In this document: positions 1 to 64,000 of the stretch, in pieces | Layout of the letters: every line of letters begins with the position of its first letter | Numbering within the stretch: the stretch's first letter is position 1 | Assembly: GCA_958295785.1 (NCBI GenBank) | Contig: OY282377.1 | Coordinates: forward strand, 2,944,385 to 3,008,384 | Length of the DNA stretch: 64,000 bases | Direction of reading: 5' to 3' | Source of the DNA: an uncultured Latescibacterota bacterium | GTDB lineage: Bacteria; Latescibacterota; UBA2968 | Notes under the pieces: model-generated | What the model was told of the DNA's origin: nothing | Database searches by the model: none | The model's input: the letters and a program-made list of their open reading frames with translations, nothing else | Program-made: the position numbers and the translations under genes

Positions 1-811
1 CAACGCGCAGTTCGCGGTCCGGATGTGGCTCGCGCATGCCATTGCGAAAAATATTCTTCAAATCAAATTCCACAGCCCAAGTGCTCGCCCCTGTAAATCT
101 GAGGCCGGCATTTACAAATCCCTTTCCAGACCCCAAGCTGTTGTCCGCGTTGTCGTTCAATCCCAAATCGTATTCCGCCAGCAGCATCAGGTATTTTCCA
201 AGCCCGATGTCCAACCCGACATAGCCCGTAAAATCCCCATCTCCATCGTCATCTTCAAAACTTCGGTTCGCGCCGATGTGGAGGCCCGCATGCCCCAAGA
301 GTGACTTGAAATTTTTGCTGGCAACGAGATATGCCCCCTTGGATTTTTTGGTATAGCGTTTCAATTCCCTATCGTAAGTCCCGTGTCCTTGAGACGTATA
401 GCCCAGCGCGATGCCCGGCATTTTATATCCCTCTTCAATCACCCGCACGCGGGCTGAAAATTCGACTCGCGGATTCAACGTCACTTCGTCATTGCCCAAC
501 AGGTCGCGTCCGCCAAACGAGACCCCTACCATGCCGCGCCCGAACAAGCCGACCCATAAATTGCCCAAAAGGCCATCGCCCTCGTAAAACCGCAGGTCCA
601 AACCCACACTGCCCCCGGGCAACACCCCCGCGGTGGGGGCTTCGACCAATTGTCGCGGTTCCAAGTCTTGCTGCGCCCCAACGCGCATAGAGGTCAGGAC
701 GCACAACGCGGCGAGAAGTGAGACGGGGGACGGGAGACGGGAGTGCCGCCCAACACCCTTCCAACCGCTACGCGATTCGATTTGCCGTTCTGTCAATCCT
801 TTTTCAATCAC
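1..811 (-). CDS. Partial outer-membrane beta-barrel-like protein (3' end beyond window)
   Basis: An open frame runs from a GTG at 809-811 off the left edge. The GTG overlaps the tsaE stop (GTGA) and has an AGGAGGG ribosome site at about 815-822, so translation is probably coupled to tsaE. Residues about 30-47 are hydrophobic and end in an Ala-Gln signal-peptidase-like site. The rest shows alternating Gly/aromatic/charged segments (LVASKNF, GLHIGANRSFED, LLAEYDLGLND, AVEFDLKNIF) like the beta-hairpins of YjbH-type outer-membrane proteins. Function is not known. The barrel assignment is inferred from the pattern, not from a recognised motif. Confidence 0.55.
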   Translation of the reverse strand, partial: MIEKGLTERQIESRSGWKGVGRHSRLPSPVSLLAALCVLTSMRVGAQQDLEPRQLVEAPTAGVLPGGSVGLDLRFYEGDGLLGNLWVGLFGRGMVGVSFGGRDLLGNDEVTLNPRVEFSARVRVIEEGYKMPGIALGYTSQGHGTYDRELKRYTKKSKGAYLVASKNFKSLLGHAGLHIGANRSFEDDDGDGDFTGYVGLDIGLGKYLMLLAEYDLGLNDNADNSLGSGKGFVNAGLRFTGASTWAVEFDLKNIFRNGMREPHPDRELRV

Positions 812-1260
812 ATCGCCCTCCTAACTATGGTCAGATTTCGCATTGTCTCTCCCGCATGGTCAAAACGCACGTCAATCGCGTGGTCGGGAATCAAATCGCC
901 CCCCAAATCTGCCCATTCGATCAAACAGATGCCCGCGCTGTAAAACATGTCATCGCACCCGATAGCGTCTAGCTCGTCGGGACTGCCCAACCGATACAGA
1001 TCAAAGTGATACACCGGCAGGGGCCCGCCATCGGCTGAGATGCCCGCGTATTCATTGACGATCACAAATGTCGGACTCGTCACGGCATCGGTCACGCCCA
1101 AGCCCTCGCAAATGCCTTGCACAAAGCGGGTTTTGCCGCTGCCCAACTCTCCGATGAGGGCAACGCAATCCCCCGGCCCGAGTTGCGTAGCGAGGTCGCG
1201 CCCGAGTTGGTGGGTTTGGGCGGGGGATGAGGATATGTGTCGGGTCGTTTTGTTTGACAT
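808..1260 (-). CDS. tsaE: tRNA N6-adenosine threonylcarbamoyltransferase complex ATPase TsaE
   Basis: TsaE is the ATPase that works with TsaB and TsaD to make the t6A37 modification on ANN-decoding tRNAs in the cytoplasm. The 150-residue protein has the Walker A motif GELGSGKT at residues 37-44, the SPTF segment and the HFDLYRL and EWAD segments typical of the family, and its length is normal. It lies 30 bases after the PorX-like gene and overlaps the next gene by the sequence GTGA. No tsaB or tsaD is in the window. Confidence 0.95.
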   Translation of the reverse strand: MSNKTTRHISSSPAQTHQLGRDLATQLGPGDCVALIGELGSGKTRFVQGICEGLGVTDAVTSPTFVIVNEYAGISADGGPLPVYHFDLYRLGSPDELDAIGCDDMFYSAGICLIEWADLGGDLIPDHAIDVRFDHAGETMRNLTIVRRAM

Positions 1261-1290
1261 GTTGAAAGTGCAAAGTGCAGGGGGTAGGTC

Positions 1291-2856
1291 TCATTTCCCG
1301 CGCATGACAGCCACGGGCAAAATGCACTCTTCGAGGGAAATTCCCCCGTGTTGAAAGCTGTTGGCGTATTTGGCCTGGTATTCGTTGAAATTGGTGGGAT
1401 ACACAAAAAAGTAATCTTCGCGGCAAAGAATGTAATTCGTGCCTTGACCAAAACTCGGCAGGCCAAACGCTTCGGGGTTGCGAATGTGCATGGCGTGCCG
1501 TTTGTCGCAGCGCAAATTTTTGCCGTATTTGAAGCGAATCCCCGTCGATGTCTCCCGGTTGCCATAAGCCAGAGACGCCCGGTTGCTCAACACACATCCG
1601 TGGTCTGTTGTCAACACCACTGTCGAATCGGTCTCGGCCAGTTTTCGCAACATCTCAAAAAGCGAGGAATGCGAGAACCAAGACCGGGTCAAAGACCGAT
1701 ACGCAGGCTCGTTGGGGGCCATTTCTTGCAGCAATTCGGATTCGGAACGCCCGTGCGTGAGCATGTCCAAAAAATTGACCACCACCGCCATCAGGGGAAA
1801 AGACCGGTAAGAATGCACCTTTTTTGCCAATCGGTTGCCCTCTGCGATATCCAGCACTTTGACATAGCGCGTGTCCAACTTCAGCGTGGGATCGATTTCC
1901 GCGAATTGCTGGTCGAGCAATTGGTGCTCGTGCCGGTTGAGGCTCAGGTCGTCCTGTGTGGCACGCCACTCGTCTAGATATAACGCCGCGAGATCGATGG
2001 GAAATAGGCCGCTGAAAATGGCGTTGCGAGAATAGGGCGTCGCGGTTGGCAAAATGGAATAGTAGTGGTGTTGCTCAATGTCAAAAATATCGGACAACAA
2101 CGGCAAAATGGCAAGCCAGTGATCCAAGCGCAGGCAATCGACCACCACAAAAAACACCTGCTGCCCGGCTTGCACACACGGCGCGACAAATTCCGAGACG
2201 ATATCCACAGAGAGAATGGGCGAATTTTCTTCGTCGTGTACCCAGTGCTCGTAATTGCCTTCGATGAACTTGCCAAATGCCAAGTTGCACGTGCGGCGCA
2301 AATCTTCGTGCATGGCGCGCAAGCCCGGGTCGTAAAAGCGATCCAATTCCAAATCCCATTCGGACAGGCGTATGTGGAGATCGATCCAATCCCGCCCTGA
2401 AGTCGCTCGCGTGAGAGCCTCGCGCAGTCTGTTGGATGCCGCGGCATAGTCCAGGCCCATGCGGTCTTTTTGAATTTGACGCGCGTCGAGCAGTTTTTTG
2501 CACGCCAGCAAAATTTGGCTCGGGTTCACGGGCTTGGTCAAATAGTCGTCGATCCGCTGTCCTATCGCCTGTTCCATCAGCCGTTCTTCTTCGTTTTTCG
2601 TAATCATGATCACCGGGATATGCGGATTGATATCCTTGATCGCGGCGAGGGTTGACAGCCCATCTCGCCCGGCCATCATTTCGTCGAGCAACACCGCGTC
2701 AAATCCGCGCTTTTGCACCAGGGCAATGGCATCGTCGCCATTGGTGACCGGGGTTATATCGTATCCCCGGTCTTTGAGGAACATCTGATGGGGGCGCAAC
2801 AAATCGATCTCGTCGTCTGCCCACAGGATTTGCTTGGCTTCTTGGGGTTGGTTCAC
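1291..2856 (-). CDS. porX: Response regulator with C-terminal PglZ/alkaline-phosphatase domain (PorX-like)
   Basis: The N-terminal 125 residues are a CheY-like receiver: acidic pair in WADDE, phospho-acceptor Asp near residue 58 in VLLDEMM, Lys in YLTKP. The C-terminal half is an alkaline-phosphatase-superfamily PglZ domain with VVVDCLRLDHW, a Thr nucleophile region ILPTATPYSRN near residue 270 and TTDHG. This is the architecture and length (about 520 aa) of PorX, which in Bacteroidetes acts on type IX secretion and has oligonucleotide phosphodiesterase activity. A GTG at 2854-2856 overlaps the kinase stop as GTGA and has AGAGG in front; a GTG two codons upstream is the alternative. The symbol reflects similarity; no T9SS gene is visible here. 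Confidence 0.85.
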   Translation of the reverse strand: MNQPQEAKQILWADDEIDLLRPHQMFLKDRGYDITPVTNGDDAIALVQKRGFDAVLLDEMMAGRDGLSTLAAIKDINPHIPVIMITKNEEERLMEQAIGQRIDDYLTKPVNPSQILLACKKLLDARQIQKDRMGLDYAAASNRLREALTRATSGRDWIDLHIRLSEWDLELDRFYDPGLRAMHEDLRRTCNLAFGKFIEGNYEHWVHDEENSPILSVDIVSEFVAPCVQAGQQVFFVVVDCLRLDHWLAILPLLSDIFDIEQHHYYSILPTATPYSRNAIFSGLFPIDLAALYLDEWRATQDDLSLNRHEHQLLDQQFAEIDPTLKLDTRYVKVLDIAEGNRLAKKVHSYRSFPLMAVVVNFLDMLTHGRSESELLQEMAPNEPAYRSLTRSWFSHSSLFEMLRKLAETDSTVVLTTDHGCVLSNRASLAYGNRETSTGIRFKYGKNLRCDKRHAMHIRNPEAFGLPSFGQGTNYILCREDYFFVYPTNFNEYQAKYANSFQHGGISLEECILPVAVMRGK

Positions 2857-4193
2857 TGGCACCTCTCATGTGGTTTTTGGTGATTGGTATTTTCCGGGGA
2901 CAGGGGCAGCGCGATGACAAATGTCGTGCCCTTGCCGGGAACGCTTTCCCCGAGGTGGATTTTTCCGCTGTGATAGTCTTCGACAATGCGCTTCACAAAT
3001 GCCAGCCCAAGCCCCCACCCGCGTTTTTTGGTGCTGACCCCGGGCAGAAAAACTTGTTTGACCATGTGCGGCGGAATGCCCTTGCCGGTGTCGCGCACGT
3101 CAATGACCACCCGATGGGCTTTTGCATCGATGCGAGACGATATATCCACGCGGCCGCCCCGGCCTTCTATCGCGTCGGCGGCATTTTTGAAGAGATTTTC
3201 AAACGCCCACCCCAAAAGTTCCCGATTGAGCGGAATGGGCGGAAGATCGTCCAGTCCCTCTACAATCTGCACATTGTCGGGCAAGCGCGCCCGCAAATAG
3301 CCCGCGGTTTCAGCCACCACATCGCCCAAGTTTTCCAAGCGCAATTCGGGCGTTGAGCCGATCAGGCTAAAGCGGGACGCGATCTTGTTCAAGCGGCTCG
3401 TATCCCGATCCATTTCTTCCAAGATATTTTTTAGCCTTTGCCCGCTCGCCACATCGCCCAGCGCGTCCGCCTCGTCTTTCAACAGGGTCAACCACCCATA
3501 CAGCGACGACAATGGCGTGCCCAACTGATGGGCGGTTTCCCGCGCCATGCCCACCCAAATCGACCGCTGTTCCCTGTTTTTAATGTACCGAAATCCGAGA
3601 TACCCGCCCCCTGTAAATGCGATAGTCACGCCCAATGCGACAAAGGGCAGCCAGTTCAACCGCTTTTCCAGCGCGGATGCGCCCCAGTGCAACTGCCAGA
3701 TTTCCGGCACGCCCCTGACCGGTTCGCCATCGGAACCCCTTTCTGTTCCGGGAAATTCAAATGGCAGGGGATCATTTTCCAGATCGAGCGCGTAGGCCCT
3801 ATCCATCACTTTGCCCAGTGTCTCGGGAGTGTGGTCGTCAAAGGAAATGCCAATCGCTTTCCAGTATTTTGGCACGCCCTGTTCATTGGTAATTACGACC
3901 GGGAAGTTGGGATTTTCAATGGTATCAAAAATGACCTCCACGTAAAATCCCTCTTTGATCTCGATTTTATCCAATGTCGTTACGCTGTGCATAAAAGCGT
4001 AAATCGAGCCCATGCGCTTGGCCTCCCGCCGCATGGGTTGCACCACGTAAAGCTGCGTGTACACGAGAAATGCCGTGACGAGAATGACCGCCACCAAAAA
4101 AAAATACGCCATCAAAAACCGCTGGCTCGACAGGCGCGAATACCAGGTCTTGAGCGCGTCTCCAATCCCGTTTTCACTTTTTGCAGAACGCAT
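2853..4193 (-). CDS. Sensor histidine kinase, partner of the PorX-like regulator
   Basis: Membrane sensor kinase of 446 residues. A transmembrane helix (FLMAYFFLVAVILVTAFLVY) near residue 30 and a second near residue 190 bracket a periplasmic sensor of about 140 residues. The H-box is ARETAHQLGTPLSS, and the ATPase domain has N-box NLFKNAADAI, G1 DTGKGIP and G2 WGLGLAF. The start at 4191-4193 (MRSAKS) was chosen for the GGAGG five bases upstream; an upstream in-frame extension lacks one and runs into a terminator. The stop overlaps the start of the PorX-like gene, so the two form a coupled pair, whereas PorX and PorY are unlinked in Porphyromonas. Confidence 0.9.
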   Translation of the reverse strand: MRSAKSENGIGDALKTWYSRLSSQRFLMAYFFLVAVILVTAFLVYTQLYVVQPMRREAKRMGSIYAFMHSVTTLDKIEIKEGFYVEVIFDTIENPNFPVVITNEQGVPKYWKAIGISFDDHTPETLGKVMDRAYALDLENDPLPFEFPGTERGSDGEPVRGVPEIWQLHWGASALEKRLNWLPFVALGVTIAFTGGGYLGFRYIKNREQRSIWVGMARETAHQLGTPLSSLYGWLTLLKDEADALGDVASGQRLKNILEEMDRDTSRLNKIASRFSLIGSTPELRLENLGDVVAETAGYLRARLPDNVQIVEGLDDLPPIPLNRELLGWAFENLFKNAADAIEGRGGRVDISSRIDAKAHRVVIDVRDTGKGIPPHMVKQVFLPGVSTKKRGWGLGLAFVKRIVEDYHSGKIHLGESVPGKGTTFVIALPLSPENTNHQKPHERCQ

Positions 4194-4290
4194 TTGTCCC
4201 TCCGTTTGACGCCGCTTTCTCCATCCAAACGCCCGATGCTTTTTCGAGTTCCCATTCAAAATTAGAACGAGAAAATCTCGCGTATATAAT

Positions 4291-4325
4291 AAAAAACGCC
4301 TCGATATAAACAAAGGCGTTTTTGT
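4291..4325 (-). terminator. Rho-independent terminator-like hairpin
   Basis: AAAAACGCCT and AGGCGTTTTT form a 10-bp stem with a 12-base loop, followed by T runs in both directions. It lies between the peptide-binding protein gene and the kinase gene, separating two minus-strand units. The kinase promoter should therefore lie in about 4194-4290. Confidence 0.7.
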
Positions 4326-4550
4326 GTCTGGCGATTTTTGATCCACAAAGGACAATTTTATTGCAAACGCTTTCTCAATGCCGTATCAGAATGCTACCTG
4401 TTTGATTACCTCGCTACCGGCTAAAAGACGCTGGAGCAAAACCCGTGTGACGTTCAGTCTGCCAAACTATGGCTTCGGTTGCCGAAAGGACCTTTGATTT
4501 TTGCCGAGATTTTCAAGCAGTCAGTCTAGGGAATAAAACCCACTGACCTC
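4326..4550. other. Intergenic spacer with a second hairpin
   Basis: No gene is seen. GTCAGT (4520-4525) and ACTGAC (4542-4547), with inner GGG/CCC, could pair 3 bases after the stop of the peptide-binding protein gene, but there is no T run, so a terminator role is uncertain. Confidence 0.4.
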
Positions 4551-6104
4551 TTATTCCTCAATCATCACATCATAAAACCACTTGCTCCCGGTCGGGTGTA
4601 GCTTGAACCCCGTGATCCGAGTGTGAAAGGCCGCGGTTTGGGTGGCGTGTACCAGCGGTACCCATGGCGCGTCGTGAAAAACGATCTCTTGCGCCTTTTG
4701 ATACAAGGCCGTGCGTTTGGCTTTGTCCGACTCCTTTTGCGCGGCCACCAGCACCTCGTGCAGTGGGTCGCTGCGATAAAACGCGATATTGTTGGCGGGC
4801 TTTTGGGTCGCGCTCTTGTCCAGCAAAACGTAGAGAAAATTGTCCGGGTCCCCATTGTCGCCTGTCCATCCCAACAAGGCCATATCGTGTTGCCCGCGCT
4901 GAACTTTGTCCAGATACGTCCCCCATTCATACGTTGTGATTTCCGCTTTGATTCCCACCGCCTGCAAATCGGCCTGAATGGCCTGGGCAATTTTCAATGG
5001 CTGCGGCATATACGGCCGGGGCACGGGCATGGCCCACAGCGTGGTCTCAAACCCGTCTGGAAAGCCTGCATCGGACAGCAGGATTTTGGCTTTTTCCGGA
5101 TCGTATTCATAGCCGGGGGTTTTCTTGCGATAACTCCAAATCGTGGGCGGAATGGGATTGACCGCGGGGATCGCCAAGCCCTGATACAAATTGTCGATCA
5201 GTGCCTGTTTGTCAATGGCGTGGTTGATGGCGCGGCGCACGTTGAGCTTTTGAAACGGCTCTTTGTCCATGTTCATCGCCAAATAGCCTACATTCATTCC
5301 GGGTTGCGACAGCAACGCGAGGTGATCGTGCGATTCAATGGTCGGCAAAAAATCTGGCACCAAATTGTCCATGCCGTCAATAGATCCCTGCGTCAGCGCG
5401 ATCAAGCGAACCGAATTTTCGGGAATGCTCCTGAAAATGAGGCGATCAATTTTGGGGACTGACCCCCAATAATCGGGATTGCGATCCAACACAATGCGGT
5501 CGTCTTTGATCCAATTGACAAAGCGAAATGGGCCTGTACCCACGGGATGGCGGGCAAAATCAGCCCCCCATTTTTCGACCGCAGACGGACTGACTATGGC
5601 GCAAAAGTTCATCGCCAGATTGGAGAGAAAAGGCGCGTTGGGGCGTTTCAGATCAATGCCCACGGTCACATCATCAATTTTACGCACATCTCTCACAATC
5701 TCGCTCATCGACATGCTCGACCAGTATTGATACGCGCCTTCCACTTTGTGAAACGGATGATCGGCCTTGAACTGCCGCGCCAATGAAAACACCACAGCAT
5801 CGGCGTTGAAGGGCATACCATCGTGAAAAACCACGCCTTCTCGCAGGTGAAATGTCCAGGTCAAACCATCTTCTGACGCTTGCCATGAAGTCGCCAGGCC
5901 CGGCGCCAAGTCCGTGCGCTCGGGCACAAAGGTGACGAGCGTCTCGTAAATATTATCGCACACCTTAAACGACTCGCCATCTGTCTCCAGCGCGGGATCC
6001 AACCCTACGGAATCGCCTCCGCGTCCGAAAACAAGCGTGCGCCCGGCCTGTTGGCTACAAGCGGTTATCGCCATCAAAATTGCAAAAAATAAATAGCGCG
6101 TCAT
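4551..6104 (-). CDS. ABC transporter substrate-binding lipoprotein, peptide/nickel family (SBP_bac_5)
   Basis: Solute-binding protein of the DppA/OppA type, 517 residues, expected to be tethered in the periplasm. The start at 6102-6104 (MTRYLFF) has GGAG seven bases upstream. The N-terminus is a lipoprotein signal with lipobox ITAC, Cys at about residue 16. Family hallmarks are visible: GGDSVGLDPAL, YETLV, the long SWQASEDGLTWTFHLREGV segment, PVGTGPF, NPDYWG and RRAINHAIDK. No permease or ATPase lies nearby, so the transporter partners must be elsewhere. The substrate cannot be read from sequence. Confidence 0.92.
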   Translation of the reverse strand: MTRYLFFAILMAITACSQQAGRTLVFGRGGDSVGLDPALETDGESFKVCDNIYETLVTFVPERTDLAPGLATSWQASEDGLTWTFHLREGVVFHDGMPFNADAVVFSLARQFKADHPFHKVEGAYQYWSSMSMSEIVRDVRKIDDVTVGIDLKRPNAPFLSNLAMNFCAIVSPSAVEKWGADFARHPVGTGPFRFVNWIKDDRIVLDRNPDYWGSVPKIDRLIFRSIPENSVRLIALTQGSIDGMDNLVPDFLPTIESHDHLALLSQPGMNVGYLAMNMDKEPFQKLNVRRAINHAIDKQALIDNLYQGLAIPAVNPIPPTIWSYRKKTPGYEYDPEKAKILLSDAGFPDGFETTLWAMPVPRPYMPQPLKIAQAIQADLQAVGIKAEITTYEWGTYLDKVQRGQHDMALLGWTGDNGDPDNFLYVLLDKSATQKPANNIAFYRSDPLHEVLVAAQKESDKAKRTALYQKAQEIVFHDAPWVPLVHATQTAAFHTRITGFKLHPTGSKWFYDVMIEE

Positions 6105-6299
6105 GACATTCTCCAAGGATCTACAAATCTACGGATCGGCGGAACGGGGTACAACTGCGTCAGCAATTCATCGGTGGACGGGCACAATTGAATTGGGAAT
6201 TGGGAGTTGCGAATGGAGGGTTGGGCCAGCCGTTCATTTGCGAATCTACGGGCGGGCACGGAGGCACCGCCCCTACGTTTTTTTTCGCATCTTCCGTCC
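6105..6299. repeat. Intergenic region with a GC-rich hairpin repeat (family R1)
   Basis: A member of the GTAGGGGCG..GCCC repeat family lies at about 6250-6278 in inverse orientation. Nothing else is recognised. Confidence 0.5.
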
Positions 6300-7298
6300 T
6301 TACTCCTCAAATGCCGCGTCAAATGCTACATCTGAGGGTTCAAAGTCTATCTCGTTGACAAAGGCGCAGGCTTCGGTCGCGCCGTGCTCGCGGTCCATCC
6401 CCGAATCTTCCCATTCGACCGAGAGCGGCCCGTCGTAGCCGATGTCGTTTAATGCGCGAATGATCTCTTCGAAAGCCACGCTGCCGCGCCCGAGGGAGCG
6501 GAAATCCCAACTGCGGTCTGGATCGCCAAAACTGGTATGCCCGCCAAAAATGCCCGCGCGCTTGGGATAGGGCGACAAATACGCATCTTTCAGGTGGACG
6601 TGGTAAATCCGCTCGCTGAATGTGCGAATAAATCCCACGTAATCCACATTTTGATAGACCAGATGGCTCGGGTCGTAATTGAACCCGAACTCGGGTCGAT
6701 TGTCCAATGCGTCCAATGCCCGCGCGGACGAAGAAATATCAAATGCGATTTCCGTTGGATGCACTTCCAGGCCGAAGCGCACATCGCAGGCTTGAAACAC
6801 GTCCAGGATCGGATTCCAGCGGTCCGCAAAATCGCGGAAGCCCGCGTCGATTTGATCGGGCGACACCGGGGGAAACGAATACAACAGATGCCAGATCGAC
6901 GACCCTGTAAACCCGTTGACCACCTCGAGGCCCATCGCTGTTGCGGCTTCTGCGGTCGCCTTCATTTCTTCGGCAGCGCGTTGGCGCACGCCTTCCGGAT
7001 CCCCATCGCCCCACACATGCGGCGGCAAAATCGCCTGATGCCGTGCGTCGATATTGTCGCATACCGCCTGCCCGGCAAGGTGATTGCTAATGGCAAAACA
7101 CTGCATGCCGTATTGCTCGAGCAATTCCTTTTTTTCGCGCACATAGCCATCATTTGACGCGGCTTCGCGCACATCCATGTGATCGCCCCAACAGGCGAGT
7201 TCCACACCGTCATAGCCAAAATCCCTGGCCTTTTGCAACATCGCGTCCAGCGGCAAATCCGCCCACTGTCCGGTGAATAATGTCACTGGTCTTGCCAT
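6300..7298 (-). CDS. Sugar phosphate isomerase/epimerase (xylose isomerase-like TIM barrel)
   Basis: TIM-barrel protein of 332 residues. Likely metal ligands are visible in GLEVHPTEI (Glu), NYDPSHL (Asp/His), YHVHLKD (His) and LSVEWED (Glu), the pattern of AP-endonuclease-2-like sugar isomerases and epimerases. The ATG at 7296-7298 ([10 protein letters not shown]) follows GGAGAGAG. The Gfo/Idh gene ends 74 bases upstream on the same strand; this isomerase plus dehydrogenase pairing is common in inositol or rare-sugar catabolism. The substrate is not known. Confidence 0.88.
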
Positions 7299-7371
7299 TT
7301 CTCTCTCCTTTAAAAGCGGATAAAATCCAATCTCACCCCTCCCATCTGCGTCCATCCGCGTTCATCCAGGC

Positions 7372-8529
7372 TTACACCCGCGGCACGTCCATCCACGCTT
7401 TTGACTTCGCCGAATCCACGACCGCCTCCAAGACAGCTTGAACCTTTGTGCCCTCAACAAAGTCGGGCGAAAACGCCTCGTCCTTTGCAATGGCTTCAAA
7501 GAAATCCCGAAACTCGTGCGTAAAGGTGTGTTCCCAACCGATGATGTGCCCGGGCGGCCACCACGCGGACATAAAGGGTTGGTTGCCCTCGCCCACGATA
7601 ATTTCGCGGAACCCCTGAATGTGGTCTTCGTCGTCGCGCGAATAGAATTGCAACTCGTTCATCTTTTCCAAATTGAACGCGAGGCTTCCCTTGCTCCCGT
7701 TGATTTCAAACCGGTTGTGATTGCGCCGTCCCGCTGCAAATCGCGTGGCTTCAAACGAGCCGAGCGCGCCATTGGCAAATCGCGCCAAAAATAAGGTGGC
7801 ATCATCCACAGTCACGCGCCCCATGGTTTTGCCGCCCTTCGCGCCCAAACCCGCGTCAACCGCTTCGAGCATCGGGCGTTCTTTGATAAACGTGGTATCC
7901 GCGCCGACCACGCTGTCGATATCCCCCACGAGATGCAGCGCGAGGTCGATGATATGCGCGTTCAAATCGCCGTGCGGCCCGGAACCGGCCTTGTCTTTTT
8001 CCAACCGCCAGACCAGTGGGAAATCCGGATCGATGATCCAGTCTTGCAAATACACGGCGCGCCAGTGGTAAATCTCTCCAATCCGACCTTCGGTGATTAG
8101 CTGCCGCGCCAAGGCCACCGCGGGCACGCGCCGATAGTTGAATGCCACCATTGTTTTTTTGGATGTGTTTGCGGCCGCGGCCAGCAATTCTCGGGCTTCT
8201 TCGAGGGTGTTTGCCAGCGGCTTTTCGCAAATCACATGCTTGCCCGCTTTCAGTGCTGCCAGTGCCATGGGCAAGTGCAAGTTGCCGGGCGTGCAAATGT
8301 CGATGACGTCGATGTCGTCTCGGGCAACGACCTTTTCCCAGTCGGTTTCGCATGCTTCCCATCCATAAGCTTGAGCCGCGTCTTGCACCGCGTCGCGGTC
8401 GCGCCCGCAGATCACTTTCAATACGGGTTTTACATCGAGTTCGGGAAAAAACGCGGGCAACTGGCGAAATCCATTGCTGTGCGCCTTGCCCATAAAAGAA
8501 TACCCGATCATGCCGATATTGAGTTCCAT
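7372..8529 (-). CDS. Gfo/Idh/MocA family oxidoreductase
   Basis: NAD(P)-dependent sugar or cyclitol dehydrogenase-like protein of 385 residues. The Rossmann start IGMIGYSFMGKAH and the catalytic EKP motif (VICEKPLANT) are present, and the C-terminal part is the usual alpha/beta substrate domain with HIIDLALHL. The ATG at 8527-8529 has AAGGAGG seven bases upstream; an upstream in-frame extension lacks a ribosome site. It likely forms one unit with the isomerase-like gene downstream. Confidence 0.9.
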   Translation of the reverse strand: MELNIGMIGYSFMGKAHSNGFRQLPAFFPELDVKPVLKVICGRDRDAVQDAAQAYGWEACETDWEKVVARDDIDVIDICTPGNLHLPMALAALKAGKHVICEKPLANTLEEARELLAAAANTSKKTMVAFNYRRVPAVALARQLITEGRIGEIYHWRAVYLQDWIIDPDFPLVWRLEKDKAGSGPHGDLNAHIIDLALHLVGDIDSVVGADTTFIKERPMLEAVDAGLGAKGGKTMGRVTVDDATLFLARFANGALGSFEATRFAAGRRNHNRFEINGSKGSLAFNLEKMNELQFYSRDDEDHIQGFREIIVGEGNQPFMSAWWPPGHIIGWEHTFTHEFRDFFEAIAKDEAFSPDFVEGTKVQAVLEAVVDSAKSKAWMDVPRV

Positions 8530-8662
8530 AACACCTCCTTGTTTTGTCTCAACATATCCCAAAAACCGCATCAATATTGGGAATCAGCCGTTTCTTGTCA
8601 ACGACTAAACGAGTTTTTTGCACACGCCAATCAGGCTCAAACAACGACGACCTGTAATACGC

Positions 8663-8689
8663 AAAAAAGCCGACAAAAAAGATCGGCTT
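8663..8689 (-). terminator. Rho-independent terminator
   Basis: On the minus strand AAGCCGA, a nine-base loop, TCGGCTT and a T6 run form a classical terminator 33 bases after the stop of the enolase-superfamily gene at 8722. Confidence 0.85.
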
Positions 8690-8721
8690 CTGAAATCTCA
8701 ATCAAATATTTTCGGCGGGGA

Positions 8722-9861
8722 TCAGAAAAATTCATATCCGTCTTTTACGTGCGCTCGTGCGAGATCTTCGTTCAATTCCACGCCCAGGCCCGGTTTTTGT
8801 GGCAATACAAATTGTCCGTCTTGGATCAAGGGCGCGTCGCCGATCACCAAATCCCATCGCCATTCTACCTGATCTGCGTGATAGGGCAGTTCCAGGGTGT
8901 GCAGGTTTCGCACGGCCGCGCCCACATGCGCGGATGCCACCATGCCCAGCGGCGAGACAATATTGTGAAACGCAACCGGCATGTAGTACAAATCCGCCAT
9001 ATCCGCGATCTTTTTGCCCTCCAACATGCCCCCGGTCGCCGAAATATCGACGTGTAGCATGTCGCACGCCTGCCGCTCGATCAACCTGCGAAACCCGTCT
9101 CTGCGGTGTACCCATTCGCCCGTGCAGATCGGAATGGGCGTGGAGGCCGTCACCTTGCCCATCGCGTCGATATTTTCTGGGGCAACCGGGTCTTCCAAGA
9201 ACATCAAATTGAACTTCTCCAATCGCTGTGCGAGCAACACCACATCGCGGACATTGTATTTTCCGTGGCAATCAATGCACAAATCGATCTCGTAGCCGAC
9301 GGCCTCGCGCACCGCGGCGACCATCGCTTCCATCTTGTCCAATTCGGCCAGCGACAGCCCCCGGTCCACGGGGTCGTGTTGCCATTCATTGGCCGATCCG
9401 TCAATGTCAAATTTGATCGCCTGAAACCCATCTGCCACGCCCTCTTCGGCGCGTGCGGCCCATGTTTCGGGGGTATTCGTGCGGTTTCGCCCCCGGCCCA
9501 CATCCGCGTACATTCGCAACCGGTCTCGATATTTCCCGCCGAACAACTGATAGACCGGCACGCCAATGGCTTTGCCCGCAACATCCCAAAGCGCGGTCTC
9601 CACCCCGCCAATCGCGCCGAGCAACAGTCCGGCAGACGATTGTCCAGTTGACCTGTCGATCATCCGCGTGTAAAGCGGCTCGACATTGAGGGGATTTTGC
9701 CCGATCAGCATGGGCCGCAACCGCTTTGTGACCGCATCGCTTATCCCCTCGCCCGGATGCGCCTCGCCCACGCCCGATATGCCCTCGTCTGTCTCCACCT
9801 TCACGTAGTTCCAATCCTTATAGCCCTTCAAGGTCGTGGCTTTGACATCGGTAATTTTCAT
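8722..9861 (-). CDS. Mandelate racemase/muconate lactonizing enzyme family protein (galactonate dehydratase-like)
   Basis: Enolase-superfamily sugar-acid dehydratase-like protein of 379 residues. The capping domain (GVGEAHPGEG, GGVETALWDVAGKA, VYQLFGGKYRD) is followed by the barrel with Mg ligands in LCIDCHGKY (Asp), FLEDPVAPEN (Glu) and CTGEWVHRR (Glu), and a terminal PGLGVELNED. The residue order fits D-galactonate/D-gluconate dehydratase relatives. The start lies 33 bases after the PhyH stop region, and it is probably transcribed with it up to the terminator at 8663-8689. Confidence 0.92.
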   Translation of the reverse strand: MKITDVKATTLKGYKDWNYVKVETDEGISGVGEAHPGEGISDAVTKRLRPMLIGQNPLNVEPLYTRMIDRSTGQSSAGLLLGAIGGVETALWDVAGKAIGVPVYQLFGGKYRDRLRMYADVGRGRNRTNTPETWAARAEEGVADGFQAIKFDIDGSANEWQHDPVDRGLSLAELDKMEAMVAAVREAVGYEIDLCIDCHGKYNVRDVVLLAQRLEKFNLMFLEDPVAPENIDAMGKVTASTPIPICTGEWVHRRDGFRRLIERQACDMLHVDISATGGMLEGKKIADMADLYYMPVAFHNIVSPLGMVASAHVGAAVRNLHTLELPYHADQVEWRWDLVIGDAPLIQDGQFVLPQKPGLGVELNEDLARAHVKDGYEFF

Positions 9862-9894
9862 TTTTTGCCTCCTTTGAACACCTGCAAGAGCGAT

Positions 9895-10656
9895 TCAATC
9901 GCGCACATCTGGCGGCTGGGGTTGGGAATGAAATCCGTAAATGCGTTTCATCTGTGGCGTGGCCCGCGCCACCACTTCGGGTTTGAGATGGTGAACAAAA
10001 TCGAACATGGGCTTGAGAAAGGACCGGCAGCAAAAGCAGATCAGACACACCCGCACATCATCTGTTCGGTTGGCCCCTGTGGCGTGCCAAATCGCGCCGT
10101 TGAACAAAAACACCGACCCCTTGGGCGCAGCGAGGCGAACCTCATCTGGATGGCACAGAGACAGGGGATCGTCCTTGGATGGCGGCTTCTTCAAAAACCG
10201 ATGGCTGCCCGGCACAAATCGCGTGCCCCCGTTTTCGGGCGTAAAATCGTTCAAAAGCCACAGGCTGTTGACGAACATCGGAAACGCGGGCAGGGGCTCT
10301 GGCATCTGGCTCAAGGCATTATCCACATGAAACGCATTGTCTTCCGCACCCGGGTAAATCGCGTTTGACGTCAGCGTACTGAGCGTGTAATCCTCGCCCA
10401 ACATGTATTCAAAATAGGGCACGACTTTGGGATGTGCCACCAGCTTTTCATAGGGCTTGCCCTTGTTCACCAGCCACCGCACATGCTGGCCTTTGCCCTG
10501 GGTGTGTACCCGACCAGAACCATCTTTCCGCTCTTGTTCGGCAAGGCGCAGCAGCAGGGCGCGGTAGTTCGCGATCTCGGATTCAGAGAGCACGTTGGGG
10601 ACGATCACATATCCTTGCTCGTCCAATTGTCGTCGGTGTTTTGATGGAATTTTCAT
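9895..10656 (-). CDS. Phytanoyl-CoA dioxygenase (PhyH) family protein
   Basis: Fe(II)/2-oxoglutarate oxygenase-like protein of 253 residues with a double-stranded beta-helix. Iron ligands are seen in NAFHVDNAL (His-x-Asp) and IWHATG (distal His), with NDFTPENGGTRFVPGSH between, which is the PhyH signature. Such proteins hydroxylate diverse small molecules; the substrate cannot be inferred. It sits directly upstream of an enolase-superfamily gene. Confidence 0.9.
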   Translation of the reverse strand: MKIPSKHRRQLDEQGYVIVPNVLSESEIANYRALLLRLAEQERKDGSGRVHTQGKGQHVRWLVNKGKPYEKLVAHPKVVPYFEYMLGEDYTLSTLTSNAIYPGAEDNAFHVDNALSQMPEPLPAFPMFVNSLWLLNDFTPENGGTRFVPGSHRFLKKPPSKDDPLSLCHPDEVRLAAPKGSVFLFNGAIWHATGANRTDDVRVCLICFCCRSFLKPMFDFVHHLKPEVVARATPQMKRIYGFHSQPQPPDVRD

Positions 10657-10703
10657 CGCAATGCGCCAAGTCCGTGGAGAGTGGAAAACGATAGCTGATT
10701 TGC

Positions 10704-11966
10704 CTACAACCCGTAATACTCGTTGATCTCTTTCTGATACCCTTCCACCTCGCCGGTCAGCATCTCGTCCAAGGTCACGGTGCGATTGAGCATGCCGGAT
10801 TCGAGAATCGCGTAACTCAATGCCAGATCGATTGTGCCTTCTTCCCCGCTCATCTGCGCGGGTTTGCCATCTGCAATGGCCTGCAACCAGTTCAGATTCT
10901 CGAGGGCAAACGCATCGGTCATCCCCCGTGGCATCACCTGATTGACAAGCGATGGATCGGCCTCGCGTTGAAAGCGGTCTTCCACATTTTCCGATTCGCC
11001 ATTTTCCCCAAACAACTGCCCGTTGGAAATCGCCCCCTTGCTGCCCCAGATATTCGTCCCGCCCGGCACGCCCACCTGCGTTCCGCGCGCGCTTCTCGAC
11101 ACAGCGAGATGCCCGATGCCGCCCGCTTCAAATTCAAAATTGGCGAAAAACGCATCATCCACCTGATTTTCAACCCGAGCGACCACGGCGCGGTCGTCGT
11201 CAGACATCAAAACGCGCACAGGCTCCAGCGTTCGCCACAGGGCTTGCACGGACTTGACCGGCCCGCAAATCGCGCGAACCCCATTGAACAGATGCACGCC
11301 CAAATCGATGGCAACGCCCCCGCCCGCGCCCAATTTGCTCTGCCGCCAAGGCGTGCGCGCCGCCACGAGATCGGGCCGCGCATTGCGAAACCCGATCACG
11401 CCGCGATACAGCAGTTGCACATCCCCGATCAGCCCCGTTTCCACGGCCCATTGGCTCGCCCAAGTGCCGGGGTTGAAATTCACATTTTCGGCAATGGACA
11501 AAACGCGCCCGGTCTCGTCTGCAACCTCGCACATTCGCTGTGCGGCTTTGACCGATATCGCCATCGGCTTTTCCACCAAGATGTGCTTGCCCGCCCGCAT
11601 CGCGTCTATGGCAATGCTGTGGTGGTTGTCGTGCCCGGTCAAAATGATCGCCGCGTCGATCTCGCCGCGTGCCAGCATCGCGTTGTAATCCGTATAAACC
11701 GCCGCATCGCGCTCCGGGTGCAGGTCGCTGATATACGCATGGGGCGCGTTGAGCGGATCCCCGGGCGCGTCAACAGGCGCGGGACGAGGGCCAGGGCCTT
11801 CGCCCCGCCTGCGAAACCGATGGGCGTCTTCTTCTTTGCGCGCACACAGCGCGACAATTTCAAACAGGTCGCCAAACCCGTTTTCCTGCAAAAGTTTGTA
11901 CCCGCGCAAATGGGCGTTCAAAATCCGCGCACACCCGATAATGCCAATCCGCACTTTGGAAGCCAT
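10704..11966 (-). CDS. Gfo/Idh/MocA family oxidoreductase
   Basis: Dehydrogenase-like protein of 420 residues. The start at 11964-11966 (MASKVRIG) follows AAGGAA at good spacing; an upstream in-frame extension would run into the Tsx-like gene. The Rossmann motif IGIIGCARI, catalytic LVEKPMAIS and a conserved VAIDLGVHLFNGVRAI segment are present. It has an Arg/Pro-rich insertion near residues 60-70 (RRRGEGPGPRPAP), longer than usual. It lies 13 bases after the Tsx-like gene. Confidence 0.9.
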   Translation of the reverse strand: MASKVRIGIIGCARILNAHLRGYKLLQENGFGDLFEIVALCARKEEDAHRFRRRGEGPGPRPAPVDAPGDPLNAPHAYISDLHPERDAAVYTDYNAMLARGEIDAAIILTGHDNHHSIAIDAMRAGKHILVEKPMAISVKAAQRMCEVADETGRVLSIAENVNFNPGTWASQWAVETGLIGDVQLLYRGVIGFRNARPDLVAARTPWRQSKLGAGGGVAIDLGVHLFNGVRAICGPVKSVQALWRTLEPVRVLMSDDDRAVVARVENQVDDAFFANFEFEAGGIGHLAVSRSARGTQVGVPGGTNIWGSKGAISNGQLFGENGESENVEDRFQREADPSLVNQVMPRGMTDAFALENLNWLQAIADGKPAQMSGEEGTIDLALSYAILESGMLNRTVTLDEMLTGEVEGYQKEINEYYGL

Positions 11967-11979
11967 GTACATTTCCTTT

Positions 11980-12771
11980 TCAAAGCCGCCAGACCAGCAA
12001 CAACTGCACTGCATTCTCGTCGACTGGCGTGCCCAACTTGTTCTGCCAGTACTGGTACTCGATGCCGACGAAAAACGTGTTGCCCGTGCCACTTATGGCC
12101 TTGCTAAAATCCCACATGAGTTGCGGCTGTGCGAGAATCCATGCCTCTACGTCACGGGGGGGTAAGAACTCGTCGGTCGTATTGCTGATGTATTCCGCAT
12201 GCCCGGTGAATGTGAAGGACTGGCTGCCGAGCATGAAGGCCGCGCCCCAACTGATGTCGAACATGAAATTGTCTTCCGTCTTGGGCGCGCCGCCGCGTGC
12301 GAGGCCACTGCTGGCGTCGAGCACTGCGGTAAAGTTCGTATTCAAAAAGTAAAAGCCCGGGATATTCCATGACGCACGGATGCCGGGCAGGTACTTCACG
12401 ACATTGGCATCGCCATCGACATTGACCCCGCCGATGATGGAAATGCCCCGAATCGGCCCCAGACTGATTTCCCTGTTCACCAATTTGCCAATGCTCAAGG
12501 TCGGATACCATTCGCCGTAAAAGGCTTTGTCATTAAAACCATCTGCGCCGCCATCGTCCGAAAAGTCAATAAAAAAGAAACTGTCGCCAAATCGCCACTG
12601 CGCGGCATGTTGCACGGTGAGGATGGACGTAAATTCTTTGTTTCCCGAAAACGGATTCGTGAGATTGCCGTACTGAAATTGAAATTCAAACTGCGCGCCT
12701 GCCACGCCCGGTTGCAGGACCATAAAAGCGATCAACGCGAATGCATGAAAACCAAAGTGTTGTTTCTGCAT
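11980..12771 (-). CDS. Outer-membrane channel, Tsx-like (nucleoside-specific porin family)
   Basis: 263-residue protein with a signal peptide ending GVAGA|Q, then repeated amphipathic strands with aromatic ends. Segments FFFIDFSDD, FYGEWYPTLSIGK, WNIPGFYFLNTNF and VGIEYQYWQNKLG match the Tsx family, and it ends in a hydrophobic residue as barrels do (VWRL). GGAG lies eight bases before the ATG. It may take up nucleoside-like or other small solutes for the catabolic genes around it. Confidence 0.75.
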   Translation of the reverse strand: MQKQHFGFHAFALIAFMVLQPGVAGAQFEFQFQYGNLTNPFSGNKEFTSILTVQHAAQWRFGDSFFFIDFSDDGGADGFNDKAFYGEWYPTLSIGKLVNREISLGPIRGISIIGGVNVDGDANVVKYLPGIRASWNIPGFYFLNTNFTAVLDASSGLARGGAPKTEDNFMFDISWGAAFMLGSQSFTFTGHAEYISNTTDEFLPPRDVEAWILAQPQLMWDFSKAISGTGNTFFVGIEYQYWQNKLGTPVDENAVQLLLVWRL

Positions 12772-12844
12772 CTCGAATGCTCCTTTTGCAAATGGGATGA
12801 CGACTGGACGAGACGGGGTTTCGCGCTATGCGGGATGGGTTATT

Positions 12845-12920
12845 TGAATCTTGGGCGAGCATCGGGGCAACGCCCCTACGTCTCGATTTTCGGGCGGGCA
12901 CAGGGGCACCGCCCCTACGA
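12845..12920. repeat. Two tandem GC-rich hairpin repeats (family R1)
   Basis: Two copies of the inverse R1 unit (GGGCG-GCAC..GGGGCA-CGCCCCTACG type) lie at about 12852-12880 and 12892-12919 in the gap between the enolase-superfamily and Tsx-like genes. Confidence 0.6.
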
Positions 12921-12946
12921 TTGCCTTTTGTGGCAAAACTCGCCTT

Positions 12947-14086
12947 TCACCAATTCGTATAAGACCCATCATCTCGGCGGAATCCCGCGCCTGTACTCGG
13001 TTCGGGCGGGGCCGTGTCTGCGAGCGCGTCTTCGTTGAACTCGATGCCCAAACCCGGCCCGTCTGGAACGAGCAAGTGCCCGGCCTCGTAAGGCACTTGT
13101 TTGGGAAATACATCCGTCAAGGCACTCATCGGCGGCCTGGGCAATTCTTGCACGCCCACGAGAGAAGACGACAAACACAGGTGCAAACACGCAGCGGTTG
13201 ACACGGGCCCCAAGGGGTTGTGGGGCGCCAAGTGAATATAGTGCGTCTCGCACCAGCCCGCGATTTTTCTCGCCTCGGTCAATCCCCCCGCAATGCAGAG
13301 ATCCACGCGGCAATAATCCATCAAATCCTCTTCGATCACCTGCTGAAATTTCCACTTGCTGTCAAACTGTTCGCCTATCGCCAGCGGCACATGCGTGTTT
13401 TGCCGCACGAGCCGCAGACTTTGCGTGCTTTCACTCCGCAACGGGTCTTCGATGAAAAACGGGCGATAGGGTTCCACGCCCTTGCAATACGGGATCACCC
13501 ATGCGGGATCCAACCGCGTGTGAACATCCACGCAGATTTCCAATTCATCGCCGCATGCTTCGCGCACGGCTTTCACTTGTTCAATGCCATAACGCACGGC
13601 ACGCGCAGGCTCAAAGACCTGTGGATCCGCGGGATCGCTCATGCCCCACCGCACGAATTTCCAGCCCTCTTTTTGGCGTTGCAAACAATTTGCGACCAAG
13701 CGGTCGATATTATCCCGCTCGCCAATATGCGGATAACACGCCACCTTGTCGCGGGTTCTGCCGCCGAGCAACTCGTACACGGGCACGCCAAGGGCCTTGC
13801 CTTTGATGTCCCACAGCGCGATGTCAACCGCACTGACCGCTGAGGATTGCACCACGCCGCCGGGGAAAAATCCCCCGCGAAACATCACTTGCCACAAATG
13901 CTCAATCCGAAACGGGTCTCGCCCGATCACGTCTGGCGAAAACGAGCGGATCACCTCGGCGATAGCCGTGCCTCGGCGTTTCAAACCCGCCTCTCCAAGG
14001 CCATAAATCCCTCCGTCTGTCTCCACCTTGACGAAAAAATTACCGGTTGGGGGAACGACGAATGTTTTGAGTGCCGTAATTTTCAT
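12947..14086 (-). CDS. Mandelate racemase/muconate lactonizing enzyme family protein
   Basis: Enolase-superfamily protein of 379 residues. N-terminal cap: GLGEAGLKRRG; ALWDIKGKALGVPVYELLGG leads into the barrel. Mg ligands are in CVDVHTRLD (Asp), FIEDPLRSE (Glu) and IGEQFDSKW (Glu); a His in LAPHNPLGP is a likely general base/acid. This ligand order resembles galactonate/rhamnonate dehydratases. GGAGG lies six bases before the ATG at 14084-14086; an ATG two codons upstream is too close to it. Confidence 0.92.
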   Translation of the reverse strand: MKITALKTFVVPPTGNFFVKVETDGGIYGLGEAGLKRRGTAIAEVIRSFSPDVIGRDPFRIEHLWQVMFRGGFFPGGVVQSSAVSAVDIALWDIKGKALGVPVYELLGGRTRDKVACYPHIGERDNIDRLVANCLQRQKEGWKFVRWGMSDPADPQVFEPARAVRYGIEQVKAVREACGDELEICVDVHTRLDPAWVIPYCKGVEPYRPFFIEDPLRSESTQSLRLVRQNTHVPLAIGEQFDSKWKFQQVIEEDLMDYCRVDLCIAGGLTEARKIAGWCETHYIHLAPHNPLGPVSTAACLHLCLSSSLVGVQELPRPPMSALTDVFPKQVPYEAGHLLVPDGPGLGIEFNEDALADTAPPEPSTGAGFRRDDGSYTNW

Positions 14087-14360
14087 AACCATCCTCCATA
14101 AGCGAATAGACGAATCGGCAAATCAATCTGTTGGTGAACTGCTAAGGGCGAGCACAGGGGCATCGCCTTGGCAATGGTCGGTTGCGCGGTTGCGGCACGC
14201 GCCCCTACACACTGTGGGCGAGCACGGGGGCATCCGCCCCTACACACATTGCTCGCCTTTTGTGCCTTTCATCCGCGCAATCCGCGTCATCCGTTTAATC
14301 CGCGATCCATCTCGCTTCTTGTTGAGCGGTTGGGCGAACGGGTGGGGACTGACCCCTGAC
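14087..14360. repeat. Intergenic spacer with R1 hairpin repeats
   Basis: Three imperfect R1 units occur between about 14148 and 14250. No gene is seen. Confidence 0.5.
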
Positions 14361-15956
14361 CTACATGCCCCACACCGTGATTTTCGCATCCCCCATGCCT
14401 TTCTCGCGGCAAAATACCTTCTCGTCCCACGATACCCCTGCCGTGCGGTTGAAGACTACGAGATGGCCTTCTTTGGCGGCGCAACGATCCATGTAGGCGC
14501 GGGTCTGCGCGAGGCCCTCGTGCACGGTTTGGGCCAGACTTTTGTAAAGCAATTTGCATTCGATCACCGCCTTTTGAACCGCTTGATCGGGTCGGGCGTC
14601 GCTGGGTGCCGGCCATAGAATCAGCAGATCGGTACGCATCCGCCCTAGGCCATACTCGCGCTCAATGCGCCCGCCGCTGTTGACAATGCGTTGCAAAAAC
14701 GCCTGCAACAGCAACTGCGGTCCGGCCTCCTTATACTGAAAGCGTTCGACCCAATGCTCTGAGTGCTCGCGGAAAAAGGTCTGGAACGCGGTCAGCAAAT
14801 CGGCGAGACGCAAATTGCCCTCCGCATCCACGTACCATGCCGGATCTTGCGCGAGATATGCCTGCGTGGTGTAGGTGAGGGCGCGGGGGATGACCTCCCG
14901 ATAGATCGGATTGGCGATGGCGATGGGGTCGTGCCAGCGCAAAAGCCCCAAATCGCGGACGTAGTCCACATCGTCTTCGAGAATTGTATCGGCGGGTTCA
15001 ATGCCGCTCAATAGGGGTTCAACCACGCGCTGAACGCGCTTCTCTTGGAGTTTGTCCGCAAGTTGGTCGAGGTGCGTCTCGCGGCGCAGGATGAGTTGCT
15101 CGCGGGCGTGGCATATCGCATTGGCCGTGATGGCCCGGTTGCGGTCTCGCCCCGCCTTGTTTTTAAAGCAGGCTTCGTACGCCAAGGCATTTACGAGCCA
15201 TGGCTGTCCCTGCGTCTGTTCCCAGATCTCGTTTTGGGCGTTCTCGTCGAACACCTGACCTGTCGCTTCGGTGTGTTGCGATAGCAGGGTTTGCACTTCG
15301 TGCGCGGTGAAATTGCCCAGGCACAGGGACTCGGCGCGGATGTTGAACGCGCTGCCGCCTGCGATGATCGCGTTCTCTGCGGTGGATCGGATGCGGTAGT
15401 CGCGCACATCGCGCACCCCGCACAGGATGACGGTTTGCGGGTATTGGCGCGGCCGGTCCGGATAGCCCGCGCGGAGTTGCCGCAACACGGATAAGAGGGT
15501 ATCGCCGATCAGCGCGTCGATTTCGTCGATCAGCAACACCAGCGGCTTGGCATCGGCCGCGGCCCAATGGGTCAAAACTTCCTGCAATGCGCCGTGAGGC
15601 CCGCCCGCCTCAAAGGCTTCGCGCCAGACCTCTTTCACGACCCGATCACCGAGAAAGCGTTCCGCCCGCGAAGCCAACTGACTCAGGATGGCCTGCATAG
15701 CGACACCCACATCCTCGCGTGCGGCCTGGCCGATCTCCACATTGATGTACAAACAGCGATACCGCCCGCTGCCGTTCAGTTCATCCATCAGTGCCAGCAG
15801 TGCAGACGTCTTGCCCGTTTGCCGGGGCGCGTGCAGGACGAAGTACTTCTCGTCCCGGATCAGGGCGAGTACATCGTCTGTGTCCAAGCGTTCTAACGGC
15901 GGGATGCAGTAGTGTTTGTCCGGCTTGATGGGGCCGGCCGTGTTGAAGAAGCGCAT
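14361..15956 (-). CDS. AAA-family ATPase with C-terminal PD-(D/E)XK-like domain
   Basis: 531-residue protein. The N-terminal half is a STAND/AAA-like NTPase: Walker A HAPRQTGKTS near residue 45, Walker B LVLLIDEIDAL near 140, sensor-like ILCGVRDVRD. After a winged-helix-like middle (FTAHEVQTLLSQH, GQPWLVNALA) the C-terminus has RMRTDLLILWP and AVIECKLL, the Asp and Glu-x-Lys of a PD-(D/E)XK nuclease fold. Proteins of this type are common in FCB and cyanobacterial genomes, with unproven roles; a defence role is possible. It starts 3 bases after the stop of the gene at 15960, so the two are one unit. Confidence 0.8.
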   Translation of the reverse strand: MRFFNTAGPIKPDKHYCIPPLERLDTDDVLALIRDEKYFVLHAPRQTGKTSALLALMDELNGSGRYRCLYINVEIGQAAREDVGVAMQAILSQLASRAERFLGDRVVKEVWREAFEAGGPHGALQEVLTHWAAADAKPLVLLIDEIDALIGDTLLSVLRQLRAGYPDRPRQYPQTVILCGVRDVRDYRIRSTAENAIIAGGSAFNIRAESLCLGNFTAHEVQTLLSQHTEATGQVFDENAQNEIWEQTQGQPWLVNALAYEACFKNKAGRDRNRAITANAICHAREQLILRRETHLDQLADKLQEKRVQRVVEPLLSGIEPADTILEDDVDYVRDLGLLRWHDPIAIANPIYREVIPRALTYTTQAYLAQDPAWYVDAEGNLRLADLLTAFQTFFREHSEHWVERFQYKEAGPQLLLQAFLQRIVNSGGRIEREYGLGRMRTDLLILWPAPSDARPDQAVQKAVIECKLLYKSLAQTVHEGLAQTRAYMDRCAAKEGHLVVFNRTAGVSWDEKVFCREKGMGDAKITVWGM

Positions 15957-15959
15957 GGG

Positions 15960-17501
15960 TTATACCTCAGTTACGACCTGACGTGCTTCCACCGTCACAT
16001 TCCGCCATTCACGGCCTTCAAATCGCCACGAAAATGCGACCTCGGAATCGCCGCCATAGTAAAACTTCACGCCATCTATATCTGTGTTAGAATGCGTTAC
16101 CAGTGGCAAAATCTGATCGGGAATCCCGAGCCTGCCATCGGCTTGCCGCACCTCAATTGTCGGCGTCACCTTACCCTTGAGTTCTCGCGTGCCCAAAAGC
16201 AGCGGGCCATAACATCCGGTCACCGCGCCGATGCCCCAGTTGCGCCCGTGCCCGGCGGCTGTCGAACAGATCGCGCCGCCCATATCGGCGTGTTCGCGCC
16301 CCCCGCGCAATACCCGCCGCGCCATCGCCAGCTTATTGGCCGCCTGCTTGAGTGCGCGTGCGGCATAGTCCGCATTCCCCGTCACTTGATAGGCCAGCGT
16401 CAACGCCGCGGCGCTCGGTTCGGTGGTTGGCGTTACAGAGCCATCGCGATTCCAAATTCCCCAATACGTCATGTCGTTGCGCTTGCCCACGCCGGGCCAA
16501 TCGCGCCTGCGCGCCTGCGGAAAGACCATTGCCAGTTCGCCTTCTTGCTCGGCTGGAAACTGCGCGACTTGCGCCCGAATTGCCGCGTCGAGCGAGGCAT
16601 CGGCAAATTGCCTGCGAAAATGCGAAATCGCCGCGGCCCCGGGATCGGAATACGGATCGCGCAATTGATCGACCATCGGTTCAGCAATCCGCCGCGCCGC
16701 GCGGTGAAAAACCGCATCGCCCGAAGCCCGAAACAGATCGCCCAGCGCGTATATGACGCCCGACGCCAGGAGGACTTCCACGCCCACGAGCGGATCGCCG
16801 GGGACGTGATGCCCGGCCTGCGCCGCCCTTTTTTGTGGTCCCGTGGCTCGCTTTGCAAACATCGGTTTGCCATCTGCATTCCAAGCCAAAGGCAGTGGGC
16901 CATCTGGCACGGCAACGAGCATCTCGGCCCGACGCCTGCCGTATTGCAAGGCCCAGTCCAAATACCGGTCATTGCCCGTCATCCGGTGCGCGCCCAAGGC
17001 GATGTGGACAAAGCGGAAATGCTCGGCAATTTCGCTGTCGTACCCATCGTTTCGCCCCACCGTGCGCGTGCCGATATGATAGCCGTAAAACCGGTTGCGC
17101 GCCCAGTCAAACCATTCGGGAATGCCCGCAACCCAGTTGCCGATGTGTTCGGCGGCGTCTTCCAACAGGGCGGCGGCTTTTTCATCGTTGGGAAACAAGC
17201 CCAAATAACGCGGCAAAAACAGGAGAAACGGCTCGGTGCCGTGATGGGCTTCGGCTTCGGGTTCATAACCGTGCAAGCAATCCCGTTCCACCCACCCGGC
17301 CAGCATATCGCGCAGATGTTCAAAATGCTCGCGCACGGCCTCGTTGCCGGTGATGAGATAATGCGGGAACCACGCCAGCGAATAATTCGCCTCGTCCTCG
17401 CCCCCGCCATGCTTGCTCGGCGGATCCATGCGCCGACTTTGATCCAGCCACGCATCCATCTCTTTTCGCAACGCCCGATAATATTCAAAACACGATTTCA
17501 T
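15960..17501 (-). CDS. Conserved protein, probable alpha/alpha-barrel fold
   Basis: 513-residue soluble protein without a signal peptide. It is rich in helices with repeated Gly/Trp/Tyr motifs (GNWVAGIPEWFDWARNRF, LDWALQYGRRRAEML, MTYWGIWNRDGSVTPTTEPS) as seen in (alpha/alpha)6 glycoside-processing enzymes, and ends in a beta-rich tail. I do not recognise a catalytic signature, so no activity is assigned. Start: the second ATG of an ATGATG, five bases after GGAGG. The gene faces a divergent dehydrogenase gene across a repeat-filled gap. Confidence 0.65.
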   Translation of the reverse strand: MKSCFEYYRALRKEMDAWLDQSRRMDPPSKHGGGEDEANYSLAWFPHYLITGNEAVREHFEHLRDMLAGWVERDCLHGYEPEAEAHHGTEPFLLFLPRYLGLFPNDEKAAALLEDAAEHIGNWVAGIPEWFDWARNRFYGYHIGTRTVGRNDGYDSEIAEHFRFVHIALGAHRMTGNDRYLDWALQYGRRRAEMLVAVPDGPLPLAWNADGKPMFAKRATGPQKRAAQAGHHVPGDPLVGVEVLLASGVIYALGDLFRASGDAVFHRAARRIAEPMVDQLRDPYSDPGAAAISHFRRQFADASLDAAIRAQVAQFPAEQEGELAMVFPQARRRDWPGVGKRNDMTYWGIWNRDGSVTPTTEPSAAALTLAYQVTGNADYAARALKQAANKLAMARRVLRGGREHADMGGAICSTAAGHGRNWGIGAVTGCYGPLLLGTRELKGKVTPTIEVRQADGRLGIPDQILPLVTHSNTDIDGVKFYYGGDSEVAFSWRFEGREWRNVTVEARQVVTEV

Positions 17502-17933
17502 CATGGCCTCCAAAAGTCAGTAGTCAGTGACCAGTCCCCCGTGCCCGTCCGCACGCCCGACCCAGTTGGGTGTTGCGCCGAGGTCGATGTCCAGCACCAC
17601 GTAGGGACAGGCCCCCGTGCCTGTCCGCGCACGCAACCCCTAAGCAGTCAGTGGTCAGTAAAACAAATCGCCTGGAGGGGTGGACAGGCGGAAGCTGATA
17701 GCCGAAAGCCAACTGCTAAATTCTCTTGACGCCTCAAAAATGCCGACCTAACTTTGTGCGGCGTTATCATAGCGCGTAAAAATCGCAAAGTCAAGATTTC
17801 TTGACGGGCGGGCACGGGCCTGCACTGGAACGATTTAATATAGTGGGCCACGCCTCTACCTGCGTTTCATCCGCGTTCATCCCGGCTTATACCCGCCGGG
17901 ACATGCCTGCGGTTGCTTTCTGAAAGGACTCCC
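17502..17933. other. Divergent intergenic region with R2 repeat and a possible promoter
   Basis: 432 bases between divergent genes. It holds CAGTGGTCAGT-type heptad repeats (about 17515-17535 and 17643-17657) and a palindromic R2 unit GGACAGGC-N6-GCCTGTCC at 17605-17626. TTGACG (17729-17734), 17 bases, TAACTT is a possible promoter facing the plus-strand dehydrogenase. No gene is seen. Confidence 0.45.
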
Positions 17934-18974
17934 ATGCCAGACATTCGCATACGCGCAGAACATCTCGAATCCTTTATCCAGTCCGTATTTGAACGTGCGG
18001 GCATGCCGCCCGAAGATGCCGCGATTGAAGCGGAAGTGCTCGTGTGGGCAAATTTGCGCGGCGTTGATTCGCACGGGGTTTTGCGCGTGCTCTCGTATCT
18101 CGACAACATCAGATCGGGCGCGATGAATGCGCGGCCCAATATCCGCGTGATCAAAGAATCGCCAGCGGTTGCCCATATCGCATGCGACCGCGCGCTGGGC
18201 CCTGTTGCAACCGTGCCAGCGATGCACAAAGCCATTGAAATGGCGAAAAATGTGGGCATTGGGTGGGTGTTGCTCAGCAATGTCACGCATCAAGGCGCGA
18301 TGGCTTATTATTCGTTGATGGCCGCGCGCGAAGGGTTTGCCGGGATTGCCATTGTTTGCAGTCCGCCCAATATGGCCCCCTTTGGCGCGAAGGCCGCTGG
18401 CCTGCACAACAGCCCTATCGCCATAGCGGTTCCGGCAAACGAGCGCGACCCCATCAGCTTGGATATGGCGACCAGCGTCGCGGCTGGGGGCAAACTCGAT
18501 CTCGCCCGGGACAAGGGCGTGCCGCTCGGCGCGGACTGGGCACTCGACGCCGAGGGCAATCCGACCACCGATGCACACAAAGGCACTATCTTGCGCCCGG
18601 CAGGTGGGCCTAAGGGATCGGGGCTCGCGCTGATTTTTCAGTGTTTGTCCAGTCTGATGGCCGGCAATCCCCTTCTCGCGCCCGTGTTGCGCGGAGGCAA
18701 AAATCCGAGAGCGCAAAACGGCATTGTCGCGGCCATCGACATTTCGTTTTTTATCGACCTCGAGGATTACAAAAATCTCGTGGATAACTTGGTCGATGAA
18801 CTCAAGGCATTGCCCAAGGCCGATGGCTTCGACGATATTCTCATGCCCGGCGAACCCGAAAATCTCACCCTTGCCCAGCGCGCTGTCGATGGCATTCCCA
18901 TTCCGAAGGGCACGGCGGAAAAACTCCGCGAAGCCGCGCGGCGGTTCGGCCTCGCGTTGCCCGAGGGGTTATGA
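17934..18974 (+). CDS. Malate/L-lactate dehydrogenase family oxidoreductase (Ldh_2 type)
   Basis: 346-residue NAD(P)-dependent 2-hydroxyacid dehydrogenase-like protein of the non-Rossmann Ldh_2/malate-ureidoglycolate family. Family segments: VWANLRGVDSHGVLRV, VLLSNVTHQGAMAYYSLMA (with the active-site His), NSPIAIAVP, LDMATSVAAGGK and RPAGGPKGSGLALI. The ATG at 17934 follows AAGGA at seven bases. The next gene begins 13 bases after its stop and encodes a sugar-acid dehydratase, so the two may act on successive products of one acid pathway. Confidence 0.9.
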   Translation: MPDIRIRAEHLESFIQSVFERAGMPPEDAAIEAEVLVWANLRGVDSHGVLRVLSYLDNIRSGAMNARPNIRVIKESPAVAHIACDRALGPVATVPAMHKAIEMAKNVGIGWVLLSNVTHQGAMAYYSLMAAREGFAGIAIVCSPPNMAPFGAKAAGLHNSPIAIAVPANERDPISLDMATSVAAGGKLDLARDKGVPLGADWALDAEGNPTTDAHKGTILRPAGGPKGSGLALIFQCLSSLMAGNPLLAPVLRGGKNPRAQNGIVAAIDISFFIDLEDYKNLVDNLVDELKALPKADGFDDILMPGEPENLTLAQRAVDGIPIPKGTAEKLREAARRFGLALPEGL

Positions 18975-18987
18975 TGAGGAGTATGAC

Positions 18988-20193
18988 ATGTCAAAAATGG
19001 TAACGATCAAAGACGTCAAAACCATTGTGACGCAGCCCGCGGGATCGCGCCTCGTCATCGTCAAAATCACCACGTCGGAAAACGGGCTTTACGGGTTGGG
19101 ATGCGCGACATTTACACAGCGATTTCACGCGGTGCATGCGGCCATTGAAAAACACCTCAAGCCCTTTCTCATCGGGCGCGATGTGGATCGCATTGAAGAA
19201 ATTTGGCAGATGAGCATGGTCAATGGGTACTGGCGCAACGGCCCGGTGCTCAACAACGCCATTTCGGGCGTGGATCAGGCCCTGTGGGACATCAAGGGCA
19301 AACGCGCGGGCATGCCCGTGTACCAACTCCTCGGCGGAAAGTGCCGAGAGGCCGCAGATACTTATGCACACGCCAATGGGCGCGACAAGTGCGAGGTGGT
19401 CAATAGCGTGCGCCACTACATGGAACAGGGCTATCGGCACATCCGCGTGCAGATGGGCGGGTACGGCGGGCAGTCGCAGACCATCCAAAAACCAGATGGC
19501 GCGCCCGACGGGGCGTATTATCACCCGCGGGAATACTGCCGGCGCATGTGCGAGATGATCGAATATGTGCGGGCGGAAATTGGGCCTGAAATCGAGTTGC
19601 TCCACGACATCCACGAGCGGTTGCGCCCAATAGACGCCATCCAATTTGCCAAAGACGTGGAGCCGTTCAAACTCTTCTTTCTCGAAGACGCCCTCGCGCC
19701 CGAAGACAACGCCTATTTTCACCACATGCGCGCACAGTGCGCCACGCCCTTGGCCATGGGGGAACTCTTCAACCATCCGCACGAATGGATGCCCCTCATT
19801 CAAGACCGCCTCATCGACTTTATTCGCATGCACGTCAGCCAGATGGGCGGCATCACCCCTGCGCGCAATGTCGCTGCCTTTGCCAATATGTACAATGTGC
19901 GAACCGCGTGGCACGGCCCGGGCGACACATCGCCTGTGGGTCACGCCGCCAATTTGCACCTCGACCTGTGGGCGCCCAATTTTGGGATTCAGGAATGGTG
20001 TCGCTTCAACGCGCTGGTGTACGACATGTTTCCCGGCTTGCCCGAAGTGCGAAAAGGCTATATGTATCCCAATGACGCGCCCGGCCTGGGCATTGACATT
20101 GACGAAGCCCTCGCGGCGAAATATCCGCCCCAAGACGAGATCATTCAATGGACGCAAACCCGCGCGCCAGATGGATCGCCCATGCGACCGTAA
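18988..20193 (+). CDS. D-mannonate dehydratase family enzyme (ManD/RspA-like, enolase superfamily)
   Basis: 401-residue enzyme that fits the ManD/RspA family, which dehydrates D-mannonate or related acids to 2-keto-3-deoxy acids with Mg. Visible: QALWDIKGKRAGMPVYQLLGG; Mg ligands in LLHDIHERL, FFLEDALAPED and MGELFNHPHEW; HVSQMGGITPAR; and AWHGPGDTSPVGHAANLHLD, nearly diagnostic of RspA/ManD. The start at 18988 has GAGGAG nine bases upstream; frames open further upstream overlap the dehydrogenase. Substrate within the family is uncertain because many members are weak or specific for gluconate. Confidence 0.9.
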   Translation: MSKMVTIKDVKTIVTQPAGSRLVIVKITTSENGLYGLGCATFTQRFHAVHAAIEKHLKPFLIGRDVDRIEEIWQMSMVNGYWRNGPVLNNAISGVDQALWDIKGKRAGMPVYQLLGGKCREAADTYAHANGRDKCEVVNSVRHYMEQGYRHIRVQMGGYGGQSQTIQKPDGAPDGAYYHPREYCRRMCEMIEYVRAEIGPEIELLHDIHERLRPIDAIQFAKDVEPFKLFFLEDALAPEDNAYFHHMRAQCATPLAMGELFNHPHEWMPLIQDRLIDFIRMHVSQMGGITPARNVAAFANMYNVRTAWHGPGDTSPVGHAANLHLDLWAPNFGIQEWCRFNALVYDMFPGLPEVRKGYMYPNDAPGLGIDIDEALAAKYPPQDEIIQWTQTRAPDGSPMRP

Positions 20194-20199
20194 GGTAAG

Positions 20200-20347
20200 A
20201 TGCGAGGATAGAAACGTAGGGGCGATGCCCCCGTGCTCGCCCAAAAATACAAGAGGCAAAAGGCTAGTCGTCAGCGATCAGTTGTCAGTCCCCGCCCATC
20301 TGCCCCAAGACGCAAGACCCGTAGGGACAGTCCCCCGTGCCTGTCCG
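20200..20347. repeat. R1 and R2 hairpin repeats
   Basis: An R1 unit with its usual leader TGCGAGGATAGAAACG lies at about 20201-20250, and an R2 unit (GTAGGGACAG..CTGTCC) at 20321-20346. Confidence 0.6.
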
Positions 20348-20368
20348 TAGTGGTCACAGGAGCATTTT

Positions 20369-21610
20369 ATGAACACCCACTCATCGCCATCCGAACTCAA
20401 AATCACCGACATGCGTATCGTCAATGTTTCCGGCGCGCCCATGCGATCTACCCTCATTCGCCTCGACACCAATCAGGAGATTTACGGCTTGGGCGAAGTC
20501 CGCGATGGCGCCAGCCACATCTACGCGCTGCAACTCAAGCGGCAACTCTTGGGCGAAAACCCCTGCAACGTGGATAAGGTCTTTCGCAAGATCAAACAAT
20601 TTGGATGGCACGCGCGGCAGGCAGGCGGCGTGTGCGGCGTGGAGATGGCACTGATGGATTTGGCGGGCAAAGCCCACGGCGTACCCTGTTACCAACTCGC
20701 GGGTGGAAAATTTCGCGATGGCATCCGCATCTATTGCGACACGCCTTCAACGCCAGATCCGGAAGAAATGGGCAACAGCCTCAAAGCGCGCATGGACAGC
20801 GGCTTTACATTTCTCAAAATGGACATTGGCACGCGCTTGCTCAAAGGCATTGCCGGCGCGGTGTCCCATCCGTCCGGCATGCTGGAAACCGCGCAGATCA
20901 TGCACCCGTTTACCGGCATCCAACTCACGGACAAAGGCATCGACTCGCTCGTTCAATACGTGGCGGTCGTGCGCGATATTGTCGGCTATGAGATCCCCTT
21001 GGCTGCGGATCACTTCGGGCATATCAATGTCGAATCGTGCATCCGCCTCGCGCGCGCACTCGAGCGGTTCAACCTCGCATGGCTCGAAGATATGATTCCC
21101 TGGCAATTCACCGATCAATGGGCGCGTCTCAAAAACGCGACAGCGACCCCTGTTTGCACGGGCGAAGACATTTATCTCCTCGAAAATTTCAAACCCCTTC
21201 TCGACCATCGCGCCGTGTCCGTCATCCATCCGGACCTCGCCACCTCGGGCGGCATTCTCGAAACCAAGCGCATTGGCGACTACGCCGAAGAATGCGGGAT
21301 TGCTATGGCACTGCACATGGCCGCGACGCCCGTCGCAACCATGGCCAGCGTGCATTGCGCCGCCGCCACCCACAATTTTCTCGCGCTCGAATGCCACGCG
21401 GTCGATTATCCGCCGTGGAACACACTCGTCACGGGCTTGCCCAATCCCATCGTCCAAAACGGCTATATCCGCGTGCCCGACACCCCCGGCCTCGGCGTTG
21501 ACCTGAATGAAGACGCCATCAAAGCACACATCAACCCGGATTTGCCCGGCTATTTCGAGCCTACAGATGCGTGGAATGAAGAACGGGTCAATGACAGGTT
21601 GTGGAGTTAA
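20369..21610 (+). CDS. Mandelate racemase/muconate lactonizing enzyme family protein
   Basis: 413-residue enolase-superfamily protein. The cap domain has YGLGEVRDG and VEMALMDLAGKAHGVPCYQLAGG. Barrel ligands are in PLAADHFGHI (Asp), AWLEDMIPW (Glu) and VCTGEDIYL (Glu), followed by PDLATSGGILETKRI and ALHMAATPVATMA. A roughly 30-residue insertion after FLKMDIGTRLL is longer than in most dehydratases. AGGAG lies eight bases before the ATG. Reaction unknown; it is the third catabolic gene in this plus-strand run. Confidence 0.9.
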   Translation: MNTHSSPSELKITDMRIVNVSGAPMRSTLIRLDTNQEIYGLGEVRDGASHIYALQLKRQLLGENPCNVDKVFRKIKQFGWHARQAGGVCGVEMALMDLAGKAHGVPCYQLAGGKFRDGIRIYCDTPSTPDPEEMGNSLKARMDSGFTFLKMDIGTRLLKGIAGAVSHPSGMLETAQIMHPFTGIQLTDKGIDSLVQYVAVVRDIVGYEIPLAADHFGHINVESCIRLARALERFNLAWLEDMIPWQFTDQWARLKNATATPVCTGEDIYLLENFKPLLDHRAVSVIHPDLATSGGILETKRIGDYAEECGIAMALHMAATPVATMASVHCAAATHNFLALECHAVDYPPWNTLVTGLPNPIVQNGYIRVPDTPGLGVDLNEDAIKAHINPDLPGYFEPTDAWNEERVNDRLWS

Positions 21611-21816
21611 AAGGCGAGATGGGAGCGAGAGAAACAGAAGGGCTCGAGCTTTTGTGCTCACCTCAACGACCAAGCGGTTCGCAGTCCGTTGCCCCATTCT
21701 GTCCCCATCACCCGGGGGGACATGCCCTGATTTCAGTGAACATTTGACGTTACGCAATGCTGTCCCCATCACCCGTAGGGACAGGCCCCCGTGCCTGTCC
21801 GCACATGCAACCCCTA
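21611..21816. repeat. Intergenic region with R2 repeat
   Basis: A full R2 palindrome lies at 21775-21800 and a degenerate one at about 21700-21730. No gene is seen. Confidence 0.5.
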
Positions 21817-21852
21817 ATGCCAATTTGATTTTTATTTTTGGGAATTATATAC

Positions 21853-21880
21853 TTGACAACCTAAACTTTCTTGTTATATT
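21853..21880 (+). promoter_or_regulatory. Transposase promoter within the IS left end
   Basis: TTGACA (21853-21858), 16 bases and TATATT (21875-21880) form a sigma70-like promoter whose -35 box lies inside the terminal inverted repeat, 37 bases before the transposase start. Confidence 0.55.
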
Positions 21881-21916
21881 TATACAAGTTACAAGTTACG
21901 AATTAACAAGGGGGTT

Positions 21917-22495
21917 ATGATGGCAAAGCAGCTTAGTTTCGTCGCGTTCACACAGAAGTTTGCCACGCCTGAAGCGTGTATTTTGCACCTTGAAAAGATC
22001 CGCTTTAAGGATGGGGAGTCTTGTCCGCATTGTGGTAGTATGGGAAAAATCTATCGTCGTTCTGATTTGGCGTATAGGTGCTCGGATTGTGGGCGTAATT
22101 TTCATATGATTTACGGAACGATGTTTGGCAAGTCTAAAATCAAGATGTTGCCTAAATGGTTCGCGGCAATATGGATTGAAACGAACCCCTCAAAAGGTAT
22201 TTCAAGCGTTCAGTTGGCAAAAATGATCGGTACAACGCAAAAGACCGCTTGGTTTATGCTTCAAAGAATACGAAACGCTTTTGGCAACAAAGACGATGAT
22301 GATGATTTTCTGTCTGGTATCGTTGAAATTGATGAAACCTACATCGGTGGCAAAGAAAAGAACAAACATAAATCCAAAAAGTTGAATGCGGGTCGCGGAA
22401 CAGTAGGTAAATCGGTTGCTTTCGGAATGCGGGAAAAAGGTGAAGATGGTGAGGCAATGGTGGTTCATGTGCAGGACGCAAAAGGGGCAACATGA
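21917..22495 (+). CDS. IS1595-family transposase, N-terminal part up to in-frame TGA
   Basis: 192 residues: a zinc ribbon (CPHCGSMGKIY and CSDCG) used for DNA binding, a helix-turn-helix-like stretch (SSVQLAKMIGTTQKTAWFMLQRI) and the first DDE Asp in VEIDETYIGG. The frame stops at TGA (22493-22495) but continues open in the same frame to 22858 with the rest of the catalytic domain, so only a single stop codon splits the enzyme. The preferred start is the second ATG after GGGGG. Confidence 0.9.
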   Translation: MMAKQLSFVAFTQKFATPEACILHLEKIRFKDGESCPHCGSMGKIYRRSDLAYRCSDCGRNFHMIYGTMFGKSKIKMLPKWFAAIWIETNPSKGISSVQLAKMIGTTQKTAWFMLQRIRNAFGNKDDDDDFLSGIVEIDETYIGGKEKNKHKSKKLNAGRGTVGKSVAFGMREKGEDGEAMVVHVQDAKGAT

Positions 22496-22504
22496 CACGA
22501 TCAG

Positions 22505-22858
22505 ATGTTGAACCAGGTCTTGACGGGCGCAACTATTCATGCAGACGAGAACCGCGCATACGGCGCATTGAGGGATGATTACGAAGGGGAACAAATCAAT
22601 CATTCTGCCGACGAATATGAACGCGATGGGGTCCATACGAACTCCATTGAGAGTTTGTGGGCCCTGGTTAAGCGTGTCTATATGGGTATTCATCACCACG
22701 GGTCAGACAAACACATGCAAAAGTACCTGAATGCTTGCGTGTTTCGCATCAATCGAAAAAAGGGTGATACCTTAAGTCGTGTTGATGAGATGTTGAATAT
22801 GGCGATGGGCGCACGGTTGACTTACAAGCAACTTGTAGCAAGTGAGGCGGTTGCATGA
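22505..22858 (+). CDS. IS1595-family transposase, C-terminal part after the TGA
   Basis: 117 residues in the same frame as the upstream part, with the second catalytic Asp in IHADENRAY and the final acidic residue in HTNSIESLWALVKR. Without readthrough of the TGA it lacks the first Asp and the DNA-binding ribbon and cannot be a complete transposase. Its stop overlaps the passenger gene start (ATGA). Confidence 0.85.
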   Translation: MLNQVLTGATIHADENRAYGALRDDYEGEQINHSADEYERDGVHTNSIESLWALVKRVYMGIHHHGSDKHMQKYLNACVFRINRKKGDTLSRVDEMLNMAMGARLTYKQLVASEAVA

Positions 22859-23082
22859 ACAAACTTTATTCTGGCGATTGTATGACCATCATGCAACAGG
22901 AAATGAGGGCATCAAGCGTTGATCTTATCTCCCTTGATCCGCCGTTCAATTCCAATAGGGCTTACCACGCGATTTACAAGGATGAAACAGGGCGACCACT
23001 TCCCGAGCAGGTTGAGGCGTTTTGTGATAGGTGGACGCTTGACAGTGAACGGGAACGGGCGATCCGAAACAAGAAAATTTAG
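22855..23082 (+). CDS. Passenger gene: N-terminal fragment of a DNA methyltransferase
   Basis: 75 residues beginning MNKLYSGDCM and containing the catalytic motif IV SLDPPFNSN of amino-methyltransferases. It ends at the inverted repeat, so the motif I/AdoMet-binding half is missing and the product should be inactive as an enzyme. IS1595-family elements are known to carry passenger genes. The ATG overlaps the transposase stop (ATGA), so translation is coupled. The fragment is retained in IS copy 2. Confidence 0.75.
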   Translation: MNKLYSGDCMTIMQQEMRASSVDLISLDPPFNSNRAYHAIYKDETGRPLPEQVEAFCDRWTLDSERERAIRNKKI

Positions 23083-23667
23083 GTTGTCAAGTATATAATT
23101 CCCTTATTTTTCCGTATCCTGCCTTCCATTAGGGATGAATGAGAAATGAGGAACAGACGTTCTGTACGGATCATGCGTTGCTTGTCTCAAGCGTTTGGCC
23201 CTACAGCATTGTTGGTTGCCTTCGATGCCTTCGGCGACCTACTTTTTTTCAACAGAAAAAAAAAGTAGGCAAAAAATGCCGCTCTCATACGCCGAGGGGC
23301 TTGCACAGCGCAAAGCACTTTTGTAACAGCACGACATGCGCTGGCCTGCCAAGTGGGTTGCATCATGGCTGTGGGTTGCGAGACGGCCTTGCGCGCTGTG
23401 CGTGATGGCTTTATCTGATGGTCTTTTGGGATGGTATTTTTGCAATGGCTTTTCTGAATGACTGCGTAAGGTCAAGGGGAGCGCTTGCTGGCAACATATC
23501 GCATCACATGAGGACAACAGCTATTCATTTTGGTATAAGCAGTCAACGGGCAGTCTCCGCACAACCGACTCTTCTGAATCAGAATTTGTAGGATTAGAGA
23601 CAGTGTTGCTCTCCACTCTCCACTTGGTAGGGCGGTTGGAACGCACACAATTGAAAGGAACGACATC

Positions 23668-24531
23668 ATGATCACCATTGGCATTATCGGCGCGGAAAAC
23701 AGCCATACCGTCGCCATCGCAAAAACCATCAACCTCGAAAAGCGCGTGCGCGGTTTCAGCGTGACCCATGTGTGGGGAGAGACCCCGAGCGACGCCCAAG
23801 ATGCGCGAGAACGGGGGCAGATTCCCACTATCGTGCAGCATCCCGAAGACCTGATCGGCCGGGTTGACGCGGCCATTGTGGATCACCGGCACGCAAAATA
23901 TCACCTGCCTGCTGTGCGCCCATTGATGGAGGCCAAAATCCCGCTCTTCGTCGATAAGCCCTTTTGCTACCGTGTCAAAGAAGGCCGCGAATTTCTCGCC
24001 CGAGCGCGCGAACTCGGCGTGCCCGTGTGTTCCTTCTCGGTTTTGCCCAAGCAGGCGTCATTTGGGCAGGTTGAAAAAGAGGTTCGAGAACTCGGGCGCA
24101 TTCTGTCCGTTGTTTCGACCGGGCCTTGCGATATCGATTCCGAATACGGTGGCGTCTTCTTTTACGGCATTCACCAAGTCGATATGGTCTCGCGCCTACT
24201 CGATGGCGACATAACGCATGCACAACTCAACCGCGGAAAGCAAAACCACACCGCGACCCTGTACTCTGCAAGTGGCGCAGTCTCCACGATGAACCTCATC
24301 GGCGAAGGCCGCCCGGACTTCCACCTTTCTGTGCTGTGTGAAAAGGGCCGCATCGACCGCGTGATCGCGTACGATGACAACACCTATCTCACCGGCATCC
24401 GCGACTTTTGCCACATGTTCCGCACGGGCGAAACCGCCGAAACCGACCGTTCCATGCTCGCGCCCGTCGCAGTGCTCGAGGCCCTCGAACAATCGCAGGA
24501 ATCGGGGGCAAAGGTGGATGTTGAACTTTGA
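23668..24531 (+). CDS. Gfo/Idh/MocA family oxidoreductase, short form
   Basis: 287 residues, shorter than the usual 330-400. The Rossmann start IGIIGAENSH and a catalytic-lysine motif LFVDKPFC (EKP changed to DKP) are present, and the C-terminal domain is reduced. AAGGA lies nine bases before the ATG. The sulfatase gene follows 104 bases later on the same strand, suggesting a joint role in degrading a sulfated substrate; this is inference. Confidence 0.85.
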   Translation: MITIGIIGAENSHTVAIAKTINLEKRVRGFSVTHVWGETPSDAQDARERGQIPTIVQHPEDLIGRVDAAIVDHRHAKYHLPAVRPLMEAKIPLFVDKPFCYRVKEGREFLARARELGVPVCSFSVLPKQASFGQVEKEVRELGRILSVVSTGPCDIDSEYGGVFFYGIHQVDMVSRLLDGDITHAQLNRGKQNHTATLYSASGAVSTMNLIGEGRPDFHLSVLCEKGRIDRVIAYDDNTYLTGIRDFCHMFRTGETAETDRSMLAPVAVLEALEQSQESGAKVDVEL

Positions 24532-24635
24532 TGCAAAACGCGAAAAAATAAAATGGATCATCCCCCTGCTCAACCACGGATGTGGTTTCGGCTTGAGAGA
24601 CGGGAAACGCAAGACGCAAGACAGGAGGAGCAGGT

Positions 24636-26045
24636 ATGGCTGATAAACCCAATATTCTCATTATCATGTCGGACGAGCACGCGCCGCAATACAGCAGCGT
24701 GTATGGGCATTCGCTGGTGCAATCGCCCAATATGGAACGCTTGACCGATATGGGGGTCACGTTTGACAATGCGTATTGCAACTCGCCGATTTGCGGGCCG
24801 TCGCGCATGTCATTTATGACCGGGCGGTACATCCATCGCATCGGCACCTATGACAATGGGTTTCCCATGTCGTCGGACGCGGTCACATGGGCGCACCGCT
24901 TGCGAAACATCGGTTACGATGTGGTCATATCGGGCAAGCAACACTTTTGCGGCCCCGATCAATTACACGGGTTTCGCACGCAACTCGCACGCGACCTGCA
25001 CGCTGAATTGTGGACGAAAAACGGCGTTCCGCACGGCGCGGCGAATTGGGAAGCGGGCATTGTGAAAGCCAAAAAGCCGTGGGGGGGTGTGGCAGAGGCC
25101 GGGCCGGGCAGGACGACGTCGATAGACACAGATGATCAAGTCGAAGAAGCCGCGCTCGCCTATATCAAAGCCGCCGCGGGCAAAGAACGCCCGTGGTGCC
25201 TCAATGTGGGATTTATCGCGCCGCATTTTCCGCTCGTCGTGCCCCGGCGATTTTGGGCCCTGTATCCCCGCGATCAAATTGACATGCCCGAAATCCCCGA
25301 AGGCCATCTCGAAAACATGCACCCGGTTTACAAGCGCATGCGCCTGATGTTTGGGCTGGTCGATTTTCCAGAGGAACTCGTGCGCCGGGCGCGTGCGGGT
25401 TATTACGGCCTCATCACGTATTTGGACGAAAAAATAGGCCGCCTCATCGACGCGCTCAAAGAAACCGGGCAACTTGAAAATACCATCATCGTGCATACAT
25501 CCGATCACGGGGAAATGAATGGCGAGCACGGCATGTGGCGAAAGTCCAACATGTATGAAGCCTCTTCTCGCGTGCCCCTTCAGATCGTTTGGAACGGGCA
25601 TCTCCCGGGCGGGTTGCGAATCGCGCAAAATGTTTCCCTCGTCGATCTCGTCGCCACCCTCATCGAAATGAGCGGTGCATCAAAAGAGATCGCGCCTCTC
25701 GACGGCGATAGCCTCTTGCCCTTGATCCGGGGCGAAACCGAGACGTGGAAAGACGAAGCCTTCTGCGAATACCTCGCGCACGGGGTTCTCCGCCCCGTGG
25801 CGATGCTCAAAAAGGGCGATTACAAACTCAACATCAGCTTGGGAGACGCGCCCGAATTGTTCAACATCGCAGAAGATCCCGGGGAATTTAACGACCTATC
25901 GGATTCCGCACAACACCGAGAAATACGCGACACCATGCGCGAGCGGCTCTTGGAAATTTGGGGCGACCCAGAAGCCATTGAACAGCGCGTTCGCCAAAGC
26001 CAACGGGAGAGGCGATTTATCGCAACGGCGGGCGACAGGCGATGA
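24636..26045 (+). CDS. Sulfatase, Cys-type (choline-sulfatase-like)
   Basis: 469-residue arylsulfatase-family hydrolase. The Cys that must be oxidised to formylglycine is at residue 53 in SPICGPSRMSFMTGR (C-x-P-S-R). Metal-ligand segments NILIIMSDEH near residue 10 and HTSDHGEMNGEHGMW are present. There is no signal peptide, so it looks cytoplasmic like choline sulfatases. GGAGGAG lies before the ATG. The C-terminal region (PELFNIAEDPGEFNDLS) is typical. Substrate unknown. Confidence 0.93.
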   Translation: MADKPNILIIMSDEHAPQYSSVYGHSLVQSPNMERLTDMGVTFDNAYCNSPICGPSRMSFMTGRYIHRIGTYDNGFPMSSDAVTWAHRLRNIGYDVVISGKQHFCGPDQLHGFRTQLARDLHAELWTKNGVPHGAANWEAGIVKAKKPWGGVAEAGPGRTTSIDTDDQVEEAALAYIKAAAGKERPWCLNVGFIAPHFPLVVPRRFWALYPRDQIDMPEIPEGHLENMHPVYKRMRLMFGLVDFPEELVRRARAGYYGLITYLDEKIGRLIDALKETGQLENTIIVHTSDHGEMNGEHGMWRKSNMYEASSRVPLQIVWNGHLPGGLRIAQNVSLVDLVATLIEMSGASKEIAPLDGDSLLPLIRGETETWKDEAFCEYLAHGVLRPVAMLKKGDYKLNISLGDAPELFNIAEDPGEFNDLSDSAQHREIRDTMRERLLEIWGDPEAIEQRVRQSQRERRFIATAGDRR

Positions 26046-26047
26046 CC

Positions 26048-26821
26048 TCATGCCTCGGATTTCAGCATGCCCACCTCGATCAGTGCCGCTTTGAGTTCGG
26101 CAACCAATTCCCGATACGCGGGGCCGTTGAAATAGCGTCTCGCGTTTGGCATCGCCGCAATCCCCGTTCGATCCGTGTAATCCATCGCGCCAAAATACAC
26201 CCCATCGGCAGCGTCGGCGATTTGTTCGGCAAATTCGCGCGGTTGGCAATACAGCACTGGGGCAAGCGACGCGGTGACATAAATACCCGCCTGGCGCAAC
26301 CGCTTCATCGCGTTGAGACGCACGCCAATTTTCGGCGCTTTCGGCTCGGTGCGCTTGCGAACCCGGTCGTCATTTGTCGGCACGGAAAATCCCACGCGCA
26401 AGCGACTGCCAAATTGCGTCAACAAATCCAGATCGTCCAAAATGAGATGGCTGCGCGTATGCACGGTCAGGCCCTTCAAATTGCAATCCACCAGCACCTT
26501 TAAGCAACGCCTGCTCAGGCGATATTTCCGCTCGATATACTGATAGGGATCAGTTGCCGATCCCATGAATATTTTGCGCCCATAAATTTTGGTACGCGCC
26601 TTGCCCAACAAAAAAGGCGCGTTCATTTTGGGCCTCACCCACTCGCCCCATGCTTGGGGATGTTCGCGGGCAAATGGAAATTTCATCACATAGCAATAGG
26701 CACATCCCAGGCCACAGCCGGAATAGGGATTGAGCGTGTATTCAGAGACGGGTTCGCCGGGCGGGTTTTGAGGCACCAGCACGGATCGCGCGTTGGTCTC
26801 TTCAATGTGCAACACGGGCAT
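26048..26821 (-). CDS. Radical SAM protein, spore photoproduct lyase-like (Rv2578c type)
   Basis: 257 residues with the [4Fe-4S] motif CGLGCAYCY (CxxxCxxC) near residue 36, preceded by YTLNPYSG as in the SPL-like family. Segments KIFMGSATDPYQ, LTVHTRSHLILDDLDLL and VGFSVPT are also family-typical. These proteins are usually annotated as DNA-repair radical SAM proteins but their substrate is unproven. It converges with the sulfatase gene with only 2 bases between the stops. Confidence 0.88.
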   Translation of the reverse strand: MPVLHIEETNARSVLVPQNPPGEPVSEYTLNPYSGCGLGCAYCYVMKFPFAREHPQAWGEWVRPKMNAPFLLGKARTKIYGRKIFMGSATDPYQYIERKYRLSRRCLKVLVDCNLKGLTVHTRSHLILDDLDLLTQFGSRLRVGFSVPTNDDRVRKRTEPKAPKIGVRLNAMKRLRQAGIYVTASLAPVLYCQPREFAEQIADAADGVYFGAMDYTDRTGIAAMPNARRYFNGPAYRELVAELKAALIEVGMLKSEA

Positions 26822-26883
26822 TTTATCCGCCTCCTATTCCAATATTTCCAACAATATACTGCACATTTGTATATTATTCAAGC

Positions 26884-26926
26884 AAAAAAAAGACCGTGTC
26901 GGGATGCTCATCTCCCGCAACGGTCT
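26884..26926 (-). terminator. Rho-independent terminator after the VapC gene
   Basis: Minus strand: AGACCGT, an inner GGGA/TCCC pairing, ACGGTCT, then a T8 run. It lies about 65 bases after the VapC stop and before the radical SAM gene, separating the two minus-strand units. Confidence 0.85.
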
Positions 26927-26990
26927 GGACAAAAGATGTGGATTTTTATCTCACACAGGGATACCCTGACGGGCAAAAGGCGTGTTGGGA

Positions 26991-27380
26991 TCATGGTGCT
27001 TGGATGAGTTCCAAGTCGGGAATGCCAGAGAAGTCGCGATCGTGGGATACAAGGGGGCAGTCCAGCATGATCGCGGTTGTAGCGATCCACGCATCTGCCA
27101 CCTGCATTTCTCGCCCCACGGACTTCCGCTCGCTACGCAAGCCAGCGCATGCGTCCACCAGTTCTGGGCCGGGCCAAATTACCTCGTACTGTTCGAGATG
27201 GTGCGCGAACTCGTTCTTCCGCCTGTCGCCCCAGCCCTTTGCGTACGCGCCGTACCAAAGTTCCTCCAGCGTCTGGAAAGAAATGATCACGCGACGGCCT
27301 TGAATCCTGTCTTGGTAGTTCAATGCCCTGGCGTCCCGATTGAAGATGTACGAAACGATATTGGTGTCCAAGATTACCAA
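26991..27380 (-). CDS. VapC-family PIN-domain ribonuclease toxin
   Basis: 129 residues with the PIN acidic set: Asp5 (LDTNIV), Glu39 or Glu40 (TLEELWYGAY), Asp96 (VADAWIA) and Asp114/116 (SHDRDF). VapC toxins cleave RNA and are held by a cognate antitoxin. The start is TTG (27378-27380), which has AAGGAG eight bases upstream and overlaps the previous stop by 7 bases, so it is coupled to the DUF2442-containing gene. Confidence 0.9.
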   Translation of the reverse strand: MVILDTNIVSYIFNRDARALNYQDRIQGRRVIISFQTLEELWYGAYAKGWGDRRKNEFAHHLEQYEVIWPGPELVDACAGLRSERKSVGREMQVADAWIATTAIMLDCPLVSHDRDFSGIPDLELIQAP

Positions 27381-28075
27381 TTTGAAAACTCCTTTTGCCC
27401 TGCGTCTCGACCTTCTTGGATGGTGCGAATGAACTCATCTGCATCGAAAGGTTCGCTGGCGGTAACGACCTTTTCAGGGTCGAAGATCTTCGGATTGGGG
27501 TCGTTGCGGAATGCCTCGAGGTCGAACGGCTCCGACCATGACCGCGTGCCGCTTACCTGCTCCACGAAAACCATGTTCCAGTTGTCATTGTCGTTGAAGC
27601 GGCCGCGGCCTCTGATCTCGACATACTGCGTCGCCAGCCGACGCATGTCGTCGTTCAGTGCAGGTTCAAAACGCAACGGCACGACCCGCCCATGCACGAG
27701 GTGCAACTTCGCTGTGCCGCAGGCCCAATTCACCTCCATCAGCCATCCATGCACCAACGCAGGCTCGTCCATGACCACCGGTTGCTTTGCGTCGAAACAT
27801 CGCTTGACGGACTTCTCACTTGCTCCCGAAGGGCAACCAGCAAACAAGTCTTCGACGCTGAGGTCTGCGTTCAGGTCGGGCCAATAGATGCCTGAACCTC
27901 CGTTGATAGGTCGCCAGTTGCGTCTTTCTTCTGCCGTCGCGTGCATGAGTTTGGGATACCAGTCCAGGGGCACGGAGATGGTTCGCCCGTCGGAGAGTTC
28001 TGCCATCAGGGTGTCCTCGGTGACTTTCACGCGCTCAACTTCCGGCAACGTCACATCAATTGTCGAAATATTCAT
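27374..28075 (-). CDS. DUF2442-domain protein, probable unusual antitoxin for the VapC toxin
   Basis: 233 residues. The N-terminal 75 residues are a DUF2442 domain (LMAELSDGRTISVPLDWYPKL, INGGSGIYWPDLNADLSVEDLFAG). The remaining 150 residues hold a beta-rich segment (CGTAKLHLVHGRVVPLRFEPAL) and an acidic C-terminal tail (SEPFDADEFIRTIQEGRDAGQ), a plausible toxin-binding peptide. Canonical VapB antitoxins are about 70-90 residues with AbrB or ribbon-helix-helix domains, so this partner is atypical. Assignment as antitoxin rests on the 7-base overlap with vapC. GGAGG lies six bases before the ATG. Confidence 0.7.
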   Translation of the reverse strand: MNISTIDVTLPEVERVKVTEDTLMAELSDGRTISVPLDWYPKLMHATAEERRNWRPINGGSGIYWPDLNADLSVEDLFAGCPSGASEKSVKRCFDAKQPVVMDEPALVHGWLMEVNWACGTAKLHLVHGRVVPLRFEPALNDDMRRLATQYVEIRGRGRFNDNDNWNMVFVEQVSGTRSWSEPFDLEAFRNDPNPKIFDPEKVVTASEPFDADEFIRTIQEGRDAGQKEFSNW

Positions 28076-28129
28076 CCCATGCCTCCATCAGAACCGTTTG
28101 ATTTTTCTCTCTCATTCTCGCTGCCTTCT

Positions 28130-28226
28130 TTATCCAACACAGTATTCGACCCACCCGTTTTCACCGGTCGGGCCTTTGGTGAACCACGCTTTTCGCCCCG
28201 GCGGATCGAGCACGATGCCGGCCATT
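28130..28226 (-). pseudogene. 3'-end fragment of a C45-family gene (island boundary repeat)
   Basis: Encodes only about 30 C-terminal residues (IVLDPPGRKAWFTKGPTGEN.., ending CVG) of the C45 autoproteolytic hydrolase whose intact gene lies at 36351-37427. The shared 89 bases (28131-28219 and 36352-36440) have the same length and five mismatches. It is in direct orientation and marks one end of the island-like block. Confidence 0.8.
28131..28219. repeat. Left direct repeat of the island (candidate attachment site)
   Basis: 89-bp direct repeat, 84/89 identical to 36352-36440, covering the 3' end of the C45 gene. All five mismatches cluster in the first 30 bases; the other end is identical over about 60 bases. 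Confidence 0.65.
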
Positions 28227-28263
28227 TTTTAAATTTTTACGAATACCAAGTACAGTTTTGTAG

Positions 28264-29100
28264 CTACCAAGCGGTTGACACTGCTCTCTTGGTAAGAAAT
28301 TGATACAAAGGAGAAGAAGGTTGAATTGAAATGAGACTGATGACGGTTTGATATGTTTTCAGATAAATCGCGTCTTCTTGGATGGTGAAACTTTGGGAGA
28401 ACTCGTGATCCTCAGCCCACATCCCTACGGGTACTTGCTGTGGCACTCCGGGATAAGGATGTCCAGCAAAAAGCCGCCCTGCGAAAGAATCTGCATCTAC
28501 AAGCGTTTGCATATCTAGCAGTCGCAAGGGAAAATTTTCGCTGGTTCTGAACCATTTTATCCTGCCATCAACGCTGAATATCGCCGCACAATCATGCCGA
28601 GTAAAATCAAGATATCGGAGAGTCGTCGCAGTTAAACTCGTTTTGAATTCTGTGCTCAATCTCTCAATTGTTGCCATAGTCGGGCTTTCGCAACAACCTC
28701 TTATCTCAAACAGAAAATCCGGCATTAGGAGTGCAACCGCAAAAGCATTAGCCTCTTGCTCTTCTAGAGGAAACTCTTGGTACCAAAATAAAAGCTCTGA
28801 TCGATGACACAAAGAAAGTTGATTCTTTTTTTTGTGAAGAATAAAGTGCCCAAATTCATGTGCAATAGCAAAACGGCGTTGCCCGACTTCGCGAATCCTG
28901 TCAGAGACGCGTACCAGAGCCCTGTCTTTCCCATTGCGAACCAGACGAGCAAGAGCTCCTTTCAACGGTGCTTCAATCACCAAAACACCTTTATCCAAGC
29001 AGATGGCATTAAGGTCAATCTGACCCGGATTAGTAATCCCATAATACCTAAGGATTTTATGTGCAAGTTGAATAGGTCGACGTGATATGTAAGAGTTCAT
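28264..29100 (-). CDS. ImmA/IrrE-family metallo-endopeptidase
   Basis: 278-residue soluble zinc peptidase-like protein. The active-site helix is FAIAHEFGHFILHKK with the downstream Glu in LEEQEANAFAVALLMP, which together form the HExxH..E zinc site. ImmA/IrrE proteins cleave repressors or anti-sigma-like partners in response to DNA damage or mobile elements. A C-terminal region of about 110 residues is of unknown fold. The start at 29098-29100 overlaps the upstream stop as ATGA, so it is coupled to the small helical gene and the sigma factor. Confidence 0.9.
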   Translation of the reverse strand: MNSYISRRPIQLAHKILRYYGITNPGQIDLNAICLDKGVLVIEAPLKGALARLVRNGKDRALVRVSDRIREVGQRRFAIAHEFGHFILHKKKNQLSLCHRSELLFWYQEFPLEEQEANAFAVALLMPDFLFEIRGCCESPTMATIERLSTEFKTSLTATTLRYLDFTRHDCAAIFSVDGRIKWFRTSENFPLRLLDMQTLVDADSFAGRLFAGHPYPGVPQQVPVGMWAEDHEFSQSFTIQEDAIYLKTYQTVISLISIQPSSPLYQFLTKRAVSTAW

Positions 29101-29555
29101 GGTGTTTTCTCGCCTTTCCCACCTTCGTATTCCAAATTTTCCCACAATTGAAGCAATTCTGCGTCTTGTGCAAGGCTTTCCATATCTTCCTTATCAATTG
29201 TGTTCAATTTGCGATAGAATGCTTGCAAAGCATTATTGGACACATCATAGCCAAATTCGTTTTTCAACCAGGTACCCATTTGCTCCCTTGGATCCCCAAT
29301 TGAAGAAAGAGAATTTTTTACCTGAGCAACAAAATCCGAAAGACGTTTTTGCCGTTGCTGTGCCTTGGCCAGACGTACGCGCCCTTTCTGGTTTTGGATA
29401 AATGCCATCCCACGCTGTCTGAGCACATCCGGATCGTAACCGCTACGACGCAATTCATCGTTCAAGGTCTCTTCATTTTCGGTAGTAGCCTCGTGCAATG
29501 CGTCAACCAGATTATCCATTATCTCTGTGGAAGTGAGTTTACGCCTATTGTCCAT
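29097..29555 (-). CDS. Small helical protein between sigma factor and ImmA/IrrE peptidase
   Basis: 152 residues, almost entirely charged and helical (MDNLVDALHEATTENEETLNDELRR, KAQQRQKRLSDFVAQVK, DMESLAQDAELLQLWENLE), without Cys or membrane segments. I do not recognise the family. It overlaps the sigma gene by 11 bases and the peptidase gene by ATGA. By position and composition it could be the regulator (anti-sigma-like) that the peptidase cleaves; that is inference only. Confidence 0.7.
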   Translation of the reverse strand: MDNRRKLTSTEIMDNLVDALHEATTENEETLNDELRRSGYDPDVLRQRGMAFIQNQKGRVRLAKAQQRQKRLSDFVAQVKNSLSSIGDPREQMGTWLKNEFGYDVSNNALQAFYRKLNTIDKEDMESLAQDAELLQLWENLEYEGGKGEKTP

Positions 29556-30168
29556 ATCTAATCAACCTTGTTATTTGTTGCAGATTGGCGGCCTGTAGTT
29601 TTCGACGAATTCGTCTTGTAATCACATAGATTTCTTTTACCGGTTTGCCAAGTTCTTTTGCTATTTCTTGGGGCTTTGCGCCTTCTTGCAAATACAAAAG
29701 AACCATGCCTGCTTCCTCATCATCTTCTAACAGGCTTTCAATCTGCGCTATCTGATCCTTGGACTCTAGGCTTTCTTCTGGCGAAAGATGGTTGCTCAAA
29801 GCTTCGTGTCCCCAACCATCGACACCTGCATCCACTGACAGTGCTCGGCGTGTTCTATTGTCCTCTGTCTCCGCTAGATGGTTTACTAGGCTTTTAATAA
29901 TGCCTTTCAGCACCACCTCGAGATTGGGATGTTTAACTACATTCCATGTCCTCTGGCCACTAAAGAGTGCTTCAATAGCTTCTTGGGCAAGATCTTCTGC
30001 TTGTGTGTCACCGGGGGGATGTCCACCTGGCCATAGCATCAAATTCAGCTTTAACTGAGCATAAGCAACTAATGGGGGATAAATTTGATCCCAATTGGCT
30101 TTTTCAAGTTGGCGCAAGACCTCTGGACAGGGAAGTTTAGATGTGCGTTTTTCATCTTCCATAACCAA
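29545..30168 (-). CDS. RNA polymerase sigma factor, sigma-70/ECF-like
   Basis: 207 residues. Region 2 resembles AEDLAQEAIEALFSGQRTWN and region 4 is AGMVLLYLQEGAKPQEIAKELGKPVKEIYVITRRIRRKL, a helix-turn-helix for -35 recognition; the linker is acidic. A TTG at 30166-30168 has AGGAGG seven bases upstream; an ATG two codons downstream is the alternative. The IS5 element was inserted only 21 bases upstream, so the native promoter may be displaced. It heads a three-gene coupled run with the helical protein and the ImmA/IrrE peptidase. Confidence 0.85.
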   Translation of the reverse strand: MVMEDEKRTSKLPCPEVLRQLEKANWDQIYPPLVAYAQLKLNLMLWPGGHPPGDTQAEDLAQEAIEALFSGQRTWNVVKHPNLEVVLKGIIKSLVNHLAETEDNRTRRALSVDAGVDGWGHEALSNHLSPEESLESKDQIAQIESLLEDDEEAGMVLLYLQEGAKPQEIAKELGKPVKEIYVITRRIRRKLQAANLQQITRLIRYGQ

Positions 30169-30195
30169 ATCAATTCCTCCTCATACTAAGAAGCC

Positions 30196-30666
30196 CTAAC
30201 ATAAAGAAAGTAAGCGTCTGAAACAGATGAGAGAACAGCCGATGGAGAGGAACGCCTCATGGATGTCCGCTCTGCGTTCGTCGCGCACCCGCAGGTTGCG
30301 GAACTGCCGGAGCCAGGCCAGCGTCCGCTCAACGACCCAGCGGTACACGCCCAACCCGCTACCATGCTCTGTACCCCGCAGGGCGATCACCGGCCAGATG
30401 TGGCGTGCACGCAGGGCCTTCCGGTGTGCCCTCGAGTCATAGGCACGGTCCGCATACAGCCGTTTGGGTCTGCGACGCGGACGACCGCGTTTGCCTCTGA
30501 CCGCGGGCACAGCGTCCACCAAGGGCAACAATTGCGTCACATCATGCCGGTTCGCCCCAGTCACAATCGCGGCCAGAGGCACCCCGTTGGCATCGGTGAT
30601 CACATGATGCTTACTCCCGGGCTTGCGGCGGTCTGTGGGATTGGGGCCGGTTTTTCCCCCCAGCAC
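30196..30666 (-). CDS. IS5-family transposase, OrfB part
   Basis: Contains the later DDE segments: HHVITDANGVPLAAIVTGANRHD, the Asp in LYADRAYDS and the Glu region in YRWVVERTLAWLRQFRNLRVR. It is read by a frameshift from OrfA at the run GGGGGGAAAAA near 30650, typical of IS427-group elements, so the full product is a fusion. Confidence 0.9.
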   Translation of the reverse strand: MLGGKTGPNPTDRRKPGSKHHVITDANGVPLAAIVTGANRHDVTQLLPLVDAVPAVRGKRGRPRRRPKRLYADRAYDSRAHRKALRARHIWPVIALRGTEHGSGLGVYRWVVERTLAWLRQFRNLRVRDERRADIHEAFLSIGCSLICFRRLLSLC

Positions 30667-31006
30667 CTACCGCACGCAGGGAGGTGCTGTCCACGCAGGC
30701 ACGAGACCCGGCCAGGCCATCGGCCGCTCGCAGTTTGGACAACAGCAGATGATGAAGCCGCTCCCACACGCCTGCGTCATGCCATTCCTTCAGACGACGC
30801 CAGCATGTCATCCCGGAACCCCACCCCATCTCTTGGGGCAACTGCTCCCATGGGATGCCGCTCTTCAGGACAAATAGAATGCCGGTCAATGCCTTGCGGT
30901 CGTCAATGCGCTTCCGTCCGGGGTAGCGGAATCGTCTCGGCTTGGGAACCGGCAAAAGGGGGTGGACCTTTTCCCAGAGTTCATCGCTCACCAATGGTTT
31001 GGACAT
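30611..31006 (-). CDS. IS5-family transposase, OrfA part
   Basis: 131 residues: DUF4096-type N-terminus (SDELWEKVHPLLPVPKPRRFRYPGR, TGILFVLKSGIPWEQLPQEMGWGSGMTCWRRLKEW) and the first catalytic Asp in ACVDSTSLRA. It overlaps OrfB by 56 bases. Confidence 0.9.
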   Translation of the reverse strand: MSKPLVSDELWEKVHPLLPVPKPRRFRYPGRKRIDDRKALTGILFVLKSGIPWEQLPQEMGWGSGMTCWRRLKEWHDAGVWERLHHLLLSKLRAADGLAGSRACVDSTSLRAVGAGGKNRPQSHRPPQARE

Positions 31007-31208
31007 TTATCCCTCCTCGCCCGATAAAGATGCCGGGCATGGACGTTGTAAGGGTTGGGCTGAGAAGAAAATCGGCCTCTCACAAATCCATGTCAACCCT
31101 TTTTGTTAGGGCTTCTAAGAAATCCTTTAACCAACACGGTCGAATTAACAAAGAGCATGTCATTTTGTTTGCAAAATGAGAGACAGAACACGCATCACAA
31201 GTTTTGAC

Positions 31209-31592
31209 CTACCTTGCTAGAAAAAGTCGGATATTTCGCCAGATCGGAAACTTGTGATCGTTGCACCAATAGACCCTGCCATCTCTGAACCAGAAATGCG
31301 AACGGCATCCTTTTTTTTGCAAAATGGAAGGACAAAGCGTTCCTAAGCCATCCTTATGCACCGTGAGGGACCAGACAGGCCTCTCATCTGGAATAAGGTT
31401 CATATACAGCGTTTGCTCGCATCCACAAGGGCAAAGCATCGCCGCGTGCCAAGGTTCACCAGCCTCCCTGACGATATAGAGAATTTTGGGCTTTAGGTGT
31501 TCTGGAGCATCTTCTTCAACAAAGACAGTTCTAAACCGAGGGCATAGCAGATTGTGTAGCCAGTTTTTGAGCCGCTTTAGCATCAACTTCAT
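31209..31592 (-). CDS. DUF6527-family protein of the ubiquitin-like operon
   Basis: 127 residues. Signature segments are LCPCGCEQTLYMNL, PVWSLTVHKDG, TLCPSI and GCRSHFWFRDGRVYWC, with clustered Cys/His that could hold a metal. DUF6527 proteins are known neighbours of bacterial Ubl/E2/E1 genes; their activity is not established to my knowledge, though a role as a processing or deconjugating factor has been suggested. The ATG (31590-31592) shares one base with the E1 stop (TGATG), so it is the last coupled gene of the operon. Confidence 0.82.
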   Translation of the reverse strand: MKLMLKRLKNWLHNLLCPRFRTVFVEEDAPEHLKPKILYIVREAGEPWHAAMLCPCGCEQTLYMNLIPDERPVWSLTVHKDGLGTLCPSILQKKGCRSHFWFRDGRVYWCNDHKFPIWRNIRLFLAR

Positions 31593-32998
31593 CAAGTGTC
31601 TCCATTTGACAACTCTGTTAGATTGAGTAGCGGTCTAACATCTCCCTTGCCAACATTGCCGCCAAAAATGGAGCAAAACTCGGGTTTGGGATCGTGATAC
31701 ATCTGCATACCGGCAAGGTCAACTTCGATGTGATCGTAATCACTATTAGGCTCGTCCCGAAATGGGTGTAACCTAGCGAGTAGTTCATGCACACCGAGCG
31801 AAGCCAAAGACATATTCAGACTAATGACGGCGGGACGAGCCACGACTACACCGGCGATATAACCATCTTTAACCTGTTGTGCGTGGGCCTTTGGATCGTT
31901 CCGTGCCAGCCCTGCTGCAGAGACCTGTTCTATGGTAAATACACCTCGACTAACCAAGCTCGACCCGCCTGGTTTCAGATAGTGTACACTTCCACAGATG
32001 GCTTTGATCTCCCCTTTACACTTATCATCCGGAGTTGCATGAATTCTGACACCAAGGTCAATATAGGGAAGCAGATAGTAGGAAGCGAGCAGGTTGAGCA
32101 GAAAACGCCCGTCAATTGTATCTACACACCCAAAAACGAGATCGCATTGGACAACGGCCCGCACCGCATCTGGTTTCCAAAGGTTTGCAGAGATAGGAAC
32201 AACGCGGGTTCCTATACCCATACGCTTGATCGCATTGGCTAAGACATTGACTTTGTACCGACCAACTTGCACATCATTCATTGTCGCATTCAGGATGCGG
32301 TTGATATTTCGCTCCTCCACAATGTCCTCATCAATGAGTACCAGTTCCCCAACACCGAGTCGGGCAAGTTGCTCAATTACCGGACTACCAGTCCCTGAAC
32401 AGCCAACAACTGCTATCGACAGACGGCGAATACGCTCAAAGGTCCCTTCGCCAAATGCTTGGGTATGCGAAGATGCGAAAGGCGGAGAATCGTTTTTGAG
32501 TGGATCGGCGTACCAGAATTGAAGGTCGTCCCCGACCACATTAATATGCGCCAAAGGCGCAAAGTCACCGTTTCCAGCAAGGTAACGACCAAACATCTCT
32601 CCATTGGGAAGCATGACGACACTACCGTGGAAGAAATCTTCCTCAAACCAGTCTCGAATCGCGGGTATTAGCTTGTGATCACCTTCATCATCGATTTCAG
32701 AGAACCGTGCCTTGCCATTGGGATGACTATGACTTTTGATCACAGTCAACCCCTGCTTTTCGGCGTAATCAAGCAGGGGGGCAATTACATCGGTTGACCA
32801 AGTCACTCTCACTGGCGTGCGTTCAGAGCATTGATCATACGGAATTGGGTGAATTTCTCGAGCAACGAGGCGATGCCTGCGATCACCAGCGCATCTACCA
32901 CAAAGGATAATAGCCGCAGCCTCATATCCATCACCTGGCAAGAGATGCGCTTTAAGTTCCTCGTGTTGCTCTATGGTCAGGGTAAGCGTTACTTCCAT
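31592..32998 (-). CDS. JAB/MPN protease fused to ThiF/E1-like adenylating enzyme
   Basis: 468 residues. The N-terminal domain is a JAMM metallo-isopeptidase: His90 and His92 in SHSHPNGKARFSEIDD with Ser100 and Asp103 at canonical spacing, and Glu26 as likely activator. The C-terminal domain from about residue 190 is E1/ThiF-like: nucleotide motif VVGCSGTG (199-204), LIDEDIVEERNINR (Asp/Arg contacts for ATP) and GCVDTIDGR with Cys291 as candidate catalytic Cys. So one chain can both activate and remove a ubiquitin-like modifier. AGGA lies six bases before the ATG, 9 bases after the E2 stop. Confidence 0.9.
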   Translation of the reverse strand: MEVTLTLTIEQHEELKAHLLPGDGYEAAAIILCGRCAGDRRHRLVAREIHPIPYDQCSERTPVRVTWSTDVIAPLLDYAEKQGLTVIKSHSHPNGKARFSEIDDEGDHKLIPAIRDWFEEDFFHGSVVMLPNGEMFGRYLAGNGDFAPLAHINVVGDDLQFWYADPLKNDSPPFASSHTQAFGEGTFERIRRLSIAVVGCSGTGSPVIEQLARLGVGELVLIDEDIVEERNINRILNATMNDVQVGRYKVNVLANAIKRMGIGTRVVPISANLWKPDAVRAVVQCDLVFGCVDTIDGRFLLNLLASYYLLPYIDLGVRIHATPDDKCKGEIKAICGSVHYLKPGGSSLVSRGVFTIEQVSAAGLARNDPKAHAQQVKDGYIAGVVVARPAVISLNMSLASLGVHELLARLHPFRDEPNSDYDHIEVDLAGMQMYHDPKPEFCSIFGGNVGKGDVRPLLNLTELSNGDT

Positions 32999-33007
32999 TT
33001 GCTGTCC

Positions 33008-33412
33008 TCACTTCTCAAATTCTCGACTCAGCCAGTCTTCAACTAAGAGAATGTGCGTCCCAATGTCGTCTTGACCGACAATCCACGGGTTCGTACTTGT
33101 GCGGTGACGGGACCATCTTTGAAAAGTCTTGCCATCAATCGGTTGCGTCGCTTCAGTAGCTACAATCCGCTTTCCATCCTTTCGCACAAGTGCAGGAAAA
33201 AAATACACCATGTCAAGCGGTGCAATTGGATAGCCGCTTTCCAGACGGATAGCGGCTATAACCTGTTGATGGTTGTACCCTGAGTGCTGAGTACAAAAAT
33301 CATGCAACAGCACCCATTGGGAGCCATCAGAGATGGCCTCCCAGGGGCAACCGTAATTGTCTAAAAATTGGCGATCATCCGCAGGAAGTTCAAATTGACG
33401 CCGTAATGACAT
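33008..33412 (-). CDS. E2-like conjugating protein (prokaryotic E2 family E)
   Basis: 134 residues with a UBC-like core: WVLLHDFCTQHSGYNHQQVIAAIRL, then GYPIAPLDMVYFFP corresponding to the YP..PP turn of E2s, and the family-E tail DGKTFQRWSRHR, NPWIVGQDDIGTHILLVEDWL. Both Cys (22 and 40) lie before the YP turn; none lies where canonical E2s carry the thioester Cys. The start at 33410-33412 (MSLRRQ) has GAGGGAG and overlaps the Ubl gene by 23 bases. Confidence 0.85.
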   Translation of the reverse strand: MSLRRQFELPADDRQFLDNYGCPWEAISDGSQWVLLHDFCTQHSGYNHQQVIAAIRLESGYPIAPLDMVYFFPALVRKDGKRIVATEATQPIDGKTFQRWSRHRTSTNPWIVGQDDIGTHILLVEDWLSREFEK

Positions 33413-33809
33413 TTTCTCCCTCTGTCTGATCAAGCGGCAGAGCCTTAAACTTTTCCACACCTGGACCCCTAAGATCAACCCGTTCGTCCGGCTTGATCAA
33501 TTCGGGCTTACAGCCCCGTACCACGAACCGCAATGACCATTGGTCAACCGGGGTCAAGCCCGCTGTCTCAAGAATCATTTCACGAGTCGGGTTTGCCTCA
33601 TGGATTACAAATCGATCACGATTGACGCGGATGCGATAGCCACGACAATGCGGGGGGCGTTCCCCACGCGCCGCATATTCTTCCAGGTCGGCGATTTCGT
33701 CGCGGAGTTCTTCCCGAATCGCCTCGGATACATCATTCACATTTATCATGCCATCCTCCCCTTGACCGGATGCAGGAGCTTTTTGTCCTGGCTTCAGAGG
33801 TCTGGCCAT
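33390..33809 (-). CDS. Ubiquitin-like modifier (multiubiquitin-domain type), single Ubl copy
   Basis: 139 residues. After a basic start (MARPLKPGQKAP) and an acidic helix (SEAIREELRDEIADLEEYAARG) comes one beta-grasp-like domain from about residue 54: RGYRIRVNRDRFVIHEANPT, REMILETAG, WSLRFVVRGCKPELIKPDERVDLRGPGVEKFKAL. This is the multiubiquitin-family pattern, but with one repeat. The chain ends DQTEGENVITASI, without a Gly-Gly tail. The ATG at 33807-33809 has AAGGAGG eight bases upstream. It is the first gene of the conjugation operon. Confidence 0.85.
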   Translation of the reverse strand: MARPLKPGQKAPASGQGEDGMINVNDVSEAIREELRDEIADLEEYAARGERPPHCRGYRIRVNRDRFVIHEANPTREMILETAGLTPVDQWSLRFVVRGCKPELIKPDERVDLRGPGVEKFKALPLDQTEGENVITASI

Positions 33810-33903
33810 GTAAATCACCTCCTTTCAGAGTAGAATCTAACGCCTCTACCCATATATGCCCGTTAGTTTGCAAATTTTGCCATGAGGAAAAAAAAAATTT
33901 ATA
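33810..33903. promoter_or_regulatory. Leader of the ubiquitin-like operon
   Basis: AT-rich 94-base segment between the Ubl start and the IS5 remnant, with an A10 run at about 33889-33898. Any native promoter of the Ubl operon lies here or was replaced by the IS remnant. No clear -35/-10 pair was identified. Confidence 0.35.
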
Positions 33904-34370
33904 GTCCCTAGGTCGTGTTGACATTTTGTTTTACTGTGATGAGAGTAGCCGCAAAACAGAGAACGCCTCGATAACTCGCGTCGCGTTTCTCAAACCGAGA
34001 AAATATCCTGCGATACGGCTTCATTTTCCCGATGAACCGCTCAATCAAATTGCGTTGCTTGTATCGGTGGCGATCATCGCACCGTGGGGGCTTTCGATTA
34101 GACCGAGGCGGGATCCCGGCAATCTGTCCGCTGTTGAAAATGACGTCCTGAAATGCTTGTGAATCATCGCCCTTATCCGCGATGACATAAGAACTCTCAT
34201 CCCCAGCGATTAACGCCTCTGCTTGGGTTTGATCGTGGGCTTGTCCCGGGGGGAGTCGAAACCTTTGCGGGATGCCTTGTGCATCGGTGCAAAGGGGGAC
34301 TTGGGTGCTGAACCCGTCCCGGCTTCTGCCGAGGGCTTGCGCGGCTTGTCCCCCTTGTATCTTGCGAGAA
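33904..34370 (-). pseudogene. IS5-family transposase remnant (C-terminal part)
   Basis: Minus-strand frame with QGGQAAQALGRSRDGFSTQ, LPPGQAHDQTQAEAL, IADKGDDSQAF, RYKQRNLIERFIGKMKPYRRIFSRFEKR and a C-terminal LCFAATL, the order of IS5 OrfB. The N-terminal part is missing; the frame is lost at about 34370 where the IS110 element begins. This is a different IS5 lineage from the intact copy at 30190. Confidence 0.8.
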
Positions 34371-34617
34371 AGGGTTAATTAGGTGTTGCACCGTCGTATC
34401 GAGACAAGGCATCTTGATGCCCGGCTCGGGGAAGGCCGATCCTCCTTGAAGGCGATGACCTTGTAGAAAAGATAGGCCCCCCGACCGCCGGGTCGATACC
34501 GAAGAGTATCTAAGTCCATTGAGGCTGCATAGACAAGGTCGGTAGGCTTGGCGTGAAAAGGTCGGGACGCGAGCGAAGACCGTATCCCTTAGAACCCCCT
34601 CATCACAGGAGGCCGCG
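34371..34617 (+). ncRNA. IS110 noncoding left end, candidate bridge RNA region
   Basis: 247 bases without an open frame, immediately upstream of the IS110-type recombinase. In IS110-family elements this position encodes a structured bridge RNA that pairs with donor and target DNA. Several short self-complementary segments occur, but I cannot assign loops, ends or guides by eye. Confidence 0.4.
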
Positions 34618-35625
34618 ATGTCGAAATCCCACCCCTCTTTTGCAGGCATTGATGTCCGTGCCCGTGCGTTGCGCGTTGCCCTGTCAAGCGCTGGGCAAGC
34701 CGTCAAGCAAGCGACCTTTGACAACGATCCCCCGGCACACAAGCGTTTGCTGAAGTGGCTCACCAAGGGCGGACGGACGGTCTGTGTCTGCCTCAAAGCC
34801 CCCGGGCTTTATCGCCTGGAGGTGGCTTTGGCCTTGCATCATCATCGCCGCACGCACGTCATGGTCGTCAATCCCAAAGCGATGCACAATGACGCGCAAG
34901 CCCGCATGCAACGGGCGAAGACAGACGCGATGGATGCGCTGTTGATCCTCGATGATGCCCAGCGCATGCCCTTTGTGGCTTGGCAACCCCCGAGCGAGCA
35001 CGTCCTGCAACTGCAAGCCCTGACACGCCGGATGGAGCAACTCAAACAAGCGATCATCCGCGAGCGCAACCGATCCCACGCACAGGGCTACCCCATCCGC
35101 AGCACACACCTCATCGCACGCGATATTCAGGGGCATATTCGACACCTCAAACGCCGAAACCAGTACCTGCAAGCCCAAGCCCTTGACTTGGTCAAGCAGG
35201 ACTTGACCCTCAAGCGCGCTTATCAACGCCTCTGCTCTGTCCGGGGTATCGCACAAACCAGTGCCTTGCGGATCTTGGCCGAACTGGCACTCCTGCCACA
35301 AGATATGAAACCGTCCCAATGGGTCGCACACGCAGGGCTTGACCCAAAACCGAAACAATCGGGCACAGCAAATCCGCCCAGACGCATCTCAAAAACCGGG
35401 AATAAGTACCTCCGACATGCCCTCTATATGCCTGCGTGGGTGGCCTGCCGGCACGAAGTCCATGTCAAAGCCTTCTATGACAAACTCATGGCCAGAGGCA
35501 AAAAGCCCTTACAAGCCATCGTTGCCGTGATGCGAAAGGTGCTCCATTCGATCTGGGGGATGTTGCGGCACGACCAAGATTTTGAGGGCGAGAAATTCTA
35601 TCGCATCACCTCTCAAACCCCTTGA
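34618..35625 (+). CDS. IS110-family transposase (DEDD recombinase), one catalytic acid replaced
   Basis: 335 residues. RuvC-like domain: Asp12 (FAGIDV), Asp103 and Asp106 (KTDAMDA). The C-terminal transposase_20 domain has SVRGIAQTSALRILAEL and the catalytic Ser248 in PKQSGTANPPRR. The second RuvC acid, normally Glu in a CLEATG-type segment, is Lys60 here (CLKAPGLY; codon AAA), so this copy may be inactive. GGAGG lies seven bases before the ATG. It interrupts the LAGLIDADG-like gene on its right. Confidence 0.9.
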   Translation: MSKSHPSFAGIDVRARALRVALSSAGQAVKQATFDNDPPAHKRLLKWLTKGGRTVCVCLKAPGLYRLEVALALHHHRRTHVMVVNPKAMHNDAQARMQRAKTDAMDALLILDDAQRMPFVAWQPPSEHVLQLQALTRRMEQLKQAIIRERNRSHAQGYPIRSTHLIARDIQGHIRHLKRRNQYLQAQALDLVKQDLTLKRAYQRLCSVRGIAQTSALRILAELALLPQDMKPSQWVAHAGLDPKPKQSGTANPPRRISKTGNKYLRHALYMPAWVACRHEVHVKAFYDKLMARGKKPLQAIVAVMRKVLHSIWGMLRHDQDFEGEKFYRITSQTP

Positions 35626-36281
35626 CCTTTAAGAGAGTATCTTTTCTTTAAGTCAGTTCTCTTTACCTCTGTTAGAATTTCCTGCATGGCGTCTTTATGG
35701 AAATAGTAGAAAGCCAAATGTTCTTCGGTGGTGCCTTGCACATTTCGCTTTTCCTTCAAATACCTCTTATCGGCAGAGGTTAATGATTGGCGCACTGTTG
35801 AAAGCGATGGCATTTTTCGAATATATCCGCCATAATGATCTTTTAACAAGCTCAAGCCAGTGCCTGCCATAAAAAAGGCACTATCTTCTCCCAATGAAAA
35901 CGCAAACCGTATTCCGTCTGGGAATATTTTGCGAAATTGATCTACTGCAAAACGCACGAGGTTCGGTTCTCTTTGTGAAAATGAAATTGAGGGCTTAATG
36001 ACCCCTAAATTATGAGGATCCTCACTGCCCTTCGCACCATCTCCGCTATACAAACCAAAAAATGAAACCAAACTCTCATTGAGCGCGATTTTTGACTTGA
36101 TCTTTACCTTATCACCTGTGCCATCCTTGCGAAAGACCACTAGAAAACCATCACTGATTTCTCGCCATTGATAATCAGCCGAAAATCTCCTATGCTTGGC
36201 ATCTGTAATAATCTGCCCACGGACAGCACCGCGAGTCCTTTCCAGAAATTCCCTGACCATGATATGACCTAATATCGCCAT
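35613..36281 (-). CDS. LAGLIDADG-like endonuclease, 3' end probably cut by IS110
   Basis: 222 residues. The segment LVSFFGLYSGDGAKG resembles a LAGLIDADG helix, followed by ISFSQREPNLVRFAVDQFRKIF, the usual strand-helix. The last residues (KGQGV) run into the IS110 end, so the gene is probably truncated. No intein or intron context is seen. It lies between IS110 and the right direct repeat, about 70 bases from the C45 stop. The start is uncertain (ATG 36281 or the ATG seven codons later). Confidence 0.55.
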   Translation of the reverse strand: MAILGHIMVREFLERTRGAVRGQIITDAKHRRFSADYQWREISDGFLVVFRKDGTGDKVKIKSKIALNESLVSFFGLYSGDGAKGSEDPHNLGVIKPSISFSQREPNLVRFAVDQFRKIFPDGIRFAFSLGEDSAFFMAGTGLSLLKDHYGGYIRKMPSLSTVRQSLTSADKRYLKEKRNVQGTTEEHLAFYYFHKDAMQEILTEVKRTDLKKRYSLKGQGV

Positions 36282-36350
36282 CTTCTGTGCCCTTCCTCAA
36301 ACCACTGCGACCTTTGATGAACTTCTCCCATCTCCCATTCCACAGCCTCG

Positions 36351-37427
36351 CTATCCAACACAATACGCCACCCACTCGTTTTCACCGGTCGGGCCTTTGG
36401 TGAACCACGCTTTTCGCCCCGGCGGATCGAGCACGATGCCCGCGATGGTTTGCCCGCAGGCTTTGCCGTTGTGAATCTCGTTGTGGCGGCATATTCCCAT
36501 CGGGGCATTCACGCGGTCCGACAGCATATCTTTTAGGGCGTCCGCAGGGAGTTGGGCACGGGATGATAACAACCGGGTCGCGCGGCCCCAGCGCAAAATG
36601 CTCTGCCCGCGTTGATCCCATTGCCGCCGCTCAAAGGGTTTGAGCCGATCCGTCAAGTAGTGGTTGGCATGCGCCATTGGGCCATCAAAGGGACAGATCA
36701 CCTCGTATTCCCGCGCTGTGGTTTCCAAATCGTAAATCTCGCCATTTTCATCGCAAAGCACATAATTCATCCCGGACGCACGCGGCTTTGCCACCACGGC
36801 ATCTATGGCATCGCCGATTCGCACGGCTTCCAGAACGCGCCGAATGACAAAGGGATAGAGTATGCCGCCGCCCGCATCTGAGGGCACGAGATTGTTGATG
36901 ACCACGCCAATGCCCGCAGCATTGATGCCCGCACAACCCAATATCCCGGCAGACGTGTAAAAAAGCGCGTCCGGCGCACGTTCACTTTTGACTTTGATCA
37001 ACACCGCAGCCGAGGCATAGATCGAAGACAAGTCGTAATTTTGCGCGATCAACGCGCCCTCGCCCGAGGTCGTCCCCGGAACCATGAGCGACGTACAGCC
37101 CGATACGGCAAATGCCTCGGAATAATAATCGTGCAATTCCAAAAACGCATTCAGCGCGAGCAACTCTTCCACCGACACATCCGCGGCTCGAGCAATACCC
37201 TCCAACTCTTCAAACAGGTCGGGCGCGTAATCCCGCGTGGGGCCTTTATACGTCGACACAATCTCGCCGACGCGCGTTTTGGTCAGGCGTCCTCGCGTTG
37301 CCTGCGCCATATCTTCAAAATTGGCCGCGACCAGATCCCGAATGAGGTCTCTAAATGCTTCGCCGTGCGCCTGACCGCGCTGGGCCGGCGACCCCATAAC
37401 TTCGATCATGGGCAGTGTTTGCGACAT
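36351..37427 (-). CDS. C45-family autoproteolytic acyltransferase/hydrolase
   Basis: 358-residue Ntn-hydrolase related to acyl-CoA:6-aminopenicillanate acyltransferase. Such proteins self-cleave before a Cys that then acts as N-terminal nucleophile; it is Cys111 in VSGCTSLMVPGT. Other family segments: GQAHGEAFR, ALIAQNYDL, GCAGINAAGIGVVINNL. Substrates are usually amides but unknown here. The 3' end is duplicated at 28131-28219. Confidence 0.9.
   Translation of the reverse strand: MSQTLPMIEVMGSPAQRGQAHGEAFRDLIRDLVAANFEDMAQATRGRLTKTRVGEIVSTYKGPTRDYAPDLFEELEGIARAADVSVEELLALNAFLELHDYYSEAFAVSGCTSLMVPGTTSGEGALIAQNYDLSSIYASAAVLIKVKSERAPDALFYTSAGILGCAGINAAGIGVVINNLVPSDAGGGILYPFVIRRVLEAVRIGDAIDAVVAKPRASGMNYVLCDENGEIYDLETTAREYEVICPFDGPMAHANHYLTDRLKPFERRQWDQRGQSILRWGRATRLLSSRAQLPADALKDMLSDRVNAPMGICRHNEIHNGKACGQTIAGIVLDPPGRKAWFTKGPTGENEWVAYCVG
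36352..36440. repeat. Right direct repeat of the island (within the C45 gene 3' end)
   Basis: Partner of 28131-28219, 84/89 identical, in the coding 3' end of the intact C45 gene. Elements that insert in a gene 3' end while restoring it leave this arrangement. Confidence 0.65.
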
Positions 37428-37442
37428 ATTTGCCTCCGTGTT

Positions 37443-38201
37443 CTATCGCCAAAATGGACTCGCCCTATCCGAAAATACCACCCGCCCAAAATCCTCTGGC
37501 GCGTGAAACTGCGGCCGCGGCGTGCGGCTGCCCGACCACTGGCTAAATTGCTCATTGGTCTTTCCGCCCAGACGATTCAAATTCACATTCCACGCATCCC
37601 CCGGTTTTGGCGGGGTATGCACGGCAACGTGGGCAAAATTGCGAAAGGGAATGGCCGTTTCCAAAATCCAGTATTCATCTCGGTCCCTGTCATCGTTCAG
37701 CGTGCCGACAAGCTGCGTCTTGATCTGAATGCCTTCGCCGTTCCACTCGCCGGGCACGGGCGCGTCTGGTCCTTCGGGGTGAAATTGGTCGAGAAAAATG
37801 CCCAGTACATTCATCTCGATATTAAAGTACGCCTGGGGCCGATCCGGATTGGGCGCGGTAAAGACCTCTACGGTATCGTCTTTCCACACCGCGGAATCCC
37901 GTGCCGTGTGTTCTGCCCAAATATGCGCGTCTTCGCAGATATAGGCCACGTACAAATGCGCGTCATCCCACAGCATTTTGGCGACGGTCTGTTCTTTTTT
38001 TTCGGATTCATACCACGGAAAAACAAACGCCCCCACATCGGGCGCGGCCACCCATGCGGGTTCGTCCAAACGCCCGTCAATAACTATCGGCGTACCCGTG
38101 CGATAAACAGTATACATCGGCTGATCGGCGTAAGCGGATGGTGCCATAATCCCTCCAAAAAACAAAATCAGAGCGGCTCGTTTGCGTGCAAAAAATTTCA
38201 T
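37443..38201 (-). CDS. Secreted carbohydrate-binding (CBM9-like) protein
   Basis: 252 residues with a signal peptide (MKFFARKRAALILFFGG.. to SAYA|D). The mature part is a family 9-like beta-sandwich: IVIDGRLDEPAWVAAPDVG, MLWDDAHLYVAYICED, WKDDTVEVFTAP, YFNIEMNVLG, WILETAIPFRNF, GDAWNVNLNR. Such domains bind sugars in the periplasm or outside. The start at 38199-38201 was chosen because the GGGAG site lies nine bases upstream. It precedes the C45 gene by 15 bases on the same strand. Confidence 0.85.
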   Translation of the reverse strand: MKFFARKRAALILFFGGIMAPSAYADQPMYTVYRTGTPIVIDGRLDEPAWVAAPDVGAFVFPWYESEKKEQTVAKMLWDDAHLYVAYICEDAHIWAEHTARDSAVWKDDTVEVFTAPNPDRPQAYFNIEMNVLGIFLDQFHPEGPDAPVPGEWNGEGIQIKTQLVGTLNDDRDRDEYWILETAIPFRNFAHVAVHTPPKPGDAWNVNLNRLGGKTNEQFSQWSGSRTPRPQFHAPEDFGRVVFSDRASPFWR

Positions 38202-38359
38202 CGCCATCATCTCCCTATTTGTGGCCCCGAAAATAGACCGCGCAAAAACAAATGTCAACGCCATTTAGGGCCAATGCGCGCAGATTCGCCAATCGTTGTC
38301 TTTTTATTTTTTGTGGTGTATCTTAATTGAGATGAGAATCCAAAAACAGGAGACAAACC

Positions 38360-39145
38360 ATGTTGACCGAAGAACAAGTGGCGGAATTTCACGAAAATGG
38401 GTTTTTGAACGGCGGCCCACTGTTGGACGCCGCGCAGGTCGAGGTGTTGCGCGAGGAACTCCAACGGGTGATTGCCAACAAAGACCGCGATGATGTGCCG
38501 CAGCCGGTGCTGTTGCGGAACTTGCACGGCGACGATTCTGCGCCCGTGTGGCAAATTGTAAATATCTGGGAAGCCAGCACGCCGTTTAAGGCATTGATGT
38601 ATTCGCAGAAAATTGTCGAGGAAATGGCGCAGTTGACCGGTGCTGCGGAATTGCGTATTTGGCACGACCAGATCCAGTACAAACCCGCTGAAATTGGGGG
38701 GACGACCGGATGGCATCAAGACGCGCCCCTGTGGCCGATTATTCGCCCCATGACAGAAGTCAGTGCTTGGGTGGCAATGGACGATGTGGATGTGGAAAAC
38801 GGGTGTATGAGCATGGTGCCGGGATCGCACAAATGGGGCAATCAAATCGCGTTTGTTCGCACAGTGCAAAATTTCGACGCCATGCCATCGGCGTTTGAAG
38901 GTCATTCCATCGAGGTGGTGCGCTGTCCCGTAAAAAAAGGCGAGGTACACTATCACCACGCCCTGACATGGCACGGTTCGCACGACAACCACAGCAAGCG
39001 ACCCCGTCGAGCCATTGCGATTCACTACATGACGCAGGACACGTATTACGACGCGAGTGGCAATCATGTGATGAAAGAATTTGTCGATGTGAAAGACGGC
39101 GAGATTCTGCGGGGAAAACACTTTCCAACAGTGTGGAAGAAATGA
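38360..39145 (+). CDS. Phytanoyl-CoA dioxygenase (PhyH) family protein
   Basis: 261-residue Fe(II)/2-oxoglutarate oxygenase-like protein. Iron ligands: GWHQDAPLW (His-x-Asp) and ALTWHGSHDN (distal His); the 2-oxoglutarate-binding Arg is in KRPRRAIAIHYM. DVDVENGCMSMVPGSHKWG is the PhyH core. AGGAG lies before the ATG. The GPH transporter follows 116 bases later after two R1 repeats. Confidence 0.92.
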   Translation: MLTEEQVAEFHENGFLNGGPLLDAAQVEVLREELQRVIANKDRDDVPQPVLLRNLHGDDSAPVWQIVNIWEASTPFKALMYSQKIVEEMAQLTGAAELRIWHDQIQYKPAEIGGTTGWHQDAPLWPIIRPMTEVSAWVAMDDVDVENGCMSMVPGSHKWGNQIAFVRTVQNFDAMPSAFEGHSIEVVRCPVKKGEVHYHHALTWHGSHDNHSKRPRRAIAIHYMTQDTYYDASGNHVMKEFVDVKDGEILRGKHFPTVWKK

Positions 39146-39148
39146 GGA

Positions 39149-39237
39149 GTGCGAGGATAGAAACGCAGGGGCGATGCCCCTGTGCCCGCCCGTAAAAGTG
39201 AAATGTAGGGGCGATGCCCCTGTGCCCGTCCGTAGAT
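39149..39237. repeat. Two R1 hairpin repeats
   Basis: A full unit with leader TGCGAGGATAGAAACG at about 39151-39190 and a second at about 39203-39232. Confidence 0.6.
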
Positions 39238-39261
39238 TCGTAGATTCCACCGGAGGATTTT

Positions 39262-40707
39262 GTGTCCACAGAAAGAGAAGATCAAAAAGCCGCGCCGTGG
39301 GGCGAGGGCGAACCGATTGAGCGAGATTATCCGCCGATTCCATGGGGCGAAAAGATCGCGTATGGCGTGGGCGTTTTGCCGATGAACACGAGCGTCAATT
39401 CGATCAAAAAGCTCTCCGGCCCCATTTTTAATATCACGCTGGGGCTGCATCCATTCCGGGTCGGCAATGTTCTTTTGGCGGCCCGAATATGGGACGCGCT
39501 GACCGATCCGTTGATGGGGTGGATTTCGGACAACACGAAGTCGCGCTGGGGTCGCCGCAGGCCCTATCTCTTGCTCGGTGCGATTTTAACGGCCATTGGA
39601 TACGCGCTCATTTTTAATGTGCCAGAAGGACTGAGCCCCGGCGCGCTGTACGCGTATTTTATGATCGGCAGTTTGGCTTTATATACGTGTGTCACCATTT
39701 TGCAGGTGTCCTACAACAGCTTGGGCTTTGAGTTGAGTCGGGACTATCACGAGCGCACGAATATTTTTGCGTACCGCTCGTTTTTTCAGCAAATCAGCAC
39801 CATCCTGGTGGGCTATTTGTTTTACTTTTGTACGCTCGATCTGTTTGGCGATACCATGACCGGGGCCAAATACGTCGGCATCGGCGTTGGGCTGGTGATT
39901 TTTCTCTTTGTGTTGCCAACGGTTTTTTGCGTGCGCGAAGGCCGCTCGGAACAAGCGGTCAAACAAGAAAAAATACCCATCTTGTGGGCGGTTAAAACAA
40001 CCTTGAAAACCAAGCCCTTTCTAATTTTGAGCGGCTTGACGGTTGTGACCATTTTTGGCGGCAATTTCACGCTGGCCCTGGGGCCTTATGTCAATATTTA
40101 TCACGTCGCGCAGGGCGATGTGAAGTTTGGCGCCGAGATACAAGGCCACGCGGTTTTTATTGGCACCCTCGTATCTTTTGCCGCCATTCCCGTGTTGGCC
40201 TATTTATCGACTCGGATTGGAAAGATCAAAACCCTCGGCCTTGCGATTTGGTGCCTTCTGTTGGGGTCTGTTTTGAAATGGTTTTGCTATACGCCCGAGA
40301 TGCCCTATTTGCAACTCGTGGTGCAGCCGTTTATCCGCATCGGCGAGATGGGATTTTGGTTGATTATTACTTCAATGAAGGCCGATATTTGCGATTGGGA
40401 CGAGTGGAAAACCGGCTTTCGGCGCGAGGGCATGTACGGCGCGGCAACCGGCTGGTTTCAAAAGGTGACCCAGGCGACGACATTCGCGCTCGGGCAAGGG
40501 TATATTCTGGCGATTATTGGGTTTGATGCAACCAAGGGCGTTGCACAAGACGCCGGGGTGATGTTCTGGATGCGCTTTCTATTTGCCTGCTTGCCCGCCA
40601 TTTTGGCCGTAGCGGGATTGATTTTGCTGAAATTTTACGAGATTGACGACGCAAAGGCCAAAGAGATCAAGGCGCAATTGGATGGCAGAACGATTAGAAC
40701 AAATTGA
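39262..40707 (+). CDS. MFS sugar transporter, GPH (melibiose permease-like) family
   Basis: 481 residues with about 12 membrane segments. The GPH signature WDALTDPLMGWISDNTKSRWGRRRPYLL is clear, along with the central ADICDWDEWKTGFRREGMYGA. Such carriers import glycosides or uronates with Na+ or H+. The start is GTG (39262), six bases after GGAGG. It overlaps the next gene by 26 bases, so the two are coupled. Confidence 0.92.
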   Translation: MSTEREDQKAAPWGEGEPIERDYPPIPWGEKIAYGVGVLPMNTSVNSIKKLSGPIFNITLGLHPFRVGNVLLAARIWDALTDPLMGWISDNTKSRWGRRRPYLLLGAILTAIGYALIFNVPEGLSPGALYAYFMIGSLALYTCVTILQVSYNSLGFELSRDYHERTNIFAYRSFFQQISTILVGYLFYFCTLDLFGDTMTGAKYVGIGVGLVIFLFVLPTVFCVREGRSEQAVKQEKIPILWAVKTTLKTKPFLILSGLTVVTIFGGNFTLALGPYVNIYHVAQGDVKFGAEIQGHAVFIGTLVSFAAIPVLAYLSTRIGKIKTLGLAIWCLLLGSVLKWFCYTPEMPYLQLVVQPFIRIGEMGFWLIITSMKADICDWDEWKTGFRREGMYGAATGWFQKVTQATTFALGQGYILAIIGFDATKGVAQDAGVMFWMRFLFACLPAILAVAGLILLKFYEIDDAKAKEIKAQLDGRTIRTN

Positions 40708-42643
40708 CTCCGAAAAAACGCCCATACGCGCGGTGACAGCGCGGTCCGTGATCGCGTCTGTGGTGGTGATCGCGGTCAGCGTGCTGTGGAATGAGTGGAT
40801 GCCGTACTACACGTCGGGATCGAATATCAGCCGCAGCCATTTTCCAATGGCGTTTTTTTTTCCGTTTTTGACCGCGTGTACCCTCAATTTAGCACTGAAC
40901 CACCTGCGGTCAGGGTGGGCACTTTCGCGGTCGGAATTGATGGTGGTGCTCGGATCCGGCTTTGTGGGGATCGCGCTGGCCTACGACGGATTGACCGGGC
41001 ACTTCTTTGGGGTTCTGGCCGCGCCCTATTATTTTGCGTCTGTGGAAAATGGGTGGGGGCTGTTGCACGACAGCATTCCCCTCTGGCTCGCGCCATCAAA
41101 TGCAACGGGTGAAATGACGCGGTTTTTTGAAGGCGGGGGCGGGACGCCGCCGTGGCGCGTTTGGGCCGTGCCGGTGTTCTGGTGGATGTGCTTTTTCGGC
41201 GCAATGGGGTTTGCGGTCTTTTGTCTGGTGGTGATTTTGCGGAAGCAATGGGTGGATCACGAACGGTTGGCCTATCCCCTTGTGGAAGTCGCGCAGTCTT
41301 TGGCAGAAACAGAGGAGGGCGGCGGCTTGGAAAAAGCGTTTCGCTCGCCCCTGTTTTGGATTGCATTTTCTTTGGTGATGCTGTTGAAGCTGTGGAATAT
41401 CGGCTCGTATTTTACGCCGGCATTTCCGCATATCGATATCGAGGAGACCTTGTGGCAGCCGATTAAGGATTTTCCATGGATGGTGAATCGCCTGAGTTTT
41501 TACGCCATTGGATTTGGGTATTTTGCGCGGTTGGACGTGCTGTTCAGCGTGTGGTTTTTCATTCTTTTGACCGCGTTTCAGGTGTATGTGTTCAACATTT
41601 TTGGGTACCAAATTGGCGCGGCAACCCGGCACTGGACGAGCGATGCGTTGGGCTGGCAAAGCATTGGCGCGTTGATTTTTTTGGCGGCGTGGGGGCTGTG
41701 GATGGCGCGGGCGCATCTGAAGGCGGTGGCGCGAAAGGCCCTCTATCCCAACTGCGAGGTGGATGACCGCGGCGAGTTGTTGTCCTATCGCGTGGCGGTG
41801 TTTGGGCTGTTGGGGTCGTTTGGATTTGCCGCGGCGTGGCTGCATGCGGCGGGCATGCCCTTGTGGGTGGTGTTCGCCTTTTTGAGTTTGGCGATGCTGC
41901 TGTTTTTGGGACTTGCGCGGGCCATTGCCGAATTGGGGTTGGTCTATGTGTATTACCGCATTCAGCCCCACGATGCTGTGGTGCAGGCGTTTGGTTCGGG
42001 CATGATCGGATTCTCAGGCGTGGTGGTGCTCGGGTTTATGCATGTGTTCAATCAATGGCCCGATATCGGGAAGGGCTTTTTGATGCCGCCCTTTACGCAG
42101 GCGGTAAAAGCCGTGGATAAGGTGGTCAGCCCGCGGCGGATTACCGCAGTGCTGTGGCTGGCGTTGGCACTGGGGTTCACCATTTCCGTGGTAAATACGC
42201 TGTATTTGAGTTATGAATACGGGGCTTACAATTTGGGCAACATGGGCATGATGAAGACCGGGCCTGTGGCCTTTGATTTTGTGAATGCAGAAATCCGCAA
42301 TCCCATGCGGCCCGGCGGCAATGGCCGGGTGATGTGGGCGTTCATCGGGATGGGCCTGATGGCGATTTTGACGACGATCCGCTACTGGGTGCCGTGGTGG
42401 CCCCTGCATCCCATTGGCTTGGCGATGCAGGGGAATTACGGCGTGAGCAAGACGGTGTTTTCAATTTTTATCGCGTGGGCGATCAAAGCGGTGGTGATGA
42501 AGATGGGCGGCGTGCAATTGTACGAGAGGGGCAAGCCGTTTTTCATCGGCCTGCTAACAGCGCAAGCGGTCAGCACGGGGTTGGTCTTTGTCCTCGACTG
42601 GTTTTGGTTCCCAATGCAAGGGCATAATGTGCATAATTTTTGA
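40682..42643 (+). CDS. DUF6785/DUF6784-family integral membrane protein (OPT-like)
   Basis: 653 residues with at least 12 hydrophobic segments and conserved polar motifs: FWWMCFFGAMGF, ILRKQWVDHERLAYPLVE, RPGGNGRVMWAFIG, VPWWPLHPIGLAM, GKPFFIGLL. This family is large in Latescibacterota/Planctomycetes-type genomes and resembles oligopeptide-transporter folds. The product may be a transporter working with the GPH carrier, from which it is translated with a 26-base overlap. No function is proven. A paralog lies at 61739. Confidence 0.8.
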   Translation: MAERLEQIDSEKTPIRAVTARSVIASVVVIAVSVLWNEWMPYYTSGSNISRSHFPMAFFFPFLTACTLNLALNHLRSGWALSRSELMVVLGSGFVGIALAYDGLTGHFFGVLAAPYYFASVENGWGLLHDSIPLWLAPSNATGEMTRFFEGGGGTPPWRVWAVPVFWWMCFFGAMGFAVFCLVVILRKQWVDHERLAYPLVEVAQSLAETEEGGGLEKAFRSPLFWIAFSLVMLLKLWNIGSYFTPAFPHIDIEETLWQPIKDFPWMVNRLSFYAIGFGYFARLDVLFSVWFFILLTAFQVYVFNIFGYQIGAATRHWTSDALGWQSIGALIFLAAWGLWMARAHLKAVARKALYPNCEVDDRGELLSYRVAVFGLLGSFGFAAAWLHAAGMPLWVVFAFLSLAMLLFLGLARAIAELGLVYVYYRIQPHDAVVQAFGSGMIGFSGVVVLGFMHVFNQWPDIGKGFLMPPFTQAVKAVDKVVSPRRITAVLWLALALGFTISVVNTLYLSYEYGAYNLGNMGMMKTGPVAFDFVNAEIRNPMRPGGNGRVMWAFIGMGLMAILTTIRYWVPWWPLHPIGLAMQGNYGVSKTVFSIFIAWAIKAVVMKMGGVQLYERGKPFFIGLLTAQAVSTGLVFVLDWFWFPMQGHNVHNF

Positions 42644-42699
42644 CAACTCCTTTATGTTTGGATGACTTGCGTTGTGCTTGCATGCGCCGGGTTATTTGT

Positions 42700-43809
42700 T
42701 TAATCCGCGAACGCCCTCATCACCGTTACCTTTTTTAATCGGTCGGGAAGGGGATCAAAGCCCACGCCGGGCCTGTTGTCCAGCACCACATTGCAATTTT
42801 CATCCTGTTCGATCCATCGGTCTGTGATGTCCTCGGCATAGAACTTGCGGGAGGGAAACACGTCTGCCGGATACGTAAATCCGGGCAGCGCGCCCAAGGC
42901 CGCGCAAATCCCGGCGCCCACGCCGCTTTCCAACATCCCGCCCACCCAGGCATCCATGTTCGCGTTGCGCGCCATGTCGTGAATTTGCAGCGCGTTGAAC
43001 AAGCCGCCCACGCGGCCCGGTTTGACGTTGATCGCGCGACACGCGCCCAGCTTGAGGGCGAGTTCAAAATCGCGGGGGCGTTTTACGGATTCGTCCAAAC
43101 ACACGGGCGTTGCGATTTGGCTTTGCAACTCGGCGTGTTCGATCAGGTCGAGATGATCCAACGGCTGTTCAATCATCGCCAGATTGAATTGATCAAATGC
43201 CTTAAGCGTATCAAAATCCGTTCTCAAATCATAGCCCGCGTTGCAATCCACATGCATGACGGGATCGGGAAAAGCCAACCGCACAGCGCGGAGCACGTCG
43301 ATATCCCATCCGCGTTTCACCTTCAGCTTGATGCGCGGATACCCCTCATCCACCGCGCCTTGGATCAGGGATAGAAGTTCGTCAAGGGTATCTTGCACGC
43401 CAAAATCCGCGCCGCACGCCACAGTTGGATTGGTCGCCCCCAGCGACCGCCACAAGGGGATGCCTTTCAATGTGCTGTCCAACGCCCACCACGCGGTCTC
43501 CACAGCGGCTTTGGCAAATGGATTGCCCTTAAAAATCGCCAGCCTGTCCATGACTTCTTTTGCCGAATCCAATGTTTGACCCACCAGTTGCGGCAAAAAA
43601 AATTCCCGTGCGGTTTCATAAACGGACCTGGCGGATTCGGGCGAATAGGTCGGCGCGTAAAACGGCGTTGCCTCGCCCCACGCTTCAGCACCTTCCCCAG
43701 ACAACTTGACCAGTACCGAATGCACCGTCGCATCCTCGCCATACGCCGTGCGCCACGGCGAAATCAACGGCAACTCGACATATCGTATTTCTGCGGCATC
43801 AATTTTCAA
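42700..43809 (-). CDS. o-Succinylbenzoate synthase/N-succinylamino acid racemase-like enzyme
   Basis: 369-residue enolase-superfamily protein of the muconate lactonizing subgroup. Catalytic Lys pair in RIKLKVKRGWD; Mg ligands in MHVDCNAGY, AMIEQPLDH and VCLDESVKR; opposing Lys in INVKPGRVGG. This set fits OSBS/NSAR. No other menaquinone gene is near, so racemase activity is as likely as menC; the symbol is left blank. ATG at 43807-43809. Confidence 0.88.
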   Translation of the reverse strand: MKIDAAEIRYVELPLISPWRTAYGEDATVHSVLVKLSGEGAEAWGEATPFYAPTYSPESARSVYETAREFFLPQLVGQTLDSAKEVMDRLAIFKGNPFAKAAVETAWWALDSTLKGIPLWRSLGATNPTVACGADFGVQDTLDELLSLIQGAVDEGYPRIKLKVKRGWDIDVLRAVRLAFPDPVMHVDCNAGYDLRTDFDTLKAFDQFNLAMIEQPLDHLDLIEHAELQSQIATPVCLDESVKRPRDFELALKLGACRAINVKPGRVGGLFNALQIHDMARNANMDAWVGGMLESGVGAGICAALGALPGFTYPADVFPSRKFYAEDITDRWIEQDENCNVVLDNRPGVGFDPLPDRLKKVTVMRAFAD

Positions 43810-43867
43810 GGTTCGATTCCTTCTTTCACAGTACCCGACAAGTGGATGGGGGGGGGGTGGACATCTT

Positions 43868-44311
43868 ATACTAAATTGATTTTATGTTGTCCTAATGTGA
43901 TGCGATATGCTCCCGGCAAATGATTCCCTTGACGTTCCGCAGTCATTCAAAGAAGCCATTGCAAAAATGCCATCCCAAAAGACCATCAGATAAAGCCATC
44001 GCGCACAGCGCGCAAGGCCGTCTCGCAACCGACAGCCATCTTGCAACCCACCTCGCAGGCCAACGCATGTCGTACTACTACAAAAGCGATTTGCGCTGTG
44101 CAGAGCACCCCTCGGCGTATGAGAGCGGCATTTTTTGCTTACTTTTTTTTGCTGTTAAAAAAAAGTCGGTCGCCGAAGGCATCGAAGGCAACAAACGAGG
44201 AGGCAGAACCAAACGCTTGAGGTAAGTAACGCATGATCCATACAGAACGTCTGTTCCTCATTCATCCTTAATGGGAGGCAGGATACGGACAACTGAAAAT
44301 CAAATTGGTAT
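43868..44311. mobile_element. Terminal-inverted-repeat element, copy A
   Basis: 444 bp. Left end ATACTAAATTGATTTT and right end the inverse of ATACCAATTTGATTTT, with GTTGTCC inside both. Internal sequence matches copies B, C and D. No conserved open frame. It lies between two minus-strand genes (OSBS/NSAR-like and Gfo/Idh). Confidence 0.8.
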
Positions 44312-44395
44312 TACGTCTCACGTCTTGCGTTTCACTTTTGAACGGGTGTTGTCTATTCGTCTATTCGTATCTTCGCCCCTGGGATCATCTTCTTT
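44312..44395. other. Short intergenic spacer
   Basis: Nothing recognised. Confidence 0.4.
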
Positions 44396-45595
44396 TTACA
44401 ACCAATGCGTATAGGGCCATACGGTCGTCGACCGCGTGAAGGCCGCATCCAAAAGTTGATCGGTTTCCTCGATGGGGTCGTGCCCGTAGCGGCGGACAAA
44501 TTCCGCTTCGATCTGTTGCTCCAATGCGGTCGGTTCGCCTAAGGGCAAATCCACCCAGGCATTGCCCCGTCTCGCACTTTCCCGAATCGCCAAACAAAGC
44601 TCCCAATCCCTCAGCGCGTTCTCATACCCGTATAGCGGTTGACTGCCCTGAGTGATCGCGTTGTGAAAGCCGATTAAAATGCTCGCTTTGGCTATGTCGT
44701 CTGCGGAGCCGATTCGCCATTGTTTGTGCGGATTCTCCCACGCGACAGGGGGTTTTGTCTCCACCTGTGCCACGTCCAGCACGGGTTGTCCGTCCCTCGT
44801 CGCGTACCGCTCTTGGAGCGTGTATGTCTGCGAATCCCCGTACAACACGAGTTGGTTGCGATCCAGATGCCCCTTTGTGCCTTCCACCTGCCAGCCCACC
44901 GGGAAATTTTGCTGCGTGGAGGGAAAGGCCCGCGGCGGTTTTTCAAACAAACACGCGACCCCGTTGTCAAACTCGATCACTGCTTGATCCCACATCACGG
45001 TCGTTTCCAATTCCCCGCCATACGCCTCGTAAGGCTCTGCCTGCACCTCGCCGCAATACCCGAGCACCCGCGTGGCCTCTGCGTCCAACAGGGCGCGAAT
45101 CGCGTTAAACCCGTGATACTGCCCCGTGAGATACCACAACCGCGCATGGGTCAACGCGCCGAGTAGCCCGGCTTCAATGATCCGTTTTTTCAACTGCTCT
45201 ATCGGCCATAACCACACTTGCTCTGCGATTTCCCAAAGCACCCCGTGCTCGCGGCAGGTCTGTGCTATTGCCGCTGCATACCGCCGCGTAAGCCCCACCG
45301 GGATTTCCGTAATCACATGCGCCCCGTGCCGCGCGGCGGTCAGCGCGATCACCACATGGGAATCCTTGGGGGTCAGGCTCAACACCACATCCGGCCTTAC
45401 CGCATCAAAAAGCGACCGCACATCGCCATAATGTGGACACACCGCCGCGGCCTCGGAGCGCGCCCGGGCATTTCGGTCACATATCCCGACCAGTTGAAAA
45501 TGATCCGTCAACCGCGCAATGGTGCTGAGATACTGACGCGCCCGCGACCCCCGTTGTGCCCCCACCCCGATCACCGCAATGCGAAGCCTGTCCAT
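44396..45595 (-). CDS. Gfo/Idh/MocA family oxidoreductase lacking the EKP lysine
   Basis: 399 residues. The Rossmann motif is IAVIGVGAQRGSRARQ. Where the family has EKP the sequence is HVITEIPVGLT, so the catalytic Lys is absent, suggesting an altered or lost dehydrogenase activity. Segments YGGELETTVMWDQAVIEF and GWQVEGTKGHLDRNQL belong to the C-terminal domain. GGAGG lies seven bases before the ATG at 45593-45595. Confidence 0.85.
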   Translation of the reverse strand: MDRLRIAVIGVGAQRGSRARQYLSTIARLTDHFQLVGICDRNARARSEAAAVCPHYGDVRSLFDAVRPDVVLSLTPKDSHVVIALTAARHGAHVITEIPVGLTRRYAAAIAQTCREHGVLWEIAEQVWLWPIEQLKKRIIEAGLLGALTHARLWYLTGQYHGFNAIRALLDAEATRVLGYCGEVQAEPYEAYGGELETTVMWDQAVIEFDNGVACLFEKPPRAFPSTQQNFPVGWQVEGTKGHLDRNQLVLYGDSQTYTLQERYATRDGQPVLDVAQVETKPPVAWENPHKQWRIGSADDIAKASILIGFHNAITQGSQPLYGYENALRDWELCLAIRESARRGNAWVDLPLGEPTALEQQIEAEFVRRYGHDPIEETDQLLDAAFTRSTTVWPYTHWL

Positions 45596-45631
45596 TATTG
45601 AACCTCCTGTGAATGGTTGCTCGTTTTTTGC

Positions 45632-45661
45632 AATATATAGAGATGGATTTGGGCTTGTCAA
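45632..45661 (-). promoter_or_regulatory. Sigma70-like promoter for the Gfo/Idh gene
   Basis: On the minus strand TTGACA (45661-45656), 18 bases, TATATT (45637-45632), giving a short leader before the ATG at 45595 with GGAGG in it. Confidence 0.55.
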
Positions 45662-45787
45662 CCGCGTTCTCTCCGCTGATCGCGGGGCTCGTTTCTGTGT
45701 TCATGCTTTGATTGACTTCAATGGGGCAAGGCGGTATATTCCCACTTGCTTTATCGCATTCATTTTGCTCACCTTGTTGCCAACGCG

Positions 45788-47584
45788 ATGAATCTCCAGA
45801 ACATCCGAAATTTCTCCATTATCGCGCATATCGACCACGGGAAATCGACCTTGGCCGACCGCTTGCTCGAGCAGACGCAAACCTTGAGCAAATTCCAGAT
45901 GCAAGACCAAGTGCTCGACAGCATGGACCTCGAGCGCGAGCGGGGCATCACCATCAAGTCGCACGCCATTCGCATGGATTACAGCGCGCCGGATGGGCGG
46001 GTTTATGAACTCAACCTCATCGACACGCCCGGCCATGTGGATTTCTCTTACGAAGTCTCGCGTAGCCTGACCGCGTGTGAAGGCGCGTTGCTGCTCGTGG
46101 ATGCCGCGCAAGGGGTGGAAGCGCAAACCGTCAGCAATGTCTTGCTCGCGCTGGAACACGACTTGGCCATCATTCCGGTCATCAACAAAATTGACCTGCC
46201 CGGCGCAGAGATCGACCGCGTGGTGATGCAACTCCACGACTTGCTCGGCATAGAAGAAGAGGAAATCGTCAAAATCAGCGCGAAAGAAGGCATTGGAATC
46301 GACGCGCTCTTAGCCGCCATCATCGACGAAATCCCGCCGCCAAAGGGCGACCCCAACGCGCCGCTTAAGGCCCTCATCTTCGATTCCATCTTCGACCAGT
46401 ACCGCGGCGCAGTGGCCTACTTGCGCGTTTTTGACGGCGTTTTGCAAAAGAACATGCCCATCCGCATGTTTTCGACCCGGCAAACGTACAGCGCGGAAGA
46501 AATCGGCACCCTCAAACTCAAGCGCGTCCCTCAAAAAAGCCTGCGTGCAGGCGAAGTCGGCTATCTGATCGCGGGCATCAAAGACCTCGAAGACGCGCGC
46601 GTGGGCGACACGGTCACCGGCGTAGCCAACCCCGCATCTGCCCCTTTGCCCGGGTACCAAAAAGTCAAACCCATGGTCTTTGCCGGGCTGTATCCCATCT
46701 CGTCAGACGACTTTGAAAACCTCCGCTCCGCACTGGAAAAGTTGCACCTCAACGACGCGTCTTTGCACTACGAACCCGAAACATCAACGGCCCTGGGCTT
46801 TGGATTTCGATGCGGCTTCCTCGGCCTCCTGCACATGGAAATCATCCAAGAACGCCTGGACCGGGAATTTAACATCGACATCATCACCACGGTTCCCAAT
46901 GTCGAATACCAAGTGCGCCTGACCAATGGCGAATTGGTGCATGTGCAAAATCCCGCTGAAATGCCCCCTGCGGGACAAATTCAAGACATTGCCGAACCCG
47001 TGCTCGACGCGCAAATCCTCGTGCCCTCTGACTACGTGGGCAACATCATGCGGATCGCCCAAGGCCGCCGCGGGCATTACCGCACGACCGAATACATCGA
47101 CCCCACCCGCGCCCTATTGCGCTATGACCTGCCCCTGTCGGAAATTGTGCTCGATTTTTACGACCGCCTCAAATCCGCGTCTCGGGGTTATGCGTCGTTT
47201 GACTACGAATACAAAAAACACGCCGCAGCGGACTTGGTCAAACTCGACCTGCTCATCAATGGCGATCCCTTAGACGCGCTCTCGGCCATCGTCCACCGCG
47301 ACCGCGCGTACGACTGGGGCCGCGCTTTGTGCCGCAAGCTCAAAACCCTGATCCCGCGCCAACTCTATGAAGTCGTCATCCAAGCGGCTATTGGCGCGAA
47401 AGTGATCGCGCGCGAAACCGTGCGACCCTTCCGCAAAAACGTCACCGCCAAATGTTACGGCGGCGATATTACGCGCAAGCGCAAACTGCTCGAGCGTCAA
47501 AAAGAGGGCAAAAAGCGCATGAAGCAAGTCGGCGCTATCGAAATTCCCCAAGAGGCGTTCCTCGCGGTTTTGAGGATGGAATGA
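45788..47584 (+). CDS. lepA: Elongation factor 4 (LepA)
   Basis: 598-residue ribosome back-translocase GTPase. G1 is [10 protein letters not shown]2/G3 region ERGITIKS and [12 protein letters not shown]4 NKIDLPGA. The LepA-specific C-terminal domain ([39 protein letters not shown]) is intact and the length is standard. The ATG at 45788 starts the conserved [14 protein letters not shown]. No strong ribosome site is seen. Confidence 0.98.
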
Positions 47585-47589
47585 TAAAG

Positions 47590-47730
47590 GTGAGATGCGA
47601 GGATAGAAACGCAGGGGCGATGCCCCCGTGCTCGCCCGAAAATGCAAGATACAAGATGGAAGTTTAGCCACAAAAGGCACAAAAGGCGAGCAGTGCGTAG
47701 GGGCGATGCCCCCGTGCCCGCCCATAAACG
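47590..47730. repeat. R1 hairpin repeats after lepA
   Basis: A full R1 unit with its leader at 47591-47636 and another at 47697-47725. No gene is seen from lepA to copy B. Confidence 0.6.
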
Positions 47731-47774
47731 CGGGTGAACGCGGATGAAAGGCGAGGGGGTTGGGTTGCCTTCTT

Positions 47775-48223
47775 ATACTAAATTGATTTTCTGTTGCCCT
47801 GATGCGATATGCTACCCGCAAATGATTCCCTTGACGTTACGCAGTCATTCAGAGAAGCCATAGCAAAAATGCCATCCCAAAAGACCATCAGATAAAGCCA
47901 TCACGCACAGCGTGCAAGGCCGTCTCGCAACCCCCCTCCCTCTTGCAACTTCCTTCGCAGGCCAGCGCCTGTCGTCCTGTTACAAAAGCGCTTTGCGCTG
48001 TGCCAGCCTCTCGGCGCATGAGAGCGGCATTTTTTGCCTACTTTTTTTTGCTGTTAAAAAAAGTAGGTCGCCGCACGCCGTAGGCACAGGCGTAGCCAAC
48101 GCATCGAAGGCAACAAACGAGGAGTTAGGACCAAACGCTTTAGACAAGCAACGCATGATCCGTACAGAAGTTTGTTCCTCATTCATTCCTGATGGGAGGC
48201 AGGATACGGACAAATAAAAATCT
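47775..48223. mobile_element. Terminal-inverted-repeat element, copy B
   Basis: About 449 bp, same orientation as copy A. The left end is intact (ATACTAAATTGATTTT); the right end is recognisable to AAAAATC and then diverges, so it has lost its tip. It lies upstream of lepB, whose start is about 50 bases beyond. Confidence 0.75.
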
Positions 48224-48273
48224 ACCTACAAAATAAAATCGTTTCAGCACATGCCTTACATCTTACTTTTTTT

Positions 48274-48957
48274 ATGTCCAAAAAATCCGTGACTGTCGAA
48301 TACCTCAAAGCCATCTTGCTCGCGTTTGCCATCGCGCTTGTTATTCGCACCTTTATCGTGCAGGCGTTTCGCATTCCTTCCGGATCGATGGAAGACACCT
48401 TGCTGGTCGGCGATTTTTTGCTGGCGAACAAGTTCATCTATGGCGCGCGCATCCCCTTTATTGGCATCCGCCTGCCTGCTGTGCGAGAGCCAGAGCCTGG
48501 GGATGTCGTTATCTTTCAATACCCCCGAGATCCATCCCGCGACTATATCAAACGCATTGTGGCAGGGCCCGGACAAAGCGTTGAGATCAAAGACAAAAAA
48601 CTCTATGTCGATGGCGCGCTCACCCGCGATCCGCCCCAGGCCAAATACATTGACCCGGTCGTTCGCCGAAATTTTATGGCCCACACGCGCGACAATTACG
48701 GCCCTGTGCGCGTGCCCAAAGACAGTTATTTCGTGATGGGCGACAACCGCGACAGCAGCGAGGACAGCCGATATTGGGGCTTTCTCAAGCGCGACCTCAT
48801 TCGCGGCAAAGCCTCTGTGCTCTACTGGTCTTGGGCACCCGATGCCCATGTCCCCGAATACGACAACTTGAGTTCGCTGCCGGGGATCGCGCTCTACAAT
48901 CTGCTCCATTTTCCAAGCCGCACGCGCTGGCGGCGCATTGGCGTGCTCGTGGAGTGA
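48274..48957 (+). CDS. lepB: Signal peptidase I
   Basis: 227-residue membrane protease that cleaves signal peptides in the periplasm. One N-terminal membrane helix is followed by the catalytic Ser38 in IPSGSMEDTL and Lys93 in DYIKRIVAGPG; the C-terminal box is MGDNRDSSEDSRYWG. It begins with the conserved MSKKSVTVEYLKA. The ATG follows a T-run without a clear ribosome site, close to repeat copy B. Confidence 0.95.
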   Translation: MSKKSVTVEYLKAILLAFAIALVIRTFIVQAFRIPSGSMEDTLLVGDFLLANKFIYGARIPFIGIRLPAVREPEPGDVVIFQYPRDPSRDYIKRIVAGPGQSVEIKDKKLYVDGALTRDPPQAKYIDPVVRRNFMAHTRDNYGPVRVPKDSYFVMGDNRDSSEDSRYWGFLKRDLIRGKASVLYWSWAPDAHVPEYDNLSSLPGIALYNLLHFPSRTRWRRIGVLVE

Positions 48958-48971
48958 AATAGGAGAGTATT

Positions 48972-49130
48972 ATGGCTTCTCAAGATTCACAAGTACGCAT
49001 TCAACAAGTGTTGCACAAATTCCAATTGTTGCCGCCCGAACGCCTCGCAACAGTTGCATCCATGGCCGCTGAAGCCAGTTTCAACCGGGTGTGGGACAAT
49101 ATAGAAGGTGCAAACTGCGACAATCTGTAA
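48972..49130 (+). CDS. Small antitoxin-like protein of a decayed toxin-antitoxin pair
   Basis: 52 residues (MASQDSQVRIQQVLHKF.. to CDNL). VLHKFQLLPPERLATVASMAAEAS resembles short helical antitoxins, and the ending VWDNIEGANCDNL resembles the WDNxEDAxYDxL ending of antitoxins paired with PemK/MazF toxins. GGAG lies ten bases upstream. The frame overlaps the truncated toxin by 23 bases. With no toxin left it is a likely relic. Confidence 0.6.
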   Translation: MASQDSQVRIQQVLHKFQLLPPERLATVASMAAEASFNRVWDNIEGANCDNL

Positions 49131-49176
49131 TTTCGGCGATGGCGTGCTGGCGCCGTTTCCGTTCACCGATCAAAAT
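49108..49176 (+). pseudogene. Truncated PemK/MazF-type toxin fragment
   Basis: The frame starting at 49108 encodes about 23 residues: MQTATICNFGDGVLAPFPFTDQ matches the conserved N-terminal strand of PemK toxins (GDVVLxPFPFTDQ). After DQNCDF the similarity stops abruptly just before hemW, so the toxin has been lost by deletion. Confidence 0.6.
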
Positions 49177-49192
49177 TGTGATTTTCAATGCC

Positions 49193-50296
49193 ATGTCTCT
49201 CGGCCTCTACATCCACATTCCATTTTGTCACTCGCGGTGTCCGTATTGCGACTTTGCATTTGTCGTGGGCCAAACACATCTTGCAAAGCGATATACAAAT
49301 GCGGTCATTGTCGAATTGCAACACCGCATGCAAAGCGCGCGGTCAGCGTTCAACACGCTCTACTTTGGCGGGGGCACGCCTTCGGCAATCCCGCCTCGGC
49401 AATTGGCCCGCATCCTCGCAAGGGTGAAAAACGCGGTGTCTCCGGACGCGGAAATCACGGCAGAGGTCAATCCCAACGATCATGCACACTTTGAAAAATT
49501 GCGCGAACACGGCATCAACCGCCTGAGCTTGGGCATACAGGCATTTGTGGATCGCACGCTCAAAGCGCTCGGGCGATTTCACACGGCCTCAGAGGCCACC
49601 GCGGCCTGTCACGCGGCGCGCACCGCGGGGTTTGAGAACATCAGCATCGATCTCATGTTTGGCGCGCCGGGGCAAACGTGCGAAGAATGGGACACCAGCC
49701 TACAGCGGGCGATTGACCTCTGCCCCGAACACATCTCGGTGTATGGCCTCACCATTGAACCGCACACAAATTTTGCCCGCCGCTTGCAAAAGGGACAATT
49801 GGACTTGCCGATAGAAACCGACCAAGCCGCAATGTATTTGCGGGCGATAGACCAACTCGAAAGCGCGGGGTACGCACAGTACGAAATCTCAAATTTTGCC
49901 CGACCGGGATTTGCGTCTCGTCACAACCGCAAGTACTGGCGTGACCGCGCTTATTTGGGCGTTGGCATGGGCGCGCACTCCTATCTCGACAACCGCCGCT
50001 TTTGGAACACGCACGACCTGATGGCGTATATACAGCGCGTTGAGGCGGGCGGAGAGGCATGTGACCGTGCGGAAACCCTCACGCCGACGCAGCGCGCCAT
50101 CGAGCGCGTCATGCTCGGGCTGCGCCAGCGCAGGGGGCTTCGCGCCAATTTTTCGCGCCATCCCAAAATTCGCAAACACTACCTCGCAATGGCAAAGCGC
50201 GACCTGATCGAACAAATTGACGACCGCATTCGCCTGACGCGCAGGGGCCTCCTCCTCGCGGACTGGGTTTGCGCCGAACTCGTGCGGGATCTCTAA
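49193..50296 (+). CDS. hemW: Heme chaperone HemW (radical SAM, coproporphyrinogen III oxidase-like)
   Basis: 367 residues. The radical SAM Cys set is Cys12, Cys16 and Cys19 in IPFCHSRCPYCDFAF with the extra HemW Cys absent downstream of Phe as usual; YFGGGTPSAIP, AEVNPN, GINRLSLGIQAF and QYEISNFARPG are HemW/HemN hallmarks. HemW moves heme to acceptor proteins. The start MSLGLYIHIPF at 49193 fits the family. Its stop shares one base with thrB (TAATG). Confidence 0.93.
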   Translation: MSLGLYIHIPFCHSRCPYCDFAFVVGQTHLAKRYTNAVIVELQHRMQSARSAFNTLYFGGGTPSAIPPRQLARILARVKNAVSPDAEITAEVNPNDHAHFEKLREHGINRLSLGIQAFVDRTLKALGRFHTASEATAACHAARTAGFENISIDLMFGAPGQTCEEWDTSLQRAIDLCPEHISVYGLTIEPHTNFARRLQKGQLDLPIETDQAAMYLRAIDQLESAGYAQYEISNFARPGFASRHNRKYWRDRAYLGVGMGAHSYLDNRRFWNTHDLMAYIQRVEAGGEACDRAETLTPTQRAIERVMLGLRQRRGLRANFSRHPKIRKHYLAMAKRDLIEQIDDRIRLTRRGLLLADWVCAELVRDL

Positions 50297-51195
50297 TGGA
50301 ATTTCGCATCCGCTTGCCCGGCTCCACCGCCAATCTCGGCCCCGGTTACGACGCATTGGGCATGGCCTTGTCCATTTACAACGAGGTCGCGGTAAGCCCC
50401 CGAACGCGCCCGGGCGCGTCTTTCACCATCCGAGGTGAAGGTCGAGGCATCTTGCCGTCCGATGGAGACAATCTCTTCTATCGCGCGGCGCAATTCGCGG
50501 CGCAGCGGGCGAGCAAACCCCTGCCCGGCTTGGATATCCGCATGCAAAACAACATCCCCTTGGCGCGGGGGTTGGGCAGCAGTTCAACCGCGATTGTCGG
50601 CGGCATCATCGCGGCCAACCGCCTCTTGGGCGATCCCTTTTCCCGTCGGGAGATGCTCGACATCGCCACCGCTATCGAAGGCCATCCGGACAATGTCTCG
50701 CCATGCTTGCTCGGCGGCCTCACCGCCTCGGTGATGGACGGGGACCGCGTGGCCTGCATACGCGCCCTGCCCCCTGCTGATCTGCGCGCTGTGGTCGCCA
50801 TTCCCGATTTTGAACTCAAAACCCAAGACGCCCGAAATGTGTTGCCAGCCGCCATTGCCCACAGCGACGCGGTCTTCAGCGCCAGCCGCGCGTGTTTGGT
50901 AACCGCCGCGCTGATCACGGGCAATTTTGACCTGCTCGCGGTTGGCATGCAAGACCGCCTGCACCATCCCTATCGCGCAAAACTCATTCCGGGCTTTGAT
51001 CAGATCCTCAATGCAGCGGTCAATGCCGGGGCATGGGGCGCCGCGCTTTCGGGCGCAGGGCCAACGATGATCGCGCTGACCGCGCAAAACGCAGACGCGA
51101 TAGGCCGGGCCATGACCGGGATATGGGCGTCAAAAAATATTCCATCGCATCATCGCGTCCTCAAAATCGATCCTTTTGGAGTCACCCTTACATGA
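50296..51195 (+). CDS. thrB: Homoserine kinase
   Basis: 299-residue GHMP-family kinase of threonine synthesis. PGSTANLGPGYDALGMAL is the N-terminal motif, IPLARGLGSSSTAIVGG the ATP-binding loop near residue 90, and AWGAALSGAGPTMIAL the C-terminal GHMP motif. The start overlaps the hemW stop by one base and its own stop overlaps the next gene (ATGA), so three unrelated functions share one coupled transcript. Confidence 0.95.
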   Translation: MEFRIRLPGSTANLGPGYDALGMALSIYNEVAVSPRTRPGASFTIRGEGRGILPSDGDNLFYRAAQFAAQRASKPLPGLDIRMQNNIPLARGLGSSSTAIVGGIIAANRLLGDPFSRREMLDIATAIEGHPDNVSPCLLGGLTASVMDGDRVACIRALPPADLRAVVAIPDFELKTQDARNVLPAAIAHSDAVFSASRACLVTAALITGNFDLLAVGMQDRLHHPYRAKLIPGFDQILNAAVNAGAWGAALSGAGPTMIALTAQNADAIGRAMTGIWASKNIPSHHRVLKIDPFGVTLT

Positions 51196-52925
51196 TCCTT
51201 TCTACGGCACATCCGGGCCGATGGATGCGCGTGTTTTGCATCGCGCTCGCGGGCCTGCTCGTCTTTGACTTCGCGCTTTATCCCATCGTTGCACACGCGC
51301 AATCTCGCCGCCGCGACACGCGCCAAACCGAGGAAAAGCCCGAACGCCGAGAACCCAAGCGGCCCTTTTCCGCGCCATCTTTGGAAGAGTCAGAAAAAGA
51401 CGCGCCCCCCACACCGGTTGAAATCAAAAGCATTGGCAAAGCGGCCTACGACGCCGTGATCCGCTCGGGTCGCTATATTGTCGGGCCGGGCGATGTTTTT
51501 GCCGTGGTGATCGACAAAGGCGAGGAAATCGAGTCCTTTGAAGTGCCCGTGGGCGCGGGCGGCAACTTGCTCGTTCCGTCTGTCGGCCCTGTTCCGGTTG
51601 CGTTTCTACCGCTTGTAGAGGCAAATCGCACGATCCAAGCCGCGATCAAAAAACGCTTTCAGCACCTCGACATTTCCATCAGCCTGACGCGCTTGCGGAT
51701 ATTTCCCGTCAATGTGGTGGGCGAAGTACACATCCCGGGTGCGGTTGGCGTACACGGCGTGGAGCAAGCGTCTCAACTCATCCTCAAAGCAGGGGGCCTC
51801 ATCGACGACCCTGACCGCAGGGGATCCAGCCGCAATATCCAAATCACGCGCCATGAAAACGGGCAGTGGGAGCACACCGGGCGCAGGGTTGATCTCGCGC
51901 TGTGGAACCGCACGGGCGACGAACAGTACAACCCCTTCCTGATCGACGGCGAACAAATCGTCGTGCCCGCTGCCAATGGCGACTCCATTTCTGTCACAGG
52001 CGCGGTGCAAAGCCCCGGCACCTATGAATACGCGCCCGGCGACCGCGTGTCCGATCTCATTGTTTTAAGCAATGGCCTGCGCGCCCATGCCCTGCCCAAA
52101 CGCGCCCAACTGTTGCGCTTGTCAAAAGACGGGAACTGGACGCCCATCGCCATTGACCTTCTCCGCGCCATGGCGGGCGACCCCAGCGCGAACCTGTCCG
52201 TGCAAGCGGGCGACAAACTCTATGTGATCGGCGAAACGGCATTTGTGCGCGTTGAGGGCGAAGTGCAATTCCCGGGGCCTTTTCCCCTCATGGAAGGGCT
52301 TCGCCTCAAAGCATTGTTGCGCCATGCCGAACTCCTGCCCGAAGCCTCCGTTGTTCAGGCGTCTCTCATCCGCAAGGTCAATTTTGAAGGCCAGACCGAA
52401 GACGATCCCGCGCTCGACCGCTTGCGCGACATTGACCGCACGCAGCGCACCGACGCCGAAGAAGCCCTCATCACCCTCAAAACCCAGCAACTTTCCGGGC
52501 GTTTGCCCATTGATTTTGCGGCCCTGATGGCCGGCGACGACCGGCACAATATCCTCTTGCAAGACGGCGATGTGGTCCGCATTCCCCGGTTTGTGCCTTC
52601 CGTGCGCGTGACAGGTGCCGTCATTGCCCCGGCGAATATTCCCTACAACCCGACCCTGACGGTGGGCGAATATATCGACCTCGCAGGCGGTTTTAATACG
52701 CGCGCAAAGCGAAAAGACATCATCCTCGTGGAAGGCAATACGGGCAATCCCATCCGCGTTAAAGCGACCTCACCCGTGCGCCCAGGCGACGCGATAGTGG
52801 TTCCCACACAGGAAAGCACGCCCGGCCAGGGCTATCGCATCGCGCGAGAAACCATTGCGATGCTCGGCTCGGTTGCCTCGCTCGTCCTGACGATATTTTT
52901 GATCAACCGCGAACGCGGGCAATAA
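51192..52925 (+). CDS. Polysaccharide export protein with SLBB domains (Wza-like)
   Basis: 577 residues. Signal peptide MILSTAHPGRWM.. to VAHA|Q, then a basic low-complexity stretch. A polysaccharide-export domain (YIVGPGDVFAVVIDKG, LLVPSVGPVPV) is followed by at least three SLBB repeats (VNVVGEVHIPGAVGVHG, ISVTGAVQSPGTYEYAPG, VRVEGEVQFPGPFPLMEG, VRVTGAVIAPANIPYNP), and there is a membrane helix at the C-terminus (LGSVASLVLTIFLINRER). It should form part of an envelope-spanning polysaccharide exporter with the Wzz-like protein downstream. Confidence 0.9.
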   Translation: MILSTAHPGRWMRVFCIALAGLLVFDFALYPIVAHAQSRRRDTRQTEEKPERREPKRPFSAPSLEESEKDAPPTPVEIKSIGKAAYDAVIRSGRYIVGPGDVFAVVIDKGEEIESFEVPVGAGGNLLVPSVGPVPVAFLPLVEANRTIQAAIKKRFQHLDISISLTRLRIFPVNVVGEVHIPGAVGVHGVEQASQLILKAGGLIDDPDRRGSSRNIQITRHENGQWEHTGRRVDLALWNRTGDEQYNPFLIDGEQIVVPAANGDSISVTGAVQSPGTYEYAPGDRVSDLIVLSNGLRAHALPKRAQLLRLSKDGNWTPIAIDLLRAMAGDPSANLSVQAGDKLYVIGETAFVRVEGEVQFPGPFPLMEGLRLKALLRHAELLPEASVVQASLIRKVNFEGQTEDDPALDRLRDIDRTQRTDAEEALITLKTQQLSGRLPIDFAALMAGDDRHNILLQDGDVVRIPRFVPSVRVTGAVIAPANIPYNPTLTVGEYIDLAGGFNTRAKRKDIILVEGNTGNPIRVKATSPVRPGDAIVVPTQESTPGQGYRIARETIAMLGSVASLVLTIFLINRERGQ

Positions 52926-53050
52926 AAAAGGTGAGAAGCAGTGGTCAGTGGTCAGTCTCCGCCTTGCATCCATCAACCGTAGGGACAGGCCCCCGTGCCT
53001 GTCCTTGACCCAATCCCAAGCGGTCAGTCCACCCCTAAAATCGAGATGTG
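52926..53050. repeat. R2 hairpin repeat and GTCAGTG heptads
   Basis: CAGTGGTCAGTGGTCAGT-like heptads at about 52941-52960 and an R2 palindrome at 52979-53004. Confidence 0.55.
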
Positions 53051-53521
53051 AGACCAATTTGCTTTTAAATTGTCCGTATCTTGCCTGTCATCAGGGAGGA
53101 ATGGGGAATGGGGAACAGACGTTTCGTAGAGATCATGCCTTGCTGGTCTCAAGCGTTTGGCCCTACAGCATCGTTTGTTGCCTTCGATGCGTTGGCTACG
53201 CCTGTGCCTACGGCGTGCGGCGACTTCCTTTTTTTCAACAGCAAAAAAAAGGAAGCAAAAAATGCCGCTCTCATGCGCCGAGAGGCTTGCACAGCGCAAA
53301 TCGCTTTTGTAGTAGCACGACATGCGTTGGCCTGCGAAGGAAGTTGCAAGATGGATGTGGGTTGCGAGATGGACTTGCGCGCTGTGCGTGATGGGTTTGT
53401 CTGATGGTCTTTTGCGATGGCATTTTGCCATGGCTTCTTTGAATGACTGGGTAAGGTCAAGGGAATCGGTTGCTGGCAACATAGCGCATCACATGAGGAC
53501 AACAGCTATTCAATTTGGTAT
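53051..53521. mobile_element. Terminal-inverted-repeat element, copy D
   Basis: 471 bp, opposite orientation to A and B. Left end ACCAATTTGCTTTT; right end CAATTTGGTAT. The hairpin at 53224-53255 is CTTCC-T7 / A8-GGAAG; in copy C the same stem is CCTAC / GTAGG, so both arms changed together. The right end stops 8 bases before the ATG of the Wzz-like gene. Confidence 0.8.
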
Positions 53522-53529
53522 TACTTCTT

Positions 53530-54720
53530 ATGGAATCTGAACGCAATATCCTCGATCACATTTATGTTCTCGCGCGCTGGCGGCGCATGATTTTGGTTTG
53601 TTTTTTTGCCGTCACGTTGGTCGCGGCGGGGATTTCTCTGGTCTTGCCCGAAGCCTATCGCGCGTATGCCACGGTCTATCCCCCGAAAGAGACGGACGGG
53701 GGCATTGGCGGCCTGTCTGCCCTGTTGCAAGAACTGCCCGTCAACCTGATGGGCTTGGGCGGCGAAGCCATATCCGCGATGGAATTTGTCCCCGTGGTGG
53801 AAAGCGAAAGCGTGCGTTTGGCTGTTGCCGAGCGGTTTGACCTGGTCGCGCACTACGGCACCCGTCACCAAAGCGAGTTGCTCGACATGATCGCCCAACG
53901 CCTGATCATCGACCTCTCGCGCGAGCAATTTCTCACCATTTCTTACGAAGCCGACACCCCTGAACGCGCGGCCGCGTTGACCAATGCCTTTGTCGAAGAA
54001 CTCGAAAGTGCCTTCGAGCGGCGCAACCAACAAAAAACGCGCACCTATCTCGCCTATCTCACAGAGCGGCTCAAAGAGGCCGAACAAGACATGATCAACG
54101 CCGAGCGACGCTATCGGGATTTTCAGAACGAACACATGATCTTAGATGTCGACGCCCAGGCCAAAGCGCAGTTGGAAATCGCGTCCGCGCTCATCAGCCC
54201 CCTCGCAGAGTTGATCGTCAAGCGCGATGTGCAGACGCGACTGATGACCGCAGACCATCCCAAACTCAAAGAACTCGATCTCGAAATCCAAACCACGCGC
54301 CAAGTGCTCGACGATCTGCTGATGGGCCAATTCCCCGACGCGGTGAACACCGCGGATCCTCCGGCACAATTGCCACCTATTTTCAAACCCTTTCGGCAAT
54401 TGCCCGAATTGGGCCTGACCGCGCTGCAACACCTCCGGGATATTCAAATCCAAAACGCCATCTATCAATTTGTCAAACAAGAGTACGAAAAGACCCGGTT
54501 TGAAGATGAAAAAGGCATGCATACCGTCATTGTTTTGGACAAGGCTCGACCACCCGACACGCGCAGCTATCCGCGCCGCAGCCTCATGGTCGCCCTCGCC
54601 GGTGGCCTCAGTCTGACGCTGAGTTGCGTGTTGGCCTTTGTCTTTGAAGCGATGCGAAATCTGACCCCAAACAACCGAGCAAAACTCGAAGCCATAACAA
54701 AGGCGAGAAGCAGTGGTTAG
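53530..54720 (+). CDS. Chain-length determinant (Wzz-like) protein
   Basis: 396 residues with a membrane helix near residues 20-40 (MILVCFFAVTLVAAGISLVL), a long coiled-coil periplasmic middle (ALTNAFVEELESAFERRNQQKTRTYLAYLTERLKEAEQDM) and a second helix near 350 (SLMVALAGGLSLTLSCVLAFVFEAM) preceded by PPDTRSYPRRS, as in Wzz proteins. It likely pairs with the SLBB exporter upstream. No ribosome site is seen because the repeat element ends next to the start. Confidence 0.88.
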   Translation: MESERNILDHIYVLARWRRMILVCFFAVTLVAAGISLVLPEAYRAYATVYPPKETDGGIGGLSALLQELPVNLMGLGGEAISAMEFVPVVESESVRLAVAERFDLVAHYGTRHQSELLDMIAQRLIIDLSREQFLTISYEADTPERAAALTNAFVEELESAFERRNQQKTRTYLAYLTERLKEAEQDMINAERRYRDFQNEHMILDVDAQAKAQLEIASALISPLAELIVKRDVQTRLMTADHPKLKELDLEIQTTRQVLDDLLMGQFPDAVNTADPPAQLPPIFKPFRQLPELGLTALQHLRDIQIQNAIYQFVKQEYEKTRFEDEKGMHTVIVLDKARPPDTRSYPRRSLMVALAGGLSLTLSCVLAFVFEAMRNLTPNNRAKLEAITKARSSG

Positions 54721-54818
54721 GGGTCAGGGGTCAGCCCCTTGTCTGAATCGGGATTTTCAGGATAAAGGCAATCGTAGGGGCGCGGTGCCTTGTGCCTCTC
54801 GTGGCAAATGATTGTGAA
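54721..54818. repeat. Short intergenic segment with degenerate R1 and GTCAGGG heptads
   Basis: GGGGTCAGGGGTCAG heptads at 54719-54735 and a degenerate R1 unit at about 54776-54800. Confidence 0.4.
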
Positions 54819-55568
54819 ATGCCGAAAAACAAAATCTACTTCATCTCGGACGCGCACTTAGGCGCGCCCACATGCCATCGTCCGCCGCGCGTTCAGGAAG
54901 ACGCGCTCACTGGCTTTTTGCGCGCCATCCGCAAAGACGCCGAAGCCCTGTACATTGTGGGCGATCTCTTTGATTTCTGGTTTGAATACCGATCCGTCAT
55001 TCCCGCGCATGGCGCGCGCATTCTCTTTGAACTCTACAACCTCGTCCAAAGTGGCACGCGCGTGATCTATTTGCCCGGCAACCACGACATCTGGTTCGGC
55101 CCATACTTGTCCGATCAAGTCGGCGCAGAACTTCCCGGGCCATCCTGCGCGGTCGCGCACCAAAATCGGCGCATATACGTCACGCACGGCGACACCTTTG
55201 GGCAGGATTGGAAAATGAAACTCATCCGCCGCATTTTGCACAATCCCCTGTGCATCGCGCTGTTTGGTTGCCTGCATCCGGACATCGGCACCTCTTTGGC
55301 GCGCATGGTGTCTCGCTTTTCCATATTGAAAATGAAAAACAAAAAAACAACCGCGCCCCCGTACACCACAGGCGCGGCAAAAAAACTGGTCAAAGGATTT
55401 GATCTGGTCATCTGCGGGCACTATCACACGCCGAGGGTTCAACCCATTGGCGACGGCGCGCTCATCATCTTGGGCGATTGGATGCGATACGATTCTTACG
55501 CCGTGCTCGAAAATGGCGACATCGCGCTGAAGCACTGGCACACAGCAGTGGAGAAAGTGATCCACTAA
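54819..55568 (+). CDS. lpxH: UDP-2,3-diacylglucosamine hydrolase-like metallophosphoesterase
   Basis: 249-residue calcineurin-fold enzyme of lipid A synthesis. Metal-binding motifs: ISDAHLGAP, VGDLFDFWFEY, LPGNHDIWFG, VTHGDTFG and CGHYHTPRVQ, all in LpxH-type order. The start at 54819 (MPKNKIYF) fits the family; the ribosome site is weak. Confidence in LpxH versus LpxH-like members is moderate since several FCB homologs act on other phosphates. Confidence 0.82.
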   Translation: MPKNKIYFISDAHLGAPTCHRPPRVQEDALTGFLRAIRKDAEALYIVGDLFDFWFEYRSVIPAHGARILFELYNLVQSGTRVIYLPGNHDIWFGPYLSDQVGAELPGPSCAVAHQNRRIYVTHGDTFGQDWKMKLIRRILHNPLCIALFGCLHPDIGTSLARMVSRFSILKMKNKKTTAPPYTTGAAKKLVKGFDLVICGHYHTPRVQPIGDGALIILGDWMRYDSYAVLENGDIALKHWHTAVEKVIH

Positions 55569-55610
55569 GGGGCGCGGTCCCCGTGCCCGTCCCGATATGG
55601 GAGATTGCAC

Positions 55611-57110
55611 ATGATCCTCAGCATCGATCAGGGAACAACCGGAACGACCGCATTGGTCTTGGATTCACAGGGAAAAATTTTGGGCAGGGGATATGCGGAA
55701 TTTCGACAGATTTTTCCCCAACCCGGCTGGGTGTCGCACAATGCAGCAGAGATATGGGATACAACACTGAACGTCATCGGCTGGGCTATCGCCGATGCGG
55801 GGATAGAGCCAGCGGTCTTAAAGGGCATTGGCATTGCCAATCAGCGCGAGACAACGGTGATTTGGGATCGCAAAACCGGCGACCCCGTGGATGACGCCAT
55901 TGTCTGGCAGTGCCGGCGCACGACGGATTTGTGCGATCAATATCGCGCAGATGGCCTCGAAGATGCGGTGCGCGAAAAAACCGGATTGGTCATTGACGCC
56001 TATTTTTCGGCGACCAAAATCGCGTGGTTGCTCAATCGCGTCGATGGCCTGCGCGTGCGTGCGGACCGGGGCGAGGTTTGTTTTGGCACGGTGGATAGTT
56101 TTTTGTTGTACAAACTCACGGGTGGGGCTGTCCACGCCACCGAATACACCAACGCATCGCGCACGATGATTTACAATATTCACACCAAAGAATGGGATGC
56201 GGACTTGCTGAACCTCTTTGGCATTCCCGCGCCTATACTCCCCGAAGTGCGCCCGTCGTCTGGCGAATTTGGAAACACGGTGGATTTGGGCGTCTTGCCC
56301 GCGGGCATTCCCATTGGCGGCATCGCAGGCGATCAACAAGCCGCGCTCTTTGGTCAACGCGGCATTTATCCCGGCGACCTCAAAAACACGTATGGCACGG
56401 GCTGTTTCATGCTTTTTCAAACCGGAAATACGCCCGTGCCCTCGGCGCATGGCCTGTTGACAACGCTCGCGTGCGACCCGTGCGGAGGGGTGTCCTATGC
56501 CCTTGAAGGCGCGGTATTCAGCGCGGGCTCAGCGGTTCAGTGGTTGCGCGATGGCCTGGGGATTATCAAAACCGCCGCTGAAACCGAGGCGATGGCGCGA
56601 TCCATTGCCAACACCGGCGGCGTGTATTTCGTCCCCGCATTTACGGGCCTAGGCGCGCCGCATTGGAACGCGGATGCGCGCGGCGCCATTGTGGGGATCA
56701 CGCGCGGCACCCAACGCGGCCATCTCGTGCGCGCGGCTTTGGAGGCCATTGCCTATCAATCTGCGGACCTCGCCGTTGCAATGGCCGCCGATGCCGAACA
56801 TCCCATAACGAGTCTGCGCGTGGATGGCGGCGCGGTGGCGAATGATTTTTTAATGCAATTTCAGGCGGATATTTTGAATGTGCCGGTGATTCGTCCACAG
56901 TGCGTGGAGACCACCGCATTGGGGGCGGGCATGCTGGCGGGACTGGCGATAGGCGTGTGGGACGATGCGGACGCGCTTGTCGATATCAATCCGCCACAAC
57001 GAATTTTTGAACCCAATATGTCGCAAGACCAACGAGACGCCTTGCTGACCGGTTGGCACAAAGCGGTCGCGCGAACCCTGTATTCGGGAGGAATTAGGAA
57101 TTGGGAATGA
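55611..57110 (+). CDS. glpK: Glycerol kinase
   Basis: 499-residue FGGY kinase that phosphorylates glycerol. N-terminal ATP/phosphate motif SIDQGTTGTTALVLDS, then IGIANQRETTVIWDR and VWQCRRTTDLC (substrate site), IGGIAGDQQAALFGQ, NTYGTGCFML and LRVDGGAVANDFLMQFQADIL. The start at 55611 has GGGAG ten bases upstream. Length is standard. Confidence 0.96.
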   Translation: MILSIDQGTTGTTALVLDSQGKILGRGYAEFRQIFPQPGWVSHNAAEIWDTTLNVIGWAIADAGIEPAVLKGIGIANQRETTVIWDRKTGDPVDDAIVWQCRRTTDLCDQYRADGLEDAVREKTGLVIDAYFSATKIAWLLNRVDGLRVRADRGEVCFGTVDSFLLYKLTGGAVHATEYTNASRTMIYNIHTKEWDADLLNLFGIPAPILPEVRPSSGEFGNTVDLGVLPAGIPIGGIAGDQQAALFGQRGIYPGDLKNTYGTGCFMLFQTGNTPVPSAHGLLTTLACDPCGGVSYALEGAVFSAGSAVQWLRDGLGIIKTAAETEAMARSIANTGGVYFVPAFTGLGAPHWNADARGAIVGITRGTQRGHLVRAALEAIAYQSADLAVAMAADAEHPITSLRVDGGAVANDFLMQFQADILNVPVIRPQCVETTALGAGMLAGLAIGVWDDADALVDINPPQRIFEPNMSQDQRDALLTGWHKAVARTLYSGGIRNWE

Positions 57111-57229
57111 TTCTTAAGCTGTATTAAAATTATCGGGACCTACCTCCCTAACCCCGTTATTCGCTCCGCTCATTGTAGGCTTCGCCTGTGCCTACAAGGA
57201 AGGGGGGAATCAAGCCCTCCCGACAAGAA

Positions 57230-57335
57230 AGATGCGAGGATAGAAATGTAGGGGCGCGGCCCCCGTGCCCGCCCGAAAAGGCAAGAGACAAGAAAAGGTG
57301 GCAGACCATCTCCCCTCCCCGTTGCGGGGAGGGGC
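57230..57335. repeat. R1 repeat and CCCCTCCCC/GGGGAGGGG hairpin
   Basis: R1 unit with leader TGCGAGGATAGAAATG at about 57233-57277, and a perfect GC hairpin CCCCTCCCCG..CGGGGAGGGG at 57312-57334 in the convergent gap between glpK and purC, where it could act as a terminator for either strand. Confidence 0.55.
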
Positions 57336-57370
57336 CGGGGGAGGGGTCATCTTTCGTTTTAAGACTGCTT

Positions 57371-58336
57371 TTAAAAATACGGCGCGATATTTTTTTCGAT
57401 GCGCTCGAGAATGGGCGTACTGTTGAGTTCTGTCTCAAAATTTTCGCCCGTCACGCGCTCGAACAAGTCGATATATCGCTCGGAAACTCGCGTGCGAATA
57501 TCGTCATCCAATTCGGGGATATTGTCGTCTGAAATCCCCTTCTCCACCAGCCAGAGGCGCAAAAACTCTTTGTCCAAACTCTCGGGTTCTTCGCCGCGTG
57601 CGTGCCGGTCGCTGTACGAATCGCGAATCCAGTAGCGCGAAGAATCAGGCGTGTGAATCTCATCGGCAACGGTCAGATTGCCCTCTGCGTCCAATCCCAT
57701 CTCGTATTTGGTATCCACCAAAATCAACCCGCGTTGCGCGGCCAATTCCGTGCCGCGTGCAAAAAGTTTCAGCGCGACCTCTTCCACTTCTGCCCACCTA
57801 TCGGCATCGACCAGACCGCGTTCGACAATTTGCTCGGGCGAGATCGACTCGTCGTGATCCTCTGCCTTTGTCGTGGGCGTGATGATGGGCGCGTCAAACT
57901 TCTGATTTTTCACCATGCCATCGGGCAAATGCACGCCGCAAAAGTGCCTCACGCCCTTGTTGTAATTCGTCCACACCGACGTGTCCGTGCTGCCGGTGAG
58001 ATACCGCCGCACCACGATCTCGACCGGAAGCATGTCGAGTTCACGCGCAACCGTCACATTGGGGTCTGGCACGTCGATCACCTGATTGGGCACAATATCT
58101 CGCGTCTGATCAAACCAGTAGTGCGCGGTGCGGTTCAAAACCTGCCCCTTGAGCGGAATCGCCCCCAAGACGTGATCAAACGCGCTTTGCCGGTCTGTGG
58201 TGATCAAAATGCGCTTGTCATCGAGCAAATAAATATCCCGCACTTTGCCCTTTTTGTACTGAGGCTGCCAGCGGTCAAATTTGGCCTCCAACAAACAGTT
58301 GTTCAGTTGTGAACGAATTTGTGCTTGAGAAATCAT
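57371..58336 (-). CDS. purC: Phosphoribosylaminoimidazole-succinocarboxamide synthase
   Basis: 321-residue SAICAR synthetase of purine synthesis. Visible: GKVRDIYLLDDKRILITTDRQSAFD, IPLKGQVLNRT, PVEIVVRRYLTGS, LVDTKYEMGLD and DEIHTPDSSRYW, the ATP and CAIR-binding segments. It is longer than the 240-residue E. coli enzyme and closer to the about 300-residue type. AAGGAG lies some ten bases before the ATG. Confidence 0.96.
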   Translation of the reverse strand: MISQAQIRSQLNNCLLEAKFDRWQPQYKKGKVRDIYLLDDKRILITTDRQSAFDHVLGAIPLKGQVLNRTAHYWFDQTRDIVPNQVIDVPDPNVTVARELDMLPVEIVVRRYLTGSTDTSVWTNYNKGVRHFCGVHLPDGMVKNQKFDAPIITPTTKAEDHDESISPEQIVERGLVDADRWAEVEEVALKLFARGTELAAQRGLILVDTKYEMGLDAEGNLTVADEIHTPDSSRYWIRDSYSDRHARGEEPESLDKEFLRLWLVEKGISDDNIPELDDDIRTRVSERYIDLFERVTGENFETELNSTPILERIEKNIAPYF

Positions 58337-58511
58337 GGGTCATACACTCCTTAAAAAAGAAAAGCAACCACATAAGAACAGGGATGAAGGCGGATGAACA
58401 CAGATTGAAGCTGTCATCGTTTCACCCCCCTTTGTCTGACAACTCAACCCGTGCATCGGTTTCAGTTGGAAGACTTGAATTTAGACGATGTCATTAAACC
58501 CTTCTACTACC
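58337..58511. other. Short intergenic spacer
   Basis: Nothing recognised beyond the purC leader. Confidence 0.4.
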
Positions 58512-58820
58512 CTACGTGTTGGTCAAGTGCGTGGCTTGGCCCGACATCTTACCCCGCGAACACGCCATCGGATTCGTCACAACGCGCTTTTCAATGAACA
58601 CGGGAATTGCATGTTCACCGGGGAGTTGTGGGCTTGGAGATGGGATTTTCTCGCCATTGTCGAGACGCCAATCAATCACCACTTTCAGCGCGTCTTGGGC
58701 TTCGAGAAACGCCTCTTGCTCATCTGCACCCGAAGTCAGGCACTCGGGCAGATCGCGGAACGAAACGACGAACTCGCCCGTGCAATCGGGCTGAAAACGC
58801 GCGGGATATTCAAATGTCAT
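58512..58820 (-). CDS. HicB-like antitoxin, unpaired and with an odd C-terminus
   Basis: 102 residues. FEYPARFQPDCTGEFVVSFRDLPECLTSGADEQEAFLEAQDAL is the HicB partial RNase-H fold. After about residue 70 the usual helix-turn-helix or ribbon-helix is replaced by an unfamiliar tail (VVTNPMACSRGKMSGQATHLTNT), suggesting frameshift or deletion. No HicA gene is present. AAGGGGAT lies six bases before the ATG; IS copy 2 sits 18 bases upstream and may have removed hicA. Confidence 0.75.
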   Translation of the reverse strand: MTFEYPARFQPDCTGEFVVSFRDLPECLTSGADEQEAFLEAQDALKVVIDWRLDNGEKIPSPSPQLPGEHAIPVFIEKRVVTNPMACSRGKMSGQATHLTNT

Positions 58821-58843
58821 AACGATCCCCTTTTTTTTGGGAA

Positions 58844-59086
58844 TTATATACTTGACAACCTAAATTTTTTGTTTCGGATCGCCCGTTCCCGTTCACTGTC
58901 AAGCGTCCACCTATCACAAAACGCCTCAACCTGCTCGGGAAGTGGTCGCCCTGTTTCATCCTTGTAAATCGCGTGGTAAGCCCTATTGGAATTGAACGGA
59001 GGATCAAGGGAGATAAGATCAACGCTTGATGCCCTCATTTCCTGTTGCATGATGGTCATACAATCGCCAGAATAAAGTTTGTTCAT
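58844..59086 (-). CDS. Passenger DNA methyltransferase N-terminal fragment (IS copy 2)
   Basis: 80 residues, identical to the copy 1 passenger over the first 73 with motif IV SLDPPFNSN, and read through the inverted repeat to end FRLSSI. No AdoMet-binding half. Confidence 0.75.
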   Translation of the reverse strand: MNKLYSGDCMTIMQQEMRASSVDLISLDPPFNSNRAYHAIYKDETGRPLPEQVEAFCDRWTLDSERERAIRNKKFRLSSI

Positions 59087-59436
59087 GCAACCGCCTCACT
59101 TGCTACAAGTTGCTTGTAAGTCAACCGTGCGCCCATCGCCATATTCAACATATCATCAACACGACTTAAGGTATCAACTTTTTTTCGATTGATGCGAAAC
59201 ACGCAAGCATTCAGGTACTTTTGCATGTGTTTGTCTGACCCGTGGTGATGAATACCCATATAGACACGCTTAACCAGTGCCCACAAACTCTCAATGGAGT
59301 TTGTATGGACCCCATCGCGTTCATATTCGTCGGCAGAATGATTGATTTGTTCCACTTCGTAATCATCCCTCAATGCGCCGTATGCGCGGTTCTCGTCTGC
59401 ATGAATAGTTGCGCCCGTCAAGACCCGGTTCAACAT
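59083..59436 (-). CDS. IS1595-family transposase, C-terminal part (IS copy 2)
   Basis: 117 residues with IHADENRAY and HTNSIESLWALVKR, same frame as the N-terminal part. Differs from copy 1 by a few substitutions (for example NQVLT to NRVLT, GDTLSRVDE to VDTLSRVDD). Confidence 0.85.
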   Translation of the reverse strand: MLNRVLTGATIHADENRAYGALRDDYEVEQINHSADEYERDGVHTNSIESLWALVKRVYMGIHHHGSDKHMQKYLNACVFRINRKKVDTLSRVDDMLNMAMGARLTYKQLVASEAVA

Positions 59437-59445
59437 CTTCTCGTG

Positions 59446-60024
59446 TCATGTTGCCCCTTTTGCGTCCTGTACATGAACCGCCATTGCCTCACCATCTTCA
59501 CCTTTTTCCCGCATTCCGAAAGCAACCGATTTACCTCCTGTTCCGCGACCCGCATTCAACTTTTTGGATTTATGTTTGTTCTTTTCTTTCCCACCGATGT
59601 AGGTTTCATCAATTTCAACGATACCAGACAGAAAATCATCATCATCATCTTTGTTGCCAAAAGCGTTTCGTATTCTTTGAAGCATAAACCAAGCGGTCTT
59701 TTGCGTTGTACCGATCATTTTTGCCAACTGAACGCTTGAAATACCTTTTGAGGGGTTCGTTTCAATCCATATTGCCGCGAACCATTTAGGCAACATCTTG
59801 ATTTTAGACTTGCCAAACATCGTTCCGTAAATCATATGAAAATTACGCCCACAATCCGAGCACCGATACGCCAAATCAGAACGACGATAGATTTTTCCCA
59901 TACTACCACAATGCGGACAAGACTCGCCATCCTTAAAGCGGATCTTTTCAAGGTGCAAAATACACGCTTCAGGCGTGGCAAACTTCTGTGTGAACGCGAC
60001 GAAACTAAGCTGCTTTGCCATCAT
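59446..60024 (-). CDS. IS1595-family transposase, N-terminal part (IS copy 2)
   Basis: 192 residues with the CPHCG/CSDCG zinc ribbon and VEIDETYIGG. It ends at TGA (59446-59448), the same codon as in copy 1, with the frame open beyond it. Confidence 0.9.
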   Translation of the reverse strand: MMAKQLSFVAFTQKFATPEACILHLEKIRFKDGESCPHCGSMGKIYRRSDLAYRCSDCGRNFHMIYGTMFGKSKIKMLPKWFAAIWIETNPSKGISSVQLAKMIGTTQKTAWFMLQRIRNAFGNKDDDDDFLSGIVEIDETYIGGKEKNKHKSKKLNAGRGTGGKSVAFGMREKGEDGEAMAVHVQDAKGAT

Positions 60025-60134
60025 ACACCCCCTTGTTAATTCGTAACTTCTATAAATATAACAAGAAAGCTTAGGGTTGACAAGTATATAATTCCCTTTT
60101 TTTTTACCGCGCTTCCCTTCGCAACAGCCTGCCC

Positions 60135-61634
60135 CTAAACCGCACGATACAAAATCCCCGCTTCTCGCAACCGCACGATTAGCTCTGCTTGGGTACCGCT
60201 TCCCTTGCGAGAATTACAACTGTTGCAAAGCAGTTGCAGATTCTCTTTGTGACCTCCTCCGCCTTTTGCGCGAGGCGTGATATGGTCAACGGTCATATTT
60301 TGAAATGGGAAATGAATCCCACATCCCTTGCAATTTCCCTCTTGCTCGCCATACAACACATGCTTGTGCGTCCTGTAATCGGGCAATTCCTCTATATCCG
60401 TGCGGCGCGGAAGGTCTGTTCTGTGGATTACTTTCGGGAGTTTCCCGCCTTTCAAAAGCCCATCTGCATCGGATACCTTTTGCAATCGTTCAACGACAAT
60501 TTTGCCAGCCAACGGGCTTAGGTCTATCCCAACCCATTGACGGCCCAACATCTCCGCAGAAACGCAGGTGGTGGCGCAACCGCAAAACGGATCGAGCACC
60601 ACATTCCCCTCATTCGAGGAAGCCCGAATAACGCGCTCCAATAACGCCAAAGGTTTCTGCGTGGGATACCCTGTCTTCTCTTTGGATTGGGCAGACAAAG
60701 GCGGAATGTCCGTGATAACATCCGTCAGGATAGCCCCCTTAGATGTGCTCAAATACCGCTTGAAAGCCGGAACGCCGCCCTGCTTTTTCGGCCAATAAAT
60801 AAGGCCATTGGCATCAAGAAAATCCAACTTGGCCCGAGTGTCCATATTTTCCCAATCAATGGGTTTCTCCACATGCGAAGGAAAAGTTCCAGGGCCATAC
60901 CAATGTCGCCCGATTACCGAAGGGTCGATCCCACGCCACGGCTGACCCGAATTGCCATCTCTTACTACACCCGCCGCTGTCAAATCACCCGTCCGATACC
61001 GCCCATGCTCATCTTCATAACGATAAAACTTCCGAACATACTCAGGATCATGCTCACCATAGACCTTGTTAAACTTATGTCCCTCACCTTTCGCATACCA
61101 CAACAAAATATCATGAACCCTTGGCAACTTCCGTTCTGTACTCCTCGACGAAGTGCGCTTCCAAATAACCTCATTCCGAAAATTGTCTTTTCCCAAAATA
61201 CTGTCCATTACGAGTTTTAGATAATGACTCGCCGTAGGATCGCAATGCAACCATATACTCCCCGTCGGCTTCAATACCCTATGCAACTCCAAAATCCGAA
61301 CAGTCATAAAAATCAGATAAGACTGCATTGACTTGCCATGCACCAACCCGGCCGCCTCAATCACCTTATACAATCGCTCATCACGCTCGGCAATTTCCCC
61401 GTGCCAAGCCTCGTCAACATCACTCAAAGTCCAAGCGTCTTTGAATGCCGCACCTGCCGCTTCCGAACCGATTGGCGCGCTATAATCCCGATTCGAGTTG
61501 AATGGCGGATCGAGATACACCAAATCCACACTCGCGGAGTTCATGCCCCTCAGAATGTCGAGATTGTCGCCCTCAAAGATCGTGCGATTTGCCCAATTCG
61601 GCGTGCTGACTTGTGACGCCTGCGCCTTAGCCAT
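60135..61634 (-). CDS. Site-specific DNA methyltransferase fused to an HNH endonuclease-like domain
   Basis: 499 residues. Amino-methyltransferase core with motif IV DPPF at residues 42-45 (YLDPPFNSN) before motif I DPFCGCATT at about 348-356 and WVGIDLS, the beta-class order. TGYPTQKPLALLERVI is also typical. The C-terminal 65 residues form an HNH/zinc unit: Cys435/Cys438, Asp450-His451 (TVDHITPRAKGG), Asn465 and Cys470/Cys473. One chain thus joins modification and a nuclease fold. No specificity subunit or separate restriction gene is visible. IS copy 2 lies 38 bases downstream. Confidence 0.88.
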   Translation of the reverse strand: MAKAQASQVSTPNWANRTIFEGDNLDILRGMNSASVDLVYLDPPFNSNRDYSAPIGSEAAGAAFKDAWTLSDVDEAWHGEIAERDERLYKVIEAAGLVHGKSMQSYLIFMTVRILELHRVLKPTGSIWLHCDPTASHYLKLVMDSILGKDNFRNEVIWKRTSSRSTERKLPRVHDILLWYAKGEGHKFNKVYGEHDPEYVRKFYRYEDEHGRYRTGDLTAAGVVRDGNSGQPWRGIDPSVIGRHWYGPGTFPSHVEKPIDWENMDTRAKLDFLDANGLIYWPKKQGGVPAFKRYLSTSKGAILTDVITDIPPLSAQSKEKTGYPTQKPLALLERVIRASSNEGNVVLDPFCGCATTCVSAEMLGRQWVGIDLSPLAGKIVVERLQKVSDADGLLKGGKLPKVIHRTDLPRRTDIEELPDYRTHKHVLYGEQEGNCKGCGIHFPFQNMTVDHITPRAKGGGGHKENLQLLCNSCNSRKGSGTQAELIVRLREAGILYRAV

Positions 61635-61649
61635 AGTGCAATCCTTTTA

Positions 61650-61738
61650 TGTCAACATGTATTTTCGGGCGATCACGGAGGCATCGCCCCTACACACATC
61701 GCGGGCGATCACGGGGACATCGTCCCTACATTTTATTT
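61650..61738. repeat. Two R1 hairpin repeats
   Basis: Two inverse R1 units at about 61666-61694 and 61705-61730 between the methyltransferase and the membrane protein gene. Confidence 0.55.
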
Positions 61739-63727
61739 TTACGCCGCGCGGAAGTGTACGGCATGGCCTTTTTCCGGAAACCAGATCACATCCAGCATTA
61801 GGGACAGGGCCACGCCCAGCACATAGCCGACCAGCAAGCCGATGAAAAAGGGTCGGGATTTGTGATACACCGATGGGCCGCCCACCTTGAGCATCACCAG
61901 TTTGATCAGCCACGCGATAAACAGCGTGAAACTGCTCGCCCGAATCAACGGCACGCCAGAAAGCGCGAGGCCGACCGGATGCAGGGGCCACCACACAAAG
62001 CGATGGCGCATAAAAATCAGGCCGACCATCGCCAGACCGCCGATGCCGAAAAAGGCCAGATTTTCGGGGTTCTGCACGTAAAACGGGAGCTGGTCCGATT
62101 GCTTGACCGCCGTGGCCGCATTTTTAAAATAATTGCGTGCGCTTCGGGGAATCTCAGCCACATTGAAATTAAACGCGCCCTCGTCGTAGCCCAATTTCAA
62201 AGTGAGAAAAATGCTCGTTGCAAAACTCACGGCAAACGCCATGTAAATCGCGACCATCAATTTGCGGCGGTTATCCGCAATGCCCTCGGACAACTTGCCC
62301 ACCTGCGCCACGGCCGGCAAAACCAACCCCTTGGCATTGCCCGAAATCAAATTGGCAAAGCGAAAGGCCACATGCGTGGTTGAGGAAATCCCGACATTGC
62401 CAAAAAACGGCGCCACATAATTCCACGGAATCCCCGGGATCTGCGTGTAGGGCATGCCCGTATCCGACAAAATTTTCGCCATCCCAATATAGCCAAACAC
62501 ACACGCCAGCAACAGCAACACGCTGATAAGCGGATCCATGTTCATCTGCATCATCCAGATAAACAAATACGCGAGACCCGCCATAAGTCCGATCACCGCT
62601 GCGCGATAGGACAACATTTCATCGCGGTCATCCACGCTGTCGTCTTTGCCGAGGGCCTTCATCAGCACGTCCCGCAGATGCTGCCGCGCCACCCAAAACA
62701 TCGAGATCACCAGCACGACAAACGCGCCGCGCGTCTGCCATTGGTACACGCCGCGATAGGCATGGGGCGCCATCGCCTTGTACCCCAGCTTATTGAGCCA
62801 ACCCCCTTCTAAAATGAACACCAGATCGAACATCCACAAACTGAACAACACATCCAAGCTGGCAAAGTAGGAAAAGAAAATGGAAAACAGCCCCACCGAC
62901 GTTCGCACGCGCGGAAACTGTGGGTCAATGGTATGCCACCTGGCCCCGTGAATGGGAAAGCGCGGAAAATTTGGCAAAAAGTAATTGATGCAATTCCACG
63001 CGATCATGCAAAATGCCAGCGCGAACCCAATCCAGAACAGGCGATTGTACATAAAGCCCGGCAAGGTGCGCTTGCCGCCCCCCGGCTTGGACATCATCGC
63101 GATCAGGGGCGCCATTGCCGGAAATGCCAAGCGTTCGTTTTGCACCCATTGTTTTCTAAAAATCACCCCCACACACGCCAGCACCACAAACGCAGCCGTA
63201 AACGCCATAAACCACCAAAACAGGGGCAACACCCACACGTCCCAAGGGATGGGCGCGCCCTCGGGCCGGCCTTCGAAAAACCACGCCACGCCATGGCCTT
63301 CGTTGCTCGGAAGCAAAAAATCGGGCAGATGCGGATGCAGCAACTCCGCCCAATTGTTGTCTTCTGTCGCGTAAAAATAGGGCGCGGAAATATACCCGAT
63401 CAAAAACCCCGTGCTGCTCCAAGCCGGCAGGGTCGCGCCCACGAGGCCCATCGACAAAACAGTGTGCCATTCCCCCGGAAGAAGCGAAAACCGCGCCAGC
63501 CTGCCCACCACGGCCAGAGCAATGAGCATGGCGATAAACGCGATGAGCATAGCCATTGGAACGTGCGACAGCACCATCCGCGACCCGTGATAGTAAAACC
63601 GAACATAAACGGCGATCACGTCGAGCACCACCACCAAGAGCAGGCCCAAACCGATTGCCCGCGGCGTGATCCCACCTCGAAAGGCGCGCTCGGCATCGCG
63701 CTGGATATCTGATACGTGAGTCGCCAT
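61739..63727 (-). CDS. DUF6785/DUF6784-family integral membrane protein (OPT-like), second copy
   Basis: 662 residues, many membrane segments, paralog of the 40682 gene: shared FRKQWVQNERLAFPAM, RHRFVWWPLHPVGLAL, SRPFFIGLLVGY and a final aromatic FPEKGHAVHF. The N-terminal 25 residues are cytoplasmic and charged. No transporter partner is adjacent here. AAGGAA lies about ten bases before the ATG. Confidence 0.8.
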   Translation of the reverse strand: MATHVSDIQRDAERAFRGGITPRAIGLGLLLVVVLDVIAVYVRFYYHGSRMVLSHVPMAMLIAFIAMLIALAVVGRLARFSLLPGEWHTVLSMGLVGATLPAWSSTGFLIGYISAPYFYATEDNNWAELLHPHLPDFLLPSNEGHGVAWFFEGRPEGAPIPWDVWVLPLFWWFMAFTAAFVVLACVGVIFRKQWVQNERLAFPAMAPLIAMMSKPGGGKRTLPGFMYNRLFWIGFALAFCMIAWNCINYFLPNFPRFPIHGARWHTIDPQFPRVRTSVGLFSIFFSYFASLDVLFSLWMFDLVFILEGGWLNKLGYKAMAPHAYRGVYQWQTRGAFVVLVISMFWVARQHLRDVLMKALGKDDSVDDRDEMLSYRAAVIGLMAGLAYLFIWMMQMNMDPLISVLLLLACVFGYIGMAKILSDTGMPYTQIPGIPWNYVAPFFGNVGISSTTHVAFRFANLISGNAKGLVLPAVAQVGKLSEGIADNRRKLMVAIYMAFAVSFATSIFLTLKLGYDEGAFNFNVAEIPRSARNYFKNAATAVKQSDQLPFYVQNPENLAFFGIGGLAMVGLIFMRHRFVWWPLHPVGLALSGVPLIRASSFTLFIAWLIKLVMLKVGGPSVYHKSRPFFIGLLVGYVLGVALSLMLDVIWFPEKGHAVHFRAA

Positions 63728-63780
63728 TTTCGGTATTCCTTTCTGCGAATCACTTTTATTTTGCTACTCTGGCGATTCGT

Positions 63781-64000
63781 CTATTCGTCAACGCGGGGCA
63801 GCACCACAAAACCCAGCGAATCCACGGACGCCGATCCAAAAAGCCCGATGCCGCCCTCAACGCGAAACAGGGGCCGCTCAAAATTGTCGCCTGCCAGGCC
63901 GCCGGGCTGAATGGCCGTGTCGCCATCGTCTTGAAAAAACTCGGGCACAGAGCGAATCAGATCAAACCAATTTTGGTCAACCGCGTAAATGCGGAGCACA
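63781..64000 (-). CDS. Partial gene, C-terminal part only (5' end beyond window)
   Basis: Frame open to the right edge, stop at 63781. Visible: RIYAVDQNWFDLIRSVPEFFQDDG, GLAGDNFERPLFRVEGGIGLFGSASVDSLGFVVLP. The ending has the look of DUF4249-type secreted lipoproteins of FCB bacteria, but that is a weak resemblance and I assign no function. Confidence 0.5.
   Translation of the reverse strand, partial: VLRIYAVDQNWFDLIRSVPEFFQDDGDTAIQPGGLAGDNFERPLFRVEGGIGLFGSASVDSLGFVVLPRVDE

What the first reader, a model, noticed from the sequence alone, without database searches (positions are those of the whole stretch)
31209..33809. Compact ubiquitin-like conjugation operon: Ubl, E2-like, JAB-E1 fusion, DUF6527
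Four minus-strand genes overlap or nearly touch (23-base overlap, 9-base gap, TGATG). They encode a single-domain ubiquitin-like protein, an E2-like protein, one chain carrying an intact JAMM protease site (HSHP, Ser, Asp) and an E1/ThiF ATP site, and a DUF6527 protein with clustered Cys. Prokaryotic Ubl/E2/E1/JAB operons are known (Aravind-group surveys; Bil systems shown to act against phage), and a DUF6527-containing branch has recently been studied. What is new here is this set in a Latescibacterota-like genome on an island-like block. A phage-defence role is inference.
Basis: partly seen in the sequence, partly recalled or inferred. Interest (0 to 1): 0.9.

Follow-up and report, generated by a model that had tools for sequence, protein, structure and literature searches.

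The report
Bacterial ubiquitin-like operon with sigma switch
A bacterium from the little-known phylum Latescibacterota carries a known four-gene machine that attaches a ubiquitin-like tag to proteins, and comparison with relatives suggests that it is switched on by its own sigma factor controlled by a protease, a control circuit that also sits beside other bacterial immune operons and that I found described nowhere.

Summary
The four minus-strand genes (31209-33809) are a complete Bub (bacterial ubiquitination-like) operon: BubA, BubB, BubCD and a DUF6527 protein (here called BubE). BubCD and BubB match solved Citrobacter Bub proteins (E 5e-90 and 4e-27), and BubA folds like Citrobacter BubA. 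The kind is known, and two further Latescibacterota carry it. No anti-phage effect of Bub has been shown.

Three things are added. (1) BubA here has lost the stop codon that follows its last glycine in all 35 relatives of its type. Its 8-residue tail must be cut off before use, or it is an assembly error. (2) BubE's Ser89/His99 and Cys are conserved whether BubA is pre-trimmed or fused to BubB, so trimming cannot be its only job. (3) The sigma-like gene, a small protein and a CapP-like M78 peptidase at 28264-30168 are, in the relative L022, the divergent neighbours of bubA. Fourteen Bub loci and two CBASS operons carry this kind of switch. Most share back-to-back promoters (TGTCCG, 16 bases, matched -10). 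The window keeps one such promoter (33853-33882), its only copy in the genome. That the M78 enzyme cuts the small protein to free sigma is inference. The control module is the new part.

The parts
33390..33809 (-). bubA: ubiquitin-like protein, 139 aa; mature C-terminus expected at Gly131, followed by an 8-aa tail ENVITASI
   Evidence: Multi_ubiq 45 bits; AF2 model, best fold match Citrobacter BubA 9ea8_B; G131 in 84 of 84 homologues; tail against relatives
33390..33416 (-). tail codons and stop of bubA: where relatives have a stop directly after Gly131, the window reads GAA AAT GTC ATT ACG GCG TCA ATT TGA
   Evidence: junction comparison: L022 GGT TGA AATG, L006 GGA TGA AGTG, window GGA GAA AATG
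33008..33412 (-). bubB: E2-like protein, 134 aa; invariant W100-S101-R102-H103, no conserved Cys
   Evidence: Prok-E2_E 130 bits; Citrobacter BubB 9eae E 4e-27; S101 in 85 of 85; best Cys column 14 of 85
31592..32998 (-). bubCD: JAMM peptidase fused to E1/ThiF adenylation domain, 468 aa
   Evidence: Prok-JAB and ThiF; Citrobacter BubCD 9ea4 E 4.6e-90 over residues 5-464
31209..31592 (-). bubE: DUF6527 protein, 127 aa from its ATG; invariant Ser89 and His99, four Cys (54, 56, 58, 96)
   Evidence: DUF6527 77 bits; invariant columns; AF2 pLDDT 92.4; no PDB relative by sequence or fold
33853..33882 (-). sigma-type promoter of bubA: TGGCAAAATTTGCAAACTAACGGGCATATA
   Evidence: matches three tandem copies upstream of bubA in L022; only one copy in the genome; geometry as in bidirectional promoters
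33804..33825 (-). ribosome-binding site and ATG of bubA (AAAGGAGGTGATTTACATG)
   Evidence: sequence
29545..30162 (-). sigma-70-like factor, 205 aa from ATG (TTG at 30168)
   Evidence: TIGR02937 42.6 bits, E 5e-11, cut-off 42.9; homologue divergent from bubA in 14 Bub loci
29097..29555 (-). 'mid' protein, 152 aa, proposed anti-sigma factor and protease target
   Evidence: 74% identical to the L022 homologue; in 60 related genomes found only in G000 and G008; no family match; function inferred
28264..29145 (-). M78 (ImmA/IrrE, CapP-like) metallopeptidase with HEFGH motif; starts at GTG 29145 or ATG 29100
   Evidence: Peptidase_M78 53.5 bits; only PDB match CapP 7t5t E 8e-15
30186..31119 (-). IS5-type element between bubE and the sigma gene, 21-bp inverted ends, flanking TTA
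   Evidence: inverted ends at the edges and homology to L022 resuming at 30185; flanks; transposase domains
34618..35625 (+). IS110-family transposase upstream of bubA
   Evidence: DEDD_Tnp_IS110 and Transposase_20

Best explanation
This is a complete Bub operon that attaches the ubiquitin-like protein BubA to target proteins and can remove it again. The tail of BubA is cut after Gly131 by the JAMM domain or by BubE. BubC adenylates the glycine, BubB carries BubA on Ser101 and passes it on, and JAMM and BubE undo conjugates. The operon is transcribed from the promoter at 33853-33882, read by the sigma factor at 29545-30162. Its partner, the 152-aa protein, holds sigma inactive until the CapP-like M78 peptidase, activated by single-stranded DNA from damage or infection, cuts it. 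In the window the operon has been inverted relative to the module, so sigma now lies downstream of bubE and an IS5 separates them. Shown by sequence: identity of all parts, linkage, conservation, promoter geometry, rearrangement. Inferred: trimming, Ser chemistry here, sigma holding and release, the trigger, the target and the purpose.
For: Identity: PDB hits across whole proteins, fold of BubA, Pfam, operon order in the fetched loci. Ser chemistry: invariant Ser101 and no conserved Cys in BubB; that Bub uses oxyesters is recalled from the abstract of Ye et al. 2026, which is not held. Sigma control: sigma homologue divergent from bubA in 14 of 83 relatives; the exact back-to-back pair CGGACA..TGTCCG upstream of bubA in 9 of 14 such loci, 0 of 69 others, 0.02 expected; -10 elements of the two promoters of a locus match each other better than those of other loci, 0 of 20000 permutations. 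The window promoter is unique in its genome, and among the four genomes searched it occurs only where the mid gene does. The same switch faces CBASS operons in Cereibacter and Roseivivax. The M78 enzyme's only PDB relative is CapP, which cleaves a repressor when it binds ssDNA (PMC13373217).
Against: In the window the sigma gene has lost its own half of the promoter and sits behind an insertion element, so the circuit may no longer work there. The sigma score is just under the curated cut-off, and most homologues in other Bub loci score below any sigma model. The mid protein resembles no known anti-sigma factor. Most of the 14 Bub loci with the sigma gene carry a proteasome-like protein in place of M78. 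The window's -35 (TGGCAAA) differs from the common TGTCCG. No anti-phage effect of Bub is known.
Confidence: 0.72

Rival explanations
1. A Bub operon in decay: the stop codon of bubA is lost, the sigma gene has lost its promoter, and insertion elements flank the operon, so the system is silent or makes an unusable BubA.
For: Stop loss in 1 of 36 loci of its type; IS5 at 30186-31119 and IS110 at 34618-35625; inverted arrangement relative to L022.
Against: All seven reading frames are intact, catalytic residues of JAMM, E1, E2, BubE and M78 are kept, and the bubA promoter keeps its core. Fused BubA-BubB forms show that residues after the glycine are normal in this family, with Glu next to it in 10 of 28.
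Confidence: 0.25
2. The tail of BubA is a one-base assembly error; the real gene stops after Gly131 as in all relatives.
For: A single missing T (GGATGAAAATG read as GGAGAAAATG) would explain it; one base suffices.
Against: The place is not a long homopolymer, and comparison with L022 (GGTTGAAATG) also fits two substitutions. No second assembly of this locus was available.
Confidence: 0.35
3. The sigma-like gene is an independent regulator that happens to lie next to Bub, or acts as a repressor rather than a sigma factor.
For: Marginal sigma scores in many loci; in the window it is downstream, not divergent.
Against: All 14 homologues in relatives are divergent and within about 1.3 kb of bubA; matched -35/-10 pairs at constant spacing on both sides are what a sigma regulon shows; NCBI names the Bradyrhizobium homologues sigma-70 family.
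Confidence: 0.15
4. The operon serves a general DNA-damage or stress response and not phage defence.
For: No anti-phage activity has been shown for Bub; the authors of PMC13373217 themselves raise this.
Against: Patchy presence in the genus (3 of 11 genomes), many copies on plasmids, and regulators shared with CBASS look like a defence system.
Confidence: 0.4

Closest known systems
Bub (bacterial ubiquitination-like) pathway of Citrobacter (PDB 9ea4, 9ea8, 9eae, 9eav; Ye et al. 2026, cited in PMC13373217)
   Same: BubCD fusion over its whole length, BubB, BubA beta-grasp domain, and in Citrobacter freundii (L004) the same gene order with a DUF6527-type gene last
   Different: Citrobacter BubA has several Ubl domains and is fused to BubB in one frame; the window has one domain, separate genes and an 8-aa tail; the Citrobacter locus L004 has a winged-HTH gene and a neighbour upstream (a CapK/CapS-like pair by position), not a sigma module
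Bil (bacterial ISG15-like) system
   Same: Ubl, E2, E1 and JAB proteins in one operon
   Different: JAB and E1 are one chain here; the E2 belongs to Prok-E2_E with Ser in place of a conserved Cys; DUF6527 is present
CapH + CapP control module
   Same: M78 peptidase related to CapP next to an immune operon, with divergent genes
   Different: the DNA-binding partner is a sigma factor plus a small protein in place of the repressor CapH, and promoters are bidirectional sigma sites
CapK + CapS control module
   Same: sits upstream of Bub and CBASS operons; resembles anti-sigma machinery
   Different: kinase and STAS repressor; no sigma factor, no protease
ECF sigma / anti-sigma pairs released by proteolysis
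   Same: sigma with a small partner, own promoter read by the same sigma, matched -35 and -10
   Different: partner resembles no known anti-sigma; the protease is M78 or a proteasome-like protein encoded beside it

Membership tests
Bub pathway | JAB-E1 fusion homologous to BubCD | tested here: met
   9ea4_A E 4.6e-90, residues 5-464 of 468
Bub pathway | E2 of BubB type with a Ser in place of Cys | tested here: met
   9eae_C E 4e-27; Ser101 in 85 of 85, no conserved Cys
Bub pathway | BubA with beta-grasp fold and terminal Gly | tested here: met
   fold match to 9ea8_B; Gly131 in 84 of 84; in the window the Gly is not terminal
Bub pathway | protein conjugation through oxyester intermediates | not testable with these tools
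   needs biochemistry; the source paper is not held
Bub pathway | serine protease with Ser-His dyad (recalled from the abstract of Ye et al.) | tested here: inconclusive
   Ser89 and His99 invariant in 83 of 83 and placed on neighbouring strands of the model; coordinates not available, activity unknown, identity of the paper's protease with DUF6527 recalled only
Bil system | Cys-based E1 and E2 with a separate JAB protein | tested here: not met
   JAB and E1 fused; no conserved Cys in the E2
CapH + CapP | CapP-like M78 peptidase | tested here: met
   7t5t E 8e-15, the only PDB match
CapH + CapP | HTH repressor CapH as partner | tested here: not met
   partners are a sigma-like factor and a 152-aa protein without any significant HTH family match
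Sigma-70 family | sigma regions 2 and 4 | tested here: inconclusive
   TIGR02937 residues 51-189, 42.6 bits against a cut-off of 42.9
Sigma-70 family | cognate promoters of fixed geometry before its own gene and its target | tested here: met
   relatives; in the window only the target side remains
Anti-phage defence system | protects cells against phage | not testable with these tools
   not shown for any Bub operon

The most novel reading that the evidence does not exclude
[quoted passage not shown] The protease is exchangeable, which suggests one common step, destruction of the anti-sigma, reached by two unrelated enzymes.
Probability: 0.5. Interest if true: 0.78.

Novelty: new variant of a known kind. 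Interest (0 to 1): 0.6.

Why it matters
How abortive or costly immune operons are kept silent and then switched on is an open question. Known controllers of Bub and CBASS are repressors released by DNA damage. A sigma factor held by a protein that a CapP-like protease could destroy would be positive control, with self-amplification since sigma reads its own promoter. It could be tested directly in laboratory strains: Cereibacter sphaeroides 2.4.1 carries one such switch in front of a CBASS operon on plasmid pDE. The matched promoters also give a sequence signature with which to find unknown defence operons. For the Bub pathway itself, natural variants with pre-trimmed, tailed and fused BubA show that the DUF6527 protein is kept even where nothing needs trimming, so it must have another substrate, probably conjugates.

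Tried and rejected
Programmed frameshifting from bubA into bubB: a +1 shift would give a BubA-BubB fusion like that of other loci, but nothing beyond the compact overlap supports it. DUF6527 as the maturation protease only: rejected, since 46 of 56 operons with separate BubA need no maturation and DUF6527 still keeps Ser89 and His99. Structure of DUF6527 from the PDB: no relative by profile or fold. Phage-borne Bub: phage records match only the ThiF part. Homologues of the window's own sigma and mid proteins on plasmids: none at E 1e-3; searches with the more distant family members did hit. Proteasome membership of the alternative third protein: only E about 0.1 in the PDB, so 'proteasome-like' rests on one weak Pfam hit and the invariant Thr after Met. 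A relaxed promoter search with one mismatch per half also hit 12 of 69 control loci, so only the exact version is used as evidence.

Full report
WHAT IS THERE. The four minus-strand genes exist as described. Pfam names them Multi_ubiq, Prok-E2_E, Prok-JAB plus ThiF, and DUF6527, all above the curated cut-offs. Against solved structures, the 468-aa protein matches Citrobacter BubCD over residues 5-464 at E 4.6e-90, the 134-aa protein matches Citrobacter BubB at E 4e-27, and the 139-aa protein matches multi-ubiquitin and Citrobacter BubA chains by sequence and by fold (9ea8_B, TM 0.82 of the target, 2.0 A). This is therefore a Bub operon, a pathway described by Ye et al. 2026 (cited in PMC13373217 and PMC12687455). 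The paper itself is not held, so what I say of its chemistry is recalled.

WHERE IT OCCURS. A scan of GTDB contigs with a BubCD alignment found 182 relatives and kept 80. Nearly all have BubA and BubB before and DUF6527 after. Plasmids hold 176 records with a match. The window's genome shares its genus with a single-contig 'uncultured Latescibacteria' assembly: genome G008 corresponds to locus L022 by contig position. Only 3 of 11 genomes of that genus carry the Prok-E2_E gene, which fits a mobile, patchily kept system. GC of the operon is 49.8%, against 54.7% for the window.

ACTIVE SITES. Over 86 BubCD homologues the JAMM residues E26, H90, H92, S100 and D103 and the adenylation residues G199, S201, G202, T203, G204, R234, K249 and D293 are kept in 84-86. 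In BubB the motif W100-S101-R102-H103 is invariant in 85 of 85, and no Cys column exceeds 14 of 85. This agrees with the recalled claim that Bub passes its modifier through oxyesters on Ser. In DUF6527 the residues Ser89 and His99 (numbered from the ATG at 31592) and Cys54, 56, 58 and 96 are invariant or nearly so. The AlphaFold model is confident (pLDDT 92.4) and puts Ser89 and His99 on consecutive strands. No solved structure resembles it. A Ser-His protease with a Cys4 metal site is the likely reading, by inference.

THE TAIL OF BubA. Three layouts occur. In 46 of 56 loci with separate genes, bubA stops directly after the glycine. In 28 loci bubA and bubB are one frame, with the same glycine at the joint and Glu (10), Leu (7), Tyr (5), Arg (4), Phe or Ala after it. 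In ten loci, the window among them, a separate bubA runs on for 1-15 residues. All 35 other loci of the window's own type (KFKALP..DQTEG) stop at the glycine. The window reads GGA GAA AAT where relatives read GGT TGA or GGA TGA. Either the stop is lost and eight residues must be trimmed, or one base is wrong in the assembly. Since fused forms accept many residues after the glycine, trimming is plausible. The JAMM deviants L070 and L032 both have BubA without a tail, so nothing needs trimming there; that is a small hint. DUF6527 keeps Ser89 and His99 in 55 of 55 separate and 28 of 28 fused operons, so maturation cannot be its only work.

THE CONTROL MODULE. Downstream of bubE, behind an IS5-type element (30186-31119, 21-bp inverted ends, TTA on both flanks), lie a sigma-70-like gene (TIGR02937, 42.6 bits), a 152-aa gene without family, and an M78 peptidase whose only PDB relative is CapP (E 8e-15). 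In L022 the same three genes stand head to head with bubA. Homology to L022 resumes at 30185, the edge of the IS5. A single inversion of promoter plus bub operon explains the window arrangement. Fourteen of 83 relatives have a homologous sigma gene upstream of bubA, all divergent and within about 1.3 kb. Its neighbour is a small protein of 130-150 aa, and the third gene is M78 in three loci and a roughly 450-aa protein with an invariant Thr after Met in most others.

THE PROMOTERS. Between the two genes of most such loci lie two promoters back to back: TGTCCG, about 16 bases, then a -10 that differs from locus to locus but is much the same on both sides, for example AGAGCCTA twice in L027, GCGCAT twice in L058, L066 and L067, and CCGCAT twice in L045. 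The exact pair CGGACA..TGTCCG is found upstream of bubA in 9 of 14 sigma loci, in 0 of 69 others, and 0.02 times in shuffled sequence. The pairs were picked by their -35 elements alone, except L022, which I chose by eye. Their -10 regions agree at 7.2 of 9 positions within a locus against 5.5 between loci, 0 of 20000 permutations. In L022 the elements are TGGCAAA and GGCATATA, in three tandem copies 108-110 bp apart. The window keeps one copy at 33853-33882, 43 bases before the bubA start. This is the only match in its genome. G008 has three, and G004, which has Bub but no mid gene, has none.

NOT ONLY BUB. Plasmid searches with relatives of the sigma protein led to the same sigma, small protein and ImmA/IrrE trio facing a CBASS operon (oligonucleotide cyclase and SAVED effector, PADLOC E down to 1e-201) in Cereibacter sphaeroides 2.4.1 and Roseivivax marinus. 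It also faces an E1-E2-JAB/patatin operon in Bradyrhizobium, where the record itself says sigma-70, and a pair of small genes with DUF2188 in several plasmids. Most of these show the same paired promoter design. In the Bradyrhizobium locus the TGTCCG search found nothing; by eye both sides read TTCTGAAA and GGCATAG.

HOW IT MAY WORK. CapP is activated by ssDNA and cuts the repressor CapH (PMC13373217). By analogy, the CapP-like enzyme here would cut the small protein and free the sigma factor, which turns on its own gene and the immune operon. Identity, linkage and promoter design are shown by sequence; the cut, the hold on sigma and the trigger are inferred. [quoted passage not shown] The library lacks most subscription papers, so absence there is weak evidence.

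VERDICT. The operon is a new member of a known pathway, sitting in a rearranged locus with a tailed BubA. The sigma module is the part that a specialist would want to test.

Noticed in passing
L058:1858-3195, L066:1679-3031, L059:908-2233, L099:8071-9507, L100:5267-6508: About 450-aa protein starting MT(S/T/A)E with invariant Thr2, weakly proteasome-like, replaces M78 in most sigma-type Bub loci and also lies near an HTH-type Bub operon in Rhizobium gallicum.
   Followed up: partly
L049:618-3062: The N-terminal motif of the small mid protein seems to be fused to an Eco57I-type N6 methylase directly behind a sigma gene, next to a Bub operon.
   Followed up: no
L097, L098, L104, L106, L107, around locus positions 5000-7800: A pair of small genes (mostly one DUF2188, one hypothetical) lies across the bidirectional promoter from sigma/mid/M78 on several plasmids; possibly an unknown small defence system.
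   Followed up: no
L022:3622-3943: Three tandem copies (spacing 108-110 bp) of the bidirectional promoter unit between sigma and bubA.
   Followed up: partly
L070 and L032: Natural BubCD variants with altered JAMM residues (L070 Q26, C90, T100; L032 Y92); in both BubA ends at its glycine, so no trimming is needed.
   Followed up: partly
window 33902-34617: Sequence between the bubA promoter and the IS110 looks like the end of an IS5-type transposase gene (reads ..NLIERFIGKMKPYRRIFSRFEKRDASYRG..), hinting at how the locus was rearranged.
   Followed up: no
window 27374-28075: DUF2442 protein follows the M78 gene on the same strand with a long C-terminal part without family match.
   Followed up: no
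control genomes: DUF6527 rings in Caulobacter vibrioides, while Prok-E2_E rings in none of the 14 control genomes: DUF6527 exists outside Bub operons.
   Followed up: no
L111:1120-6531: The sigma/mid/M78 trio faces an operon of an MBL-like protein, an E1-E2-JAB chain and a patatin-like phospholipase, a second E1/E2 system under this switch, with different matched promoter elements (TTCTGAAA, GGCATAG).
   Followed up: partly
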